Assembly: GCA_023251535.1 (NCBI GenBank)
Contig: JAHEYP010000003.1
Span: 1 to 64,000 of the forward strand
Direction of reading: 5' to 3'
Origin: Bacteroidota bacterium
Lineage (GTDB): Bacteria > Bacteroidota > Bacteroidia > AKYH767-A > OLB10
DNA: 64,000 nt
Below are positions 1 through 64,000 of this stretch, one piece after another. The notes beneath the pieces were generated by a model. The model made no database searches, had not been told where the DNA came from, and saw nothing but the letters and a program-made list of their open reading frames with translations. Position 1 is the first letter of the stretch. Each line of letters opens with the position of its first letter. Made by a program: the position numbers and the translations under genes.

Positions 1-832
1 AAGTTAATCTCGACATTGCTTGCCATCCGCCGGCACAAATTCTTACTTTACGCTTTAATTCTTCCTTACTATTGGCCGAAGCAGTTTCAGTTGCCGTAGC
101 TTCCGGTTCATATTGAACCCTGTATCCTCTTTCAGTAATTCGAAGAGATAAGATAAAGTCATCTAATATGGTATCTTCTTCTAAATGTGTGAATAGATGC
201 TTTCTGAATGAGATTAACTCGCCTGCAGCACCAACAACAGTTAATAGCTCCGAATCCCATTGCTTTAACTTTGACTCATATTTCCAGTAAAATCCTTCAC
301 CGGCACCGGCTGCATTTTCGGACTTATCTTGGAAAATTTTCTTTTCACCGCTTACTGCTCCAACCATAGGGTCGGTATAGTGGCGTACTATTTTGCGAAT
401 AACATTTGGATTTAATTCCGTGTTGGCATCTGAGAAAATGATCACCTCTCCAGATGCATAAGCAACCGAGCGATTTTCAGCTGCTGACTTGCCTTTTCTT
501 TGAGGTAAATGCAATAACTCAACTTCATCGAATTTGGAAACTTCTGAATCAGTTCCATCAGTAGATCCGTCAGTAATAAAAATTACTTGTAGTTTATTTT
601 TGGGATAGTCGATTGCTAATGTGTTAAGGATTTTATCCTTGATAATTGAAGATTCGTTATAGCAGGGAACAATAAAGCTAACGGTTGGTTCATAGTTTTC
701 ATTCTGATGGTTTCTTCTTTTGAAAAATGATTTTCTGATTTTAACCATTAAATACAATACTATTCCATATCCAAAGAATGAATAGAATACAATGAAGGCA
801 AATGCCCAGAATAATATTTCTAATGTGTTCAT
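1..832 (-). CDS. Membrane-anchored family 2 glycosyltransferase (partial, C-terminus beyond the window)
   Basis: Reading the minus strand from an ATG at 832 gives an open frame that runs off the left edge. It starts with a hydrophobic segment (about residues 3-26), followed by a basic stretch and a GT2 nucleotide-sugar fold: a PCYNE motif early on, a DGSTDGT segment, and FSDAN as the metal-binding DxD equivalent. A GAAGEL segment follows, where processive and membrane GT2 enzymes bind acceptor. It probably transfers a sugar from a nucleotide donor onto a polysaccharide or lipid at the inner membrane. Its start overlaps the stop of the downstream-coordinate acyltransferase gene by 4 nt (ATGA), so the two are co-transcribed. 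The sugar specificity cannot be read, and the C-terminal membrane helices are outside the window. Confidence 0.88.
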
Positions 833-1476
833 GCGGCTATGATTTTGGTTGGTTCTTTATTGATTACTTTTTCCCATGATTGGGTATGAGAATTGTACTG
901 TTTTAATATTTTGGCCGGATTGCCACCTACAATCGAGTAGGGTGGAACGTCTTTAGTAATTACGCTTCCTGCCGCTACTATTGAATGCTTTCCGATTTTT
1001 ACTCCTGCAGTGATAACTGCGTTGGCTCCAATCCAGCAATCGTCTTCAATAATAATTTTTGAAGTTGTGCAAGGTTGTAAGCGAATTGGTACGTTTATGT
1101 CTTCATATCCGTGATTTAATCCCGACATCACCACATGTTGCGCAATAATTATATTGTTCCCGATTTCAACTGGTCCAATTATTACATTAGATAATCCAAC
1201 TCTAACACCATCTCCGATTTTAACATCTCCCATTCCATTGTTTACTACGGTATAGTCCTCAATGGTGGAGTTAATTCCTAGAGAAAACCCATTAAAAGGA
1301 AGCACATCCATCCTTGTGTTTCTGCGGATGAGTGATCCTTTCCCTTTTTTATGCTTCAATGGATTTAAAAACAATTTCACCCAAAGGCGAGGCCTTGCCT
1401 GATTTCGAGGCATTAGGCTTAGCAGAGCTAGTCTTTTGAGGGTCGGATTGTTTTTTATTTGTTGTGCCAACGACAT
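829..1476 (-). CDS. Hexapeptide-repeat (left-handed beta-helix) acyltransferase
   Basis: The 215-residue product has imperfect hexapeptide repeats ([I/V]-G-x-x-x-x) from about residue 80 to 190, for example [29 protein letters not shown] and [26 protein letters not shown]. This ending is typical of WbbJ/NodL/CysE-like O-acetyltransferases. The likely role is acetylating a sugar of the surface polysaccharide, using acetyl-CoA in the cytosol. The first 60 residues are basic and not part of the helix. The gene is co-transcribed with the GT2 gene that follows it and is divergent from the glycosyltransferase on the plus strand. The fold is clear; the substrate is inferred from context. Confidence 0.88.
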
Positions 1477-1626
1477 TCTATAATCGTTTTAGATAGTTGT
1501 TTTACTTAATGTAGGTAAAAAGGTTTATTGACTTGATGCAATTGATTTGTAAGGTTTTTCGATTATTTGATCAGAACTAATATTTCCCAAATCAGTATAA
1601 ACATGCATAATAAAAGACAGTTTATT

Positions 1627-2832
1627 ATGATCAAAGGAAGAAATATCGTAATTGTAGGTTTGCAGCCTTGGGATATCCCCATTGGAAGTAATTGCAAGAA
1701 TATTGCGATTGAATTATCTCGTCATAATAAAGTCTTGTATGTAAATGCTCCCCTTGATAGAAGTACTTATTTAAAGGGTAAAGACGACTCTTCCGTAAAA
1801 AAGAGGATAAGTATCATTAAAGGCAAGGAAACTGGGTTAGTTCAAGTAAATGAAAACCTTTGGAATCTTTATCCCGAAGTTTTAGCTGAATCTATCAATT
1901 GGATTGGTTCGTCGAGAATCTTTAAAATGTTAAATAAGGTTAATAATCGCCGATTGGCAGATAATATCCTTAACGCAACAAAATCATTAAATTTTGATGA
2001 TATCATCTTGTTTAATGATCAATCGATGGTGCGCTGCTATCATTTGAAAGAGTACTTAAAGCCATCGTGCTTTGTATATTATATCAGAGATAATCTGAGT
2101 ACAATCGAATATTTTCAGCGTCATGCGTTAAAGATGGAAGAGGAGTTGATTGCTGAAGCTGATGTAGTAGCTACAAATAGCGAATTTCTAGCAGAGTACG
2201 CGAGGAAGTTTAATCCTAATGCAAAGTTTGTGGGACAGGGTTGTGATTTTACATTATATCCTGAATCTTCAACTGTTCAAATTTCTGAAGAGATTTTACA
2301 TCTACCGAGGCCTACCATTGGTTATACTGGATTCTTGACAAATCTGCGTCTTGATATTAAACTCTTAGAGGATGTCGCTTCTGCAAAACCTGATTGGCAA
2401 TTTGTGTTTGTTGGGCCTGAAGACGAATCATTCAAGAAAAGTAATTTGCATGATTTGTCGAATGTTCATTTTCTTGGAAATAAGACTCCTGAATCGCTAC
2501 CAGGGTATATTAACGGATTTGATGTTGCAATAAATCCACAATTAATCAATGAAGTTACAATGGGGAATTATCCTCGTAAAATAGATGAATATTTAGCTTT
2601 AGGTAAACCAACGGTTGCAACCGCTACACCGTTTATGGAGTACTTTAAAGACTATACTTATCTGGCTAATGGCAAAGATCAATGGATAGAAGCAATTGGA
2701 AAAGCGTTATCGGAAGACAGCAATGATCTTCAAAGACGTAGACGTGAATTTGCCTTATCTCATTCTTGGACAAATAATGTAGAAGCTATCAGTAACCTGA
2801 TTGAGTCTGCTCAAAAAATAAATTACCATTAA
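1627..2832 (+). CDS. Glycosyltransferase (GT-B fold, group 1 type)
   Basis: The protein is about 401 residues from the chosen ATG. It begins with a Rossmann-like strand (NIVIVGLQPWD) followed by GSN, as in a family of Bacteroidota glycosyltransferases. The C-terminal half has a second nucleotide-binding domain (RPTIGYTGFL, then FVFVGPED) and a conserved acceptor/donor region around NPQLINEVTMGNYPRKIDEYLALGKPTV, where GT4-type enzymes carry their ExxxxxxxE motif. The open frame extends upstream to a TTG at 1567 and an ATG at 1603, but the conserved fold begins at 1627, so that start is preferred. The gene is followed 19 nt later by a methyltransferase, and the pair probably decorates a polysaccharide or glycan. 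Confidence 0.85.
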   Translation: MIKGRNIVIVGLQPWDIPIGSNCKNIAIELSRHNKVLYVNAPLDRSTYLKGKDDSSVKKRISIIKGKETGLVQVNENLWNLYPEVLAESINWIGSSRIFKMLNKVNNRRLADNILNATKSLNFDDIILFNDQSMVRCYHLKEYLKPSCFVYYIRDNLSTIEYFQRHALKMEEELIAEADVVATNSEFLAEYARKFNPNAKFVGQGCDFTLYPESSTVQISEEILHLPRPTIGYTGFLTNLRLDIKLLEDVASAKPDWQFVFVGPEDESFKKSNLHDLSNVHFLGNKTPESLPGYINGFDVAINPQLINEVTMGNYPRKIDEYLALGKPTVATATPFMEYFKDYTYLANGKDQWIEAIGKALSEDSNDLQRRRREFALSHSWTNNVEAISNLIESAQKINYH

Positions 2833-2851
2833 TCTTCAAAATAAAATACGT

Positions 2852-3622
2852 ATGAAGAATCAGAAAATCAATGTCGCCAAATACACGGAATTCACCGAGT
2901 TGGTAGATATTAAAAGATTGAATTTTATTGCCGATTCAATCCAAGAACATTGCAACCCCGGAGCAAGAATTCTTGATGTTGGCTGTGGAAACGGAAATAT
3001 CGCTCGCGGTATCGGTAGTTTGGGATATGAAGTTGTAGGAATTGATTTTAGCGAAGACGCTATTCGTTACGCGAAATCAAAAAATACTTTGCCAAATGTA
3101 TCGTTTCGCGTATGCAGTGCCGAAGAAGTTGCAGCAACTGAGCATTTCGATGCAGTTATTTGCAGCGAAGTATTAGAGCACTTACATAAGCCGGAATTAC
3201 TTGTTAAGACACTTGCTAAAATCTTGAAACCAGGAGCTATTTTAATAGCAACTGTTCCAAACGGAATAGGGCCACGAGAATTGCTGGTGACACGTCCGGT
3301 TCAAAAAATGAGCAAAAGTTGGATGGGTAAAGTAATTGATAATTCTAAGAAAGCACTTGGCTATAGCAATAGTACCGTGCAATCTATGTCGGGTGATTTA
3401 ACACACGTTCAGTTCTTCACCAAAGGGGCCATTAGCAATTTAATTATGTCGGAAGGTTTCGATATTCTTGAATTTGGCCACTCCAACTTTGTTGAGAAAG
3501 TATTCCCATACTCCTTATTGACACGTAAGATTAAGACTCTGTCAGAAATCGACAATACTGTAATTGACTATCTGCCTTCTGTAATGGCTAGCGGATTCAA
3601 TACTGTATGGAGAAAGAAATAA
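2852..3622 (+). CDS. Class I SAM-dependent methyltransferase
   Basis: The 256-residue product has the class I methyltransferase signature. Motif I is ILDVGCGNG near residue 40, followed by VVGIDFSEDAI (the acidic residue that binds the SAM ribose), a CSAEE segment, and CSEVLEHL as the post-motif II EVLEH box typical of UbiG/Methyltransf_11 relatives. An LKPGAILIATVPNG strand follows. The C-terminal third (roughly 150-256) contains an HVQFFTKGAI element often seen in methyltransferases of glycan clusters. The gene lies 19 nt after the glycosyltransferase gene and is followed by a strong terminator, so it ends a two-gene plus-strand unit. The methyl acceptor is unknown; a sugar or lipid-linked glycan is the contextual guess. 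Confidence 0.9.
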   Translation: MKNQKINVAKYTEFTELVDIKRLNFIADSIQEHCNPGARILDVGCGNGNIARGIGSLGYEVVGIDFSEDAIRYAKSKNTLPNVSFRVCSAEEVAATEHFDAVICSEVLEHLHKPELLVKTLAKILKPGAILIATVPNGIGPRELLVTRPVQKMSKSWMGKVIDNSKKALGYSNSTVQSMSGDLTHVQFFTKGAISNLIMSEGFDILEFGHSNFVEKVFPYSLLTRKIKTLSEIDNTVIDYLPSVMASGFNTVWRKK

Positions 3623-3668
3623 AAGCACATATTAAATCCCGGGAACGATGTTCTCTGGATACTAAAAC

Positions 3669-3698
3669 AAAAAAGGTACAGATATCTGTACCTTTTTT
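3669..3698. terminator. Bidirectional intrinsic terminator between convergent genes
   Basis: A perfect 30-base palindrome runs from an A-run through GGTACAGAT/ATCTGTACC into a T-run. It sits between the stop of the methyltransferase gene and the convergent end of the polysaccharide operon, so it can terminate both strands. Confidence 0.9.
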
Positions 3699-3719
3699 TA
3701 TTGCTTTATTTTTTGATTT

Positions 3720-4883
3720 TTAGTTTACTATGGTGGATGCTTTTGAATCTGCCTCGCAAAGACTTTGATAAGTCTCTATAAGCGTTAAAGAAGATTTTTG
3801 CCAACTGAACTTTTGAGCTTGTTGGTGTCCTCGGTGAATTAACTTTGAACTTAATTCTTCATTATTTAAAACTTCCAAAATGCCTTTAGCAATATCATCA
3901 GCTGATTCGGGATTCACAAAATGTGCGGCGCTACCAGCAGTTTCTTTTATTGCAGGGATCCCCGATGCAACTACAGGAGTTCCGCATGACATGGCTTCTA
4001 ATACCGGTATGCCGAAGCTTTCACGCAAAGATGTATAAAGAAAAACTTTTGAATGATTGTAGATATCTGGCACATCGGTGTTGGAAATATAATTGGTAAT
4101 TATGATTTCGTTTATAAGAGCTTCCATTTTTAAAGCCTTCAACATCGACTTGATATTTCTTTTGGAAAGATCTGAAACAACTATTTTACAATCTAGTTTG
4201 CCTTGTTGATGTATTAATCCTAGTGCCTTTAAAGTTGTTAAGGTGTTTTTCTTCGGGTCAGTATTCCCAAATAAGAAAATAAAAGGTTTCTCAGGGAGTT
4301 TATACCTGACTAAATTATTCAGTGAAGTTCCCTCTGGCTTCTTATAGAAATGCGAACTATATGAATTGGGTATTACCTCAACTCGAGAATGTAAGTTAGG
4401 GATGTTCTCGGTTATTATTTCTTTCTCCGAATTTGATACTGTGATAATTTTCGATGCCCTTTTAATAACACCTGGAACAATCAATTTTCTGTAGAAATTC
4501 CCAATCTGCTGGTAAATGCTGCCGCCTTTAAGTTTAGATTTTGGTTCTAAATAAATAATATCGTGTAGCGTTACTATTTGTTTGCAGAATGTTAATAGGG
4601 GAGCAGTATTCCCTGTACTATGAAGTACATCGAGTTTGTAATATACCGTTAAGAAGGGTAGAAGTACCTGCTCTGCTAAAGGTGTTGGCAGAGACTTAAT
4701 CTTAATAATGGTAAAATTGTTTGTTTCGTGTAATATATGACTGTCATCGTCATCGAAACAGAAAATATAATACTGGTTGGTTTTATCGTTGTTTTGCAGT
4801 TGACGAATAAGTTCCAATGCCACAATATCCATTCCGTGTTTATGTGCACGAAATATTCTAAACGCCTCAATTCCTATTCTCAT
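3720..4883 (-). CDS. Glycosyltransferase family 4 protein, last gene of the polysaccharide operon
   Basis: The 387-residue product is a GT-B enzyme of the GT4 type. The N-terminal domain opens with RIGIEAFRI and a GMDIVALEL segment. The linker has the ITVSNSEKEII helix seen in GT4 members, and the donor domain has FLFGNTDPKKN and the ESFGIPVLEAMSCGTPVV segment, in which the two glutamates of the EX7E retaining-transferase motif are intact. It probably adds a sugar to the growing lipid-linked repeat unit on the cytosolic face of the inner membrane. The gene starts 7 nt after the preceding glycosyltransferase gene and is the last of the long minus-strand run, immediately before the bidirectional terminator. 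The sugar is unknown. Confidence 0.9.
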   Translation of the reverse strand: MRIGIEAFRIFRAHKHGMDIVALELIRQLQNNDKTNQYYIFCFDDDDSHILHETNNFTIIKIKSLPTPLAEQVLLPFLTVYYKLDVLHSTGNTAPLLTFCKQIVTLHDIIYLEPKSKLKGGSIYQQIGNFYRKLIVPGVIKRASKIITVSNSEKEIITENIPNLHSRVEVIPNSYSSHFYKKPEGTSLNNLVRYKLPEKPFIFLFGNTDPKKNTLTTLKALGLIHQQGKLDCKIVVSDLSKRNIKSMLKALKMEALINEIIITNYISNTDVPDIYNHSKVFLYTSLRESFGIPVLEAMSCGTPVVASGIPAIKETAGSAAHFVNPESADDIAKGILEVLNNEELSSKLIHRGHQQAQKFSWQKSSLTLIETYQSLCEADSKASTIVN

Positions 4884-4890
4884 TTATTTC

Positions 4891-6036
4891 TTATGCTGCT
4901 AATATTTGTTGTTTGATAAATTCACGGTAAATGCTTTCATTATTAGCAACCATTATTTTTAAATCAAATTTTTGGTGTGCTGTCATCTGTGCTGCTTTCC
5001 CGAATTGATCTCTTTGCTGTTTGTTGTTATGAAGGCTAACTAAAGCTTCTGCCAAAGCAACATGATCGTGGCAAGGAACTAATAATCCATTTTTACCATG
5101 AATAATGGCTTCTTTTGTCCCGTCTACAGGCGTCGCAACAATAGCTTTTCTCATTGCCATAGCTTCTAACATACCAATTGGTAGCCCTTCCCATAATGAC
5201 GGCAAGGTGTAAATATCGAATGTGTTTAACACTTCAGGTATATCTGTGCGGAAAGGCAAGAAGTTTATCATATCGGCAATGCCTAAATCATAAGCTAATT
5301 GAATAGCCTGATCTTTTAAGTCGCCATCTCCGATAAATAAAAACTGCATATCTCTGGTTGTTTTTGCAACTTCAGCAACTGCTCTTACCAAGGTGAATGG
5401 ATCTTTTTGAACCGTCATTCTTACTAAATAGCCAACAACGGTTTTGCCTTCTTTTATTCCAAGTTCTTGACGGATATCTTTTAATTCTCTATCAGGATTG
5501 AATCTTGATAAATCAACGCCGTAATTTACAACCCTGCTACGTTTCATGTTGAATCGTGTCAATCCATCTCGCTGATTCGAGTTGGATACTGAAATAGTAA
5601 GATCTACATGATCGGTTAGGAATTTTTCCGATAATTCTCTTACTCTACGAACAGGGAATTTTTGGTCTTGATGAAATGACCATCCATGAACGGTATAAAC
5701 AATTGGAAGTCCTAATGCTCGCGCCGGAAAAATGGTATTACTCAATGCTCTTGTACCATGTGCATGAAGAATATCGATATTTTCTTCTTTCATGATCTTT
5801 TTTACAGCATTATAGGTCGATAAATTGAAAGGTTTAAGCGTGTTTACAACATAGGTTTTGATGCCAAGTTTCTGTAAACGCTCTACCATTGGTCCTTCAG
5901 TAAAAGAAAGAACAATCGGTTCAAATTCATCTTTATTGATGTTTGAAACTAAATCTAATACGTGCGATTCTCCGCCACCAATTTGCCCTTGACGAATAGT
6001 TTCTAAAATTTTAATTTTATGATGATTGGATGCCAT
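4891..6036 (-). CDS. Glycosyltransferase family 4 protein
   Basis: The 381-residue product has the GT4 architecture. An early GGGESHVLDLV segment forms the glycine-rich acceptor loop, DILHAHGTRALS and VYTVHGWSFH follow, and the donor domain has VGYLVRMTVQKDP, FLFIGDGDLKDQ and SLWEGLPIGMLEAMAMRKAIV with the EX7E glutamates. The open frame reaches a TTG at 6066, which would overlap the upstream gene, but the ATG at 6036 starts right before the first beta-strand and leaves a 10-nt gap, so it is chosen. It should act on the lipid-linked repeat unit together with the neighbouring transferases. Donor and linkage are not predictable from sequence alone. Confidence 0.9.
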   Translation of the reverse strand: MASNHHKIKILETIRQGQIGGGESHVLDLVSNINKDEFEPIVLSFTEGPMVERLQKLGIKTYVVNTLKPFNLSTYNAVKKIMKEENIDILHAHGTRALSNTIFPARALGLPIVYTVHGWSFHQDQKFPVRRVRELSEKFLTDHVDLTISVSNSNQRDGLTRFNMKRSRVVNYGVDLSRFNPDRELKDIRQELGIKEGKTVVGYLVRMTVQKDPFTLVRAVAEVAKTTRDMQFLFIGDGDLKDQAIQLAYDLGIADMINFLPFRTDIPEVLNTFDIYTLPSLWEGLPIGMLEAMAMRKAIVATPVDGTKEAIIHGKNGLLVPCHDHVALAEALVSLHNNKQQRDQFGKAAQMTAHQKFDLKIMVANNESIYREFIKQQILAA

Positions 6037-6046
6037 AATGCGGGGG

Positions 6047-7234
6047 TTATATGGTATTGTTTTCAAATGTTGCTGTATGAGGAGTGTGAATGAATCTTTT
6101 GTTTGCTCCTTTGATTTTGAACATCGCTTTCATCATTACAAAGAATGTTTGAGGCAATGAAATCAAGGCGTTGAATGTTTGTTTATTCCAGAATTCTTTA
6201 GGAATAGAAATGATAAATGCAAAATAGTACATAATGGTTATCGTTAACCAATGTGCGAAACTAATTACGAAAATATCGGGAGTAAAGGCAGTTATAATTG
6301 TTATTAAGAACAATGTGCCGATTAATAGTACTTTCGGTACAAGTGCATAGTGCATTACTTTATTGGCATAGTCGATTTTTCCGCTTATAAGCCCTATAAC
6401 TCCATCAAGCCAATATTTGCGCAAATAAACCAATTGAGCGGAAATCCATCTCGTACGTTGATTAGCGAATACTTCTGATTTTTGTACTTTTTCATCTAAT
6501 ACAATTGCGTCTTCTAGATAAACGATTTTGTGATTGTCGCGAATTAATCTTAATTCAAGTTCTTTGTCGAATCCGCCTACAGCTTCTATTTCTTTCATTA
6601 CCTGCTTGAGGTATAAATAAGAGAAGGCCATTCCTGAGCCGATTACCGATGATGACAATCCAATAGCAACTTGACCTTTTCGCATCATATGGTTGTTTGC
6701 TTCTTCACTTATAGCATCAAGTACAGCATAATTCGTGTTTTTATTCTTAGCTTTTCGGTGACCTTGCACAGCATAACAACCGGAAATAAATGCTGCATTT
6801 ACTTTTTCTAAAAAGTCGTGACGCATGATATTATCTGCATCGAGAATTACTGCTATATCGTAAGGCTTTGTTATTTGTGCAAAGGCTTCATTTAGCGATT
6901 TCGATTTTGTTGAAACATCAAACGATACTTCAATAACCGATAACGGTAACTTTTTAAGTGTGGCAATGGTTTCCTTTTTTAAGGAATCCGCAATTACATA
7001 AATACTGTATAGATTAGATGGGTATTGCTGGAAAAGTGCTTGTTTGGCCGTTTGCAATATAACTTCATCTTCTTTGTAGGCAGGCATCAATACAGCAATT
7101 CTTCTGTATTGATCATGATTTGTATATTCTCTTTTCTTATAAAAATGGCCGGCAATGGCGTAGAAGAAAGAATAAATAACTGTAAATGCCATTGTGGCAA
7201 ATACGATAATGAGTAATAGGTTGATAACAATCAT
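6047..7234 (-). CDS. Membrane-bound processive-type GT2 glycosyltransferase
   Basis: The 395-residue product starts with a transmembrane segment (about 4-27), followed by a cytosolic GT2 domain. The domain has VLMPAYKED, a DILDAD-type metal site (AVILDADN), an IRDNHK segment in place of the usual ED acceptor site, and NQRTRW, matching the QxxRW motif of cellulose- and hyaluronan-synthase-like enzymes. Two or three further membrane segments lie between about residues 290 and 350. This arrangement suits a transferase that elongates or exports a glycan at the inner membrane. It sits 6 nt after the preceding GT2 gene in the operon. Whether it is truly processive or adds a single sugar is open. 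Confidence 0.88.
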   Translation of the reverse strand: MIVINLLLIIVFATMAFTVIYSFFYAIAGHFYKKREYTNHDQYRRIAVLMPAYKEDEVILQTAKQALFQQYPSNLYSIYVIADSLKKETIATLKKLPLSVIEVSFDVSTKSKSLNEAFAQITKPYDIAVILDADNIMRHDFLEKVNAAFISGCYAVQGHRKAKNKNTNYAVLDAISEEANNHMMRKGQVAIGLSSSVIGSGMAFSYLYLKQVMKEIEAVGGFDKELELRLIRDNHKIVYLEDAIVLDEKVQKSEVFANQRTRWISAQLVYLRKYWLDGVIGLISGKIDYANKVMHYALVPKVLLIGTLFLITIITAFTPDIFVISFAHWLTITIMYYFAFIISIPKEFWNKQTFNALISLPQTFFVMMKAMFKIKGANKRFIHTPHTATFENNTI

Positions 7235-7240
7235 GACCGG

Positions 7241-8149
7241 TCAGATTAAAGATTCATTACTATGTATATTGTAATTCGTTAGGTTCCAAATAACACCTTT
7301 ATAAAAGGCTTTAAGCATATCCGTCTTACCTTTCAGTAAATACTGAAGGGTATTCTTTGGTATAGATACGAATGTTAAAAAAAGAAGGCTGACAAAAAGC
7401 GTAATTCCTTTCACATTACGTCTTTGATACAAAATTCTGTTTCTCGTTAAGTAATATGTTTTAAGTGTACTGCCTTTTCCTGTCGCCATTGATTCTTTAT
7501 GATAGATTTTGGACTCTGCTTCATACCAAATGGAGTATCCTGCGTTTTTGATTCGCTCGCAATAGTCCATTTCTTCATAATAGAGGAAGTACAAATCAGC
7601 CATTAAGCCAATTTCTTCAACAACTTTACGTGATACCATCATGGCTGCTCCATGAGCTCTGCTGGTAGGCATTGATTGATCAAAATCTCCATTATCTTGC
7701 TTGCCAAATCCTATGGCATTACCACGAACCGTAAAGGGATTGATGGGTTCAAATCCTGCGAATTGGAGCATTCCTGGTGTATGATGAAAAATTATTTTGG
7801 GTGAAGCAGCTCCTATTTTTGAGTCGCTTTCCATTCGCTGCACAAGAGGTTCTAAAAATCCTTCAGGGACTTCTGTATCATTATTCAGCATTAAGAAATA
7901 TTTCCCTGTAGCTTGTTTAAATCCTAGGTTGTTTCCTCCTGCAAAGCCCAAGTTTTTATCACTCCTGATGAATTTTATCCACGGATGTTTTTCGAAGATG
8001 ATTGATGGGTCTTCTTTTGAAGCATTGTCAACAATGATTACTTCAAAATTGGGGTACGTAATTTTTTTCAGGGAATCCAGCATTTCGCAGGTTACCTGAG
8101 CACCATTGTAGTTAATACTAACTATTGAGACCGATGGATAGTTCGTCAT
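7241..8149 (-). CDS. GT2 glycosyltransferase, rhamnosyltransferase-like
   Basis: The 302-residue product has the fold of WbbL/RfbF-like GT2 enzymes. It begins SIVSINYNGAQVT, has VIIVDNASKED, then NLGFAGGNNLG, and LMLNNDTEVP as the divalent-metal NDT site. The later YYEEMDYCERIKNAGY segment carries the conserved acidic DYCxR acceptor-site region of this family, and RNRILYQRRN lies near the end. The C-terminal part has one hydrophobic stretch (about 255-275) that may associate with the membrane. Its ATG at 8149 lies inside the end of the polymerase gene (32-nt overlap), so translation is probably coupled. Rhamnose is only a family tendency. Confidence 0.9.
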   Translation of the reverse strand: MTNYPSVSIVSINYNGAQVTCEMLDSLKKITYPNFEVIIVDNASKEDPSIIFEKHPWIKFIRSDKNLGFAGGNNLGFKQATGKYFLMLNNDTEVPEGFLEPLVQRMESDSKIGAASPKIIFHHTPGMLQFAGFEPINPFTVRGNAIGFGKQDNGDFDQSMPTSRAHGAAMMVSRKVVEEIGLMADLYFLYYEEMDYCERIKNAGYSIWYEAESKIYHKESMATGKGSTLKTYYLTRNRILYQRRNVKGITLFVSLLFLTFVSIPKNTLQYLLKGKTDMLKAFYKGVIWNLTNYNIHSNESLI

Positions 8150-9596
8150 TGGAGTTTTCCTTACTCCTTTTTAACGAACGTTTTTCAATAAAGTTCTCTG
8201 CTAGAAAAATATATACCATCGACATGTACATTACAGATCCGGTTGGGAACTGACCGAAAATTTGGTTCCCGTAACTAGCAAAGCAAACTCCGAATATTCC
8301 TCCATAAAAGGCCGCCATTTTGAATTTTAGGTCGGTTTCTTTGATCTTGAATATCACGAAGAATCGATTAATAAGGATAAACAGTATTAATGTCAAATAG
8401 AGTGAAAGTCCTACAATACCACTCTCAGCAAATATTTTTACATACCAGCTGTCGAGTGGGGTAGTGGCGAGAAATGTACCCGGACTAAACCTTTGCCCCC
8501 AGGAGCCCGCCGACCCAATTCCTCCTCCAATAGGCCTGGAGGCCATATAAGCTTTTAGTTTCTTCTGATTTTCAAGTCGGGCCATCAACGATGCATCATT
8601 AGGGTCGAGTGCAGTACGCATCCTTCTAATTTGATCGTTTTGTTGTCCGATGGTGGTGTATTTTAGCATTCCAATCACCAATAGACCAATTACGGCTCCG
8701 GGAATTAGAATTTTCATATTATTACTTAATAGTAGGTATGCTGCAAATCCCATAATCGCCACGAATAATGCTCCGCGGGTTCCAGAGATCATCATACCGT
8801 ATAAATTCAATAAGCTGACAACGATGTAGAATATTTTTCTTTTTTTGGAACAAGGACCAATGGCCATAATTCCTGCAACAACTCCAACATGTGCAGTCGC
8901 AGCTCCAAATTGTCCGGCATCTGAATAGAAAGAAAATACACGTAGTTTTCCGAATAAGATGTGCGTTTGTTTAGCACCCATTTCAAGCCATCTGTTTTCT
9001 GCAAAGTCAACACCGATAAATAATTGCTTCATGCCCCAAAGTGCAGCGAATGTTGAAATACAAAACCAAATTTTTATGAAGGTGTCCATATCCTTTTCTT
9101 TACTTAAAAGGATAAATGTTAAAGGCACTGTGGCTATGAAATATAAGGAAACGCCTCTCACTGCATAGAACCATGCTTCAAAACTTCTTGCTTCGGGATT
9201 TACGATTTCAATTACTGTATATCCGAACCAAATAAGTACTGCCCAAGTGAGGGGGTTGTTCGCTGTAGGATTTTCAGGATCATCTTTAGTCCTGAACATA
9301 TAGCCCAATGCAGTAAGCAATAAGATAATATCAACGCCTAATCCGAATGGTCCGTCGATGTATCGAGTAATTCCGTTAGCGAAAAAGCTAAACGCAAGCA
9401 TGGTCCACATTCCGAACTTCGGACTAGCAATAATAGCAGCCACCAATGCAATCGCAAAGGGAAATGCGGCAAATGCAACTATCGTGACAATTCCGCCCTT
9501 TGAAAATGCCTGTCCTAAAACAATTGCAAGCAATACTAGCAGTATGACCTGGTAGATTTGCCTGAAATTGATTTTACGATGAAGTTGAATTTCCAA
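8118..9596 (-). CDS. O-antigen ligase/polymerase family membrane protein (Wzy-like)
   Basis: The 492-residue protein is very hydrophobic, with about ten to twelve predicted membrane helices. A large periplasmic-type loop (about 325-390) contains RMRTALDPNDASLMARLENQ and a GGGIGSAG/PGTFLATTPLDSWYV segment, which resembles the Wzy_C/O-antigen ligase loop with its conserved arginine and small-residue patches. These proteins polymerise or ligate lipid-linked repeat units at the periplasmic face of the inner membrane. Its position next to a Wzx-like flippase and a Wzc-like chain-length protein supports the polymerase role. Its start lies 23 nt inside the flippase gene's 3' end. Polymerase versus ligase cannot be settled from sequence. 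Confidence 0.85.
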   Translation of the reverse strand: MEIQLHRKINFRQIYQVILLVLLAIVLGQAFSKGGIVTIVAFAAFPFAIALVAAIIASPKFGMWTMLAFSFFANGITRYIDGPFGLGVDIILLLTALGYMFRTKDDPENPTANNPLTWAVLIWFGYTVIEIVNPEARSFEAWFYAVRGVSLYFIATVPLTFILLSKEKDMDTFIKIWFCISTFAALWGMKQLFIGVDFAENRWLEMGAKQTHILFGKLRVFSFYSDAGQFGAATAHVGVVAGIMAIGPCSKKRKIFYIVVSLLNLYGMMISGTRGALFVAIMGFAAYLLLSNNMKILIPGAVIGLLVIGMLKYTTIGQQNDQIRRMRTALDPNDASLMARLENQKKLKAYMASRPIGGGIGSAGSWGQRFSPGTFLATTPLDSWYVKIFAESGIVGLSLYLTLILFILINRFFVIFKIKETDLKFKMAAFYGGIFGVCFASYGNQIFGQFPTGSVMYMSMVYIFLAENFIEKRSLKRSKENSNDELSIGLNS

Positions 9597-10935
9597 ATTT
9601 TAGTGACTTAAAACGTTCTTTGATTGGATGCAATATATGCAACGTAGCTTTGAAGCCGGTGACAACCGTTTCTCTTACCGAATGATGTAAATATTTTTTC
9701 AAGAAGAAATTTCCGAAAATAACTCCAGTAATGAAAGTCAAGATGGAAACAGCAGCAACTCCCCAAATATTTCCGATATAATGAATTGCCAATAAATCAC
9801 CGGTAACATTTACCAATAACATTAAAAGTACTTTAATGAAATTCAGATATGGCTTACCAATTATATCGAGAGTGATTCCTGAGAACCTATCAAGTGGTAA
9901 GAATAATGAATACACTGCTAATACTCTTAAAATGACTGCCGATTCGGCGTATTGAGCTCCACCTAAAATTACAACTAATGTATCGGCAAAGATAAAAGTA
10001 CCTACAACTACCGGTATCAATAGAATTGATAGTACACCGGTATATTTATAGTACATAGCTTTTAATTCCACTTTGTGATCCGGGCTAGCATATTTCGACA
10101 TAGCTGGCATTGCAGTAGAAACAAAACTTCTTAGCAATATTTCAATAACTTCAATGAGCTTAAGAGGGATTGCATAAAGCGCCACGTCTCTTGTGGTCAT
10201 CATAAATCCGATAAGTAAAGTATCAGAACTTCTTAATAGGTTAGACCCCATTAATGTACCCATGCTAAATTTGCCGAAATTAAACAGCTCACGCATCATT
10301 TCTTTCGTAGCAAAACGTACAGTTTTTATCATCGACCATCCCGCCCACATAGAAACAGCAGAAGGTAGTAATCCTGAAATTATAAATGAACCTAAAACAA
10401 TCTCGGTCGAATTCTTTTCAAATATTAAAGCTAGAAGTATGCACGTCATGAAGCTTAATTGATTCAAAAGTCGGATATACAAAACCTTCTCGAATTGAGA
10501 GCGAGCTTGCATTAACCAAGCGGCATAATTAAATGGTAAAGTTGTAATTGCAGCAAGCCAATACCATTCCAAGAATAAATTAAATCCGGGATTGGTAATC
10601 ACATGACCAAAGAAAAGGTGAATACTATAGGTTAGTAGAGATAAGAAAATAGTTGTGAAGATTGATATCATCCATCCCGAACCTGAAACAATTCCGAAAT
10701 GCTCTTTTTTAGAAGAAGCTGCAAAGCGAATTAGAGAAGTATGAATGATGCCAGCTCGAAGTAAGTCAGCAAATATGTAGCCTGTTAAAAACATTACCCA
10801 GGCGCCCATCGATTCTTTATCAAGTAAACGTGCTACAAGTGCAATACTTGCAAAACCTAACACGGCATTGGTTAAGTTACCTGCCAAGCTTAGTGTATGG
10901 TTGTTTTTGATAATTCCTTTTAATTTGCTTTTCAT
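9574..10935 (-). CDS. Polysaccharide flippase of the MOP superfamily (Wzx-like)
   Basis: The 453-residue product has about twelve hydrophobic helices. It begins with the typical flippase pattern LAGNLTNAVLGFASIALVARLLDKESMGAWVMF, which matches the N-terminal region of Polysacc_synt (RfbX/Wzx) proteins. Further on it has FGKFSMGTLMGSNLLRSSDTLLIG, the second-bundle repeat of the same motif. It should flip undecaprenyl-linked repeat units across the inner membrane to the polymerase encoded next. The gene follows the Wzc-like gene by 11 nt and overlaps the polymerase gene. The length is normal for the family (about 420-500). Confidence 0.9.
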   Translation of the reverse strand: MKSKLKGIIKNNHTLSLAGNLTNAVLGFASIALVARLLDKESMGAWVMFLTGYIFADLLRAGIIHTSLIRFAASSKKEHFGIVSGSGWMISIFTTIFLSLLTYSIHLFFGHVITNPGFNLFLEWYWLAAITTLPFNYAAWLMQARSQFEKVLYIRLLNQLSFMTCILLALIFEKNSTEIVLGSFIISGLLPSAVSMWAGWSMIKTVRFATKEMMRELFNFGKFSMGTLMGSNLLRSSDTLLIGFMMTTRDVALYAIPLKLIEVIEILLRSFVSTAMPAMSKYASPDHKVELKAMYYKYTGVLSILLIPVVVGTFIFADTLVVILGGAQYAESAVILRVLAVYSLFLPLDRFSGITLDIIGKPYLNFIKVLLMLLVNVTGDLLAIHYIGNIWGVAAVSILTFITGVIFGNFFLKKYLHHSVRETVVTGFKATLHILHPIKERFKSLKFGNSTSS

Positions 10936-10946
10936 AACCCCGTTTT

Positions 10947-13136
10947 TTAGGTGCGTTTGAAATTAAATGTGATAGCACGTTTTATTATTCTTCTTGCCAG
11001 AGATCTGGTTTTGGGAACTTCTCCAATAATAGTTTCTAGTCGGTCGATTTCGATATTATTAAGGGCTACCAAATTTTTGCCTGAAGTAGATTTTGTGAAG
11101 TGTGATAAAGCTCTTGAATCGGCTTCGTTCCACACTCTTTCGCTATCGAGTAGGAGTAGGTTTAAGCATGCTGATGATAATATCCCTTCAGGTAAGTTGT
11201 ATTTATTTAATTCTTTAAGTATCACTATAATCATTCCGTATTGTTTAATGTCGAGATTTTCACTCTCCATCCACGCTTCAATATTTTCGGCAGTGTAAAA
11301 ATTGTCGTTGTCTTTTAATGGGAATTCAGTAATTAATCCGTTCTTCGAAAGTTTTGTTGCCTTCGGATTTAAGAATAAAATTTCTTTATTTCGCTCTGCA
11401 AGTGCAGGGATTATTTTATTCGCAAAGAATTGTTTTCCTTCTTCTTTTCTGATACTGGAAATAGTCGCAATTATTGTCTTCGATTTATTAGTCTCGCATG
11501 AGCGAAGATGTTGTCGAATGGTGCTTGAAAGATGTGACAATAGTGCTTCGTCGAGTTTAGGTACAATAATTCCCTTGTCGAGTGATCTATAGTTTGGCAG
11601 TGCTCCAAGGAAATGTAGTCCTGTGAATTTTTCAGCTCTTCCCGGTGTTTGTACTGTTTTTCCTAAAAGAGATTTAGCAATTATTACCGCTAAGGTTACA
11701 ATGAATACGGCAATGAAAGAAACAGCAACCAGCATTCCTCTTTTTGATGGAAGTGGTTCTAATGGTAGATAAGGAGAATCGGTAATTGTTAAATTATTCG
11801 ACATCTCCAAACTCTGCTGACGTAAACGAGCCATGTTTAATCCGTGGAGAATACTTAAATATTCTTTCTCGTTAACATCCAATTCTCGTTCAAAACGTTT
11901 GATGTCTGAACCGATAGGAGCGAGCTCAGTGTATAATGCATCAAAGCCGTCGAGACGTTTTTGAATTACATCCAACTTGGCTTGATTTTCTTCTACTCCG
12001 ATATAGTTCGTTAACCATTCTTGTAATAAGTTGCCGCGCGGTAATCCTTCAGTTGTATTGTTAAGCTTATATTGCTTTTCTACTTCTTCACGTATAGAAC
12101 GTTTTACGAGTTCGGCATCAGATTTGTACTTGGTTATTTTTGCCGGATCCTCATTATATAGCTCCGTATTGGCAATCTTATAGTTAAGATCACTAAGTTG
12201 ATCTTTAAGTTTCTGGATTTTTTCGTTTACTTCTAATAAACCTTTTTTGAGGTTCATTTTTTTCTCGATCTGAACGAGAGCTGCTTTGGATGCTTGAAGC
12301 GACATTTGTTGCTTCTGCTTATCCATAACTACGTTTTCTTTTGATTCCGCTACGAATTTAGCTTGCTCGTAATAGTTTATAATTTTATTTGCAGAGCTGT
12401 AGTCGCGCAATTTATCTTCTGATTTTCGAAGTCTTCCGGCTGATAAGCGAAGTTGCTCTTCAAAGTATTTTACAACATTGTTGGTTTCGCTTCCTTTAAT
12501 TCCTTTGTATCGTTGAATTACTACATCGACGATAATTTGTAAGGTTTGTTGACATGCAGCAGGATCGTTACACTTGTATGAAATGTCGATCATGTCGGAG
12601 CTTTGTTTTCTTAAAGCCGACATGTTTGAAGAGATTTTATCGAAGCTGTAGATTTCTGATGGCTTCTTTAAAATTTCAATAATTTCGTTTTTCTGATTGC
12701 TTCTTCTATAGCTTTCTATACGGAAATATGTAAGTTCTTCTGATCCTTTAACGATTAGTTTTTTACGCAAAGATTCCGGAATAACTTCTCTCGCATGTTC
12801 GAAGTTAGCCGGTGATAATTGGTCGTAAGAAGGTTTTTCTATTAATAGATGTTTTGCTAATAATCGCATTCCGACTTCCTCAATTGTTTCTCGCGATTTT
12901 ATCGTCGCCATTAAGTTGTCGAAGGCATTGTTTACGGCAAAGTAATCTACACGATCGTTCTCCCCAGATGTGATTCCGTATCCACTGGCAATTCCGGTGT
13001 AAACTTCGCAATCTGAGGTGTATTCTTTAATTGTATTGCGAGTTAAAAAAAAGACAACAAGAGCTGTCATTAATGGAAAGAGTACTAAAACTTTCCAATA
13101 ACGAAGTATTAATCTTATGAATTCTAAAAGGCTCAC
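10947..13136 (-). CDS. Wzc/GumC-like polysaccharide chain-length protein with degenerate kinase domain
   Basis: The 729-residue product has a Wzz-type architecture. TM1 lies at about 15-31, a long periplasmic coiled-coil region at about 210-450, and TM2 at about 468-492 after the proline-rich LPLEPLPSKRG motif. A cytosolic domain of about 230 residues follows, with the layout of a bacterial tyrosine kinase (BY-kinase). However, the Walker A position reads ISSIRKEEGKQFF instead of SSxPGEGKS, Walker A' reads ILFLNPKA without aspartates, and Walker B reads IIVILKE. No tyrosine-rich tail is present. It probably controls export or chain length, but as a kinase it looks dead. Starts and stops overlap the TolC-like gene by 4 nt. 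Confidence 0.85.
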   Translation of the reverse strand: MSLLEFIRLILRYWKVLVLFPLMTALVVFFLTRNTIKEYTSDCEVYTGIASGYGITSGENDRVDYFAVNNAFDNLMATIKSRETIEEVGMRLLAKHLLIEKPSYDQLSPANFEHAREVIPESLRKKLIVKGSEELTYFRIESYRRSNQKNEIIEILKKPSEIYSFDKISSNMSALRKQSSDMIDISYKCNDPAACQQTLQIIVDVVIQRYKGIKGSETNNVVKYFEEQLRLSAGRLRKSEDKLRDYSSANKIINYYEQAKFVAESKENVVMDKQKQQMSLQASKAALVQIEKKMNLKKGLLEVNEKIQKLKDQLSDLNYKIANTELYNEDPAKITKYKSDAELVKRSIREEVEKQYKLNNTTEGLPRGNLLQEWLTNYIGVEENQAKLDVIQKRLDGFDALYTELAPIGSDIKRFERELDVNEKEYLSILHGLNMARLRQQSLEMSNNLTITDSPYLPLEPLPSKRGMLVAVSFIAVFIVTLAVIIAKSLLGKTVQTPGRAEKFTGLHFLGALPNYRSLDKGIIVPKLDEALLSHLSSTIRQHLRSCETNKSKTIIATISSIRKEEGKQFFANKIIPALAERNKEILFLNPKATKLSKNGLITEFPLKDNDNFYTAENIEAWMESENLDIKQYGMIIVILKELNKYNLPEGILSSACLNLLLLDSERVWNEADSRALSHFTKSTSGKNLVALNNIEIDRLETIIGEVPKTRSLARRIIKRAITFNFKRT

Positions 13137-13975
13137 GGTTTTCTCGTCAATTTATCTAATCTTACTCCAACTAATCTTTCTAGTTGCTGATACCAGGTGT
13201 AGAAATCTCTTTTAGCGATTTCATAATCTGATTCAGCTTTTGATGCAAGTCCCAATACTGAAGTATAATCACCAATAGTGATATCTCCTTGTTGAAACTG
13301 TTGATTTGCCATGTCCATTAGCATACGAGCGGCACTTCGCGAATTACTTGCTATAAGTAAAATACGATGTGTCGATAACATGCTATTGTATTCAGCTATT
13401 ACTATACGTTCAAGATCGAGTTTTAGTTTCTCGTTGGTCTCCTTTCTGACTTCTAATTCTTGTTTGTAAATGTTAATTCTGTTATTCCTTGCAAAAAATA
13501 GGTATAATGGAATGTTAACATTCAATCCTAATCGGTATCCAGTGCTTAAACTTTGCGATTGTGTGCCTACTGGCTCTTGGTTCGAATTGTAAAATAAGGT
13601 TTGGTTTCCTACATTTTGATTGTAAGAAAGAAAGACTCCATTTTGCCATTCTCTGCGTCCAAGTTTAACTTGTTCATTACCTGCTATAATTAGTGCTTCT
13701 TGAGCTTTTAATCCGGGATTGTTGTAAACAGTCAATTTTAGGATTGAGTCGAGAGGGACTAATTGATTTAGTAATTCTTTTGTTAAATCAAGTTTTATGT
13801 CTTCTACACCTAACGAGTATAGAGAAGTAGTATCATTAATTGGAGTAATAAAAAGGGATGGTGAGTCCGTAGTTTGTCCTTGACTTATTTTGCTGCTGAA
13901 TACAAATGCGATAAGGCATGCAAACAGAATAAGTCGAGTATGGATTTGCTTTGATTCAAGGTTAAAGGTTTTCAT
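13133..13975 (-). CDS. Short TolC-like outer-membrane efflux family protein
   Basis: The 280-residue product has an N-terminal hydrophobic signal (about 14-33). From about residue 70 it shows the alternating helix pattern of outer-membrane efflux proteins: VYNNPGLKAQEALI, GYRLGLNVNIPLYLF with the beta-barrel-like GLNVNIPL strand, then long helices ending in QLERLVGV. TolC-type proteins normally have two such repeats in over 400 residues; this one has a single unit. It may form part of the outer-membrane route for the polysaccharide, since no Wza-like gene is visible. It overlaps the genes on either side by 4 nt. The family assignment is fairly clear; the export role is inferred from position. 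Confidence 0.72.
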   Translation of the reverse strand: MKTFNLESKQIHTRLILFACLIAFVFSSKISQGQTTDSPSLFITPINDTTSLYSLGVEDIKLDLTKELLNQLVPLDSILKLTVYNNPGLKAQEALIIAGNEQVKLGRREWQNGVFLSYNQNVGNQTLFYNSNQEPVGTQSQSLSTGYRLGLNVNIPLYLFFARNNRINIYKQELEVRKETNEKLKLDLERIVIAEYNSMLSTHRILLIASNSRSAARMLMDMANQQFQQGDITIGDYTSVLGLASKAESDYEIAKRDFYTWYQQLERLVGVRLDKLTRKP

Positions 13976-15108
13976 ACGTTTTCACTCTGCAATAGAGCAG
14001 GGAAGGTCTTCAGGATTATTTTAATATCCAGCCAAAGGGAATGATTTAGCGCGTAGTTGTTATCGAGCGTGATACGTTCTTCTTCCGACATATCTTTCTT
14101 GCCTCGTTTGGTTACTTGCCAAAGTCCGGTTAATCCTGCAGGCGCAAGGAAACGGAAGGCACGTGAATCTGTAGTTAGTTTTTCGGCTTCATAAAGCGGT
14201 AATGGACGATTGCCGACTAACGACATATCTCCTCTTAATATGTTAATTAACTGAGGCAACTCATCGATAGATGAATTACGTAAGAATTTTCCGACACGTG
14301 AAATACGCGGATCATCTTTTGCTTTAAAGAAAATACCTGATTTTTCCAGTTCTTGTAAATAAAAATAGAAGTTTTCACAAACTTGTTTGTTGTCGGCATA
14401 CATGATTGGTGAACATGGTTTGCCTAGTTTTTTACAATCGGGACATTCTTGAGGTATTTCTATGGTTTTATCAGCACCGTATAAATTTAGATGCGTCATG
14501 TTGCCGATTTTTTTATCAGCATCAGGAATCATTGTTCTAAATTTAAGTAGATCAAAAATTTTATAGTTAGATCCTACGCGTTTCGAGCGGTAAAAAATCG
14601 GTCCTTTTGATTCTATTCGAATTGCTAAAGCGGCTCCAATAAGAACAGGAGATGCAATTAGTAAACCAAATGAAGAAATACCTACATCGAGGAGTCTTTT
14701 TGCGATTAAACTTCTTCGTGAATATAAAGAAGAAAGTGAGTTAGTTCCGTGTTTTTGAGAGAATAAATAAACAATTTGAAAAACCGTAGAAGTAACTTTA
14801 GATGTATCTACTACATCTAACAATCCTTCATGAAAGAAATGGTTGTTATTAGTTCTGTCGGGGTTATTAGTATAACCGACAATTATAGTTTTCCTAAATG
14901 TTGTCTTCGAACGAAGTATATGTAATGTATCTACCGTAGGATCGATTGTTGCATCAACTTCCGTTACTAAAATATCGGGAATACAATCGTTTCGCATCCA
15001 TTGATATGCGTGAAACAGATCAGGGAATATTTGAACCTGATGTTTTGGAAATGTGCTTTTAAAAGCTTCCTGCTGAACAGGGTCGTTGTTAATGTAGACA
15101 ATTTTCAT
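13972..15108 (-). CDS. Undecaprenyl-phosphate sugar-1-phosphate transferase with receiver-like N-terminal domain
   Basis: Residues about 130-378 form a bacterial sugar transferase (WcaJ/EpsL type). They comprise RLLDVGISSFGLLIASPVLI (membrane helix), GPIFYRSKRVG, FDLLKFRTM, DDPRISRVGKFLRNSSIDELPQ, SLVGNRPLP and APAGLTGLWQV. It would transfer a sugar-1-phosphate onto the lipid carrier to start each repeat unit. Residues 1-115 look like a receiver domain that has lost its phosphorylation site: IVYINNDP replaces the DD pair, and DILVTEVD carries Glu50 where the phospho-accepting Asp should be. A four-cysteine insert (Cys222, 225, 232, 244) lies inside the catalytic domain. The gene directly follows a stand-alone receiver gene. 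Confidence 0.92.
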   Translation of the reverse strand: MKIVYINNDPVQQEAFKSTFPKHQVQIFPDLFHAYQWMRNDCIPDILVTEVDATIDPTVDTLHILRSKTTFRKTIIVGYTNNPDRTNNNHFFHEGLLDVVDTSKVTSTVFQIVYLFSQKHGTNSLSSLYSRRSLIAKRLLDVGISSFGLLIASPVLIGAALAIRIESKGPIFYRSKRVGSNYKIFDLLKFRTMIPDADKKIGNMTHLNLYGADKTIEIPQECPDCKKLGKPCSPIMYADNKQVCENFYFYLQELEKSGIFFKAKDDPRISRVGKFLRNSSIDELPQLINILRGDMSLVGNRPLPLYEAEKLTTDSRAFRFLAPAGLTGLWQVTKRGKKDMSEEERITLDNNYALNHSLWLDIKIILKTFPALLQSENV

Positions 15109-15132
15109 AATAATCGTTGGGGGGAAACATTA

Positions 15133-15513
15133 TTATGCCACTTTCAATCTTCTAAATATGGCTTGAATTCTTATTTGTAGTTCTTCTGGGTTGAATGGCT
15201 TCTGTAAATAGTCATCAGCTCCTACTTCAAAAGACTTTATTCTGTCGGAACTTTTTTGCTTACTTGAAAGCATAATTACAGGCACATTCGACATACCATC
15301 TTGCTTTCGAATCGATTCAGTAAGATCGTAACCGTTCAGCATTGGCATATCAATATCTACTAATATCATGTCTGCTTTACTACCTTCTTGAAGCCACGAT
15401 AGTGCTTCATAGCCGTTTTCTTTGGTAATGACTTCATACTCGTCGCCTAGAAAGTTTTCCAGGAGCATACGAATGCTTAATTCGTCGTCTACAACTAATA
15501 TTTTCTTTTTCAT
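15133..15513 (-). CDS. Single-domain response regulator (CheY-like)
   Basis: The 126-residue product is one receiver domain with no output domain. It has KILVVDDE (acidic pocket at 9-11), Asp53 in ILVDIDMP as phospho-acceptor, VIMLSSK for the switch Ser/Thr, and DDYLQKPF with the conserved lysine near 105. It sits 21 nt after the hybrid kinase gene and 24 nt before the priming sugar transferase gene. It therefore probably receives phosphate from the kinase's Hpt domain and acts by protein contact. A partner in polysaccharide synthesis, possibly the receiver-like domain of the sugar transferase, is an inference. Confidence 0.93.
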   Translation of the reverse strand: MKKKILVVDDELSIRMLLENFLGDEYEVITKENGYEALSWLQEGSKADMILVDIDMPMLNGYDLTESIRKQDGMSNVPVIMLSSKQKSSDRIKSFEVGADDYLQKPFNPEELQIRIQAIFRRLKVA

Positions 15514-15534
15514 GGCCTAATTATATGGTTGTTT

Positions 15535-18500
15535 CTACGCAGTTTTTTTCAAATAGTTACTGAGATCGTTATTCAAAATAAATGTGTGCAATTGAGTCAA
15601 TTCATTTACCAAGGTATTGAGTATTGGATTGATTTTCAGGTATCTGGATTTGATCTCGCCTTCCTTTTCTGGATTTAACGCATTATCTTCAATCCACTTC
15701 ATTTGCTCTTCTAAGTACTTGTTTCCCAGCATGTTCATGTTTGGGATAAGTTTGTGGGAATGATGACGAATAGCTTCCGGCTCATACTTTTCGACAGAAT
15801 TTTTTAATGAATCAACCATAACCGGAATGGCCTCGTTTAGCACTGTTACCATCTTTTCAATAAAGCTTGCTTTGCCACGTGAGAAGGCTTTTAGTACTTC
15901 CAAACTGATGGTTGTGAACTCAGGGAATTCACTGTTAATGGTCTCGCTAGCGATGTGTACTGGTTGAACTGTTGAAGGATCTCCTTTTGTTATTTTTTCT
16001 GACAAATAGGGCTCCATTTTATTGAAGAGTTCGTGACCTTCAAATGGTTTGAATATTACAGCATTCATTCCTGCTTTAAGGAATTTCTCTTCGTCACCCT
16101 TCATCGCATTTGCTGTCATGGCAATAATTGGAATTTCACGTGCCGGAGCACTTAAATTGTTCCTTATGTATTCGGTCGCATCAATACCACTCATTTCAGG
16201 CATTTGAATATCCATTAATACGAGATCATATGCTTTCTCTTTCATCAAGTCGACAGCAATTTTCCCGTTTTCGGCTATGTCTACCTGAGCACCCCATTCA
16301 CTTACTAATTCAACAGCAAAAAGTTGATTTACTTTATTGTCTTCTGCGAGGAGAATTCGGCATCCTGTGAGCTTATTTGTAAATGATTGCTCATTAAGAT
16401 TTGAATGTCCAATTTTATCTACTTCTGTCTTTTCAAAATTGATTTCAAAACTGAATACAGATCCTTTACCCATTGCACTAGTAACATTAATATCACTACC
16501 CATTAAGTTGAGTAGATTTTTTACGATTGATAATCCTAATCCTGTGCCGCCATATCTTCTTGAAGTATCGGCATTGGCTTGAGTAAAGCTTTGAAAGATT
16601 TTCTCAAGATACTCTGTCGAAATACCAATTCCTGTATCTGAAATTTCAAATCTTAATCGAATGCTTTCAGGATTTTCCTGTAGTTTTTTTACTGTTAACT
16701 GCACTGTTCCTTCTTCTGTAAACTTAAAAGCATTACCTAGCAAGTTCACCAGAACTTGATTTAGTCGAACTTGATCTCCAACTAAATAAGGATGAAGACT
16801 ATCATCTACATCACATGAAAAATGAATTTTCTTTTTCTGTGCTTCGTGTAAAAAGGTTTGCGTTAAATTGTATATGGCGTTATTGAGATCAAATCCTTGT
16901 TTTAGTATCTCTAGTTTTCCGGCTTGTATTTTACTGAAGTCAAGTATTTCATTGATAATTACGAGCAGGTTTTCGGCCGATTGCTTTACTGAACCTGCAT
17001 ATTGCGACTGTTTCTCATTCAACGAAGTCTTTAATAAGAGATTTGTAAGCCCTACAATTCCATTCATAGGAGTCCGTATTTCATGACTCATATTAGCTAA
17101 AAACAACTCTTTGGTATGAAGAGATTCTTCTGCAATTTTCTTTGCGTATTTTAGTTCCGATTCGATTTTAATACGATCGGAAATGTCTTGAGCGAATCCG
17201 ATAATATAAGGTTCAGAACCTTGCTCTTCTACTTTGTAGTTTTTGTAGAGCATGTAAATTGTTCTTCCTTCTTTATGGCGAAGAATTAATATGCCCTGAG
17301 CTGTTTTAGCTTTTTTGAATACCGAGAGGTATTCATTCTCGAAGTTCTCGTGGTGTTCTTCTTTCATGAAATCAGTGATTGGTCGTCCAATCATTTCTTC
17401 CATCTGATAACCTGTAATTTCGCAGCCCGCAGGATTTATAGTTATTAGATTACCTTGCATGTCATGCGTGCAAATTGAGGCTTGACTATAGTTGATTAAA
17501 TCTCGATTCCTTTTTTCACTCTGAAGAATTCTCTTTTCGTGTTCTTTTCTTTGTGTAATATCGCGCATTACTGATGAGCGGAAAATCGGATTTCCATGTT
17601 CATCTTTGTGGATGATAATTAATTGTAATACTGGAATTTCTAATCCGTTTTTATCGAGTATTGCAGTTTCACCCTTCCAAGCGCCATGTTGCATGGCATA
17701 AGGAATTGCTTTTTTGTTGATGATTATATCAACCCATGCCGGATGGATAGGGTAGAGCGTTTCTTGTTCGTTGATATACCTGATTTCCTTGTACGACTTA
17801 TTGTAATACATAGGATGATTATCTAAATCGTAGTATACTACAAAGTCAGGCGTCTCTTCTAGTATTTTATTGAGTTTAATGTTTTCATATTCAGTCTTTT
17901 TTCGAATTGAAATATCATTCAAAATAAATAGGAATCCTGTAATGTTTTGAAGTGTATCTTTTATTGTAGAAACTGAAAGTAGTACATCAGTTTTTTGCGA
18001 GTTGCCATTGTATATTGTAGTTTCGTATTCGAAGTAACCTTCAACTTTGGCTTTTTTAATTAATTCTTCAGTGCTTGTTTTCGTTTTTGCTGCCGTAAAA
18101 CTTCTTCCTAGATTTAATATATCGCTAATTTTCTTTTTTCGCACAACTTGATGTTCGGTGCATCCGAAAAGTTCTTCAGTTCCTTCATTTATAGTACTGA
18201 CAATACCAATCTCATCTGTTGCAATTATTGCTTGCTTAGCACTGTTCAGTATTGCTTGCTGAAATGCATATGATTTCTTTAGTAGATCCTCATTGTTTAT
18301 CGTTTCGGTAACATCACGAATAGTTCCTGATATTCCTGTTGCGATTCCATGCTGATCTCTAACAAGTTTACCTGATATTTTCGCCCAAATAGTAGCGTTG
18401 CTCGACGTGTTAATCTTTGTGATGATTTTGAATTCTTCAGATTTCGATTTGAGTAATTGCTTGAGTTGTTTTTCAAGGTCTTCACGATCTTTTTCATCAA

Positions 18501-19197
18501 TAAAGTGTGTGAAATTTAATCCTAATGACTCGTATATACTGAATTTAGTGATATCTGTCCAAGCTTTATTAAGGAATATTAGCTCCAATTTGCCGTCAAG
18601 TTGAAACAAAATATCATTGATGGAATTAACTACATTTTTGTATTTGTCTTCACTACGAATGATTTCATCTTCAAATATTTTTCGGGAGGTAATATCAATC
18701 ATAATTGACATATACCTTGATACTTTTCCTCCTTGATCCTTTAAGGGAACAACAGTATTATGAAGCCAAATTGTTTGACCGTAATTATTCTGAATGCTGA
18801 TTTCTCCTTTCCACGTTTGTCCTTTCATTAATTTAGCAGCCGCCGTTTCAAGAAGCTCGTTGTTTGCTGGTGATAGAATTTCATTTAATTTCTTCTTTTT
18901 GATGTCTTTTTCCTGAATTCCTGTTCCTAAGCAAAAGCTTTTGTTTACGTAAGAAATATACCCTGAACGATTAACCACTATAACCATAGCAGTTTCATCA
19001 ATTACATTTCTGAAATTGTTTAGTTCTGTAAATGATTCTTCGGATGTAACTTCTAGAGTATGTTCTAGCGCATTAAATCGTTCGTCAGATTGAACGTAGG
19101 CCTCGTTGACGCTGTCCAAAAAGGATGACAACTCTGGCGAATGGGGGAGGCCAGATGAGAAATATTTCTCTAGTTGTCGTTTTAGTAGTTTATGCAT
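15535..19197 (-). CDS. Soluble five-PAS hybrid histidine kinase with receiver and Hpt domains
   Basis: The 1220-residue protein has no membrane segment, so it should sense signals in the cytosol. Five PAS units run in series from about 60 to 685; each ends with a PAC-type IDITSRK, IRDVTE, NDISIRK, MRDITQRK or AQDISDR segment. HisKA follows with SHEIRTPMNG (phospho-His near 704), then HATPase_c with DTGIGIS and GGTGLGLSIV. A receiver has ILLAEDN and the phospho-Asp near 995 in LVLMDIQMPEM. A C-terminal Hpt domain carries HHSHKLIPN near 1147. This is a complete phosphorelay in one chain. It is the first gene of the polysaccharide operon and is followed by a lone receiver. The signal is unknown. 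Confidence 0.93.
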   Translation of the reverse strand: MHKLLKRQLEKYFSSGLPHSPELSSFLDSVNEAYVQSDERFNALEHTLEVTSEESFTELNNFRNVIDETAMVIVVNRSGYISYVNKSFCLGTGIQEKDIKKKKLNEILSPANNELLETAAAKLMKGQTWKGEISIQNNYGQTIWLHNTVVPLKDQGGKVSRYMSIMIDITSRKIFEDEIIRSEDKYKNVVNSINDILFQLDGKLELIFLNKAWTDITKFSIYESLGLNFTHFIDEKDREDLEKQLKQLLKSKSEEFKIITKINTSSNATIWAKISGKLVRDQHGIATGISGTIRDVTETINNEDLLKKSYAFQQAILNSAKQAIIATDEIGIVSTINEGTEELFGCTEHQVVRKKKISDILNLGRSFTAAKTKTSTEELIKKAKVEGYFEYETTIYNGNSQKTDVLLSVSTIKDTLQNITGFLFILNDISIRKKTEYENIKLNKILEETPDFVVYYDLDNHPMYYNKSYKEIRYINEQETLYPIHPAWVDIIINKKAIPYAMQHGAWKGETAILDKNGLEIPVLQLIIIHKDEHGNPIFRSSVMRDITQRKEHEKRILQSEKRNRDLINYSQASICTHDMQGNLITINPAGCEITGYQMEEMIGRPITDFMKEEHHENFENEYLSVFKKAKTAQGILILRHKEGRTIYMLYKNYKVEEQGSEPYIIGFAQDISDRIKIESELKYAKKIAEESLHTKELFLANMSHEIRTPMNGIVGLTNLLLKTSLNEKQSQYAGSVKQSAENLLVIINEILDFSKIQAGKLEILKQGFDLNNAIYNLTQTFLHEAQKKKIHFSCDVDDSLHPYLVGDQVRLNQVLVNLLGNAFKFTEEGTVQLTVKKLQENPESIRLRFEISDTGIGISTEYLEKIFQSFTQANADTSRRYGGTGLGLSIVKNLLNLMGSDINVTSAMGKGSVFSFEINFEKTEVDKIGHSNLNEQSFTNKLTGCRILLAEDNKVNQLFAVELVSEWGAQVDIAENGKIAVDLMKEKAYDLVLMDIQMPEMSGIDATEYIRNNLSAPAREIPIIAMTANAMKGDEEKFLKAGMNAVIFKPFEGHELFNKMEPYLSEKITKGDPSTVQPVHIASETINSEFPEFTTISLEVLKAFSRGKASFIEKMVTVLNEAIPVMVDSLKNSVEKYEPEAIRHHSHKLIPNMNMLGNKYLEEQMKWIEDNALNPEKEGEIKSRYLKINPILNTLVNELTQLHTFILNNDLSNYLKKTA

Positions 19198-19208
19198 AAA
19201 GCAGCAGT

Positions 19209-19226
19209 GTATAAACCCGTTTATAC
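19209..19226. promoter_or_regulatory. 18-bp dyad upstream of the phosphorelay/polysaccharide operon
   Basis: Two perfect 8-bp inverted arms (GTATAAAC and GTTTATAC) are separated by CC. The dyad lies 11 nt upstream of the kinase start codon and in the 119-nt divergent space shared with the carbonic anhydrase gene. It has the shape of a repressor or activator operator, but no binding protein is known. Confidence 0.45.
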
Positions 19227-19306
19227 GCTAAAAACCTTGCCGCGTTACGATATTTTTTGGTATAATTGTCTCAGAATCTTACATGTTATCAAACTATCTG
19301 TTATCT

Positions 19307-19314
19307 TAGCTTTG
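19307..19314 (+). promoter_or_regulatory. Bacteroidota -7 promoter element touching the carbonic anhydrase start
   Basis: TAGCTTTG matches the Bacteroidota -7 consensus TAnnTTTG and ends 2 nt before the ATG at 19317. Transcription would begin at or next to the start codon, so the mRNA may be leaderless. No clear -33 element is seen. Confidence 0.5.
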
Positions 19315-19316
19315 TT

Positions 19317-19973
19317 ATGGGAAATAATACTAGTTACCAGCGATTATTGGATGGGAATAAGGAGTGGTCGAAGTCGAAGTTAAAGGCTGATCCTGAATTT
19401 TTTAATAATCTTACCAAGGGACAAACTCCTCAATATTTATGGATTGGCTGTTCTGATAGCCGCGTACCTGCTAATGAAATTACAAATACTAAATCAGGCG
19501 AGATTTTCGTTCACCGAAACGTGGCCAATTTGGTTTTACATACCGACGTGAACTTATTATCGGTTTTGCATTACGCCGTTGAAGTTCTCCATGTTGAGCA
19601 TATTATTGTATGTGGACATTATGGTTGCGGAGGGGTAATCGCTGCAATGGAGAACCATGATTTTGGCATCGTCAATAAATGGCTACGAAACATTAAAGAG
19701 GTTTATGCAAAGTATATCGACGAGTTAGAAGCAATTGAAGATAAAACGGAAAGGTCTAACCGTTTAGTAGAACTAAACGTGATGGAACAGGTTAAAAATT
19801 TAGCTAAAACTACTGTAGTTCAAAAAGCGTGGGAGAAAAGAGCTTTAGCCATTCACGGATGGGTTTACGGGTTTAATAATGGAATTATTACCGACTTAAA
19901 TTGTATGATAAATGAGTTAAATGATTTAGAGCCAATTTTTAGATATCGACTTAGCAGCGATACTTCCGAATAA
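19317..19973 (+). CDS. can: Beta-class carbonic anhydrase
   Basis: The 218-residue product has the four zinc-binding residues of beta carbonic anhydrases: Cys and Asp in WIGCSDSRVPAN, and His and Cys in HYGCGGV. It also has IFVHRNVANLV and a VEVLHVEHI strand. It interconverts CO2 and bicarbonate in the cytosol and resembles E. coli Can in length. The frame extends to a TTG at 19266, but the ATG at 19317 gives the family-typical N-terminus (NTSYQRLLDGNKEW), so that start is chosen. It is divergent from the kinase operon and ends in a shared bidirectional terminator with kdsA. Confidence 0.95.
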   Translation: MGNNTSYQRLLDGNKEWSKSKLKADPEFFNNLTKGQTPQYLWIGCSDSRVPANEITNTKSGEIFVHRNVANLVLHTDVNLLSVLHYAVEVLHVEHIIVCGHYGCGGVIAAMENHDFGIVNKWLRNIKEVYAKYIDELEAIEDKTERSNRLVELNVMEQVKNLAKTTVVQKAWEKRALAIHGWVYGFNNGIITDLNCMINELNDLEPIFRYRLSSDTSE

Positions 19974-19978
19974 AAAAA

Positions 19979-19999
19979 ACGACTGATATTCTCAGTCGT
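19979..19999. terminator. Bidirectional intrinsic terminator between can and kdsA
   Basis: ACGACTGA and TCAGTCGT form an 8-bp stem around a 5-nt loop, flanked by an A-run and a T-run. It serves the convergent carbonic anhydrase and kdsA genes. Confidence 0.9.
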
Positions 20000-20009
20000 T
20001 TTTTTTTAG

Positions 20010-20831
20010 TTAGATTTTTAGTTTTCTAACGGCATGCCTTAATGTAACTAAGTCATGAAGTAATTCTTCTACATGATCGAGATGAATTGCGTTAGCTCCG
20101 TCAGAAAGTGCTTCTTTAGGATTCGGATGTGTTTCCAAGAAAATTCCGTCGGCACCTGTAGCAATTGCAGCCTTAGCTAGTGTAGCTATTTGATCAGGAC
20201 GTCCTCCAGTAACTCCTGAAGTTTGATTCGGTTGTTGAACGCTATGAGTGATATCCATTACAACAGGATATCCGAATTCACGCATGATAGGAATGCCTCT
20301 ATAATCGACTACTAAATCGGTATATCCGAAACTTGTTCCGCGTTCTGTAAGCCAAATTCTATCGTTGCCTGATTCTTTGATTTTATTCACTGCAAACTTC
20401 ATCGCTTCAGGAGAGAGGAATTGGCCTTTCTTCACATTAACAATTTTACCTGTTTTAGCAGCTGCAACCAATAAGTCGGTTTGACGACATAAGAAGGCTG
20501 GGATTTGTAATACGTCTACATATTCAGCAGCTATAGCAGCTTCATCACTTTCGTGAATATCGGTTAGCAAGGGAAGATGCAATTGATCACCGACTTTACG
20601 TAAAATCTGTAAAGCCATTTCATCTCCGGGACCTGTATATGAATCTAATCGAGTACGATTCGCTTTTCTATAAGATGCTTTGAAAATAAAGGGTATTCCT
20701 AGGCGATTTGTGATTTGTTGCAGCTTATGAGCTGTTTTATAAGTGATGTCTTCATTTTCTACAACACAAGTACCTGCAATTAAGAAAAAATTGTCGGTGT
20801 CGGTATGGCGGATGTGAGGAAGATTTAACAT
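20010..20831 (-). CDS. kdsA: 3-deoxy-8-phosphooctulonate synthase
   Basis: The 273-residue enzyme condenses phosphoenolpyruvate and arabinose-5-phosphate into Kdo-8-phosphate for the lipopolysaccharide core. Diagnostic segments are FIFKASYRKANRT, SYTGPG, LLTDIHE, VDVLQIPAFLCRQTDL, NVKKGQFLSP and MDITHSVQQPNQ. Near the N-terminus it has LIAGTCVVEN. The cysteine at this position, together with the later His, Glu (FLETHPNP) and Asp (LSDGANAI), matches the metal-dependent class II enzymes, whereas E. coli has Asn there. It stands alone, not in an operon with other Kdo genes. A TAAATTTG promoter element lies 22 nt upstream of its start. Confidence 0.96.
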   Translation of the reverse strand: MLNLPHIRHTDTDNFFLIAGTCVVENEDITYKTAHKLQQITNRLGIPFIFKASYRKANRTRLDSYTGPGDEMALQILRKVGDQLHLPLLTDIHESDEAAIAAEYVDVLQIPAFLCRQTDLLVAAAKTGKIVNVKKGQFLSPEAMKFAVNKIKESGNDRIWLTERGTSFGYTDLVVDYRGIPIMREFGYPVVMDITHSVQQPNQTSGVTGGRPDQIATLAKAAIATGADGIFLETHPNPKEALSDGANAIHLDHVEELLHDLVTLRHAVRKLKI

Positions 20832-20853
20832 GATTTCATTTTTTTGGGTGCTG

Positions 20854-20861
20854 CAAATTTA
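20854..20861 (-). promoter_or_regulatory. Bacteroidota -7 element upstream of kdsA
   Basis: On the minus strand this reads TAAATTTG, an exact TAnnTTTG match, followed by CAGCA. It gives a 5' leader of roughly 18 nt before the kdsA ATG. Confidence 0.55.
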
Positions 20862-20896
20862 CTTCAAAATATGGCGCGAAATTCTGCCGAAAATCA

Positions 20897-22093
20897 TTAT
20901 TCAACAAATAGTACTAATCCTTTAAGGTATTCAGCTTCAGGATGATAGATGCTTACAGGATGATCTGCAGGCTGAGTTACTTGATGCATGATCCGTACAT
21001 TTCTTCCTGCTTGAACTGCGGCTTGGAAAATTACTTTGCGGAATAGTTCTTTGTCAACTGCTTGCGAACATGAGAAGGTAAATAATATACCTCCCGGCTT
21101 AATTCGTTTTAATCCTTCTGTATTTAAATTTCTATAGCCTACCATCGCATTTTTTACTTGGCTGAGATGTTTGGCGTAGGCAGGAGGATCTAAAATGATC
21201 AAATCGTAGTTCTCATCTGTTTTTCTGAAAAAGGTCATTACATCTTCTGCAAAGCTTTCGTGATTAGCACCGGGGAAGTTCAAAAGCATGTTTCTTTCAA
21301 CTCCTTCAATAGCTTTTTTGGAGCTGTCGACTGAATGGACTTTTGCTGCTCCGCCTTCTAAAGCGTATAATGAAAATCCTCCTGTATAACAGAATGTATT
21401 TAATACACTTCTTCCTTTTGAATAATGTTTTACTAATGTACGATTATCTCTTTGATCAATAAAAAATCCTGTCTTTTGTCCGTTGATAAAATCAATCGAA
21501 AACTTGATTCCATTCTCAACAACAAATTCATCATTAACATAATTTTCATTTTTCCATAAAAATCCGTCGACTCCTGCAACAGCACCTTGCTTTGCCATCG
21601 TTTCGGCACTTTTATCATATACGGCTGTGATTTTATCAGGGAAGCAATTTTTAATGGCCTCAGCAATATCGTGTCGTGCCAAGTACATTCCTTTAGTATA
21701 GCATTGAACGATGGCCGTATTTCCATAAACATCTACAACTAAACCAGGAAAACCATCACCTTCGGCATGAATCAAGCGAAATGCATTAGTGCTATTTGAA
21801 TCAATTAGCTTTAGCGCTTTCCTGTAATTTATTGCAGATGAGATTTTCTCTTCCCAAACACTTGCATCTATAGTGCGATTTGAATAATCGAAACAGCGTA
21901 CTAATATGGTTCCTTTATGAAAATGTCCTGTAGCAAGATAGTGTCCACTAGAAGAATGTAATCCAACTATATCTCCTTCTTGAAGATTTGAAGGCTCCTT
22001 GGCAATTGCTCCACTAAACACCCAAGGATGTTTTTGTAAAACTGTTTTCTCTTTACCGGCTTTTAAAGTAATAATCGGGTAGCTATGACTCAT
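20897..22093 (-). CDS. rlmI: RlmI-like 23S rRNA (cytosine-C5) methyltransferase
   Basis: The 398-residue product begins with a PUA-type RNA-binding domain (about 1-80; KHPWVFSGAI, EGDIVGLHSSSG). A central domain follows, then a SAM-binding domain with VLNTFCYTGGFSLYA, VDSSKKAIE, LIILDPPAYAK and the catalytic FSCSQ cysteine. This is the layout of RlmI/RlmK, which methylates C1962 of 23S rRNA. The KTGFFIDQRDNR segment before motif I is typical. A TACCTTTG promoter element sits only 4 nt upstream of the ATG, so the transcript may lack a leader. Family assignment is firm; the exact target position is inferred from E. coli. Confidence 0.92.
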   Translation of the reverse strand: MSHSYPIITLKAGKEKTVLQKHPWVFSGAIAKEPSNLQEGDIVGLHSSSGHYLATGHFHKGTILVRCFDYSNRTIDASVWEEKISSAINYRKALKLIDSNSTNAFRLIHAEGDGFPGLVVDVYGNTAIVQCYTKGMYLARHDIAEAIKNCFPDKITAVYDKSAETMAKQGAVAGVDGFLWKNENYVNDEFVVENGIKFSIDFINGQKTGFFIDQRDNRTLVKHYSKGRSVLNTFCYTGGFSLYALEGGAAKVHSVDSSKKAIEGVERNMLLNFPGANHESFAEDVMTFFRKTDENYDLIILDPPAYAKHLSQVKNAMVGYRNLNTEGLKRIKPGGILFTFSCSQAVDKELFRKVIFQAAVQAGRNVRIMHQVTQPADHPVSIYHPEAEYLKGLVLFVE

Positions 22094-22097
22094 GCTG

Positions 22098-22105
22098 CAA
22101 AGGTA
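22098..22105 (-). promoter_or_regulatory. Bacteroidota -7 element immediately before the rlmI start
   Basis: On the minus strand this reads TACCTTTG, followed by CAGC and then the ATG at 22093. With initiation expected a few nt after the element, the mRNA would begin at or very near the start codon. Confidence 0.55.
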
Positions 22106-22122
22106 GTCATTTGATGAAAAGG

Positions 22123-22162
22123 AAGTGCCGACATAAACAGGAGTCTTATTATGTCGGCACTT
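22123..22162 (-). terminator. 14-bp perfect hairpin after the propeller-like T9SS gene
   Basis: AAGTGCCGACATAA and its exact complement are separated by 12 nt. On the minus strand the hairpin follows the stop at 22186 and is followed by CCTTTTC, so it can act as a terminator ahead of rlmI. Confidence 0.65.
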
Positions 22163-22185
22163 AGAAATGTACTTTATAGGTTGTG

Positions 22186-23637
22186 TTAGTGGTTAATTAT
22201 TAGGGGTTTAGAGTAATTGTTCTTGTCAGATGATAATGTTAAATAGTATAAACCGTCAGCTAATGAATTTATGTTAATTGTATTGGTGAAAATTCCGGAC
22301 ATTACATTTTGTCCAATAGAGTTGTAAATAGAGTATGAATTAGCAGAATTATTTGTAACGCTAATGGTAATAAATGACGACGCAGGATTAGGTGATACAA
22401 TGAAAGTTGGAGCATCTGTAAATTCGTTTATTGAAACAGTTCCCGAGCATAGTCCAGTAATATAACTATTATTGATATTGCTTGTTCCATTAGGTGCGGA
22501 TACGGTTGTTGCGTCAAATACTGAAGTACCTTGTTGTGCACCTGCAACTATTAAACAGTTATCGCTAAGTAAAGTGATATCGTTTGCTGTAGCATTGGTA
22601 GGTAAGCTTTTATCCCATAGTACATTGTATGCATTATCGGTTTTCATTACATGTGGAGCGTTAAATGCACCATCTCCTGAAAAGTAATAGTTGTTTGATG
22701 CATCTATTATAACTTCTTTTATTTTAGACGCTTGTCCACCTATTCTAATTGAATCGACTAACAATGGATTGCCATTTGTGCCATCAAGTTTAAACATATA
22801 TCCATTCGGGAAATTTGATTTGGAAATTGTTCCAACTGTTACAGTGCCAAATAGGGCATAAAATGTTCCATATACATTTCCGTTTCCATCTAAGCTAATT
22901 CGGTATGTTTCCATTAAACTAGCGGTAATGGGTGTGCTCCAAATTTGGTTTAGGTTACTGTCGAATTTTCTGATTTTGTTTCCAACACCAATAATTACGT
23001 TGTTATTGTTATCGATAACGATATTGTGCCATTGTGGACTCATTAAACTTCCTCCAATTAAAGCGGAATTTAGTTGGTTACCATTTGCAGGGTCGAGTTT
23101 ATAGATTTGTCCATCGCTCAAATTAATATACGGATCATTGTTTTGATCAATTGCGATCGAATATACTGATCCTCCGTATCCTTGTGCCCAAATGATATTT
23201 CCTGATGAATTATACTTTACAACGAATCCTTGATAAGGACTGTTTAATGTAATGCCATCAAAACTTGCTACTAGGTTTCCTGCAATTTTACCAGCGAAAT
23301 AAATGTTGCCAGCGTTGTCGGTTTTTACATCATAAGATATGTCAGAGGCACCTGAGGATGTTCCACCTCGCTTTATCCAAATTGGTGTCCCAGCAGCATT
23401 TAACTTTCCGAAAAATGCACCTCCATTACCGGGCAATATTTGTATGGTTCCAATCTTTAATGTGTCGGGATTTGTCCCGCAGAAATAGGTCGATCCGTCA
23501 GGTTGACTAATGATAGTTGATATGTAATTTGCTGTGTTACCTTTTGTATTTGCAAAGGTATTTTGGAATGCTGGTGTTTGGCCTATTGCATTGCAAACTG
23601 ATAAAAAGATAGATAGAATTGTAAATTTAAATTTCAT
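22186..23637 (-). CDS. Secreted beta-propeller-like protein with type A T9SS sorting domain
   Basis: The 483-residue product has a signal peptide (about 1-19, ending near AIGQ). The central region has repeated short units such as NAGNIYFAGK, NQDPY/NNNVIIG and GNVYGTF, resembling SBBP/NHL-like blades and probably forming a propeller. The last 75 residues are a type A T9SS sorting domain: VSPNPASSFITI, YSIYNSIGQNVMSG, INSLADGLYYLTL. The protein should be exported by Sec, moved across the outer membrane by the T9SS and anchored at the surface or released. No enzymatic motif is visible. It has its own promoter (TACTTTTG) and is flanked by terminators. Confidence 0.85.
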   Translation of the reverse strand: MKFKFTILSIFLSVCNAIGQTPAFQNTFANTKGNTANYISTIISQPDGSTYFCGTNPDTLKIGTIQILPGNGGAFFGKLNAAGTPIWIKRGGTSSGASDISYDVKTDNAGNIYFAGKIAGNLVASFDGITLNSPYQGFVVKYNSSGNIIWAQGYGGSVYSIAIDQNNDPYINLSDGQIYKLDPANGNQLNSALIGGSLMSPQWHNIVIDNNNNVIIGVGNKIRKFDSNLNQIWSTPITASLMETYRISLDGNGNVYGTFYALFGTVTVGTISKSNFPNGYMFKLDGTNGNPLLVDSIRIGGQASKIKEVIIDASNNYYFSGDGAFNAPHVMKTDNAYNVLWDKSLPTNATANDITLLSDNCLIVAGAQQGTSVFDATTVSAPNGTSNINNSYITGLCSGTVSINEFTDAPTFIVSPNPASSFITISVTNNSANSYSIYNSIGQNVMSGIFTNTININSLADGLYYLTLSSDKNNYSKPLIINH

Positions 23638-23659
23638 ACGGTTATAGATTTTGTTATCG

Positions 23660-23667
23660 CAAAAGTA
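23660..23667 (-). promoter_or_regulatory. Bacteroidota -7 element upstream of the propeller-like T9SS gene
   Basis: On the minus strand this reads TACTTTTG, an exact TAnnTTTG match, 22 nt upstream of the ATG at 23637. Confidence 0.5.
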
Positions 23668-23731
23668 AAATCGTAATAACTAAACCGAAATAACCTGAAG
23701 TCGGTATTTTTTCTACGTGCCGGTGGGTATA

Positions 23732-23763
23732 AAAAAAGCGATCTTTATTAAGATCGCTTTTTT
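23732..23763. terminator. Intrinsic terminator after the M1 metallopeptidase gene
   Basis: A 14-bp perfect stem with a TATT loop contains GCGATCTT/AAGATCGC bounded by A and T runs. It lies just after the stop at 23775 on the minus strand. Confidence 0.9.
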
Positions 23764-23774
23764 GTCACTTTTTT

Positions 23775-26099
23775 CTACTTTAGGTAAATCACCTTTTTAG
23801 TAGCTAGTGTCATTTTCTTATCAATGATTTGTACAATATATTCTCCGCTAGGAATTGCTCCAGGTTTCCATGTGTATATTCCATCGCCAGTAACATAATT
23901 GTTATAAACGTTTTTGCCATCGATCGACCAAATTGATATCATCGCATTTCTTAATCCTGAGTTAGCTATTTCAATTTTGAAAGTGTCAGACGACGGGTTA
24001 GGGGAGATGCTTAGTTGGGTTGTATTGTCGTTAGATGTAATGCCTGTTGTAAAATCATAATACCCGAATGTATATTCACCTTTCTTAAGTGTATCAATAA
24101 CGATATTACCAACTTTATCTGTTGCGCTTCCCGACTTGTTTAATGTATACCCATTAACGATTTGCCAGTCTTCACTCGCATCTTTTCTGTATAACATCAC
24201 CAAACTATCTTCTAGTCCAGTTATTAATGTATTGTCGAGATACCCTGTACTTCCACTGGTTGATCCATTGTAAAGGAATACTGCTTTTGAACGGAATCCC
24301 GGTTTGAATATTCCATCAACTTTCCAATAATGATAATCGCTGGTTCTGATTCCTTGTGATATTTTAAAAGGATCGGGTGTAACAAAGTTATGCTCAACTC
24401 TCACAATACTGGTGTCGCCATTGGTTGCTTGTACAGATAGCGTTACATTGGTTTCAGGAAATGAAGCTCCACCTGTTGCAACAATTTTTCTTTCATAATC
24501 ACTAACTGCATCTGCCATATGATCATATCGATCGATTGCAATCCAATCATAGTGTTGTGGAAGGTTTATGTTGAATACATTCGTTGTTTGATCGATTAAA
24601 AATTTTACTGTCGTATCAGTAATGCCATCAGAAAATGTGAATTCAACAGGCATTGAATAGTTGTGAGTATTCCCTCTGCTTTTTTGCTTTGTATAAATTG
24701 TATACTGTCCTGAATTTTCTTGAACACTATCGATCGAGAATTGAGGGAATCCGGGTGTGAATACCCAATCATCGAAGAAGGTATTCATGTTAACCCCTGT
24801 AGCAGTGGTAATGTCGTCTCTTAAGTCATAGCTATTGGCACTTCCGTCGCCACGATGATTCATGTAATAGGTACATCCTGCATAAAACAATGAATCTCCA
24901 AGATAATGTCGAAGTGTTCTTGCTACATCAGCTCCTTTATTGTAAACCGTAGCTCCGTATGTATGTTGAATCGGAATATTGATTAATGGTAAATATCCAC
25001 CATCGCTGATATGTGCAAATTGTAATACGGGACGATGATTACTTCTGTTGTAATCACGATAGGCGGTCGCTCCATATAATTGTTCGGTAACATAGGCTTC
25101 GTTGAAACTTGCAAATCCTTCGTTTAACCAAATATCTCCAGCTGTTTCACAAGTAACATGATCACCCCACCACATATGAGCTAATTCATGAGCCCAAAGG
25201 GTTTCATAGGTGAGTGTCCCATTTATAAAGGCTTTCCCAATATGAATACTGGTTGCGTGTTCCATTGCACCTGAGTTAAATGGAATTAAACAGTATCCTA
25301 CTTTGTTGAAAGGATAGGGCCCGTATGCGTTTTTATAAATATCTAATACGTCAGGTAAATGCTGATATGTTAGCGATACTAAACTACTATCACTCGGCAA
25401 ACACGCAATTTGTACGGGAATACCCGAGTAATTGCGCGACCAAGTTGTATATGGTGCAACTGCAATGGATGCCAAATAGGTAGGGATTCGGTCAAATATC
25501 TGCCAATGCCATATCGGTAATCCGTTACCGTTAGTTGATTGACCTACTAATGCTCCGTTGCAAAATGCTTTAGATCCTACAGCTGTGGTAATATGAAAGC
25601 TATATGATGCGCGATCGGTGAAATTGTCGACACAAGGAAACCATACTTTACCTAAATTATGTGGGTCACTATCAAATCCTACTCCTAAGTTGAAGGCATA
25701 GCTGCCGCTGAAATAAAATCCTCCCCATCCCGAAGGATCTTGTTGAGGTTGCCCATGATAGTAGATGCTAATAGCGCTACTGTCACCATTGTTTAATATA
25801 GCTCCAAGCGTAATGGATAGGGTAGTGTCATTGTAAGTAAAAACAAGCAGTTGATTTCCTTCAATAATACTATCGACAGTTAATTTTAAAAGGTCGAGGT
25901 TAATTACGGAAGTGTTGTTTTGTGTTGATTTAAAAGCGATATCTGTTTTGCAACTTAAAGATGATGTTGCAAAGTTGATATCTGAAACAGTAATATCATA
26001 GTGAACCACATCGGGATATACTCCCGGCTGAGAAAACACACTACTATAAGATAGAATTAATCCTATGGTTAGGATTATACGATTGAAAATGTTTGTCAT
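23775..26099 (-). CDS. Secreted M1-family metallopeptidase with T9SS sorting domain
   Basis: The 774-residue product has a signal peptide (about 1-24), an N-terminal beta domain and an M1 catalytic domain. The zinc site is intact: HELAHMWWGDH, followed 18 residues on by the glutamate in WLNEGFASF. The exopeptidase GxMEN motif reads SGAMEHAT, with histidine in place of asparagine. After the catalytic region comes a beta-sandwich part, and the last 75 residues form a type A T9SS sorting domain (ISPNPSSDTFKIEI, WSIDGKNVYN, PSGEYIVQI). It probably cleaves N-terminal residues from peptides outside the cell for nutrition. A 10-bp hairpin lies directly in front of its start codon. Confidence 0.92.
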   Translation of the reverse strand: MTNIFNRIILTIGLILSYSSVFSQPGVYPDVVHYDITVSDINFATSSLSCKTDIAFKSTQNNTSVINLDLLKLTVDSIIEGNQLLVFTYNDTTLSITLGAILNNGDSSAISIYYHGQPQQDPSGWGGFYFSGSYAFNLGVGFDSDPHNLGKVWFPCVDNFTDRASYSFHITTAVGSKAFCNGALVGQSTNGNGLPIWHWQIFDRIPTYLASIAVAPYTTWSRNYSGIPVQIACLPSDSSLVSLTYQHLPDVLDIYKNAYGPYPFNKVGYCLIPFNSGAMEHATSIHIGKAFINGTLTYETLWAHELAHMWWGDHVTCETAGDIWLNEGFASFNEAYVTEQLYGATAYRDYNRSNHRPVLQFAHISDGGYLPLINIPIQHTYGATVYNKGADVARTLRHYLGDSLFYAGCTYYMNHRGDGSANSYDLRDDITTATGVNMNTFFDDWVFTPGFPQFSIDSVQENSGQYTIYTKQKSRGNTHNYSMPVEFTFSDGITDTTVKFLIDQTTNVFNINLPQHYDWIAIDRYDHMADAVSDYERKIVATGGASFPETNVTLSVQATNGDTSIVRVEHNFVTPDPFKISQGIRTSDYHYWKVDGIFKPGFRSKAVFLYNGSTSGSTGYLDNTLITGLEDSLVMLYRKDASEDWQIVNGYTLNKSGSATDKVGNIVIDTLKKGEYTFGYYDFTTGITSNDNTTQLSISPNPSSDTFKIEIANSGLRNAMISIWSIDGKNVYNNYVTGDGIYTWKPGAIPSGEYIVQIIDKKMTLATKKVIYLK

Positions 26100-26127
26100 T
26101 TAGGGGATTTTTATTTCAATCCCCTAA
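26100..26127 (-). promoter_or_regulatory. 10-bp hairpin abutting the M1 metallopeptidase start codon
   Basis: TTAGGGGATT and AATCCCCTAA pair around an 8-nt loop, and the stem ends directly at the ATG (26099). In RNA this would sequester the initiation region. There is no T-run after it, so a terminator role is less likely. Confidence 0.45.
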
Positions 26128-26147
26128 AGTAACAAATAGTATTGATA

Positions 26148-29100
26148 TTACTTGATGATGGTTACTTTAGCATCAAATACTTGATCGTCGTCTTGTAAAA
26201 TTACGGTATACATTCCATCACTAAGATGTCCTAAGTATAATCCTCTGTTCATGAGTTTTGATACTTCGGTATTTTCTTCTTTGATAAGTCTTCCTGTAGC
26301 ATCAAAAATTCGAAGGATACAACTTTCCATTCCTTTTACTTCTTCTCCAATGGCAATATGATCGGAACTTGGATTAGGAATGATTAACAAATGTCCTTTT
26401 GGTTTCGGTGGAGTGATCTCTCTGTTAATGGAGATGGAGTCATGGAGTATACAACCTTTAGCATCTGCGATAAGCACATCGTATGTTCCCGCTGGCACAT
26501 TTTGAATGCTGTTTCCTGTAACGCCTATCGGACTCCAATAGATATAATAGGGAGCATTTCCACCTGTAGGATTTACAGATGCCGATCCATTATTGCTTTT
26601 GTCGATTTCTGAAGTAATATTATGTGTAGTTGTTATAGGAACTGGCTCATGTAATGTTATTGTATCTGGATGAATACATCCGTCAATGTCGGTTACTTCA
26701 ATAGGATATTCACCTGCTCCTAAATTGCTAAGTGTGGTTGATGTATTGCCGTTCCACCAATTGTATGAATAGGCTCCACCATTGATGGTATAGTTTATGT
26801 CGCCGCAATATTTAGCAAGTGAAACAGGACTCAATCCAAAGTTGCTGATACCATTATTCATTGCAATTCCGCTGATCATCTCTGCATGAGGAGTTGTTGC
26901 AACTGTTGTTGTGGGATTAGCAACTACGCTGTATTTAATTTGGCCGCTTCCGTCATAAACATAAAACGAATACATGCCTGTTGATAATGCCAATGTTGTT
27001 GTAAGCGTAATTTCTGATGGCATCTCACGATTAACCGGATTTACTACGTAAGTGCCTAATGATGTCCATGCCGCAGCATTGTTTTCATATCCGCTGAATA
27101 ATCCTTGGCGATAGTAAATTTCTATAGATGTTGTATCAGCAACCGTAAAAATCAACTTGTTTAAATTGATATTTTGTTTTGCTTTTATAGAGAACATCAA
27201 TCCTTTGGCTTTTGCCGAATTACTAAATCCGGTTGAGATCGATTTGGCTAAATTTCCTCCCGTAGCATTAATGCTAACCACTCCATTTTTCATACCGTTG
27301 CACGAAGGCTCACTAAGAATTGGAGTATTTAAAATTACGGGATCAGGGTCTTTTAATTCGATTGACTTATAGACTTCACAACCTAATGCATCAGTGATTT
27401 TCACAGGATAACTTCCTGCTGACAAATTAGTGATTTCTTGAACGTTTGTTGTTGCCCAATTATAGTTGTAGTTTTTCCCTGTGGGATTAACTACTTCATA
27501 GGATATTCTTCCCGCAAAGCTTATTGGGTTTTGCATTGCTGCATTGAACGCACCAGTAGAAGAGGAGTCTCTTCCGATTCCTTCGTAAATGGTCAAAGAG
27601 TGATCAAATACAAATACTGAGCCAAGCACATTACTGCTTACGCAATTGAATGATGCATCGCTGTTATACAAATAGAAAGAATAGTTTCCTTCTCCTAAAT
27701 CAAGTGGATTTATAAGTGAAATTACAGAAGGTGTATCGGGACCTTGTCCTGTAATTGTATATGCTCCTAAATGTGTCCATGAGTTCGGATCAAATTCATA
27801 TCCGCCATAACTTCCGTTTTTATACCAAACACTAATATGATTGGTTGACTTATTCAATAATGAAACAGCAAGTTTGGTAACTTGAATTTGTTCGCTTACG
27901 CCAACATCAAACATAATTCCTTTGCTTTCTGTTGTGCCGAATAGAGTAGTGGTTAAGCTTTTTTGAACAGGCCATGGTTTGCCTCCTGTGGCAGTAACAA
28001 AAATGCTTCCGTTATTTCCTCCTTCACAATCAGGTTTTCGTGTTAATATTTGAGGTATAATTTGACTAGGTTCGTTGATAGTCGCTTCGTCGTGTTGAAC
28101 ACATCCGTTGCCATCAGTAACGGTAACTGTGTATGTTCCTGAGGGAATATTGTCAATGAAATTTGTTGTGCTTCCGTTCGACCATAAATAAGTGTAAGGA
28201 GATTTTCCTCCATTAACTCTAGTTTTAATAAATCCTGTCGCTGTATTATAACATTTTGGATCTAGTGCTCTCCATATTCTAGTGATGAATGGTTTTGCGC
28301 TATATCCGTTATATGGTAAAACTTGTCCTTGAATTTGTCCATCAATAAAATCTATTCTTATTCTTCCGTAACTACCTTGTCCGCCGCTGCTAAAGTTATT
28401 ATTCGTAGAAGTAGATCCTCCTGTTCCTCCGATCACAGATATTAATCCGTAATGTTGAACTCCAGATCCTGATATGCGAATACATCCTCCTGAGCCACCG
28501 CCGCCGCCTGAACAATTACTGTTTCCATCGCTACCACCATTCCCTCCATTCGAAAGAATTTTTCCGTTGAATCCGATGAGGATGTCTTTGCATGATTGAA
28601 TTACAATAATTCCACCACCTGCACCGCCGCCACCTGAGCCTCCGTTATTAGCAGCAGAACCTGATGCGCCTCCCGAACCTCCGATATATTGTGATAATGT
28701 TGAATCGCCATACGCATTTCCTCCTGTTGAAAGAGGTAATCCATTGCTGCCATATCCTGCACCACCACCTCCGTAAAGGTTGCTTGAGCTAATACCAGAT
28801 CCTGGACCAAATCCGTTATTACCAGGAATTGTAATAGTACTTGAAAATACTCCATCAGCACCATCAAATCCTCCGGCAACAGCAATGCCGCCTATTCCAC
28901 CTTTAAGTGCTGGAACAGCATTTTGACCGTTAGAACCTGATGCATCTAATGTTCCGTTTATAACTACATTATTTTTTACTCGGATGATTAATGGTTTAGT
29001 GCCAGTGACTTTTAAGGTGACACCTTCGTCAATGATAAAGCTGTTATAATCATACTCACCACCTTGGATTACTCCGTTCCCGACAGCATGAAAATCGCCC

Positions 29101-29198
29101 ATCGTTCCATTTCCACAATCAAAACACGATTGCGCTGACGATAAATTGGTCGATAATACCAACACGATAACCCACAGAATTTCTTTTACTCGTAACAT
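26148..29198 (-). CDS. Large secreted SprB-repeat, glycine-rich protein with T9SS sorting domain
   Basis: The 1016-residue product has a signal peptide (about 1-23). A glycine/serine/asparagine-rich region (about 90-280) includes GGSGGASG-type runs and probably forms beta-helix-like coils. SprB-type repeats follow, with the pattern GGKSPYTYLWSNGSTT ... IPSGTYTVTVTDGNGC. Two of these repeats are each split by an inserted domain of about 150 residues that contains a ...SFYLYNSD/SFYVYDGS core. The C-terminus is a type A sorting domain (IIPNPSSDHIAI, LRIFDATGRLIKE, LSDGMYTVIL). SprB repeats occur in surface adhesins of gliding Bacteroidota, so adhesion or matrix structure is the likely role. Confidence 0.85.
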   Translation of the reverse strand: MLRVKEILWVIVLVLSTNLSSAQSCFDCGNGTMGDFHAVGNGVIQGGEYDYNSFIIDEGVTLKVTGTKPLIIRVKNNVVINGTLDASGSNGQNAVPALKGGIGGIAVAGGFDGADGVFSSTITIPGNNGFGPGSGISSSNLYGGGGAGYGSNGLPLSTGGNAYGDSTLSQYIGGSGGASGSAANNGGSGGGGAGGGIIVIQSCKDILIGFNGKILSNGGNGGSDGNSNCSGGGGGSGGCIRISGSGVQHYGLISVIGGTGGSTSTNNNFSSGGQGSYGRIRIDFIDGQIQGQVLPYNGYSAKPFITRIWRALDPKCYNTATGFIKTRVNGGKSPYTYLWSNGSTTNFIDNIPSGTYTVTVTDGNGCVQHDEATINEPSQIIPQILTRKPDCEGGNNGSIFVTATGGKPWPVQKSLTTTLFGTTESKGIMFDVGVSEQIQVTKLAVSLLNKSTNHISVWYKNGSYGGYEFDPNSWTHLGAYTITGQGPDTPSVISLINPLDLGEGNYSFYLYNSDASFNCVSSNVLGSVFVFDHSLTIYEGIGRDSSSTGAFNAAMQNPISFAGRISYEVVNPTGKNYNYNWATTNVQEITNLSAGSYPVKITDALGCEVYKSIELKDPDPVILNTPILSEPSCNGMKNGVVSINATGGNLAKSISTGFSNSAKAKGLMFSIKAKQNINLNKLIFTVADTTSIEIYYRQGLFSGYENNAAAWTSLGTYVVNPVNREMPSEITLTTTLALSTGMYSFYVYDGSGQIKYSVVANPTTTVATTPHAEMISGIAMNNGISNFGLSPVSLAKYCGDINYTINGGAYSYNWWNGNTSTTLSNLGAGEYPIEVTDIDGCIHPDTITLHEPVPITTTHNITSEIDKSNNGSASVNPTGGNAPYYIYWSPIGVTGNSIQNVPAGTYDVLIADAKGCILHDSISINREITPPKPKGHLLIIPNPSSDHIAIGEEVKGMESCILRIFDATGRLIKEENTEVSKLMNRGLYLGHLSDGMYTVILQDDDQVFDAKVTIIK

Positions 29199-29452
29199 GT
29201 CTAAATAAAGTTAACAGTATCATTCTTACGCAAAGCATGCCGTTTTGTTAGTTTTTAACAGCCTGTTGTAAGGAATTTGTAAAATAGTTTAAAAGCAAGG
29301 AACTTTACTTGACTTGATTATCGATTAGTTGTTGTTATTCAAATAGATACGCGATATTAGGAATGTGTAAATTACCTACCGTTTAACGTATGATAACGTT
29401 AGTTTTGACGCATTGTTTCGTGCCCCAAAAATGTTGATAATATGGTTTCTTT
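29199..29452. other. Intergenic region with a possible promoter and a small dyad
   Basis: The region has a near-consensus promoter for the SprB-repeat gene on the minus strand: TTTG at 29231-29234, 17 nt, then TAACTTTA at 29206-29213. It also has a 6-bp dyad TAACGT/ACGTTA at 29384-29401. No coding sequence or RNA gene is recognised here. Confidence 0.4.
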
Positions 29453-30925
29453 TTATGCAAATGCCATGTAGCATATCAACGTAATCAAAACAATTCCCGT
29501 AAGGTTAGCAACAAATCCTGCTACTGCCATTTCTTTCGTTTTAATATGTCCACTTGAAAATACGATGGTATTTCCGGCCGTTGCTATTGGCATCATAAAT
29601 CCTAATGAAGCAGCAAGTGTTGCTGGAATCATTAATAATAGGGGAGGAAGATGCATTGCTTGTTGTAAAGAAACTAGTATTGGTAATACCAATTGGATGC
29701 TGGCAACATTCGACGCGAATTCGCTAATAACGGTGACTAAAACGCATACCATTAAAATTATCCATATGGGATTCACTCCTTGTAATATTTGTAGTTGAGC
29801 TGCTAAGTAATTGCTGAGTCCGCTATCTTCAAATCCTTTTGCTAATGCGAATCCACTTCCAAATAGTAAAATGATATCATAAGGAAGTTTAGATGTTTCT
29901 TTCCACTCCAGTAATTTTTTGCCGGGCATCGTTTTAGAAGGAATGATGAATAACAATATTGCCATGAAAATCGCGATAGTGCTGTCTTGTATTTGTGATG
30001 CATTACTGAATAATTTGCTCCATCCTTTAATGGTGAAAGTTCCTAAAGGAATATCGGCTCGTGTAAACCATAATACAGCAGTAAGAATGAAAATTAGTCC
30101 TACTCGTTTTTCATCGGGCGAGATTTTCCCAAGATTTTTATAACCTTCTTTAAATACTCCTACTTCAAAAACTCCTTGTAATTCTTTTTTAGGAATTCTA
30201 CTTCGAAGTGTCATCCAAGTAGCAAGAAAGAGTAATGCAGAAACAGGAAATCCGATTTTAAACCAACTCAGAAATGTTAAGTCGCCAGCTGTTGGATAGG
30301 CATCCATGTATGCTCTGTAGAAGATCATATTGGTGGGTGTTCCTACCAAAGTCGCCATTCCTCCAATTGTAGCAGCGTAAGCTAACCCGATCATCAATGC
30401 CGAAGCTAATTTTCGATGATGTGTTTTATTGTCGATATGATGATCGATTTGATAAATAACGGCAAGCACAGCCGAAAGTAACATCATTACAGTAGCGGTA
30501 TTTGATATCCACATTGAAATAATCCATGCCGTTAGCATTACTCCGAGTAATAACATTGATGCATTTCTACCTGTTACTGATAATATTTTCAGCGCAATTC
30601 GTTTGTGTAAACCCCAATGTTCTATCGCAAAAGCTAAAAAGAATCCTCCAATAAATAAGAATAATACGGGATCCATATATTGAGCAGCAACAACTTTTAT
30701 ATCACTTATTCCGCAGATGGGTAGTATTACAAATGGAATCAATGATGTCACTGCAATATGAATAACTTCAGTTAACCACCAAAGTGCAATCCAAATTGTT
30801 ATTCCTGCCATCAGCATCAAATGAGGGTGAGCTGCATCAGGTGATGGAAGTGATCCTAGTAAAATGGCTAGTAGCGGTCCCGATATTAGGGCAATAGTAC
30901 TTAATAGATTTTTTTGTTGGGGCAT
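29453..30925 (-). CDS. SLC13/DASS-family anion:sodium symporter
   Basis: The 490-residue protein has about eleven to twelve membrane helices. The DASS signatures are visible: WISNTATVMMLL, which matches the first SNT helix-loop motif, then GTPTNMIFY, and a second SEFASNVASIQLVLPI segment (the second SNxxS-like motif), with AIATAGNTIVFSSG in the last third. This family imports dicarboxylates, citrate or sulfate with sodium. The gene stands alone between the SprB-repeat gene and the divergent YciO-like gene. The substrate cannot be assigned by eye; dicarboxylates are the most common. Confidence 0.9.
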   Translation of the reverse strand: MPQQKNLLSTIALISGPLLAILLGSLPSPDAAHPHLMLMAGITIWIALWWLTEVIHIAVTSLIPFVILPICGISDIKVVAAQYMDPVLFLFIGGFFLAFAIEHWGLHKRIALKILSVTGRNASMLLLGVMLTAWIISMWISNTATVMMLLSAVLAVIYQIDHHIDNKTHHRKLASALMIGLAYAATIGGMATLVGTPTNMIFYRAYMDAYPTAGDLTFLSWFKIGFPVSALLFLATWMTLRSRIPKKELQGVFEVGVFKEGYKNLGKISPDEKRVGLIFILTAVLWFTRADIPLGTFTIKGWSKLFSNASQIQDSTIAIFMAILLFIIPSKTMPGKKLLEWKETSKLPYDIILLFGSGFALAKGFEDSGLSNYLAAQLQILQGVNPIWIILMVCVLVTVISEFASNVASIQLVLPILVSLQQAMHLPPLLLMIPATLAASLGFMMPIATAGNTIVFSSGHIKTKEMAVAGFVANLTGIVLITLICYMAFA

Positions 30926-31033
30926 AAAACGTTGCAGGTTCTCAACTGTAAATGTAAATAAAAAACGAAGGTGACATTTATCGCCTCTAATGAAAGTCGC
31001 TTGTTTTTGTTAGTAGTTGTTGTTTTCAAATCG

Positions 31034-31041
31034 TAACTTTG
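31034..31041 (+). promoter_or_regulatory. Bacteroidota -7 element immediately before the YciO-like start
   Basis: TAACTTTG is followed by CAGC and the ATG at 31046, the same arrangement as at rlmI. The predicted transcript would start at or next to the start codon. Confidence 0.55.
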
Positions 31042-31045
31042 CAGC

Positions 31046-31666
31046 ATGCTCGTTAATATTAATTCACAGAATCCAGATGCTCGTAAAATTGCACAGGCTG
31101 TCGACGTTTTGTCGAAGGGTGGAGTAATTATTATTCCTACTGATACAATTTATGCGTTAGCATGTGATTTGTACCATTATAAAGCATTTGAGAAGATTTG
31201 CCGCATGAAGGATGTCCGTCCCGATAAAGCCAATTTTTCTTTATTGTGTAGTGATTTAAGTAATATATCGCTTTTTACTCGTCCTTTCGATCGATCAATT
31301 TACAAGTTATTGAATCGTGCTTTGCCCGGTCCATATACTTTTATCCTTGATGCTTCGAGTGAAGTTCCTTCGGTTTTTAGGAGCAGAAAGAAGACGATAG
31401 GGTTAAGGATTCCGAATAATAAAATTGTGCTCGACTTAATCGATAAGCTAGGTCATCCGTTGGTGGTGACATCCATTCATGATATCGACGAAATCAAAGG
31501 TTATCCTACCGATCCTGAAGAAATTGATGAGATCTACGGAAATCAGGTGGAATTGGTGATTGATGGTGGAGCGGGAAAAATTAAAGCTAGTACTGTAATT
31601 GATTGTACCGGCGGGACTCCAGTTATTACTCGTGAAGGCGCTGGTGATCCCGATATCTTGAATTAG
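31046..31666 (+). CDS. YrdC/Sua5-domain protein of the YciO type
   Basis: The 206-residue product is a single YrdC domain. It has GGVIIIPTDTIYALACDL (binding of threonine/ATP in Sua5), a KANFSLLCSDLSNIS segment, LPGPYTFIL, KTIGLRIPNNKI and LVVTSIHD near the end. The KxxNF(S/T)LLC segment and the short C-terminus are closer to E. coli YciO than to TsaC or full-length Sua5 with its extra domain. Sua5/TsaC makes the threonylcarbamoyl-adenylate used for the tRNA t6A modification. YciO members are relatives whose role is less settled. It is convergent with the NAD(P)HX repair gene, with only 4 nt between stops. Confidence 0.85.
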   Translation: MLVNINSQNPDARKIAQAVDVLSKGGVIIIPTDTIYALACDLYHYKAFEKICRMKDVRPDKANFSLLCSDLSNISLFTRPFDRSIYKLLNRALPGPYTFILDASSEVPSVFRSRKKTIGLRIPNNKIVLDLIDKLGHPLVVTSIHDIDEIKGYPTDPEEIDEIYGNQVELVIDGGAGKIKASTVIDCTGGTPVITREGAGDPDILN

Positions 31667-31670
31667 GAAA

Positions 31671-33149
31671 TTACAAGTGATCAATAATGTCACTTGCTAT
31701 CATCGCACTTTCTGTTCTTGCCATTGCCGCTTTGTCGCCGGCTTTACCATGTAAATACATTCCTATTAATGCAGCTGCTCCGGGACTATATCCTTGAGCT
31801 AATAATCCTGTAATAATTCCCGTCAGTGCGTCTCCCGAGCCTGCTGTTGCCATTCCGCTGTTTCCTGAAGAGTTGTAGTAGATAGTTCCATCGGGACAAG
31901 CCAATGCGCTGTATTGGCCTTTCAGGATAATGAATACATTGTATTTTTTCGAGAAGTCGCTTAGTGATTTTATTCTTTCAAAAGGATCACCAATATTCCC
32001 AGCTAATCGAGCAAATTCTCCTGGGTGCGGAGTTAAGATACTGCCTTTTGGAAGAAAGGATAACCATGTTGGGTTTTCTGCCAATATATTGATCGCATCT
32101 GCATCTAAAACAATTGGGCTTTTACTTTCTTGAATTATTTGCTTTACTACTGTTGCTGTAGCATGATCGGTGCCTATTCCAGGTCCAATGCCAATTGCAT
32201 CGTATTTGTCTGATATTTTAAATGATGTAATATGTGTTTCACTTTGATCTTTTTCTACCATTACTTCAGGATTGCTGCATTGCAATGGAAGTAAACAAGC
32301 AGCGGGCGAATGAACAGTAACCATTCCAGCACCACTTCTTAAAATTGCTCTTGAAGATAGAATTGCTGCTCCTGCTTTTCCCTCACTTCCTGCTAACAGG
32401 TAGGCATGTCCGAAAGTTCCTTTATGGCCATTGGCAGGTCTTGGTTTTATTAATGATGTAATATCTCTTTCTTCAACGAAAAATCTTGATGATTTTAATG
32501 TTTGTTCGTGCTCAACACTTAGTCCTATATCAGCAATAAAAACATTTCCTGTTATTGATGAAAATTCTGGATACAGGAAACTTTCTTTCATGCTATGGAA
32601 AGTCAATGTTGCCGAAGCATGAATTACATTGCTTAGATCAGTAGTTGCTTTGTCGATAAATAACCCTGATGGTACATCAATTGATACTCTTCTTGCTGCT
32701 TGCTTGTTGAGATGTTTTATTAGTGATGCAGAAATTCCTTCGGCAATTCTGTTCAGTCCAGTTCCAAACAATGCATCAACTATAATTGATTGTTGTTCAC
32801 ATTTAGGAAATTGTTCTGTCGAAGTTAGTAGAACAGTTTCTGTTCCGGGTAAGTTTTTCCAGCGTTCTAAATTCGTTTTGAAGTCGCTGCTTCCTTCCTC
32901 GTTCAGTATGTAAACCTTGCACGTTTTTCCTGCATGATACAATTGTCGAGCTATTGCTAGTCCGTCACCACCATTATTCCCATTACCACAAAATACCTGA
33001 AATATATTTCCTGCTGCTGAATTATTCAAAAGGAATTCACTGCATCGTGCTGCGGCACGCTCCATTAGATCTATCGATGATACAGGTTCGTGTTCGATGG
33101 TGTAGTTGTCGAGTTCACGTTGTTGTTCTGCTGATAGTATCTTAAGCAT
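31671..33149 (-). CDS. nnr: Bifunctional NAD(P)HX epimerase/dehydratase
   Basis: The 492-residue product repairs hydrated NAD(P)H. The N-terminal YjeF epimerase domain (about 1-210) has FCGNGNNGGDGLAIAR and VDALFGTG. The C-terminal ribokinase-like dehydratase domain (about 220-492) has HKGTFGHAYLLAGSEGKAGAA, LTPHPGEFARL and SGMATAGSGDALTGIITGLL, whose GSGD loop contains the catalytic aspartate. The length matches two-domain bacterial enzymes. It is the last gene of a minus-strand series beginning at nusB or ybbR and starts 2 nt after the MBL-fold exonuclease gene. It converges with the YciO-like gene without a visible terminator. Confidence 0.95.
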   Translation of the reverse strand: MLKILSAEQQRELDNYTIEHEPVSSIDLMERAAARCSEFLLNNSAAGNIFQVFCGNGNNGGDGLAIARQLYHAGKTCKVYILNEEGSSDFKTNLERWKNLPGTETVLLTSTEQFPKCEQQSIIVDALFGTGLNRIAEGISASLIKHLNKQAARRVSIDVPSGLFIDKATTDLSNVIHASATLTFHSMKESFLYPEFSSITGNVFIADIGLSVEHEQTLKSSRFFVEERDITSLIKPRPANGHKGTFGHAYLLAGSEGKAGAAILSSRAILRSGAGMVTVHSPAACLLPLQCSNPEVMVEKDQSETHITSFKISDKYDAIGIGPGIGTDHATATVVKQIIQESKSPIVLDADAINILAENPTWLSFLPKGSILTPHPGEFARLAGNIGDPFERIKSLSDFSKKYNVFIILKGQYSALACPDGTIYYNSSGNSGMATAGSGDALTGIITGLLAQGYSPGAAALIGMYLHGKAGDKAAMARTESAMIASDIIDHL

Positions 33150-33151
33150 AA

Positions 33152-34093
33152 TTAAAGTTCACTAATTTGAATTGGAGAGTTTTTGTAATGCTCAATTATG
33201 GCTTCACTTTCGCCGTGAATAGTATATACTTCTTTAGCTTCGCTATCAGCAATGGTTAATAGTAATTCATTCCAGTCGGCATGATCACTGATGGGAAGAA
33301 CAATATCCATTCCTGCTTGTAATCGATCCCAGCCTGAAGCCATTCCTCTTAAGAAATTAGTTCCTGGCATGTATGATTGTAAAACACTTGGAGGGATAAT
33401 GTAAACACATCCGGTAGCTTTTTTGAATATCTGTCGGTGGTAAACACTCCATTCTCCTAAACTAAATCCCGACTCTTCATAGATCTTGTGATATCTCGAA
33501 ATTTTAGGATGAACCATTACTTTCATTTCAGGTAAAAGCTGATTGATCAGATGTGTTAATCGCTGTGCCTTGCCTAAGCTATAAGCCCCAATTACATAAT
33601 TGATGTTTTTGTTATTGCCTAGTACAAGAATAGATTCGCCTGCCGGCGGATGTTCTTTTCCTTTTTGTGCGAAAGTTGTTTCGGTGATTAATACGTCTGA
33701 CTTTATCACTTGAAACGCCTCACAGGTAGGATCTTGCTGTCGTTTAAAATCTCCGGTGTAATTATGACGCTTTCCGTTTCTATCCCATATTACTTGAGCA
33801 GATCCGAGCATATGTCCCGCAGGAACGAACATAAATGGCACACCATCTACTTCAAATGTTTCGTTGTAGTCGGGTGTGATCACCAATCCTGCAAATTGAC
33901 GAAATCTAGCTCTTAATAAGCGCGCTGTATTTTTTGTGCAATATACTTTAGCATGTCCCGGAACCGCATGATCTCCATGAGCGTGACTTATGACTGCCGT
34001 ACGTACAGGTTCCAAAGGGTCGATCCATATTTCAGAATCTGGTAAAAGGTAACCTTGTCCTGTAGCTATTAATGGTTTGTTATTTTCTACCAT
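33152..34093 (-). CDS. MBL-fold ligase-associated DNA exonuclease-like protein
   Basis: The 313-residue product is a metallo-beta-lactamase-fold nuclease. It has SHAHGDHAVPGH with the HxHxDH metal motif near residue 38, FVPAGHMLGSAQV (third metal histidine), TGDFKRQ with the metal aspartate, TETTFA, and LPISDHADW near the end. This pattern fits the exonuclease group related to CPSF/SNM1 that is often found with ATP-dependent DNA ligase and helicase genes; neither partner is seen here. The frame reaches a TTG at 34120, but the ATG at 34093 precedes the fold directly and is chosen; it overlaps coaE by 14 nt. A DNA repair role is inferred. Confidence 0.85.
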   Translation of the reverse strand: MVENNKPLIATGQGYLLPDSEIWIDPLEPVRTAVISHAHGDHAVPGHAKVYCTKNTARLLRARFRQFAGLVITPDYNETFEVDGVPFMFVPAGHMLGSAQVIWDRNGKRHNYTGDFKRQQDPTCEAFQVIKSDVLITETTFAQKGKEHPPAGESILVLGNNKNINYVIGAYSLGKAQRLTHLINQLLPEMKVMVHPKISRYHKIYEESGFSLGEWSVYHRQIFKKATGCVYIIPPSVLQSYMPGTNFLRGMASGWDRLQAGMDIVLPISDHADWNELLLTIADSEAKEVYTIHGESEAIIEHYKNSPIQISEL

Positions 34094-34670
34094 AAGATAA
34101 AAGTTGCTGATGTATCGCAAGCACCTGAGGTATTACAGGATGCGTATCATCATTTTCAATAATAAAATTAGCTCTCGCTCTGAGTTCTTCTGCTAGCCAT
34201 TGTTGATGAATGATGGCCTTGATTTCATTCTCTGTGCGACGGTCTCTTTCTTTAATTCTTTCAATACGTAAATTTTCAGGAGCATCTACCATGATTACTG
34301 CATCCAAATCTACATGGGTTCCTGATTCATATAAAATTGCTGCTTCCCTAATTGTATAAGGAGCTTTTTGTTTATGTTGCCATTCCTGATAATCGGTTCC
34401 TACCGAAGGATGTACTAAGTTATTTAATTTTTGCAATAGTTCTGGTTGATGGAACACAATTGCTGCTAATTTCTTTCTGTCGAATGCTCCTTCGTTAGGG
34501 AATATGTCTTCTCCAAATAAGTTCTGTAGGTTAATACGAAGCACAGGATTCGTATTCATTAGTCGTTTGGCCGCATCGTCTGCATTATAAACGGGAATTC
34601 CCAGCGACTTAAATATTCTTGTCACTATACTCTTTCCTGATCCTATACCGCCTGTAATGCCTACTTTCAT
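34080..34670 (-). CDS. coaE: Dephospho-CoA kinase
   Basis: The 196-residue enzyme phosphorylates dephospho-CoA in the last step of coenzyme A synthesis. It has the P-loop GITGGIGSGKS at residues 4-14, VYNADDAAKRLM, HPSVGTDYQEW, IREAAILYESG and VDAPENLRIERIKERDRRTE, all characteristic of CoaE. Its ATG lies 4 nt after the YbbR-like gene, and its 3' end overlaps the MBL-fold gene, so the three are co-transcribed. The length is normal (about 195-205). Confidence 0.96.
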   Translation of the reverse strand: MKVGITGGIGSGKSIVTRIFKSLGIPVYNADDAAKRLMNTNPVLRINLQNLFGEDIFPNEGAFDRKKLAAIVFHQPELLQKLNNLVHPSVGTDYQEWQHKQKAPYTIREAAILYESGTHVDLDAVIMVDAPENLRIERIKERDRRTENEIKAIIHQQWLAEELRARANFIIENDDTHPVIPQVLAIHQQLLSYGRK

Positions 34671-34674
34671 GAGC

Positions 34675-35625
34675 TTAAGGATTTTGATGGAAATAGTCGA
34701 CTACAGCGGGAGTCCATTTTAATTGATCGGCCCAGAAAGGCTTTTCTGTGACGCGAACGATTGCTTTTGACGTGCCATTTTTGTTTAGCTGAGCATCAAC
34801 TTTAAACATTGAAGCACTTGTTTCTTCGAAACGGCTAATAGGTACTCGGCAACTTATAGAAACTAACGAAGGGATGAATTTGAGATATCTGTCGCTTTGT
34901 TGGGAGTTAACAGCAACATTCAATTTTATTTCTGTGCCAATTTCAACAGGGACATACACCCAAATTTTCGTTTGTTCGGGCACTAAGTTTGAATTGTCGG
35001 AAATATCTGGCAATGTACTTCTGAATACTGGACGATCGGCGTTCGCTTGTTCTATTGGTAATGTTTTTATTGCAGTTAGCGAATTGCTAATAGGAGAAGA
35101 AGATGATATTAAAATACTATCGGGATAAGTAACTGCAGGGCCCGACTGCATAAACATTTTTTTGTAGGATATTGAATAAGTTGGAATCAAAGCAACCTTT
35201 TTCGTATAGGCCATACCGTTAGGAAGGGTAATGTATTCGGGATTTACATTTTCGACAGTTATTTTATTTCCGAAAGGTTTCAGCAGGCTTTCAACGGCTT
35301 TCAATACGCTGATCTTTCCTTTGTTTTTTGTACTGCTGTTAATGATAAGCTCCTCATCAGATTTGAAAAGGAGAAAATCGGCGAGGTCAAACCCTCTTCC
35401 TTTTAGCTGTACCGTAGCAACGATGTCGGCTTTGCCCGCATCTTCCTTAAAAGCTAAAGGGACGTTCAATCGAATGCGAATACCTGTTTCGGCGACATGT
35501 TCCTTATTAAGCGTGTTTACTACCCAGATGCCTGAGGCAACGAAAAAGCAAAGCACGAACGAAACAATTTTCGCGTTCGATGTAAGGGAATCAATACTTA
35601 AAAAAGAAGTTTTTTCTTTAGTCAC
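34675..35625 (-). CDS. YbbR/CdaR-like domain protein
   Basis: The 316-residue product has one N-terminal membrane segment (about 19-36; VSFVLCFFVASGIWVVNTL). The rest is extracytoplasmic, with YbbR-like repeats such as IRLNVPLAF, ATVQLKGRGFDL, ITVENVNPEYITL and SISCRVPISRFEET. In Gram-positive bacteria YbbR proteins (CdaR) regulate the diadenylate cyclase; no cyclase gene is in this window. The position directly before coaE and after yajC matches the common Bacteroidota order. Its function here is not known. Confidence 0.85.
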   Translation of the reverse strand: MTKEKTSFLSIDSLTSNAKIVSFVLCFFVASGIWVVNTLNKEHVAETGIRIRLNVPLAFKEDAGKADIVATVQLKGRGFDLADFLLFKSDEELIINSSTKNKGKISVLKAVESLLKPFGNKITVENVNPEYITLPNGMAYTKKVALIPTYSISYKKMFMQSGPAVTYPDSILISSSSPISNSLTAIKTLPIEQANADRPVFRSTLPDISDNSNLVPEQTKIWVYVPVEIGTEIKLNVAVNSQQSDRYLKFIPSLVSISCRVPISRFEETSASMFKVDAQLNKNGTSKAIVRVTEKPFWADQLKWTPAVVDYFHQNP

Positions 35626-35753
35626 TGTAAAGGGCTTTTTGCGAATGTAAACATTAATTATTGGTTGTTTATAAGGGATCGCAAAAATTACTCACAGTTT
35701 AAATTGTATAAAGTAGGGCAGGAGGGCATTAAGGTTAGGTATTAATAAAAATA

Positions 35754-35785
35754 AAAAAGGGAACCCTAAGGCTCCCTTTTTATGT
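35754..35785. terminator. Intrinsic terminator after yajC
   Basis: AAAAAGGGA pairs with TCCCTTTTT, with an inner CC/GG pairing around a CTAA loop. It lies directly after the yajC stop (minus strand) and separates the nusB-DUF1573-yajC genes from ybbR-coaE. Confidence 0.85.
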
Positions 35786-35799
35786 CGTTTATAGACGAA

Positions 35800-36132
35800 T
35801 TATTTTTTTACTTCAGCGGTTACAGGCTCTTGGTATTGCTTTGTTACCTCTGCCGAAATTGCTGATTTTTCGATTTTTACCTTTACGTTATTATCGATTT
35901 CAAGGGTGAAAGTTTTGTCTTGAACTTCTATGATTTTACCATGAACACCTCCGATGGTAACTACTTTGTCGCCTTTTTTCAACGATTCTTTAAAGTCCTT
36001 TTCTAGTTTCGCCTTCTTAGTTTGAGGACGAATCATGAAAAAGTAAAATACAATCATGATAAGGGCAATAGGTATAATTTGTTGAAAGGCACTTCCTCCG
36101 CCTGCTTGTAATAAGATGTTTAAAGTTGTCAT
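35800..36132 (-). CDS. yajC: Preprotein translocase subunit YajC
   Basis: The 110-residue product has one N-terminal membrane helix (about 17-36; IIPIALIMIVFYFFMI) followed by the hallmark RPQTKKAK and a small cytosolic domain with GDKVVTIGGVHGKI. YajC associates with SecDF and the SecYEG translocon. It lies 36 nt after the DUF1573 lipoprotein gene in the nusB cluster and is followed by a terminator. Length and motifs are standard. Confidence 0.96.
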   Translation of the reverse strand: MTTLNILLQAGGGSAFQQIIPIALIMIVFYFFMIRPQTKKAKLEKDFKESLKKGDKVVTIGGVHGKIIEVQDKTFTLEIDNNVKVKIEKSAISAEVTKQYQEPVTAEVKK

Positions 36133-36168
36133 TTGTTACTTTTTATATGTGTTTTGCTGGTTATTTGA

Positions 36169-36645
36169 TTATTTCACTACTTCTCCAGAGATCGTAAGGA
36201 CTTTGGTATTCGGGATTGTATTGGCCAATACTGTTACTGTTTTTGCTACTTGTCCGCTGATGCCAGTACTGTTAAATGTTACTTTAATAACACCTTCTCC
36301 TCCCGGAGCAATAGGATCTTTCGGGTATTCTGGTTGAGTGCATCCGCAAGAACCTTTGGCTTGAGTGATCAGCAATTCGCCTTGTCCGCTGTTTTTAAAG
36401 CGAAATTCGTGGGTTACTGATGCTCCTGTTCTCAATGTGCCAAAGTCGAAAGATGTTTCAGCAAACTCAAAGGCAGGCAACTTAGTGCTGTCGGTAGTTC
36501 CATTAGCGGTTGCAGGATTGTTTATTATCTCGGGATTGAGTTTTTGTTCTTCTGTTCCTGCAGAAGTATCGTTGTTGCTATTGTTGTTGCATGCAACAGT
36601 CATTAGTGCCGCGAAGGCACATAAAATAAGAGTGCTTTTTTTCAT
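36169..36645 (-). CDS. DUF1573 lipoprotein
   Basis: The 158-residue product has a lipoprotein signal with cysteine at about residue 19 (MTVACNNN). It is followed by an Asn/Ser/Thr-rich linker and an Ig-like DUF1573 domain: FDFGTLRTGASVTHEFRFKN, GELLITQAKGSCGCT, YPKDPIAPGGEG. DUF1573 proteins are abundant in Bacteroidota envelopes and have no settled function. It lies between nusB (5 nt) and yajC (36 nt), a common order in the phylum. It is probably anchored in the inner leaflet of the outer membrane or in the inner membrane. Confidence 0.92.
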   Translation of the reverse strand: MKKSTLILCAFAALMTVACNNNSNNDTSAGTEEQKLNPEIINNPATANGTTDSTKLPAFEFAETSFDFGTLRTGASVTHEFRFKNSGQGELLITQAKGSCGCTQPEYPKDPIAPGGEGVIKVTFNSTGISGQVAKTVTVLANTIPNTKVLTISGEVVK

Positions 36646-36650
36646 GACGA

Positions 36651-37589
36651 TTATTCTAATAATCCACGACCGGATTTCACGATTTTTCCTTGCTCTTTTA
36701 ATTCGATTACAAGTTTATCAATGACTCCGTTAATAAAGGATTTGCTGTTTGGCGTGCTGTAATCTTTTGAGATATCGATGTATTCGTTGATGCTTACCTT
36801 AATAGGAATAGAACTTTGGTGCAAAATTTCGCATAGTGCCATCTTCATTAAGATGATGTCTACCATAGCAATCCTTTCTGCATCCCAGTTTTGGGTCTTT
36901 TCGCCGATAATTTGCGTAAAGTAAGCATCGTCTTTGATGGTTTGCTTCACTAATTCTCGCATGAATTTGATATCATCTTCTTCGTCCTTATACAAAGGAA
37001 GAAGCTTGAATTCACCTGTGTTTTTGCCACCATCAAGTGTCTTAGAGATCATCACTTCCATTAAATCGAGACTTTCTGCCCAATAGATAGTGCGCTCCTC
37101 CAATAAAGAAACAACGAATTCCTGACGCGTAAATACTTCTTGAAACATCCAATTGATTAATTCGATGTCTTGCTTCACCGATGTGCTTTCCGATGAACTG
37201 TAGGTTTTGTATTGGTCGGTCTGACGAATTTGGAAGAAGGCTTTCTTCACTACATCATGATCGGCTTGCCAAGAAATTTTATTGTCTTTAATTTGTTTCA
37301 GAAAATGCGATGACTTTTCGAGCCATGCAATAAATACATTTTCTTTTAAGAGGCGGTTAGCTGATTTTCTTTTACCAGTTACAGCACTGGCAGGTAGATC
37401 GGCATAGTACATTTCTTCTTGTTCTGCCATCTCTACAAACATCTGTAATACTAGTAAATACAGTTCGAAGATTTTTTTTGTGCCGTTCAATAATTCTTGT
37501 TCGGTGCGCACCATGTCCTTGGAATCCGATTGGTAATATGCGTAAAGGGCTTGCATTACCCGGATGCGAAGGTGTCTTCTGCTTAACAT
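36651..37589 (-). CDS. nusB: Transcription antitermination factor NusB (long Bacteroidota form)
   Basis: The 312-residue product opens with MLSRRHLRIRVMQALYAY, the NusB start. In the last 100 residues it has the conserved core DAYFTQIIGEKTQNWDAERIAMVDIILMKMALCEIL, IPIKVSINEYIDISKDY and KSFINGVIDKL. NusB binds the boxA RNA element of rRNA operons with NusE and is needed for antitermination. The middle part (about 60-190) is an extra segment absent from the 140-residue E. coli protein but usual in Bacteroidota. The space in front of its start holds an unusual 17-bp hairpin. Confidence 0.94.
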   Translation of the reverse strand: MLSRRHLRIRVMQALYAYYQSDSKDMVRTEQELLNGTKKIFELYLLVLQMFVEMAEQEEMYYADLPASAVTGKRKSANRLLKENVFIAWLEKSSHFLKQIKDNKISWQADHDVVKKAFFQIRQTDQYKTYSSSESTSVKQDIELINWMFQEVFTRQEFVVSLLEERTIYWAESLDLMEVMISKTLDGGKNTGEFKLLPLYKDEEDDIKFMRELVKQTIKDDAYFTQIIGEKTQNWDAERIAMVDIILMKMALCEILHQSSIPIKVSINEYIDISKDYSTPNSKSFINGVIDKLVIELKEQGKIVKSGRGLLE

Positions 37590-37616
37590 TTTTTTCAGAA
37601 CTGATTTTAATATTGA

Positions 37617-37695
37617 CGGAGAGATGAAAAACTTTATTTACTCACAATCAAGACCGATATTATTTCTCTCTCCGAAAAAAATAATATCGGTCTTG
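37617..37695 (-). promoter_or_regulatory. Long hairpin with a loop complementary to the nusB leader
   Basis: A perfect 17-bp stem (37649-37665 with 37679-37695) encloses a 13-nt loop. Eight loop nucleotides (37667-37674, TCTCTCCG on plus) are exactly complementary to 37617-37624 (CGGAGAGA), 28 nt upstream of the nusB start. On the minus-strand RNA this could form an H-type pseudoknot. It lies after the leucine dehydrogenase stop and could be a terminator, an attenuator or a leader element. Confidence 0.5.
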
Positions 37696-37720
37696 CTGTT
37701 TATTTCGCCTTGCGACGTTA

Positions 37721-38830
37721 TTACATACTTGACTTTACTTTGCCGATATCTGAAATACGCTTTTCAGCCATTTTCATTGCAGCAAGCTGAGTGTAGATTC
37801 CGTCTTCTTTCGCTTTCTTAAGGATATCTAACGTTACATTGTAGATATGCTCAGTTTGTGATAATGCACGCTGACGGTTGTATCCGATTAATTCAGAATA
37901 AACGTTGATTAGTCCGCCGGCATTGATTAAAAAGTCAGGAGCGTAAACGATTCCTTTCTCAACTAACATTGGTCCGTGGATCGTTTCATCAGCTAACTGA
38001 TTGTTAGCAGCACCTGCAATTACCGAACATTTTAGTTGGTTAATATTTTCTGAATTCAAAGTAGCACCTAATGCGCAAGGAGCGTAAACATCAATATCAA
38101 GTCCGTAAATTCCGTCGTTCGATACTACTTCTGCACCATGTTCTTTCGATACTTTTCTTAATTGTTCTTCGTTGATGTCGGCGATATAAACGATAGCACC
38201 TTCTTTCTTAAGGTTCATTACTAAGTTCTCTCCAACGTGTCCTACACCTTGAACTAAAACTTTTTTACCGTTTAAATCATCCTTACCCCAAGCAAACTGA
38301 GCTGCAGCTTTCATTCCCATGTAAACGCCATAAGCTGTTACCGGACTAGGATCGCCACCGCCACCCATCGATTCAGGTAGACCTGTTACCGATTTAGTTT
38401 CCATCGCTACATACTCCATGTCTTTGGTGCTCGTTCCAACATCTTCAGCAGTGATATACTTGCCGTTAAGGTTATTTACGAAACGTCCGAATTTGCGGAA
38501 TAATGCTTCAGATTTCTGTGTTTTGCTATCGCCGATGATTACTGCTTTTCCTCCTCCAAGATTTAATCCTGAAATGGCTGCTTTGTAAGTCATCCCACGT
38601 GATAAACGTAATACGTCGTTTAACGCTTCCGCCTCAGTTTTATACATCCACATACGTGTTCCGCCTAAAGCTGGTCCAAGTACTGTATTGTGAATTGCTA
38701 TAATAGCTTTTAATCCAGTTTCTGGATCATGGCAATATACCACTTGCTCGTGGTGACTGTTAGAAATACTATCAAATACATTGCTGTTTAACGGCGCGAT
38801 AACCTGCTGCTTTTCTTTCACGTCTATCAT
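37721..38830 (-). CDS. Leucine dehydrogenase (Glu/Leu/Phe/Val dehydrogenase family)
   Basis: The 369-residue product deaminates branched-chain amino acids to 2-oxo acids with NAD. It has ALGGTRMWMYKTEAEALND, LNLGGGKAVIIGD (catalytic lysine region), ITAEDVGTSTKDME, the long GGGGDPSPVTAYGV segment typical of leucine/phenylalanine dehydrogenases, and the Rossmann loop VLVQGVGHVGENLV. It is well under the 410-450 residues of glutamate dehydrogenases and fits leucine dehydrogenase in length. It has its own promoter (TACCTTTG). Valine or phenylalanine preference cannot be excluded. Confidence 0.9.
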   Translation of the reverse strand: MIDVKEKQQVIAPLNSNVFDSISNSHHEQVVYCHDPETGLKAIIAIHNTVLGPALGGTRMWMYKTEAEALNDVLRLSRGMTYKAAISGLNLGGGKAVIIGDSKTQKSEALFRKFGRFVNNLNGKYITAEDVGTSTKDMEYVAMETKSVTGLPESMGGGGDPSPVTAYGVYMGMKAAAQFAWGKDDLNGKKVLVQGVGHVGENLVMNLKKEGAIVYIADINEEQLRKVSKEHGAEVVSNDGIYGLDIDVYAPCALGATLNSENINQLKCSVIAGAANNQLADETIHGPMLVEKGIVYAPDFLINAGGLINVYSELIGYNRQRALSQTEHIYNVTLDILKKAKEDGIYTQLAAMKMAEKRISDIGKVKSSM

Positions 38831-38855
38831 GAAGTTGATTTTTTCAATTGAGGGG

Positions 38856-38863
38856 CAAAGGTA
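38856..38863 (-). promoter_or_regulatory. Bacteroidota promoter of leucine dehydrogenase
   Basis: On the minus strand this reads TACCTTTG, with a TTG about 21 nt further upstream as a -33 element. It lies 25 nt before the start codon. Confidence 0.6.
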
Positions 38864-39010
38864 GAGTTTTTATCCCTTTGATAACAAGTAAAAGATGCCA
38901 TAAATACTGTGATCTTTGATAGGTAAAGTTTATACCTTTACATCCTTGTATTTCAAGGAGATAGCCATCTTTTATTGTGATGTTGGATTTGATAATCAAT
39001 AAGTTGTAAA

Positions 39011-40804
39011 GTGAAGCATTTAAAATCGATCAATAAATATTTTCTAAAATACAGTCGTCATCTGTTTTTAGGGATCCTTTTTGTTACCATTTCCAATTTG
39101 TTCGGGATATTTCCTGCTCAAATTACTCGTAATGCTTTGGATGTTGTGGCCAATAATTTGGATACAATTCATCTGTTTGCGGGCTTCGATTTGAAGGCCG
39201 ATGAAGATCATTTGCTGTCGTTTAGTATCTTATTATTCGGTATTATATTGATTGTCATGGCTATTCTGAAGGGAGTATTCATGTTTTTTATGCGTCAGAT
39301 GATTATTGTGATGTCTCGACATGTGGAATATGATCAGAAAAATGAGATTTACGCTCATTATCAACGTCTTGGACTAGATTTTTATAATCAGAATAATACC
39401 GGCGATTTAATGAATCGTATCAGTGAGGATGTTGGCAGGGTGAGAATGTATGTTGGTCCTGCCGTAATGTACACGATCAATATGCTGGTGATGTTTATAC
39501 TCGTTATCTGGGCGATGGTAAGCGTAAATCCTAAATTGGCTCTTTTTGTTTTGATGCCTTTGCCGCTGATGTCGTTTTTAGTGTATCGAGTGCAAGACAA
39601 AATCAATCGCAAGAGTGAAGCTGTTCAAAGCAAGTTATCCGATATATCGACTTTTATTCAGGAGACTTTTTCTGGTATTCGTGTCTTGAAGGCTTATTCT
39701 CGTGAGGGAAGTTTTGAAGCTGCTTACCAAAAACAAAGTTCCGAATACCGTGATCAGTCGATGGACTTGGTGAAAGTGAATGCTATGTTTATGCCAAGCA
39801 TGTTATTATTAGTCGGGGTAAGTACTATTCTCACGATTTATATCGGATCGTTGGAGGTGATGAACGGACGCTTGACAATTGGAAATATTGCTGAGTTCGT
39901 GATTTATGTAAATATGCTCACTTGGCCAGTTGCTTCTCTGGGATGGGTAGTAACAATTGTGCAACGTGCAGCAGCTTCGCAAGAGAGAATAAACGAGTTT
40001 TTGAATACTAAGCCAGAGATCAATTCGGGCAGTTATAAACCAACAACTATTGATGCATCAATCGAGTTGAAAAATGTAACGGTCAGCTATAAACAATCTG
40101 GTGTAAAAGCGCTCGATAATGTGTCGTTTTCTGTACCTGCAGGAACTTCCTTGGGGATAATTGGTAAAACAGGATCAGGGAAGTCTACTTTAGTGAATAC
40201 ACTTTTAAGACTTATCGATCCAGATCAGGGAGAAGTTTTCCTCGATCAAAGGAATTTGAAGGAATATGATCTTATGGCTTTTCGCAATAGAGTAGGATGC
40301 GTTCCACAGGAGGTTTTCTTGTTTAGCGACTCAATAAATGAGAATATTGCCTTCGGCCTAACCAAAGAACATACTCAAGAAGAGATAGAGCAAGCCGCTA
40401 AGGATGCCGTGGTATATAAGAATATAATGGAATTCCCCGAAGGCTTTAAAACCGTGGTAGGTGAGAGGGGGATTACTTTGAGCGGTGGACAAAAACAACG
40501 TGTTTCTATAGCAAGAGCCATCGTGAAACGTCCCGATTTATTAATCTTCGACGACTGTCTCTCTGCCGTAGATACCATTACCGAAGAAGAGATTCTATCG
40601 AATTTGAAGAAGATTATGAAGGGCCGAACCACCATTTTCGTGAGTCATAGGATCTCAACGGTGAAGAATGCCGAGCGCATTATTGTCCTCGATCAAGGGC
40701 GCATTGTAGAGGAAGGAACTCACGAAAATTTGATGAAAATAGGTGGGCATTACGCCGAATTGTACGAAATGCAGCTATTAGAAGAGCAACAAATAGGTGA
40801 ATAA
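39011..40804 (+). CDS. ABC exporter, fused permease and ATPase
   Basis: The 597-residue half-transporter has an N-terminal six-helix membrane domain (about 1-320) and a C-terminal nucleotide-binding domain. The latter has Walker A GKTGSGKST, the Q-loop GCVPQEVFLF, the signature LSGGQKQR, Walker B LLIFDDCLSAVD, and the switch VSHRIST. It would act as a dimer in the inner membrane. In Walker B the residue after the terminal aspartate pair is cysteine (DDC), so the usual catalytic glutamate appears to be replaced by aspartate. The start is GTG. The substrate is unknown; MsbA-like lipid and multidrug export are possible. Confidence 0.92.
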   Translation: MKHLKSINKYFLKYSRHLFLGILFVTISNLFGIFPAQITRNALDVVANNLDTIHLFAGFDLKADEDHLLSFSILLFGIILIVMAILKGVFMFFMRQMIIVMSRHVEYDQKNEIYAHYQRLGLDFYNQNNTGDLMNRISEDVGRVRMYVGPAVMYTINMLVMFILVIWAMVSVNPKLALFVLMPLPLMSFLVYRVQDKINRKSEAVQSKLSDISTFIQETFSGIRVLKAYSREGSFEAAYQKQSSEYRDQSMDLVKVNAMFMPSMLLLVGVSTILTIYIGSLEVMNGRLTIGNIAEFVIYVNMLTWPVASLGWVVTIVQRAAASQERINEFLNTKPEINSGSYKPTTIDASIELKNVTVSYKQSGVKALDNVSFSVPAGTSLGIIGKTGSGKSTLVNTLLRLIDPDQGEVFLDQRNLKEYDLMAFRNRVGCVPQEVFLFSDSINENIAFGLTKEHTQEEIEQAAKDAVVYKNIMEFPEGFKTVVGERGITLSGGQKQRVSIARAIVKRPDLLIFDDCLSAVDTITEEEILSNLKKIMKGRTTIFVSHRISTVKNAERIIVLDQGRIVEEGTHENLMKIGGHYAELYEMQLLEEQQIGE

Positions 40805-40853
40805 ATCTAATTTTTCAAACATTTGTATTTATTACTGAAAGTATTTTTTATTA

Positions 40854-40870
40854 TTATTGCGTTGCAATAA
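40854..40870. promoter_or_regulatory. Dyad in front of the DUF3276 gene
   Basis: TTATTGC and GCAATAA are 7-bp perfect inverted arms around GTT, ending 10 nt before the ATG at 40881. It could be an operator or an RNA hairpin at the initiation region. Confidence 0.4.
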
Positions 40871-40880
40871 ACCATTACCT

Positions 40881-41252
40881 ATGAACGAGTACGACCAAAT
40901 GCAACCTCGGGATGCTTTCTTCTCGAAGCGTATCAGGGCCGGAAAACGCACTTATTACTTCGACGTAAAAGCTACGCGTGGTAACGACTTCTACATAACA
41001 ATTACAGAAAGTAAGCGTAAACCGGGAGAAAGTGAAGATCGTCCCTTCTTCGAAAAACACAAGATCTTTTTGTACAAAGAAGACTTTGAGAAATTTACTG
41101 ACGGATTAAGTGAGGCACTTGACTTCATTAAGCATCGTCGTTCGGGTGAAATGACCGATGAAATTTCTCATATTCATGACGCCTCAACAGTAGAAACTGC
41201 TACTGGGACTTCTGGATTTACAGATTTAAATTTTGAAGACTTAAGTAAATAA
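40881..41252 (+). CDS. DUF3276 (PUR-alpha-like) nucleic-acid-binding protein
   Basis: The 123-residue product has the single PUR repeat pattern of DUF3276. It has FFSKRIRAGKRTYYFDVKAT, then NDFYITITESKRK, then HKIFLYKEDFEKFTDGLSEALDFI. The PUR fold in Borrelia and eukaryotes binds purine-rich single-stranded DNA or RNA. The C-terminal 35 residues are acidic and probably flexible. The frame extends to a TTG at 40857, but the ATG at 40881 starts the conserved part. A hairpin dyad lies just before the start, and a strong terminator follows. Its cellular role in Bacteroidota is not established. Confidence 0.88.
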   Translation: MNEYDQMQPRDAFFSKRIRAGKRTYYFDVKATRGNDFYITITESKRKPGESEDRPFFEKHKIFLYKEDFEKFTDGLSEALDFIKHRRSGEMTDEISHIHDASTVETATGTSGFTDLNFEDLSK

Positions 41253-41270
41253 TCTTCTATGTTATTCATA

Positions 41271-41300
41271 AAAAAAGGCAAACGAAAGTTTGCCTTTTTT
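41271..41300. terminator. Bidirectional terminator with GAAA tetraloop
   Basis: A 13-bp stem (AAAAAAGGCAAAC with GTTTGCCTTTTTT) closes on a GAAA loop, between the DUF3276 gene and the convergent REC-Hpt gene. Confidence 0.92.
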
Positions 41301-41317
41301 GTTTGTGTTCGAGTCTA

Positions 41318-42136
41318 TTAAACCAGATTTTCAAGTTCTCTGTTTACTAATACTTGAATAGCTTCGAGTTCAGGAGCTATGGCATCGAATCGAGCATTAG
41401 CAGCTTCTAAATTTACTCTACTTTTCAAATCTTCTGTAAAAATGGTCAGATGTTCTATTAGTTGATCAGATGCCAACATTTTAATTGGCGATTTGATTTT
41501 ATGACTAGCTTGAAATACTTGCTCCCAATTTTGATTTTCGAGTCCAGTTTTAATTTGCTCATGAAGACTAGGCAACTGATTACTGAGCATATAAAGGAAA
41601 TGCTTTACATCTTCCTTGTTGTCTCTGAAAATCGCATAGATCTTTTCAATTCCCGGGTGACGTTCGCTGCGTTCTGAAGGCTGAATATCTTCCAATAAAA
41701 AGTCATCGCGATGACTTAAATTATTCTGAAGAATTTCTAACAAATCTTGTGGACTATAAGGCTTCGTGAGGTAATCATCGATGCCCGCAGCTTTGGCTTT
41801 GTCTCTATCTTCTTCAGAGGCATTTGCAGTGAGTGCAATAATAATTAACTTCTTGTTTTTGATTTTTTCAGAGTGACGAATTGCCATACTTAACTCATAG
41901 CCATCCATCCCAGGCATTTCAACGTCAGTTAAAAGAACATCAAAATCTCTCTGCTGAACCATATAAAATGCATCTTCGCCGTTCCCTGCTAATTCGATAT
42001 TTTTTATACCTAAATTTTGAAGGATACGTTTACCCAAAAACTGATTTACACGGTTGTCGTCAACCAGCAACACCGAAAAGGAAGGGTTCATAAATTTGGC
42101 ACCAAAAGTCCCAGACGAAGAAATTTCTTGATTCAT
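41318..42136 (-). CDS. Response regulator with receiver and Hpt domains
   Basis: The 272-residue product has a receiver domain (about 20-140) with VLLVDDNRVNQ, Asp71 in VLLTDVEMPGMDG, IIIALTANA and DDYLTKPY. A C-terminal Hpt-like helical domain (about 165-270) has QASHKIKSPIKML carrying a phospho-accepting histidine near 212. Such proteins shuttle phosphate between a hybrid kinase and another regulator. No kinase is adjacent; the nearest are more than 10 kb away, so it is an orphan. A second possible start is Met16. It precedes the terminator shared with the DUF3276 gene. Confidence 0.9.
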   Translation of the reverse strand: MNQEISSSGTFGAKFMNPSFSVLLVDDNRVNQFLGKRILQNLGIKNIELAGNGEDAFYMVQQRDFDVLLTDVEMPGMDGYELSMAIRHSEKIKNKKLIIIALTANASEEDRDKAKAAGIDDYLTKPYSPQDLLEILQNNLSHRDDFLLEDIQPSERSERHPGIEKIYAIFRDNKEDVKHFLYMLSNQLPSLHEQIKTGLENQNWEQVFQASHKIKSPIKMLASDQLIEHLTIFTEDLKSRVNLEAANARFDAIAPELEAIQVLVNRELENLV

Positions 42137-42170
42137 ATTCTATAACGGAAGCTAAGTTACGGCTTCCTTT

Positions 42171-43817
42171 CTATCGAAACAAAGTAATTGTACCCAGAAT
42201 TTTTCTTTTCATCTTAGATCCTTCCGAATCAAGGCCTGAATAATTTAATCTATATACATAAACCCCGATAGGTGCATCTGTTCCTTCGTATTTTCCATCC
42301 CATGCTCCAGAAGGGTCTTCGGTATAAAATATCGTTTGTCCCCTGCGGTTTTGTATTCTTAAACTATAAGATGTCGCATTGTTGACAAAGGCTCCGAAGT
42401 AATCATTTATACCGTCTTCATCGGGAGTAAATGCATTCGGAATAAAGACAGATGGTTCGCATACTTCTGCAACATCTAGCCAAGCGGTGGAAGTACATCC
42501 ATTACTTCGCGTGATTGTACAAGAATACAACGCGGGATATTGAACTGTAAGTTCAGGAGTTGTTGCGTTGCCCGGCTTCCACAGATAACTATCGGCAATT
42601 GGTGCAGCTAACGTGAGTGAGTCTGCAATAAAGAAACAATAAGTTGAATCTTCGCCCAAAGTAAAGACGGGATTAGGTAAAAAGTCGGTGATGGTTATGG
42701 TATCACTTGCAGTACATCCTGCGTTCTCCACTTCAACATAATATGTGCCTGTATCACGAACATAGAGATAAGAATTGGTATCTGCGTTCGACCACTCGTA
42801 TCGTATTACGTCAGTTCCGAAAGCATCTAACTTAATTGAATCATTTCGGCAAAGCATTGAATCAGGTCCGAGATTTACATAAGGTGCTGGCACAATTGTA
42901 ACCGTTACGCTATCTGTTACAAATAATCCGTTGAGGTAATATTTTGTAGGTACCGTAGGTGTAATTGTAAGGAATGCAGATAAGCTGATGGTATCCGTTG
43001 GGTCGTTTTCATCGCTCCACCAGAATGGGACATTCGTATTGGCGTAGAGAGAAGTTCCTTCTCCTGGGCAAAGAATCGTGTCACCAGTAATTTCAACGGT
43101 TTCTGTTACGGGACGAACTACTACATCGTCGATATAATAATAAGCGCTATTATCCATTGAAGAACAAAGACTGTTCTTCGCACCTAAATCGAGTTTCTGA
43201 AATAGGGGAGAAGTATCATCTCTAAATACTCCGATTGTTACATAAGTTTCTACTCCTGTTGCTTGATAAATTCCGGTAACTAAAGTCCAGTGACCCGTAT
43301 CGCTTTGAATATTTGCTGACTCAATTTGAGGTGTGAAATTAATGACACCTGTTCCGCTTTGGATGGGAATATTATTAGTGAATAATGCTCCTAATCGGTT
43401 ACAACTATAACGACTGCTATCGGCCAATAATACCCAAAATTCTACTCGATACAATTCATTAGCGATTAATTGAACAGTTAATGGAACAGAAATGTATTCG
43501 CGGTAATTATTATTAGGGTCAATCTGAATTCCTGCATAAGCATTGCCCGAAATATTCACCGGAGCATAACCTCCAACATTATTCGGCACATTTACATTGT
43601 CGCAAGGAACAACAGGTAAAGATGACTGAGGAGCATAAATATCAGGAGTGGCATTTAATCCCTGCCAAGGTTGAGCTAAATTGAGAGATCCCGAAGTAGT
43701 TGGGCTCCCCGATAAAGTTTCAAATCCGGGATTGGGAACTAAATTTTGTGCTTGTAATTGCGAACAAAATACCAGAGCTGCCAGTAATAATACTCGGAAT
43801 AGAATGGTAGTCCTCAT
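42171..43817 (-). CDS. Secreted protein with gliding-motility-associated C-terminal (type B T9SS) domain
   Basis: The 548-residue product has a signal peptide (about 1-23). Its N-terminal half resembles a carbohydrate-binding or choice-of-anchor jelly roll (NLVPNPGFETLSG, ELYRVEFWVLLADSS, YYIDDVVVRPV). Two Ig-like strands-rich segments follow. The last 90 residues are a type B CTD: VFIPNAFTPDEDGINDYF, LRIQNRRGQTIFYT, AWDGKYEGTDAPIGVYVY. The protein should be delivered to the cell surface by the T9SS, with help from the PorP/SprF-like partner encoded in the same operon. It overlaps the PorE-like gene by 4 nt. Confidence 0.88.
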   Translation of the reverse strand: MRTTILFRVLLLAALVFCSQLQAQNLVPNPGFETLSGSPTTSGSLNLAQPWQGLNATPDIYAPQSSLPVVPCDNVNVPNNVGGYAPVNISGNAYAGIQIDPNNNYREYISVPLTVQLIANELYRVEFWVLLADSSRYSCNRLGALFTNNIPIQSGTGVINFTPQIESANIQSDTGHWTLVTGIYQATGVETYVTIGVFRDDTSPLFQKLDLGAKNSLCSSMDNSAYYYIDDVVVRPVTETVEITGDTILCPGEGTSLYANTNVPFWWSDENDPTDTISLSAFLTITPTVPTKYYLNGLFVTDSVTVTIVPAPYVNLGPDSMLCRNDSIKLDAFGTDVIRYEWSNADTNSYLYVRDTGTYYVEVENAGCTASDTITITDFLPNPVFTLGEDSTYCFFIADSLTLAAPIADSYLWKPGNATTPELTVQYPALYSCTITRSNGCTSTAWLDVAEVCEPSVFIPNAFTPDEDGINDYFGAFVNNATSYSLRIQNRRGQTIFYTEDPSGAWDGKYEGTDAPIGVYVYRLNYSGLDSEGSKMKRKILGTITLFR

Positions 43818-45760
43818 GGTTTAGTTAACGTAATTTCTGTAATTTCTATTTTGCGTTGCAATGCTGCATCTAAGCTATAAATCGACCTTAATTTATCTTT
43901 CGCATCATCACTTACTTTTCCTGCCGCATTCTTTTCACCTGAAGGATCTTCGATAAGTATAAGTTGACCGGAGTTAACAAACTTCATCAATTCCCCTTGA
44001 TTCCATTCCTTCCAATAGTTCAATAAACTACTTATGCGGCGGGCCGACAAAATTACGTTATAGTCGCTATCAGCCAAAGAACTTGCACGACCTTCTATCT
44101 TTAATTTTACTTTTATTCCGGGATTGGCATCAAATACCATTTTTAAACTGTTACTAATGAGCGATAAACGTTGATAATTTCCGTTAACTGAATCGGTAAA
44201 GAAATTGTTAATCAATACTTTATCATTTTCGGCACGTTGTTGGCTTTGGTATTCCTTTTGTCTTGACATATACCCCGATAATAGATCTTCATATCGCCTT
44301 AATGTGGAGGTTTTTCTGCTTTTTGGGTCAGGATAGTCGTTGTCGAAGTATAAACTTAGCGGCAAAAGCGTCGCTAGTTGACTTATAACCCGGTCGACAG
44401 GTGTCCCAGGATTGAAGAAAAAGGTAGGGTCATTTAAACCTTTTGTGTTTGAAGCGATATCCGGAATAATACGTTTTGTCGTATCTGGTGCTTTGTCTTT
44501 AATGCTAAAAATATCGTAACAACATGCGTCGCCTTCGATTTTCGATGCTGGGGGACGATTACTTACGAGATATCTGCGTTGCGTTTTGCCGTACGAATTA
44601 CTATAATACAAGTCATTATAACCCGAGTTAAATGGTATCGACAAGCATGCTGCGAATCCGTCAGGCTGATTGTTCTTTAATGCAACTTTATACAAATCAT
44701 ATCCTCCTAATCCTCCGCTTCGGTCAGATGCAAAGAATAATGTGTCACCATTTTTATCAAGAAAAGGAGTAATATCATTTTCAGCAGAATTGATTTTGCT
44801 TCCAACATTTATTGGTTTGGAATAAACACCGTTTGCATTTCGGAAGCATGTATAAATATCGAGTTTGCCTTCGCCGCCTTTTCTATCGCTTGCAAAAAAT
44901 AATTGGTATCCTTTATTTACATCAGTAGTAATACAAGGCTGAGTGGAGGTGCTGTTCGACGCGTTAATGTCGCTGTTTAATTTAACTGCGTTACCCGGCT
45001 TACCTTCTTTAAGGATCGACTCATATAAGTCGCATTGAAGCGTATTGTTTTCGTCGTATTTACATCTGCAAAACACCATTATTTTTCCATCGGGACTAAC
45101 AGAAACGTTCGCATTATTATACGATGAGGAATTAATATTATCGGCTAACGGTAGTGCATTACCGTAATCATTTTCACTGATTGTGCTAGATAAAATCTTG
45201 GAGACAGTTTGGTTGATATCGCCTTTCTTTGGAAAGCGCATACTTGAATAATAAAGTATCGTATCGCCAATAGCAACTGGCGCCACTTCTGAAAATCCAC
45301 TGTTGATAGTTGGACCTAAAGGAATCACATTTATCCATGCCGTATCGGTAGCGGCCAATTGAGATTTTTCGAGTTCTGCGATTTCGTTTACCAAAGAACT
45401 GTCGTTTGTTTCTTTTAGTAGACTAATTGCATCTTTATATCTGCCAGTTCTTTTTAATAACTCACCGGTTAAAAGAATCGATGATTTTTTTATTTCCGTA
45501 GTCGTAGCTTCTTTTCTTGCCTTTTCACTATTCAATAATGCTTTTGAATAGTCGTTGACAGAGAAATATGCTTTTGCAGTTTTCAAAAATAAATCAGCAT
45601 CTTCCGAATAAGCCGCTGCTTGCTCGTAAAATCCAATTGCTGAAAATCCATCGTTCTTAACCATGCATTCATCACCTGCATTAATATATCCTGCCCTCGA
45701 TTGCGCGAAATTTACAATCGGGTAGAGGAATAGGATTAACAGAATGACGATCTTTTTCAT
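43814..45760 (-). CDS. PorE-like protein: TPR, PD40 propeller and OmpA-like domain
   Basis: The 648-residue product has a signal peptide (about 1-19) and TPR-like helices (about 25-130; GFYEQAAAYSEDADLFLKTAKAY). A PD40/WD40-like propeller has LFFASDRKGGEGKLDIY and LFFASDRSGGLGGYDLY blades. The C-terminal OmpA-like domain (about 490-648) has SLYFDNDYPDP, IEGRASSLADSDYNVILSARR and an ending rich in Lys/Glu. This order matches PorE of the T9SS, which links the outer-membrane complex to peptidoglycan. The gene lies between the PorP/SprF and CTD genes, overlapping both. A duplicated, operon-specific PorE relative is the best reading; the canonical copy may be elsewhere. Confidence 0.85.
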   Translation of the reverse strand: MKKIVILLILFLYPIVNFAQSRAGYINAGDECMVKNDGFSAIGFYEQAAAYSEDADLFLKTAKAYFSVNDYSKALLNSEKARKEATTTEIKKSSILLTGELLKRTGRYKDAISLLKETNDSSLVNEIAELEKSQLAATDTAWINVIPLGPTINSGFSEVAPVAIGDTILYYSSMRFPKKGDINQTVSKILSSTISENDYGNALPLADNINSSSYNNANVSVSPDGKIMVFCRCKYDENNTLQCDLYESILKEGKPGNAVKLNSDINASNSTSTQPCITTDVNKGYQLFFASDRKGGEGKLDIYTCFRNANGVYSKPINVGSKINSAENDITPFLDKNGDTLFFASDRSGGLGGYDLYKVALKNNQPDGFAACLSIPFNSGYNDLYYSNSYGKTQRRYLVSNRPPASKIEGDACCYDIFSIKDKAPDTTKRIIPDIASNTKGLNDPTFFFNPGTPVDRVISQLATLLPLSLYFDNDYPDPKSRKTSTLRRYEDLLSGYMSRQKEYQSQQRAENDKVLINNFFTDSVNGNYQRLSLISNSLKMVFDANPGIKVKLKIEGRASSLADSDYNVILSARRISSLLNYWKEWNQGELMKFVNSGQLILIEDPSGEKNAAGKVSDDAKDKLRSIYSLDAALQRKIEITEITLTKP

Positions 45761-46785
45761 TAATAAATCGGACAGATTATTTTGTGTTGAGTCTTTGATT
45801 TGATTTTCATGGCTTGGTAAATCAGACTAATCTCTGGTCCACCTTTACCATTGCTGGCGGCTTTTAAACTGCTGATATTTACATCGTATGAGAATCCGAT
45901 TCTGAACTTATTATAATCGAGTGCAACTGATGGAATGATCGCATCTTTATTTCGAAGAAATAATCCGCAGCTGACCGCATACCTGGATGTAGTTTCGTTC
46001 TTTAATATCAGTTTAACTTCACTTCCTAATACCAGTTCCGAGAATTTTAATTGAGAAGAATATTGAATGGCAGGTTGAAGAATTAGTGAATTGTTTAGCG
46101 GATAGTTTATTTGTGCAAAATACTGACTAAATACTCTTTGCGGTACGGCCTCACCGTTATACATGTTTTGATCCGGGCGATTTAAATGTCGGAATTGCAT
46201 TCCTACAATCATATTGTATTTCGCTCCGTTTCTTTGAAGTGAAAGTCCTGCGCCAAGATCTGCATTTGACAATTTTGTGTTATCGGGATCTTCACCGGTT
46301 GCACTTCCTGGGACATAAATATCACCATTGAATTGATTGTCGAAAGTTAATTTATTGAAGTCGATGCTTTTTTGTGAATAGCCTAAACTTATTCCGGCAT
46401 TGATGTAATATATGGAGTCTTTATCGAGTGAAAATTTGTACGCTGTTGTTAATGACGCATTGAGCATTGATAATGCACCATCGCCGGCTTTGTCGTGATT
46501 TACTAATAATCCTGCGGACCAATTTTTTAATTTGGGTGATAATGATTCTAATTTTTGATCAGCGCCGATCGAGAATGTCTGATAAGGAACTGTGACCGAA
46601 GCCCATTGACGCTTGTGATTAGCAGCAATTCTTAAATCGCCAGCCATAGTGCCAACATTTCCCGCACCTAAATTCCCAGGACTATACATGAACTGTGAAT
46701 AATGAAAATCTTGTCCATAGCTATTCCATGCACTCATTAACAAGAGCGCAGAAACAAAAAAGCCGATGGATAATTTGATTTTCAC
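45760..46785 (-). CDS. Type IX secretion membrane protein, PorP/SprF family
   Basis: The 341-residue product has a signal peptide (about 1-24) and the family opening FHYSQFMYSPGNLGAGNVG, followed by ANHKRQWASV and many alternating beta strands of an outer-membrane barrel. PorP/SprF proteins help bring type B CTD substrates to the T9SS and are usually encoded next to their substrate. Here the gene directly follows a large type B adhesin gene with no gap, and its stop overlaps the next start by 1 nt. The family assignment is clear. Confidence 0.92.
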   Translation of the reverse strand: MKIKLSIGFFVSALLLMSAWNSYGQDFHYSQFMYSPGNLGAGNVGTMAGDLRIAANHKRQWASVTVPYQTFSIGADQKLESLSPKLKNWSAGLLVNHDKAGDGALSMLNASLTTAYKFSLDKDSIYYINAGISLGYSQKSIDFNKLTFDNQFNGDIYVPGSATGEDPDNTKLSNADLGAGLSLQRNGAKYNMIVGMQFRHLNRPDQNMYNGEAVPQRVFSQYFAQINYPLNNSLILQPAIQYSSQLKFSELVLGSEVKLILKNETTSRYAVSCGLFLRNKDAIIPSVALDYNKFRIGFSYDVNISSLKAASNGKGGPEISLIYQAMKIKSKTQHKIICPIY

Positions 46786-49170
46786 TTATCTGATTAATGT
46801 AACATTACCTTTCTTAAAGAATTCTTCCTTATTATAGCAAGTAACTTTTAAGTAATAAACAAACACTCCAGGATCTGCGGTTTTTCCTTTGAAAGTGCCA
46901 TCCCAACCTAACTTAGGGTCATTTGATGTAAATACTAACTCACCCCAACGATTATATACATTCAATTCCATTGTAGAAATTGTAGCGCCTCTCACATAGA
47001 GTATTTCATTTTGATTATCGTGGTTTGGAGAGAATGCATTCGGTATAAAAATCTCAGGTTCTTCACAAGTTACGGGTCTGATTTGAATTTCTATACTGTC
47101 GATATTGCTGCAACCGTTCTTGTCAGTGAAAATGACAATGTAAATGGTAGTATCAATTGGGCTAGCTGTAGGATTAGCAATTGACGAATTATTCAACGAT
47201 TGAGATGGTGTCCAGTTATAAGTAGCATTGGAAACATTAGGTATTGCATGTAAAACTGTCGACTGACCGTAAAACAATTGAGTGTCATCCGCAGTAACAT
47301 CAACAACAGGAATTGAATCAGAATAAGCAACTGCAATTGTTCCTGTAATACTACATCCATTATTATCGGTCACTGTAATTTGATAAGAACCTTGACATAA
47401 ATTTTCTGCCGTTGATGAAGTTTGATTATTCGGATCAGTCCATAGATAGTTATATCCCGGCACGCCTCCGCCTACTAACGTTGATGCAGTACCGATGCAA
47501 TCACCATGGCAGTATGCAGGCGTCGATAATAACTGTTGTGAGAGGACTGGAGGATTCGTAATTGTATAATTGGCTGAAAAAGTACAACCGTTATTATCGG
47601 TTATTGTTACCTGATAATTACCAGCACATAAACTATCGGCAATATTTGAAGTTTGATGGTTAGGATCGTTCCACGAGTAAGTATAAGGAGATGTGCCGCC
47701 TGAATGTTGCACTGTAATAACTGCATTACAATCGCCGTTGCAAATTGGGCTATCAATATTTACAGAAGTGATATGAACCAATTCAGGGACGGTTACAGGG
47801 AATGCGATAGTATCTGTACATCCTCGGCTAGAAGTAGTGATAAGTGTTACCACATAACTTCCTGCTGTAGTATATTGATGTTGAGGTGTAGCTAAAGTAG
47901 ATGAATTACCATCACCGAAATTCCACAAATGCTGAGCAATTGTTCCGCTTAATGTTCCTGAGCTATCTTTAAAACTAAAAGTATTTGTGCATGTATCTCT
48001 AGTGAAAGATGCGTAGGTTTGAAAGTTTGGTAAAATAGTTACGGTACCGATAGTGGTATCTGCGCAAGAGGGGTTAAACGAAGAATAAGCAATCAATGTA
48101 ACTGTATAAACACCTGTGTCAGGATACGTGAAGAATGGATTTACATCGGTACTGATATCAGCATTGCCAGGTAATCCGAAATCCCATAAATAGGAACCTG
48201 CATTCAAACTAAAATTCTGGAAATTTACCTGATAACTATTGCAATTGATAATAGGGTTTTGGATAGCTGCAACTACGTAGCTTGGGCAGGGCACAACGTT
48301 TAATTGGAAATCGCGTTTTGTAATACTCAAGAAAACTCCGTTTCTGAATTCTTTCGCGCAAACGCCAACAACAAATTGTCCGATGGTTGTCGGGGTACAT
48401 GTTAAGACGCCTGTATTTTGGTCAATTGCCAAAGTAGGATTACCATTTAGCATATTTGTTGCGCTATAAGGCGACTTCCAATTCACATCGGCATAAGGAG
48501 GTGGTGCAGGAGGAGAAGGGATAGGATTGATCGTATCGGCACCCTCGAAAGGAGCACACAATTCATAAACGATTGAATCGCCTTCAACGTCAGTTGCACT
48601 ATTGTCAAATACGAATGGAATTCCCGCGCAGATAAATGGAGGAGGCCAGTTTTTATAACGAGGATTGCTGTTTTGAGCATAGATACTAGATCCAGGAATA
48701 CTGGCTGTATAAGTAGCGCCGGTAAATTCGGGGATTACAATATTCAAGATCGTATAATTCCTGCAACAACGTTGGTAAGAAAGAACATACCCTTGTGTGA
48801 TAGGTGGTAAGGTAACAGTATCGGTATAAGTAGTTCGTTCGTAGCAAATATTGGTAGGAGGGATAAAGCAAGGTGAATTAATAGTAGGAGGGATTGTATC
48901 GGAGCCGGTGAACGAGAGAAGCATTTCTTTAACGAGAACATTGCTCACAGCGTCATAAATCCCTACTGACGCAGGATTGTCGAAGGGTGGGATTCCGTTA
49001 TAGCAATCGCGGTAAACCGTGAGCCAGATACGGTAAACATTATTCCCTAGGTATTGATAGTTGAATTCCCCACCAACAATATGTGTTCCCTGTGAAGGGG
49101 TAACCTTCATCAAGAATAGTAAACATACTATAAAACATATACGGAAAGCCCGGATTATCTGCATTCTCAA
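46786..49170 (-). CDS. Large surface adhesin with PKD and SprB repeats and type B T9SS domain
   Basis: The 794-residue product has a signal peptide (about 1-28) and an N-terminal domain beginning THIVGGEFNYQYLG (about 29-300). Two PKD domains follow (SYLWDFGLPG and QHLWNFGDGNS), then two SprB repeats (GGTSPYTYSWNDPN and GGVPGYNYLWTDPN, each ending in VTDNNGC). The C-terminal CTD has EIFIPNAFSPNHDNQNE, LNVYNRWGELVFTS and GWDGTFKGKTADPGVFVYYL. It is a cell-surface fibre or adhesin moved out by the T9SS, similar in layout to SprB-like gliding adhesins. It is the first gene of a four-gene operon with PorP/SprF- and PorE-like genes. Confidence 0.9.
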   Translation of the reverse strand: MRMQIIRAFRICFIVCLLFLMKVTPSQGTHIVGGEFNYQYLGNNVYRIWLTVYRDCYNGIPPFDNPASVGIYDAVSNVLVKEMLLSFTGSDTIPPTINSPCFIPPTNICYERTTYTDTVTLPPITQGYVLSYQRCCRNYTILNIVIPEFTGATYTASIPGSSIYAQNSNPRYKNWPPPFICAGIPFVFDNSATDVEGDSIVYELCAPFEGADTINPIPSPPAPPPYADVNWKSPYSATNMLNGNPTLAIDQNTGVLTCTPTTIGQFVVGVCAKEFRNGVFLSITKRDFQLNVVPCPSYVVAAIQNPIINCNSYQVNFQNFSLNAGSYLWDFGLPGNADISTDVNPFFTYPDTGVYTVTLIAYSSFNPSCADTTIGTVTILPNFQTYASFTRDTCTNTFSFKDSSGTLSGTIAQHLWNFGDGNSSTLATPQHQYTTAGSYVVTLITTSSRGCTDTIAFPVTVPELVHITSVNIDSPICNGDCNAVITVQHSGGTSPYTYSWNDPNHQTSNIADSLCAGNYQVTITDNNGCTFSANYTITNPPVLSQQLLSTPAYCHGDCIGTASTLVGGGVPGYNYLWTDPNNQTSSTAENLCQGSYQITVTDNNGCSITGTIAVAYSDSIPVVDVTADDTQLFYGQSTVLHAIPNVSNATYNWTPSQSLNNSSIANPTASPIDTTIYIVIFTDKNGCSNIDSIEIQIRPVTCEEPEIFIPNAFSPNHDNQNEILYVRGATISTMELNVYNRWGELVFTSNDPKLGWDGTFKGKTADPGVFVYYLKVTCYNKEEFFKKGNVTLIR

Positions 49171-49351
49171 TATTAGGTATTTATAGGTTTATTCCCGGTT
49201 AGAGAAACGTAAAATCTTTCAACGAGTATATGTTAATGCAGACATGACACAAAAAAGGAAGGATTCGTTGCTGATATATGTCAGTTTTTTGATTGATTCT
49301 TGTTATTTCAGGTCCCCCGAATTTTGATGAGAATTGCGTAAAATTTAACTT

Positions 49352-50521
49352 ATGTCATTCTATGTATCGGTGGGGAAAGTTCCTCACAAGCGCCATACTG
49401 TTTATCGCAGAGAAAATGGTTCCATTTATCACGAGGAACTAGTAGGTACTCAAGGGTTTAGCGGAGTTTCATCATTGGTATATCATTTGTATCCTCCAAC
49501 ACGAGTGAAGCAAAAAGGGGCGCCTTATTCGGTAGCACCTGAGATTGCAATTGAGAACAGTTTGAATGCCATGAGTTTTCAGGGCTTTAACGCTACGCCG
49601 GAAGATGATTACATGAAAAGCAGAAAAGTGCTTTTTGTGAACGGCGACCTTCAAGTTGGATTAGCGGCTCCTAAAAAATCAACTAATTATTTCTTCAAGA
49701 ATGCCGATGCCGATGAGATTTTATTTATTCATCGTGGAGAAGGAAGTGTTGACACTATGTTTGGGACGATTGAATTCGGATATGGAGATTACGTAGTGAT
49801 ACCTCGCGGAACAGTTTATCAAATTAACTTCAAAAACGAAGACAATTTATTGTTGATAATCGAATCAACATCGCCGGTATCTGTCCCAAATCGTTATACA
49901 AACAATGTAGGTCAATTTCAGGAACACTCACCATTCTGTGAGCGCGATTTCCGTGTTCCGACAGGATTAAAAACACACGACGAAACAGGAGAATTTGATA
50001 TCTACATTAAAAAGAAGAATACAATATTCCCTTATACGTATATGCATCATCCATTTGATGTGATTGGTTGGGATGGATTCTTGTATCCTTACGCAATGAA
50101 TATTCTCGACTTCGAACCTATTACGGGACGAATTCACATGCCGCCACCGATCCATCAGCAATTTGAAGCTGCGGGGTTTGTGATATGCTCATTTGTGCCA
50201 CGATTGTACGATTATCATCCTGATGCAATTCCTGCTCCTTACCATCATAGCAATATCGACTCCGACGAGATTTTATATTATGTAGATGGAGATTTTATGA
50301 GCAGAAATAATATCGGCAAAGGTCAGTTTACATTGCATCCTGCTGGTATTCCACATGGTCCGCATCCAGGAGCAATTGAGCGAAGCATCGGGAAAAAAGA
50401 AACTAAAGAATTGGCTGTAATGATTGATCCTTTCCGTCCGGTTAGCATCACCAAAGAAGCCTTAAAAATGGAAGTAAAAGACTATTATAAAAGCTGGCTA
50501 CCTGAAGCCATTACCCAATAA
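49352..50521 (+). CDS. hmgA: Homogentisate 1,2-dioxygenase
   Basis: The 389-residue enzyme opens the ring of homogentisate with O2, giving maleylacetoacetate. It has the N-terminal VGKVPHKRHTVYR, the cupin segment YGDYVVIPRGTVYQI, PPPIHQQFEAAGFVICSFVPR, and the iron-binding PYHHSNIDSDEILYY (His and Glu) and HPAGIPHGPHPG. The protein is shorter than the human enzyme (about 445) but typical of Bacteroidota. It lies 9 nt before hpd, whose product makes its substrate. The genes for maleylacetoacetate isomerase and fumarylacetoacetase are not in the window. Confidence 0.95.
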   Translation: MSFYVSVGKVPHKRHTVYRRENGSIYHEELVGTQGFSGVSSLVYHLYPPTRVKQKGAPYSVAPEIAIENSLNAMSFQGFNATPEDDYMKSRKVLFVNGDLQVGLAAPKKSTNYFFKNADADEILFIHRGEGSVDTMFGTIEFGYGDYVVIPRGTVYQINFKNEDNLLLIIESTSPVSVPNRYTNNVGQFQEHSPFCERDFRVPTGLKTHDETGEFDIYIKKKNTIFPYTYMHHPFDVIGWDGFLYPYAMNILDFEPITGRIHMPPPIHQQFEAAGFVICSFVPRLYDYHPDAIPAPYHHSNIDSDEILYYVDGDFMSRNNIGKGQFTLHPAGIPHGPHPGAIERSIGKKETKELAVMIDPFRPVSITKEALKMEVKDYYKSWLPEAITQ

Positions 50522-50530
50522 TCACAAACA

Positions 50531-51688
50531 ATGGAAACAGCAAATCTAAAAGAAGCAACAAATTACAATTACGGGCTTGAAAAAATATTCAAAGATGCCC
50601 AAGATTTCTTACCGATTAACGGTACTGATTATGTAGAATTATACGTGGGTAATGCGAAGCAAGCAGCTCACTTTTACAAAACAGCATTTGGATTTCAGTC
50701 GTACGCTTATGCAGGACTAGAAACAGGAATGAGAGATCGCACTTCTTATGTATTGAAGCAAGATAAAATTACATTAGTATTAACAACACCATTAACTTCA
50801 AAATCTCCAATTGCTGAGCATATTAAAAAGCATGGCGATGGAATTAAAGTAATTGCATTATGGGTTGATGACGCGCGTAAATCGTATGCTGAAACAGTAA
50901 AACGCGGAGCTACTCCATACTTTGAGCCGATGGTTGAACAAGACGGTGACGGAGAAGTAGTGATTAGCGGGATTCAGACTTATGGAGAAACTGTGCACAT
51001 TTTCGTAGAACGCAAGAACTACAAAGGGATATTTCTACCTGGGTATGAGAAATGGGAATCAGAATATAATCCTACTTCGTGTGGATTAAAATACATTGAC
51101 CATATGGTAGGAAATGTTGAATTAGGAGCAATGAACAAGTGGGCGAAGTTTTATGCAGAAACTATGGGATTTGCCAATTTAGTTACATTCGACGATAAAG
51201 ATATTTCTACTGAATACACCGCGTTAATGAGTAAAGTAATGACGAATGGTAACGGTAGAATTAAATTCCCTATCAACGAGCCTGCTATGGGATTGAAAAA
51301 ATCTCAAATTGAAGAATACCTCGATTTCTATGAAGGAGCGGGATGTCAGCATATCGCAGTAGCAACCGACGATATTGTATTCACGATTACAGAAATGAGA
51401 AAACGTGGCGTTGAATTCTTATTCGTACCGGGATCATATTATGATACTGTTGCCGATCGCGTTGGCGACATTACAGAAGATCTTAACCTATTAAAAAGCT
51501 TAGGCATTATGGTTGACCGTGATGAAGAAGGATATTTATTGCAAATATTCACTAAGCCAGTAGAAGATCGCCCGACCTTATTCTTTGAAATTATTCAACG
51601 TAAAGGAGCTAAGTCGTTTGGTAAAGGAAACTTTAAAGCATTGTTCGAGTCGATAGAAGCTGAACAAGCTCGTCGTGGGACACTATAA
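50531..51688 (+). CDS. hpd: 4-hydroxyphenylpyruvate dioxygenase
   Basis: The 385-residue enzyme converts 4-hydroxyphenylpyruvate into homogentisate with O2. It has two VOC domains: the N-terminal one starts at TDYVELYVGNAKQAAHFY, the C-terminal one at LKYIDHMVGNV. The iron ligands are seen as His in YIDHMVG, His in CQHIAVATDD and Glu near the end in LFFEIIQRKG. The GKGNFKALFESIE tail is the gating helix common in HPPD. With hmgA it forms a two-gene tyrosine-degradation unit, closed by a terminator. Confidence 0.96.
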   Translation: METANLKEATNYNYGLEKIFKDAQDFLPINGTDYVELYVGNAKQAAHFYKTAFGFQSYAYAGLETGMRDRTSYVLKQDKITLVLTTPLTSKSPIAEHIKKHGDGIKVIALWVDDARKSYAETVKRGATPYFEPMVEQDGDGEVVISGIQTYGETVHIFVERKNYKGIFLPGYEKWESEYNPTSCGLKYIDHMVGNVELGAMNKWAKFYAETMGFANLVTFDDKDISTEYTALMSKVMTNGNGRIKFPINEPAMGLKKSQIEEYLDFYEGAGCQHIAVATDDIVFTITEMRKRGVEFLFVPGSYYDTVADRVGDITEDLNLLKSLGIMVDRDEEGYLLQIFTKPVEDRPTLFFEIIQRKGAKSFGKGNFKALFESIEAEQARRGTL

Positions 51689-51708
51689 TTAATGCAGATG
51701 AATAGAAG

Positions 51709-51734
51709 AGGGGAGGCAATGCTTCCCCTTTTTA
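51709..51734 (+). terminator. Intrinsic terminator after hpd
   Basis: AGGGGA and TCCCCT pair with an inner GC/GC pairing around AAT, followed by TTTTTATTTT. It lies 20 nt after the hpd stop. Confidence 0.85.
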
Positions 51735-51735
51735 T

Positions 51736-51766
51736 TTTGCGGTACGACGATAAAAAACTACTTTTA
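51736..51766 (+). promoter_or_regulatory. Bacteroidota-type promoter of the haem-binding protein gene
   Basis: TTTG (51736-51739), a 19-nt spacer and TACTTTTA (51759-51766) match the -33/-7 pattern apart from the last base. The ATG is 27 nt downstream. Confidence 0.5.
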
Positions 51767-51793
51767 CCACTCTAGACAATCAAAAATCAAAAT

Positions 51794-52300
51794 ATGTTAA
51801 AGAAAATCTCCCTTGGACTCCTTGCCATTTTAGTGCTGATTCAATTTATAAAGCCTGCTGCGAATGTTTCGGCAGGGCCTCAAGCAAATGCTATCGGAAA
51901 TAAATATCCAATGAATGATGTAGTGAAAAACGCATTGGCAGTAGCTTGTAATGATTGTCATTCGAACAACACGAAATATCCATGGTATTCTTCAATTCAA
52001 CCTGTTAGTTGGTTTTTAGCCAATCATGTGAATGACGGTAAACGACACTTGAATTTCGATGAATTCTTAGTTTATGAGCCTAAAAAAATGGATCATAAAT
52101 TAGAAGAATTAATTGAGTCGCAAGAAGAAGGTTGGATGCCTATTAGTTCATACACCTTAATTCATAAAGATGCAATTTTAAATGCCGATCAGAAAAAGGC
52201 TATTATTGACTATGCTAAAGAAGTGAAAGCTGCAGTTGGATATGTGCCAACGGCAGAAGATCTTGCGAAGGAAAAGCAGCGTAAAGAAGGGATGGAGTAA
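51794..52300 (+). CDS. Haem-binding domain protein (cytochrome c-like, single CxxCH)
   Basis: The 168-residue product has an N-terminal hydrophobic segment (about 5-21) as a signal or anchor. A haem-binding domain follows with CNDCHSNNTKYPWYSSIQPV, giving one CxxCH for covalent haem c attachment, then WFLANHVNDGKRHLNFDEF and KEVKAAVGYVP. This matches the Haem_bd family common in Bacteroidota, whose role is unclear; electron transfer or haem sensing at the envelope is plausible. The C-terminus is rich in Lys and Glu. Its stop is 2 nt from the stop of a convergent response regulator gene, leaving no space for a terminator. Confidence 0.85.
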   Translation: MLKKISLGLLAILVLIQFIKPAANVSAGPQANAIGNKYPMNDVVKNALAVACNDCHSNNTKYPWYSSIQPVSWFLANHVNDGKRHLNFDEFLVYEPKKMDHKLEELIESQEEGWMPISSYTLIHKDAILNADQKKAIIDYAKEVKAAVGYVPTAEDLAKEKQRKEGME

Positions 52301-52302
52301 TA

Positions 52303-52689
52303 TTATCCGTTTGCTATCTTTCTATTATCGAGACATCTTTTAATAGTATCTAACAAATCTTGTTTTCTAACAGGTTTGAAAAGGTATTCATTTGCACCCA
52401 ATTCCATTCCCTTTTTAACGTCACTTTCTTCCGTTTTAGCAGTTAAAAAAATGAATGGGATATCTTTGAGAGTAGGATATAAACGTAGTACTTCCAGGAC
52501 ATCGAATCCATCCATAAAAGGCATATTGATATCGCAGATAATTACATCGGGTTGTATGATATTCATTCCTTCAATTCCATTCTCACCGTCTTCAGCTGTG
52601 GCAACAGTATATCCGCTTAGTTCGAGCAACTCTTTTAAGTTGTTGCGCAGCCTTTCTTCGTCTTCAATAATTAAAATTTTCGCGTTCAT
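52303..52689 (-). CDS. Single-domain response regulator paired with the upstream PAS kinase
   Basis: The 128-residue product is one receiver domain: ILIIEDEE, Asp53 in VIICDINMPFMDG, FIFLTAKTE and NEYLFKPV with the conserved lysine. Its ATG overlaps the kinase stop by 1 nt, so the two are translated together and should form a kinase-regulator pair. No output domain follows, so it acts by protein contact or feeds a further relay. It converges with the haem-binding protein gene. Confidence 0.93.
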   Translation of the reverse strand: MNAKILIIEDEERLRNNLKELLELSGYTVATAEDGENGIEGMNIIQPDVIICDINMPFMDGFDVLEVLRLYPTLKDIPFIFLTAKTEESDVKKGMELGANEYLFKPVRKQDLLDTIKRCLDNRKIANG

Positions 52690-54902
52690 TAGTTGTTTAA
52701 TAAAGGAAGAGTTAGTTTTACAATACAGCCTTCGTTTTCTTCGCTTATGATTTCTACTGTTCCGTTATGCTGTTCAATAAATTGTTTTACAATTACTAGT
52801 CCGAGTCCTGTGCCTTTAATGTTTTTTACATTGGATGCTCTGTAGAAAGACGTAAAGAGTTGTTTTTGGTCTTTTTTAGGGATTCCTACACCATGATCTA
52901 TAACGCAAATTTCTACCTCATTGTTTTTGTAATTTATAGTTAGTGCAATATTTTCATTTAGTGGTGAATACTTGATACCATTGTTAATCAAGTTTGTTAT
53001 TACATGATCGATTAAGTTTTTGTCAAATAACAATGGTTTTGAAGCACCTGTTTCGGCAACAACTATTTTATGTGAAACTTTCTTTTGCTCTAATGCAGCA
53101 ACAATATTCCTAACCGTAGCTGATATATCTCCAATTTCGGGATGAAAGTTAGATTTGATCGTTTCAGCCTTTCCCACATCAAAAATATTGGTCATAATGT
53201 TATTCATTCGATCAACATCACCTGCTATATTGGCAAGATGTTTTTCAACTCTTTCTGGTTGTGGATGTTCGCTGCTATTTAAGATTTCAAGAATATCGAC
53301 ACTTGAAATGATGTTGGCAAGTGGGGTTCTGAATTCATGCGATGCTAAGTTGATAAACTGCGATTTTAGTCGATTAAGTTCCATCTCTTTTTCTAGCATC
53401 TGGCGATAATTCTCTTTTGTTTCTTTGGTTAATGTAATATCATTAGCAACAATTACATAATTGATGATCTCACCTTTTTCATTGATAATTGGTGACGCAT
53501 TTACTTGTAACCAACGTTGTTTTCCTTGTTTTTTCGAAAAACTCAATTCTCCAGTGAAGGCCGCAGCTTCTTTGATAGAGTTTGCGAATTTCTCAATATC
53601 ACTTCCTGATTTATTTTGATTAAAAATCGAAGAAATATTTTGATGAATTAATTCATTGTTTTTATACTCTGAAAATTTCTGAAATGCATCGTTCATCCAT
53701 TCGATTTCATGATTTCTATTTGTGAAAATAACGAAACTGTTAGTTTGGCTAGCAACAACTGCTAATCGCTTTAATTGTTCTTCTTCTTTTTTCCGCTTAG
53801 TTATATCACGAACTAAACAAATCAAACTATTGTCTTCGACCAATGTAACACTTACGTCAACATTGATGTAATCGCCATTTTTCTTTCTTGCGATCGTTTC
53901 GCCTCTCCATTGTTTGTCGTTAAGTAAAGCTGGAGCGAGTTCCGCAATCACTCTGTTAAGTTCACTCTCTTCATAGAACATCGACCATGACTTTCCTAGT
54001 AATTCTTCACGATCGCTATATCCGAACAGCTCAGCATGCGACTGATTCATGTACCTGTAAGTCTGGTCTGAATTAACAATTGCAATACCATCGTGAGAAG
54101 CTTCAATGGCTAATGCTTGTTCTTGGTTTTTAAGTTCAGAAACTTTTTGAGCGGTGATATTAATTCCATATCCAATTATGTTAGTCATTGCACCGTCCTT
54201 GTTAAGGATTGGACGCATATTTCTTAAATGATATTCCGTATTGTTATTTCGAGTTATCTTTTCTTCAAACGAATATTCGTTTCCTTCCTCTCTTAGCTTA
54301 TATAACCTTGACTGGCGTTTTTGTCCAATTTCAATAGGGAGGTTTCTATGTAAACAATACTCTAGATCAGTTCTTCCTATTAGCCAAGCTCTAGTAATAT
54401 CATCTTTGATTGCATTTTTGTTGACATAAGTATATCTGAATTGAGGATCAAATACAGCGATATCGGCAGGCAATGTATCAAGTAGGTTCTTGTAAAAATC
54501 TCGTTCCTTTCTAATTGTTTCGTCATTTGTTAAATGTGAGTCAACAGGTGAAAGAGTAATTATGTAATCGTTGTTTTTGGGATCTAATTCGAGCTTTTGC
54601 ATATTAAACATCACATAGAACGAACGTCCTTCCGCTTGATGTAAACCAACTAATTTACATTCGTAAGCTGTTCCTGGATCCACATTTTTGTAATGTAAAA
54701 AAGAACTTGCTTCTCTATTGTCGAGATATGTTGGAAAATGTACTCCAATCCTGAAAAATATTCCTTTTTTAGTATAATAGTTACAGCGGCTATTTTGTGC
54801 CAATATTACCCCTTCATCGTCGGTGATCAACGCGGGAACAGGAATTGTGTTTAAAAGAGCGTGATATTCGGTAATAGTCTTTTCAGAAGCCGGTAATTTC
54901 AT
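52689..54902 (-). CDS. Soluble multi-PAS sensor histidine kinase (paralogue 1)
   Basis: The 737-residue protein has no membrane segment. Four PAS-type domains lie at about 10-130, 135-255, 260-375 and 380-500. HisKA has LASHEFRTPLANI (phospho-His near 522), and HATPase_c has TNLINNGIKYSP, DHGVGIPKKD and GTGLGLVIVKQF. It is a class with a plain kinase output and no fused receiver. The second PAS domain (LPADIAVFD ... LEYCLHRNLPIEIGQKR) is closely matched in the kinase at 56480-58735, so they are paralogues. A 12-bp palindrome lies 32 nt upstream. The signal is unknown; a cytosolic ligand or redox cofactor is possible. Confidence 0.92.
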   Translation of the reverse strand: MKLPASEKTITEYHALLNTIPVPALITDDEGVILAQNSRCNYYTKKGIFFRIGVHFPTYLDNREASSFLHYKNVDPGTAYECKLVGLHQAEGRSFYVMFNMQKLELDPKNNDYIITLSPVDSHLTNDETIRKERDFYKNLLDTLPADIAVFDPQFRYTYVNKNAIKDDITRAWLIGRTDLEYCLHRNLPIEIGQKRQSRLYKLREEGNEYSFEEKITRNNNTEYHLRNMRPILNKDGAMTNIIGYGINITAQKVSELKNQEQALAIEASHDGIAIVNSDQTYRYMNQSHAELFGYSDREELLGKSWSMFYEESELNRVIAELAPALLNDKQWRGETIARKKNGDYINVDVSVTLVEDNSLICLVRDITKRKKEEEQLKRLAVVASQTNSFVIFTNRNHEIEWMNDAFQKFSEYKNNELIHQNISSIFNQNKSGSDIEKFANSIKEAAAFTGELSFSKKQGKQRWLQVNASPIINEKGEIINYVIVANDITLTKETKENYRQMLEKEMELNRLKSQFINLASHEFRTPLANIISSVDILEILNSSEHPQPERVEKHLANIAGDVDRMNNIMTNIFDVGKAETIKSNFHPEIGDISATVRNIVAALEQKKVSHKIVVAETGASKPLLFDKNLIDHVITNLINNGIKYSPLNENIALTINYKNNEVEICVIDHGVGIPKKDQKQLFTSFYRASNVKNIKGTGLGLVIVKQFIEQHNGTVEIISEENEGCIVKLTLPLLNN

Positions 54903-54933
54903 TTTATTTCAGCGGGGGCTATTAGTAGCGTGT

Positions 54934-54945
54934 CCGAAATTTCGG
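54934..54945. promoter_or_regulatory. 12-bp palindrome upstream of PAS kinase 1
   Basis: CCGAAATTTCGG is a perfect palindrome 32 nt before the kinase start at 54902, in the gap after the pseudo-receiver gene. It may be an operator. Confidence 0.35.
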
Positions 54946-55057
54946 GATAATATGGTGAGAATACCTGATAATTTAGGTGAATAGGATGAAAATGGAGGGG
55001 TAAACTGATGTTTGCTAGGTTAAAAGTAAAATTTTGAGTAGAATAAAGTGAGTATAA

Positions 55058-55744
55058 CTAGTAGTTCATTAAGGTGAAATTAATGGAACTATTGCTTGGA
55101 ATGGGTAAAATATAGAGTAGGTAAGATTTAGAATTGATTCGGATTTTATTTGTCAATTGTTGTTTTCGATGGAATAAACTTTTTACCATTTCTGAGAATG
55201 AGTGTTGATTTATTGATTTTTCAATGATGTAAGCATTAAAAATCTTCGATATTATTTCATCTTCATAAATTGAAATACCTTCAGATGTGTATTTCCCAAT
55301 TCGGACCTGATATGTGTTTAGGTGAAATTCAGGAATTGATAAATTGCATTGAAATGGATGAAGTTCCATCTTTCGTTTTACAATAACCTCACGAATTTCA
55401 TCCAAAGTGAATGGGAAGAAGATAAGGTTTGAGTCAATTTCATTAAAGTGAATTTTCAGTTTCGATTTGATCGATGGATCAGCAATAATAATATAAGGAG
55501 ATTTTACTTTTCCGTCCTCAAAAGTTAATCTAATAGCGGATTTAATGATATCATCATTTGCCGATTCCGTTAAAGCAATTATGGAGAATGCTGCACGATC
55601 GACCGGGTAAAATTTGAAATTATTGATATCTTCAATTTCTATATCGAAATAGCCGAATTTTTCAAGTTCTGTTATTAATCCTTCTATTGCACAACGTTCG
55701 TTGCAATAAATAAAATAAGTATCATTGAAAGTTATGTTTTCCAT
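55058..55744 (-). CDS. Unrecognised protein, probably a decayed receiver domain plus a helical tail
   Basis: The 228-residue product matches no family by eye. Its first 125 residues follow the alternating strand/helix order of a receiver domain: YFIYCNE, AIEGLITELEKFG, a SIIALTES strand, SPYIIIADP, and LIFFPFTLDEIREVI, which aligns with the usual KPF-x-EL end. None of the phosphorylation residues is present: no acidic pair, no acceptor aspartate in the third strand, and the lysine before PF is phenylalanine. The last 100 residues are mixed and basic. It lies between the LuxR-type regulator and kinase 1 in a signalling cluster, which supports a receiver origin. Confidence 0.55.
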   Translation of the reverse strand: MENITFNDTYFIYCNERCAIEGLITELEKFGYFDIEIEDINNFKFYPVDRAAFSIIALTESANDDIIKSAIRLTFEDGKVKSPYIIIADPSIKSKLKIHFNEIDSNLIFFPFTLDEIREVIVKRKMELHPFQCNLSIPEFHLNTYQVRIGKYTSEGISIYEDEIISKIFNAYIIEKSINQHSFSEMVKSLFHRKQQLTNKIRINSKSYLLYILPIPSNSSINFTLMNY

Positions 55745-55812
55745 GACTTTTATACATACTTGTAATTGTAACGTTATAGGTGCTATTACCTATCTTAAGT
55801 AGGTGTGTGCCA

Positions 55813-56478
55813 TTATTTTGCTTCTAAATATGGTTTAATTTTTAATGCCAAGGTTAAGACACTATGGCCACCTTTTAAGTCAAGTTTTTTACTGATATTA
55901 TGTCGATGGTTTTCAACTGTTTTTGGACTTAAGAATATTAAGTCAGCAATTTCTTGTGTAGATTTTTCTTGAGCAACATAATACAAAATTCTAATTTCTG
56001 ACTTTGATAGTCGCCCAATGATTTTCTCGGAATCTTCCTTCGACATATCTAGCTTATCAGTTAAGCTCCTGTTTATTCGATCACTTAATTCGTTCAGTAA
56101 TTTATCTCGTTGGCTTAATCGAATTTCGATAGCAGCTAATAAATCTGTACTATTTACAGGTTTTGTTAAATAATCATCTGCTCCCATGTTCATGCCGAAT
56201 CGAATGTCTTCATGCTCAACTTTAGCAGAAAGGAAAATAAAACACATGAAGTTTTCTGGTAACTCTCTAACTTCCTTTAATAGTTGATATCCGTCGAGTT
56301 TAGGCATACGAATATCACAAATAACTAAATCGGGTGAATCATTTTTAATAATTTCAAGTCCGGCTTCACCGTCACTAGCAGTTAACATTTTATAACCATG
56401 AATTGTCAAAAGCTCCTTTAGATTTTCTCTAAGAATAAGTTCATCTTCAATTACTAGGATTGTGTACTGTTTTGACAT
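55813..56478 (-). CDS. Response regulator with receiver and LuxR-type DNA-binding domain
   Basis: The 221-residue product has a receiver domain (about 5-122; ILVIEDEL, Asp55 in LVICDIRMPKLDG, FIFLSAKVE, DDYLTKPV). A C-terminal LuxR/FixJ HTH (about 150-215) has LSKSEIRILYYVAQ and STQEIADLIFLSPKTVENHRHNI. It should bind DNA as a dimer after phosphorylation by the kinase encoded 1 nt upstream. Targets are unknown; the divergent pyruvate:ferredoxin oxidoreductase gene is a candidate by position. Confidence 0.93.
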   Translation of the reverse strand: MSKQYTILVIEDELILRENLKELLTIHGYKMLTASDGEAGLEIIKNDSPDLVICDIRMPKLDGYQLLKEVRELPENFMCFIFLSAKVEHEDIRFGMNMGADDYLTKPVNSTDLLAAIEIRLSQRDKLLNELSDRINRSLTDKLDMSKEDSEKIIGRLSKSEIRILYYVAQEKSTQEIADLIFLSPKTVENHRHNISKKLDLKGGHSVLTLALKIKPYLEAK

Positions 56479-56479
56479 T

Positions 56480-58735
56480 TTATTGCTGCTTTAATAATGT
56501 TACGGTGACTGAACACCCTTGATTTATTTGACTATTTATGGTTACTGTTCCAGAGTGGCGGTCGATAAATTGTTTTACTATTCCTAAACCTAATCCTGTA
56601 CCCGGATAGCTCATTGTATTTGAAGCTCTAAAGAATGAACTGAACAGTTGATTTTGTTCATCCTCTGGTATTCCAATACCACGATCTGTAATTGTTATAA
56701 ATACAATTTCTTCTTGTTCTTCAAAATCTAAAACTATTGGACTCTCAGAGTCAGAATATTTGTATGCATTGTTTAATAAGTTATGAATAACATGTTCAAT
56801 TAATTTATTATCGAAGTTTACCATCACTTGTTGTTCACCTAACGTCGTAACTACAGTACGGCTGTGATGAATAAGTTCGAAGTTTTGAATACAATTCTTT
56901 AAGAACATAACAATATCTTGGCGAAAAGGTTTAAATGGCATTTTGCCTGATTGGATTTTGCCGAATAATAGCACATTGTCCATTATTTGAGTCATTCGCT
57001 CAATTTCTTCTAAACATCGCTTTAAATGAATATCAACTCTTTCAGGATATTTTATTTTTTCTTTGATTAAAATAACTTTAATTAATTCTATACTCGTCAT
57101 GATTCCTGCTAATGGTGTGCGGAATTCATGTGATGCCATGCTCACGAATTGGGATTTCAATTCACCTAGCGCTTTTTCCTTATTCAGCGATTTTTGAATA
57201 ATAAACTCAGCATTTTTAATTGGTGTAATATCTGTTTCAACTGAAACCCAATTCACAATGTTGCCATGATCGTCGAATACAGGATTTGATGTCAGGTATA
57301 CCCAAAAAGTACTTCCATCTTTTTTATAGCACAATTTTTCGCCTGAGAATGGTAATCCGTTATCTGTAGAATATTTTAGTCTTTCTAGTACTTCATTCCC
57401 GGTTTCTGGACCTGATAAAAAGAATGGTTTTTGTCCAATGACATCGGTCAAAAGGTATCCTGAAGTTCGTTCAAATGATTCGTTGGCCCATTCGATTTTT
57501 GTATCGGGATCGGTAATTAGCACCATTGAAGTGGTTTGCTTGGCTACGAGTGCCAATCTTTTTAATGTTTCTTCCTGGAGCTTACTTTCTGAATAGTCTC
57601 GACAAATACAAACCATGCCTCCGTCGGGAAGTAAATTTAGTGTAAGTTCAACGTAGATTTTTCTATTAGTGCCTCGTAAGTTAGCTCTCGTAATTCCTCT
57701 CCACTTTTTGCTTTCAATGAGACTTGGGAAAACTTCTTTTTCTATTCTTTCGATTTCTTCTTGATCATAAAATTCTCTCCATGTTTTGCCTAGTAGTTCA
57801 TTCTCTTTTTGATATCCGAACATTCGGATATGTGAACCGTTTAAGTAAGTGTATTTTCCTTCAAAATCAAGTAATGCAATTCCGTCGAGTGATATTTCGA
57901 TTGCAACTTCTTGTCGCATATTTTTTAATTCATACGCTTTTAATTGGTCGATATTTAATCCATAGCCTAATGCATATTTGAATTCGCCATTCGGCTTATA
58001 GATGCCATGCATAATTCTAAGATTATGGAACGATTTGTCTTGTCGTTCAATTGTTTCTTCGAATGAATAATAATGAAGCTTGTTCTTTAAGAAATGTTCG
58101 TATTTTGTTCGGCGTTCTTGTGCAATTGTTATTGGTAGATTTCTAAAATTGCAATAATCAAAATCGTCTTTACCAATCAGCCAATTTCTGACTTCGTCGC
58201 TTTTTATTGCGTGGTTATTGAGATACAAATATTTTTGTGATTCATCAAAAACTGCAATGTCAGCAGGTAAGTTGTCAAGGATTTCTTTGTAAAAATCCCT
58301 CGAAGTTTCAGCTTCTTTGATTTTGGAATAGTTGGAATCGTTTTCAAAAAAAATAAAAAGATGTCCACAACTATTGTCTACATTTATAATGCACGAAGAA
58401 CTTATTTTATAGTAATGTGAACTGTTATCTGAATAATTTATCAGTTCAAAATCATTGGTATTTAAAGAATCGCAAGTAATGTAATCATTTAACTCTGTTT
58501 TGGATAGGCCAAGAATTTCATTTATTGGTGACTTGACTTTTCGTTCTAGATGATTAAAAAATACTTTTGCTTTTTCATTAATATCCACAATAGCAAAGTT
58601 CCGGTCAGTAAATATGGCCGGTCCTGGTAAAATATCAAGCTGCATGGATATATTTTTAATCAATAGTTGGTGATTTTTGTAGAGCCCTCGATCTACTAGA
58701 TTTGCAAATAAATGACTTTCAGCGACACTTTTCAT
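56480..58735 (-). CDS. Soluble multi-PAS sensor histidine kinase (paralogue 2)
   Basis: The product is 751 residues from the chosen ATG and has no membrane helix. It carries four PAS-type regions like paralogue 1, including LPADIAVFD and YCNFRNLPITIAQERR in the second. HisKA has MASHEFRTPLAGI (phospho-His near 537), and HATPase_c has HNLLNNAYKYSD, DRGIGIPEDE and GTGLGLGIVKQF. The frame reaches a GTG at 58762, but ATG 58735 is preceded by AAAGGAAG, a usable ribosome binding site, and starts the matching region, so it is chosen. It is followed by its LuxR-type regulator. The ligand is unknown. Confidence 0.9.
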   Translation of the reverse strand: MKSVAESHLFANLVDRGLYKNHQLLIKNISMQLDILPGPAIFTDRNFAIVDINEKAKVFFNHLERKVKSPINEILGLSKTELNDYITCDSLNTNDFELINYSDNSSHYYKISSSCIINVDNSCGHLFIFFENDSNYSKIKEAETSRDFYKEILDNLPADIAVFDESQKYLYLNNHAIKSDEVRNWLIGKDDFDYCNFRNLPITIAQERRTKYEHFLKNKLHYYSFEETIERQDKSFHNLRIMHGIYKPNGEFKYALGYGLNIDQLKAYELKNMRQEVAIEISLDGIALLDFEGKYTYLNGSHIRMFGYQKENELLGKTWREFYDQEEIERIEKEVFPSLIESKKWRGITRANLRGTNRKIYVELTLNLLPDGGMVCICRDYSESKLQEETLKRLALVAKQTTSMVLITDPDTKIEWANESFERTSGYLLTDVIGQKPFFLSGPETGNEVLERLKYSTDNGLPFSGEKLCYKKDGSTFWVYLTSNPVFDDHGNIVNWVSVETDITPIKNAEFIIQKSLNKEKALGELKSQFVSMASHEFRTPLAGIMTSIELIKVILIKEKIKYPERVDIHLKRCLEEIERMTQIMDNVLLFGKIQSGKMPFKPFRQDIVMFLKNCIQNFELIHHSRTVVTTLGEQQVMVNFDNKLIEHVIHNLLNNAYKYSDSESPIVLDFEEQEEIVFITITDRGIGIPEDEQNQLFSSFFRASNTMSYPGTGLGLGIVKQFIDRHSGTVTINSQINQGCSVTVTLLKQQ

Positions 58736-59065
58736 ACTTCTTCCTTTAAAATAAGGGGACACCCCTATGTTTTTTTTATAATTGAGCCAATATTTTGCAG
58801 TTAAATGACATGATTACGTCAATTGGCTTTGATGTTTTATGCAATATAGATGTGTATTTAATTGAAATCATTCAAAATTTTTATTTGTTGAATTATATGA
58901 CATTATTTCAGATGTTCCCTATGTAGATGGTAGCCTTTTTTATTTTTTTTGTTATAGTCACATTTTAGTGATTGACGAAGATTTGATTTAGACATGATTT
59001 TCATCACCCTTAAAAAGGCGGTTAAATTCTAATTTTCGGGACTCATTTTACCCAAACTAGGAATT
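58736..59065. other. Divergent intergenic region between PAS kinase 2 and nifJ
   Basis: This 330-nt AT-rich space must hold promoters for both directions. It has a short hairpin AGGGG-ACA-CCCCT at 58754-58766 in the kinase leader. A near match to the -7 element (TATTTTG, one base short in the spacer) is at 58791-58797 on the plus strand. No exact TAnnTTTG promoter and no coding sequence is seen. Confidence 0.4.
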
Positions 59066-62000
59066 ATGGAAACTACTTCTTTATCGCCTGAAAAAGCAGG
59101 AAAAAGCAAGGCTCAGGAAAAGAAATTTGAAATTATGGATGGTAACGAAGCTGCCGCTTATGTAGCTTACCGTACCAATGAAATATGTGCTATTTACCCT
59201 ATAACGCCTTCATCGGCAATGGGTGAATTCTCCGATGAGTGGAGTTCTGACGGAAAGAAAAACATTTATGGCACTGTTCCCACGGTTATCGAGATGCAAA
59301 GTGAGGCAGGAGCAGCAGGGGCATTGCATGGATCGCTTCAAGGAGGAGCTTTATCTACCACATTTACTTGTTCTCAGGGATTATTGTTAATGATTCCGAA
59401 TATGTACAAGATTGCTGGTGAATTAACGCCTACGGTCTTTCAGATTGCTGCGAGGGCATTGGCAACGCATGCTTTGTCGATTTTTGGTGATCATTCAGAC
59501 GTGATGGCGGTGCGTTCTACTGGATTTTCGATGTTATTCGGGAATAACCCTCAAGAGGCAATGGATATGGCTTTGATTGCTCAAGCTTCTACATTGCGAT
59601 CTAGAGTGCCTTTCTTAAATATTTTCGATGGATTCCGTACTTCTCATGAGCTAAATAAAGTAGAGCTTATTGATGATGAAGTTATGAGAAGCATGATTAA
59701 TCCGGAAGATGTTAAAGCGCATCGCAACCGTGCATTAAATCCAGAATCTCCATTTATTCGCGGAACAGCTCAAAATCCTGATGTTTTCTTCCAAGGTCGT
59801 GAGGCTTCAAATACTTTTTATTTAAATGTTCCTGGCATTGTTCAGCAAGCAATGGATCGATTTGCTGAACTTACAGGAAGAAGTTATAAGTTATTTGAAT
59901 ACTATGGTGATGCTCAAGCTGAGGACATCATAATCATTATGGGTTCAGGTAATGGTGCTGTTCGCGAAACGGTAGATTATTTAAATGCGCAAGGAAAGAA
60001 AACTGGGGTGCTTTCAATTCGTTTATTCCGTCCGTTCTCTGTAAAAGATTTTATTCATGCAATACCTAATTCTGTAAAACGAATAGCTGTATTGGATCGT
60101 TGTAAAGAAAACGGCGGAATTGGTGAGCCGCTTTATATGGATGTTTGTGGTGCTTTGCGTGAAGGATGGAAGGGCAATCAGCCTTCTGTAATAGGTGGAC
60201 GATATGGATTGGCTTCGAAAGAGTTTAATCCTGGAATGGTGAAGGCTGTTTTCGATGAAATGATTAAGGCTGAGCCTAAAAATCACTTTACAATCGGTAT
60301 TCACGATGATATTACACATACTAGCTTAGAGTGGGATGAGAGCTTTAATCTTGAAAATCAACATCGCTTCCGCGGATTATTCTATGGATTAGGAGCCGAT
60401 GGTACAGTAAGTGCGAATAAGAATTCGATTAAAATTATTGGCGACGGTACTAATCAATATGTGCAAGGGTATTTTGTATATGACTCTAAAAAATCAGGTT
60501 CCTTAACTGTATCGCATCTTCGTTTTGGCGATAATCCTATTCGTTCAACTTACCTAGTGCAAAGTGCTAATTTTATTGCTTGTCATCATTTCTCTTACTT
60601 AACAAAGTATGATGTCTTGAAATATGCTGAGAAGGGTGCAACATTCTTATTAAATGTTCCTTATGATGCAAATGATGTGTGGGATCGACTTCCTGATAAT
60701 ATTCAAGAGGAGATCATTCATAAACAACTGAAGTTTTATGTGGTGAATGCTTCAAGTGTTGCTCGCGAAACCGGAATGGGGTCAAGGATTAATACAATTC
60801 TTCAAACATGTTTCTTTGCTATCAGTAATGTTCTTCCTCGTGAAGAAGCAATTCAGAAAATTAAGGAAGCAATTTATAAATCCTATTCTAAGAAAGGAGA
60901 GGCAGCAGTTCAGAAAAATTATGTGGCCGTTGATCAAGCGGTAGCGCATCTTCACGAAATTAATTACAGCGGATTTGCTATCGGCCGTTTAAAACCAGAA
61001 CCGTTAATTTCTGGTGATGCTTCGGCATTTGTGAAAGATGTCATCGGACAGATTTTAGCAGGAGAAGGTGATAGTTTACCTGTTAGTGCTTTTCCTGTTG
61101 ATGGAACTTATCCTTCGGGAACTACTCAATATGAGAAACGAAATATAGCAGATAAAGTACCAGTTTGGGATGCTGATCTGTGTTCTCAATGTGGTAAATG
61201 CTTTATTATTTGTCCTCATGCCGCAATTCGTTGTAAAGTTTATGATAAGTCGGCTTTGTCAAATGCGCCTTCTACCTTTAAGTCTACCACTCCAATAGGT
61301 AAAGAATTTAATCGTGATACAGAAGTTTATTCATTACAAGTAGCTGTTGAAGATTGTACAGGTTGTAATTTGTGTACCGAAGTTTGTCCGATAGAAAGTA
61401 AAACTGAAAAAGGGCATAAGGCTATTAACATGGTTGATCAATTGCCAATCAAGGAGCAAGAAAAAGTGAACTGGGATTATTTCTTAAGTCTTCCTGATCT
61501 CGATCGTGATCGTGTTAATCGTACTACCGTGAAAGGAACGCAGTTCTATGAACCATTGTTCGAATTCTCGGGTGCATGCTCAGGTTGTGGTGAGACTCCT
61601 TACTTGAAATTGTTAACGCAGTTGTTCGGAGATCGTATGATTGTTGCTAATGCAACAGGATGTTCATCGATATTCGGAGGTAATTTGCCAACAACACCAT
61701 GGACGCATAATAAAGAAGGTCACGGACCTGCTTGGGCGAATTCATTGTTTGAAGATAATGCTGAATTCGGATTAGGATTGCGTTTAGCTACTGATAAGAA
61801 GAAAGAAACAGCATTACATTTATTACATAAACTCAAAAATATTGTAGGTCCTGATTTAGCCGAAGAAATTGCTATTAGTCCTGAAATTACAGAAGGTGAC
61901 TTTAGTAATCGACGCAAGCATATTACTAAGTTAAGAGAAGTATTACGTACGATAGATCGACCTGATGCAAAAGAATTATTACAGCTTACGGATTTCTTAA

Positions 62001-62641
62001 GTGAAAAATCGCTTTGGATAATAGGAGGTGACGGTTGGGCATACGATATTGGATTTAGTGGACTAGATCATGTGCTTTCAACTGGCGAGAATGTAAATAT
62101 TTTGGTGTTGGATACTGAAGTATATTCAAATACCGGTGGACAAAAATCGAAATCTACTCCGATGGGATCTAGTGCGAAATTTGCGGTTAAAGGAAAACAA
62201 ACCTCTAAAAAAGATTTAGCATTACAAGCCATTGCTCATGGTAATGCTTACGTTGCTCAAATTGCGATTGGTGCTAATGATCAGCATACGGTACGCACAT
62301 TATTAGAAGCAGAAGCATACAATGGTCCATCAATCGTGATTGCATATAGTCATTGTATAGCTCACGGATATGATATGGCGAAAGGAGCGGAGCATCAAGT
62401 GAACGCTGTTAAATCGGGTTACTGGCCATTGTTTAGATTTAATCCTAGAAAAGCAAGAGGAGAACGCTTCACACTTGATTCAAAAGAGCCAACATTGGCT
62501 GTAGGTGATTTTATGTATAAAGAAAATCGATTTGATGTAATTCGTACAAGTAATCCTGCTCGCGCTGAAGACTTCTTACATCGCGAAGAATCAGAAGTTG
62601 CCAATCATTGGGAACGCTTACTTACCTTAAAAGGATTGTAG
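59066..62641 (+). CDS. nifJ: Pyruvate:ferredoxin (flavodoxin) oxidoreductase, single-chain
   Basis: The 1191-residue enzyme oxidises pyruvate with CoA to acetyl-CoA and CO2, passing electrons to ferredoxin or flavodoxin. All fused domains are present. The N-terminal part has AIYPITPSSAMGEFSDEW and MQSEAGAAGALHG. The gamma domain follows. Two 4Fe-4S motifs are in DLCSQCGKCFIICPHAAIRC and DCTGCNLCTEVCPIES. The thiamine-diphosphate part has GACSGCGETPY, ATGCSSIFGG and LDTEVYSNTGGQKSK with the TPP-binding GDG in GGDGWAYDIG. The length is usual for NifJ. It is monocistronic with a terminator after it, and divergent from PAS kinase 2. Confidence 0.97.
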   Translation: METTSLSPEKAGKSKAQEKKFEIMDGNEAAAYVAYRTNEICAIYPITPSSAMGEFSDEWSSDGKKNIYGTVPTVIEMQSEAGAAGALHGSLQGGALSTTFTCSQGLLLMIPNMYKIAGELTPTVFQIAARALATHALSIFGDHSDVMAVRSTGFSMLFGNNPQEAMDMALIAQASTLRSRVPFLNIFDGFRTSHELNKVELIDDEVMRSMINPEDVKAHRNRALNPESPFIRGTAQNPDVFFQGREASNTFYLNVPGIVQQAMDRFAELTGRSYKLFEYYGDAQAEDIIIIMGSGNGAVRETVDYLNAQGKKTGVLSIRLFRPFSVKDFIHAIPNSVKRIAVLDRCKENGGIGEPLYMDVCGALREGWKGNQPSVIGGRYGLASKEFNPGMVKAVFDEMIKAEPKNHFTIGIHDDITHTSLEWDESFNLENQHRFRGLFYGLGADGTVSANKNSIKIIGDGTNQYVQGYFVYDSKKSGSLTVSHLRFGDNPIRSTYLVQSANFIACHHFSYLTKYDVLKYAEKGATFLLNVPYDANDVWDRLPDNIQEEIIHKQLKFYVVNASSVARETGMGSRINTILQTCFFAISNVLPREEAIQKIKEAIYKSYSKKGEAAVQKNYVAVDQAVAHLHEINYSGFAIGRLKPEPLISGDASAFVKDVIGQILAGEGDSLPVSAFPVDGTYPSGTTQYEKRNIADKVPVWDADLCSQCGKCFIICPHAAIRCKVYDKSALSNAPSTFKSTTPIGKEFNRDTEVYSLQVAVEDCTGCNLCTEVCPIESKTEKGHKAINMVDQLPIKEQEKVNWDYFLSLPDLDRDRVNRTTVKGTQFYEPLFEFSGACSGCGETPYLKLLTQLFGDRMIVANATGCSSIFGGNLPTTPWTHNKEGHGPAWANSLFEDNAEFGLGLRLATDKKKETALHLLHKLKNIVGPDLAEEIAISPEITEGDFSNRRKHITKLREVLRTIDRPDAKELLQLTDFLSEKSLWIIGGDGWAYDIGFSGLDHVLSTGENVNILVLDTEVYSNTGGQKSKSTPMGSSAKFAVKGKQTSKKDLALQAIAHGNAYVAQIAIGANDQHTVRTLLEAEAYNGPSIVIAYSHCIAHGYDMAKGAEHQVNAVKSGYWPLFRFNPRKARGERFTLDSKEPTLAVGDFMYKENRFDVIRTSNPARAEDFLHREESEVANHWERLLTLKGL

Positions 62642-62688
62642 TTAATTAAATAGAGTGTTATCAGACACAAAAAATGTTGAATTAAAAT

Positions 62689-62712
62689 GCCTCCCGAATG
62701 GGAGGCTTTTTT
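62689..62712 (+). terminator. Intrinsic terminator after nifJ
   Basis: GCCTCCC and GGGAGGC form a 7-bp GC-rich stem with a GAAT loop, followed by TTTTTT. Confidence 0.93.
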
Positions 62713-62857
62713 GTGAGATGTAAAAATCTAAATGAGTTAAATGAATTTCATTGGACAACTAAAATATTAAGTAATTTTAATCTTAGTGTACATTATTATT
62801 TATATAACCTGTTTCTGTTGATTTAAAGAATGTTTATTGGATGAGTAGATTAAAACA

Positions 62858-62894
62858 AAAGAAGGTTGAACCTCATCGAGATTCAACCTTCTTT
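62858..62894. terminator. Hairpin after the ammonium transporter gene
   Basis: AAAGAAGGTTGAA pairs with TTCAACCTTCTTT over 13 bp with an 11-nt loop. On the minus strand it comes 84 nt after the amt stop and is followed by a TTTTGTTTT tract. The space 62713-62978 holds nothing else recognised. Confidence 0.7.
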
Positions 62895-62978
62895 GTTTTT
62901 GGTAACATAAAAATACCCTAGAAAAACATAAATAAAATTTTGAAAATAATTAGGATTATCGTTTGTCAATTATTTTTT

Positions 62979-64000
62979 CTACAATACTCCTTCATCATAA
63001 GCTTTTTCACCATGAAGTGAAATATCGAGTCCACTATCTTCATCTGCTTGAGATACTTTAACTGGAGTAATCAAATTGATTATTATAAGCATGGCGTATG
63101 TAAAGACGAAAGCATAGATACAAGCACTAACAACTGCAACTACTTGTTTTATAAAAAACATTGAATCGCCGTTTAACAATCCGTTGGCGCCGGCTGCATT
63201 CATCGCTTTTGATGCAAATACGCCAAGTAAAATGGTTCCTAAGCATCCTCCAACACCATGCACTCCCCAAACATCTAAAGCATCATCCCAACCCATTTTG
63301 TTTTTCATGTGAACTGCTACATAACAAACAATGCCTGCAATTATTCCTATTAAACATGCCGCAGGTAAAGTGACATATCCCGCAGCAGGAGTAATCGTTG
63401 CTAATCCCGCAACAGCTCCTGTCAATAATCCTACAAACTTAGGTTTTCTTACAAAGTACCATTCAATTGCTAGCCATGTAATAGCTGCGAACGATGCTGC
63501 AACGTCAGTATTTAAAAATGCTAATCCTGTTACAGCGTTAACGTCTAATGCGCTTCCTGCATTGAATCCATACCAACCAAACCATAATAATCCTGTTCCA
63601 ATGGCAATTAACGGAACACTGTTAGGAGTTGATTCTTTATCCCTTCTTTTTCCTACATAAATTACTGAAGCTAACGCTGCGAATCCTGCAGTTGCGTGAA
63701 CAACAATTCCTCCTGCGAAATCCATTACTCCCCATTTAGCTAATAATCCGCCACCCCATACCATATGAGCGAAAGGATAGTAAACTAATAGTTGCCAGAA
63801 AACAAGGAAAAGTAAATATGATTTAAATGTGATACGATTAATAAAGGCTCCAGTAATTAATGCAGGTGTAATAATTGCAAACATCATCTGGTATGCCATA
63901 AATACAAATTCCGGGAGCTTCGTGTTTCCAGCAAATGGTGTATTTAAATCTACTCCTTGCATGAATGCTTTATCGAAATTTCCGATTATTCCTCCTAATG
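62979..64000 (-). CDS. amt: Ammonium transporter (partial, N-terminus beyond the window)
   Basis: The frame is open to the right edge, so the Met at 63962 is probably internal; the preceding codons read LGGIIGNFDKAF. The 340 visible residues hold the middle and C-terminal helices of an Amt/MEP/Rh transporter: FVFMAYQMMFAIITPALITGAF, YPFAHMVWGGG, DFAGGIVVHATAGFAAL with one pore-lining histidine, and WGVHGVGGCLGTILLG with the second. It imports ammonium through the inner membrane. The C-terminal tail (DEDSGLDISLHGEKAYDEGVL) is the PII-contact region. No PII (glnK) gene follows it in this window. Confidence 0.94.
   Translation of the reverse strand, partial: LGGIIGNFDKAFMQGVDLNTPFAGNTKLPEFVFMAYQMMFAIITPALITGAFINRITFKSYLLFLVFWQLLVYYPFAHMVWGGGLLAKWGVMDFAGGIVVHATAGFAALASVIYVGKRRDKESTPNSVPLIAIGTGLLWFGWYGFNAGSALDVNAVTGLAFLNTDVAASFAAITWLAIEWYFVRKPKFVGLLTGAVAGLATITPAAGYVTLPAACLIGIIAGIVCYVAVHMKNKMGWDDALDVWGVHGVGGCLGTILLGVFASKAMNAAGANGLLNGDSMFFIKQVVAVVSACIYAFVFTYAMLIIINLITPVKVSQADEDSGLDISLHGEKAYDEGVL

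Follow-up and report, generated by a model that had tools for sequence, protein, structure and literature searches.

The reading that we favour for this locus, with a probability of roughly 60%, is a two-gene signalling cassette, in which a lone receiver phosphorylated by a kinase controls a phosphoglycosyl transferase (PGT) at the protein level, and a pseudo-receiver domain of the PGT serves as docking adaptor and/or signal relay. Its computed support comprises the fold of the pseudo-receiver, the loss of its phosphorylation pocket, the intact partner, the conserved adjacency of the two genes and purifying selection. According to the proposed mechanism, the lone receiver would obtain its phosphate from a histidine kinase, in this locus most likely the hybrid kinase of the preceding gene, and would then act, presumably by direct binding, on the PGT that starts a Wzx/Wzy polysaccharide. 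The pseudo-receiver, having lost its own phosphorylation pocket, would dock the phosphorylated partner and/or pass the signal to the catalytic domain. By analogy with EpsW and EpsZ, the effect on the PGT would be activation.

The window, i.e. the whole stretch of 64,000 nucleotides that was analysed, carries the following features at this locus.

15535..19197, minus strand: hybrid histidine kinase with PAS repeats, HisKA, HATPase_c and receiver domains (Pfam) and a tail that is HPt-like by motif only
15133..15513, minus strand: intact lone receiver of 126 aa (Pfam Response_reg), ending 24 bp before the PGT start
13972..15108, minus strand: small monotopic PGT with N-terminal pseudo-receiver, 378 aa, ATG start (Pfam Bac_transf)
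14743..15108, minus strand: predicted pseudo-receiver domain, PGT residues 1-122 (AlphaFold2 model, Foldseek against PDB, HMM against shuffles, key positions)
13975..14700, minus strand: PGT catalytic domain, residues 137-378, including the re-entrant helix and the catalytic DE motif (Pfam, family invariants, solved relatives)
13133..13975, minus strand: outer membrane efflux (OEP) family protein belonging to the operon for polysaccharide export (Pfam OEP, E 2.1e-24)
10947..13136, minus strand: Wzz/GNVR-like chain-length/export protein (Pfam GNVR weak, below cut-off)
9574-10935, minus strand: Wzx-type flippase (Pfam Polysacc_synt_3 and Wzy_C for the 8118..10935 pair)
8118-9596, minus strand: Wzy-type polymerase/ligase (Pfam Polysacc_synt_3 and Wzy_C for the same pair)

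These genes form a tight same-strand row in the order hybrid kinase, lone receiver, PGT, OEP protein, Wzz/GNVR-like protein, flippase and Wzy-type protein, and the OEP gene shares 4 bp with the 3' end of the PGT gene. The locus is a Wzx/Wzy-dependent polysaccharide pathway headed by signalling genes of its own. In roughly half of the relatives' loci the fetched stretch includes an OEP homologue, and for a Wzz/GNVR-like homologue the share is likewise about half. We infer that the hybrid kinase is probably the phosphate source for the lone receiver. Its orthologue stands upstream of the receiver-PGT pair in the three nearest relatives, and in several further lineages kinase genes adjoin the pair or lie near it. 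The tail of the kinase (15535-15900, RHHSHKLIPNMNMLG) resembles an HPt (phosphotransfer) domain by motif, and Pfam gave no match to an HPt domain in this tail.

The catalytic part of the PGT is readily recognized. Pfam Bac_transf spans residues 137-373 (E 8.6e-58), the family invariants include S280-I281-D282-E283-L284-P285-Q286, in which the catalytic D282-E283 is invariant among the homologues, and WbaP and PglC are solved relatives of this domain. With a Bac_transf domain bearing the catalytic Asp-Glu and neither a four-helix bundle nor a DUF before the core, the protein belongs to the small type of monotopic PGTs; because residues 1-122 are taken up by the predicted receiver fold, there is no space for a four-helix bundle ahead of the core. 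The name "WcaJ-type", under which the enzyme had been introduced in the preliminary description, is a loose one, as the protein lacks the large-PGT N-terminus and scores 187 bits against the NCBIfam WcaJ equivalog TIGR03023, whose cut-off is 410.75. It should be further pointed out that an insert in the PGT domain (14370-14460, residues about 220-245) carries CPDCKKLGKPCSPIMYADNKQVC. The four-Cys pattern of this insert occurs in 43/76 homologues and is missing from the Bacteroides/Parabacteroides clade; it may represent a zinc-binding knuckle within the catalytic domain.

Residues 1-136 of the PGT gave no Pfam match, and the fold of the N-terminus was assessed by other means. An HMM built solely from the lone receivers that precede the relatives' PGT genes scored it at 19.3 bits, while the best of 1000 shuffles reached 5.8. 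When a profile of 63 homologous N-termini was compared with solved structures, receivers came up at E 1e-19, and PleD, matched through its second receiver, was one of the best; 36 of the 63 match Pfam Response_reg individually. The AlphaFold2 model (pLDDT 82.5, pTM 0.76) displayed the five-fold strand-helix receiver topology over residues 2-121, mostly at pLDDT above 80, with Glu50 at the end of strand 3. When this model was searched against the PDB by Foldseek, the best 50 matches were all receivers or receiver-containing response regulators. Residues 1-122 are thus predicted to form a real receiver (REC) fold. The receiver pattern had been suggested earlier for residues 1-115 from the letters of the sequence, and the HMM, the model and the structural search bear it out over the slightly longer span.

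Within this fold, the phosphorylation pocket is largely gone. As the key-position alignment revealed, D12/D13, D57, T87 and K109 correspond to N7/N8, E50, T80 and T102 in the pseudo-receiver (residue numbers taken from its sequence), so that the Thr is kept and the switch Lys is lost. Both substitutions noticed at the outset, Glu50 in place of the acceptor Asp and Asn7-Asn8 in place of the acidic pair, were confirmed. With a receiver fold and a replaced acceptor Asp, the domain qualifies as an aspartate-less receiver, and it would not be phosphorylatable in the usual way. None of the aligned pseudo-receivers keeps the full set of five pocket residues. Meanwhile, the domain is maintained by purifying selection, with a dN/dS of about 0.065 against the nearest relative L001, the one usable comparison since synonymous sites were saturated in the other relatives. 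It changes faster than both the lone receiver and the catalytic domain.

The preliminary description went further and regarded Glu50 as a natural phosphomimetic that mimics phospho-Asp and locks the domain in its active state. Glu does occur at the acceptor position in several deep lineages and in 15 aligned pseudo-receivers; however, Tyr takes its place in 11, Asp in 7 and other residues in the remainder, the residue differs between subclades, and switches between Glu and non-Glu number at least five on the tree (for the most divergent members, from Bacteroides/Parabacteroides, this part of the alignment is uncertain). The acidic pair and the switch Lys, which make up the phospho-pocket of normal receivers, are also absent here, and an Asp-to-Glu change by itself often does not suffice, even where the receiver is otherwise intact (PMC4395418). 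According to that paper, Glu is the commonest substitute among Asp-less receivers generally (26%) and often not activating alone. Because the acceptor position varies, changes at least five times on the tree, and carries a residue that is both the commonest Asp-less substitute and often non-activating, a phosphomimetic lock is unsupported, and we consider it extremely improbable. A conserved phosphomimetic role of Glu50 was rejected on the substitution spectrum and the tree changes. The trait common to the pseudo-receivers is pocket loss, not Glu.

It might also be supposed that the pseudo-receiver is a binding site for a small ligand, for instance UMP or a nucleotide sugar, since ligand binding has been reported for the DUF found in large PGTs. 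In WbaP, the nucleotides UMP, UDP and UTP stabilise the DUF, and UMP inhibits the enzyme (PMC10942596); altered pockets are moreover frequent in Asp-less receivers (PMC4395418). Yet no pocket residue is conserved across the pseudo-receiver family, and the predicted fold is that of a receiver, with the large-PGT DUF absent from the best 50 Foldseek matches. A ligand-binding role is therefore very unlikely in our estimate.

The gene preceding the PGT gene presents the opposite picture. It encodes an intact lone receiver, as had been proposed, matching Pfam at E 3.7e-29 with its pocket residues present (key positions D9/D10, D53, S83 and K105). In the relatives, the lone receivers have the acceptor Asp in 65/67 cases and the Ser and the Lys in 67/67 each. 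Hence there is a division of labour, in which the lone receivers retain the pocket residues and no pseudo-receiver has the full set. Two Asp-less lone receivers (L082:2807-3280 and L104:935-1408), both located beside pseudo-receiver PGTs, carry Glu at the acceptor position.

The pairing of the two genes was then examined among relatives that had been gathered without reference to the neighbouring gene and from which duplicates had been removed. Of these, 64 carry the N-terminal domain, and 63 are testable since L020 has no upstream DNA. In 62 of the 63 testable homologues, which are spread across Bacteroidota, the gene immediately upstream encodes a lone receiver and has the same orientation; the gap to the PGT gene has a median of 8 bp (60 measured), and several pairs overlap. 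The adjacency extends over many Bacteroidota families, including Bacteroides, Parabacteroides, Prevotellaceae and Cytophagaceae, as well as a second class-level group. The sole exception, L068 (L068:1498-3865), lacks the lone receiver and is instead preceded directly by a histidine kinase, possibly an alternative wiring. The N-terminal receiver of L068 retains Asp at the acceptor position.

Among small-PGT homologues without the pseudo-receiver, a lone receiver stands upstream in 5/12 (L031, L073, L074, L076 and L081, in each case directly upstream). A kinase-like ORF also lies within the fetched stretch in L074, L076 and L081. The difference from 62/63 gave a Fisher p of 3e-6, uncorrected for relatedness; this value overstates the evidence because related genomes are not independent. 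On the tree, at least five changes are needed for the pseudo-receiver and at least three for the neighbouring receiver, and there are only two supported independent contrasts. The breadth of the adjacency over families and two class-level groups is a better argument than the p value.

Another explanation is that the lone receiver serves an unrelated partner, e.g. a factor in transcription or motility, and lies in the operon for co-expression only. Lone receivers can have distant targets, and the genome to which the window belongs has some 15 receivers that are short and apparently lone. On the other hand, the other genes around the pair vary while the receiver and the PGT stay adjacent across families, and a receiver adjoined none of 24 control PGT loci, which were mostly of the large type and had a short upstream flank of roughly 400 bp. 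In the window's own genome, where receivers are common (67 matches), a receiver adjoins one of the five PGT genes, and the other four have no receiver within several kb. An unrelated partner is thus a doubtful explanation, with a low probability in our judgement.

How the two proteins of the favoured cassette might meet was explored with a tethered co-fold, in which the lone receiver, a 9-residue read-through of the stop codon and the pseudo-receiver formed one chain with partly paired alignment rows. Both domains folded well; their mutual placement was not confident (pTM 0.50, for a 1:1, unphosphorylated arrangement with a short linker and no catalytic domain). The co-folding proposed at the outset thus produced folded domains but no placement, an outcome that weighs neither for nor against contact. 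With the catalytic domain controlled for, the distances of receiver and pseudo-receiver showed a significant partial correlation of 0.45; the other two domain pairs gave 0.41 and 0.43, so this co-variation is significant but not specific. Of the earlier suggestion that the first step of polysaccharide synthesis is regulated through receiver-receiver contact, a probable functional link stands on the 62/63 adjacency, but the contact itself was not demonstrated by the co-fold, and five of the twelve domain-less homologues keep the receiver. Because of these five, the partner receiver may contact the catalytic domain in addition or instead, and the receiver-PGT link may not need the pseudo-receiver at all.

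A rival reading is that the lone receiver regulates the PGT by binding its catalytic domain and that the pseudo-receiver does another job, such as self-association of the PGT or holding the export complex. The retained neighbours of the domain-less homologues and the undocked tethered fold are consistent with such binding, and in the model of EpsW bound to EpsZ, contacts are made with the catalytic domain as well as with the DUF (PMC12802240). The strong association between the presence of the pseudo-receiver and that of the neighbour (62/63 versus 5/12) speaks against it, and we regard it as fairly unlikely.

Receivers commonly pair with receivers. In PleD, a phosphorylated receiver is combined with a non-phosphorylated (degenerate) second receiver that acts as adaptor ahead of a diguanylate cyclase. 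The two PleD receivers are named D1 and D2 (PMC8999164). The cassette shares with PleD the combination of a phosphorylatable receiver, a receiver adaptor that is not phosphorylated and an enzyme behind them, whereas PleD is a single chain with diguanylate cyclase output and the present arrangement consists of two proteins with PGT output. The anatomy of the locus agrees with a PleD-like arrangement divided in this way. Like aspartate-less receiver (ALR) domains, the pseudo-receiver has a receiver fold without the acceptor Asp, but ALR domains mostly keep the switch Lys, which is lost here (PMC4395418); the accessible part of that paper describes no PGT output among them.

In Myxococcus xanthus, phosphorylated EpsW stimulates the initiating PGT EpsZ post-translationally through an apparent direct interaction, modelled as promoting the EpsZ dimer (PMC12802240). 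There, as here, an intact lone receiver is linked to the PGT that initiates a Wzx/Wzy polysaccharide. EpsW is phosphorylated by a kinase, while the receiver of this locus is known by its intact pocket. EpsZ belongs to the large PGTs, contains a four-helix bundle and a DUF, and has no receiver-like domain; the PGT here is not a large PGT lacking the WbaP beta-hairpin, as in the EpsW-EpsZ type, but a small one with its own pseudo-receiver. Unlike the EpsW-EpsZ system, the receiver and PGT genes are adjacent here, and the phylum is Bacteroidota. The survey of O'Toole 2021, as cited in PMC12802240, mentions fusions of small monotopic PGTs to regulatory domains, receivers among them, and the fusion seen here, of a receiver-type domain to the core of a small PGT, is of the same kind. 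Receiver control of a large PGT (published) and receiver fusions to small PGTs (as far as that survey mention goes) are therefore already known. In the literature searched, whose coverage leaves out most subscription journals, no description was found of a Bacteroidota cassette of a live receiver and a dead-receiver PGT.

How bacteria choose the moment at which scarce undecaprenyl phosphate goes into a surface polysaccharide is still to be explained; the myxobacteria provide one recent example of post-translational control by a receiver. With its different structure, the cassette would be a second solution, one met repeatedly in Bacteroidota, gut species included, and it points to a putative conserved switch through which a signal would act directly on the initiation of polysaccharide synthesis. 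Somewhat more tentatively, at a little short of even odds, we propose a phylum-wide split phospho-switch, in which an active receiver and a dedicated pseudo-receiver adaptor on the priming PGT would operate in the manner of PleD's receiver/adaptor pair divided between two proteins, with two-component signals gating the use of undecaprenyl phosphate in Bacteroidota. If this is true, the split switch would gate the use of undecaprenyl phosphate for surface polysaccharide, including in gut Bacteroides and Parabacteroides.
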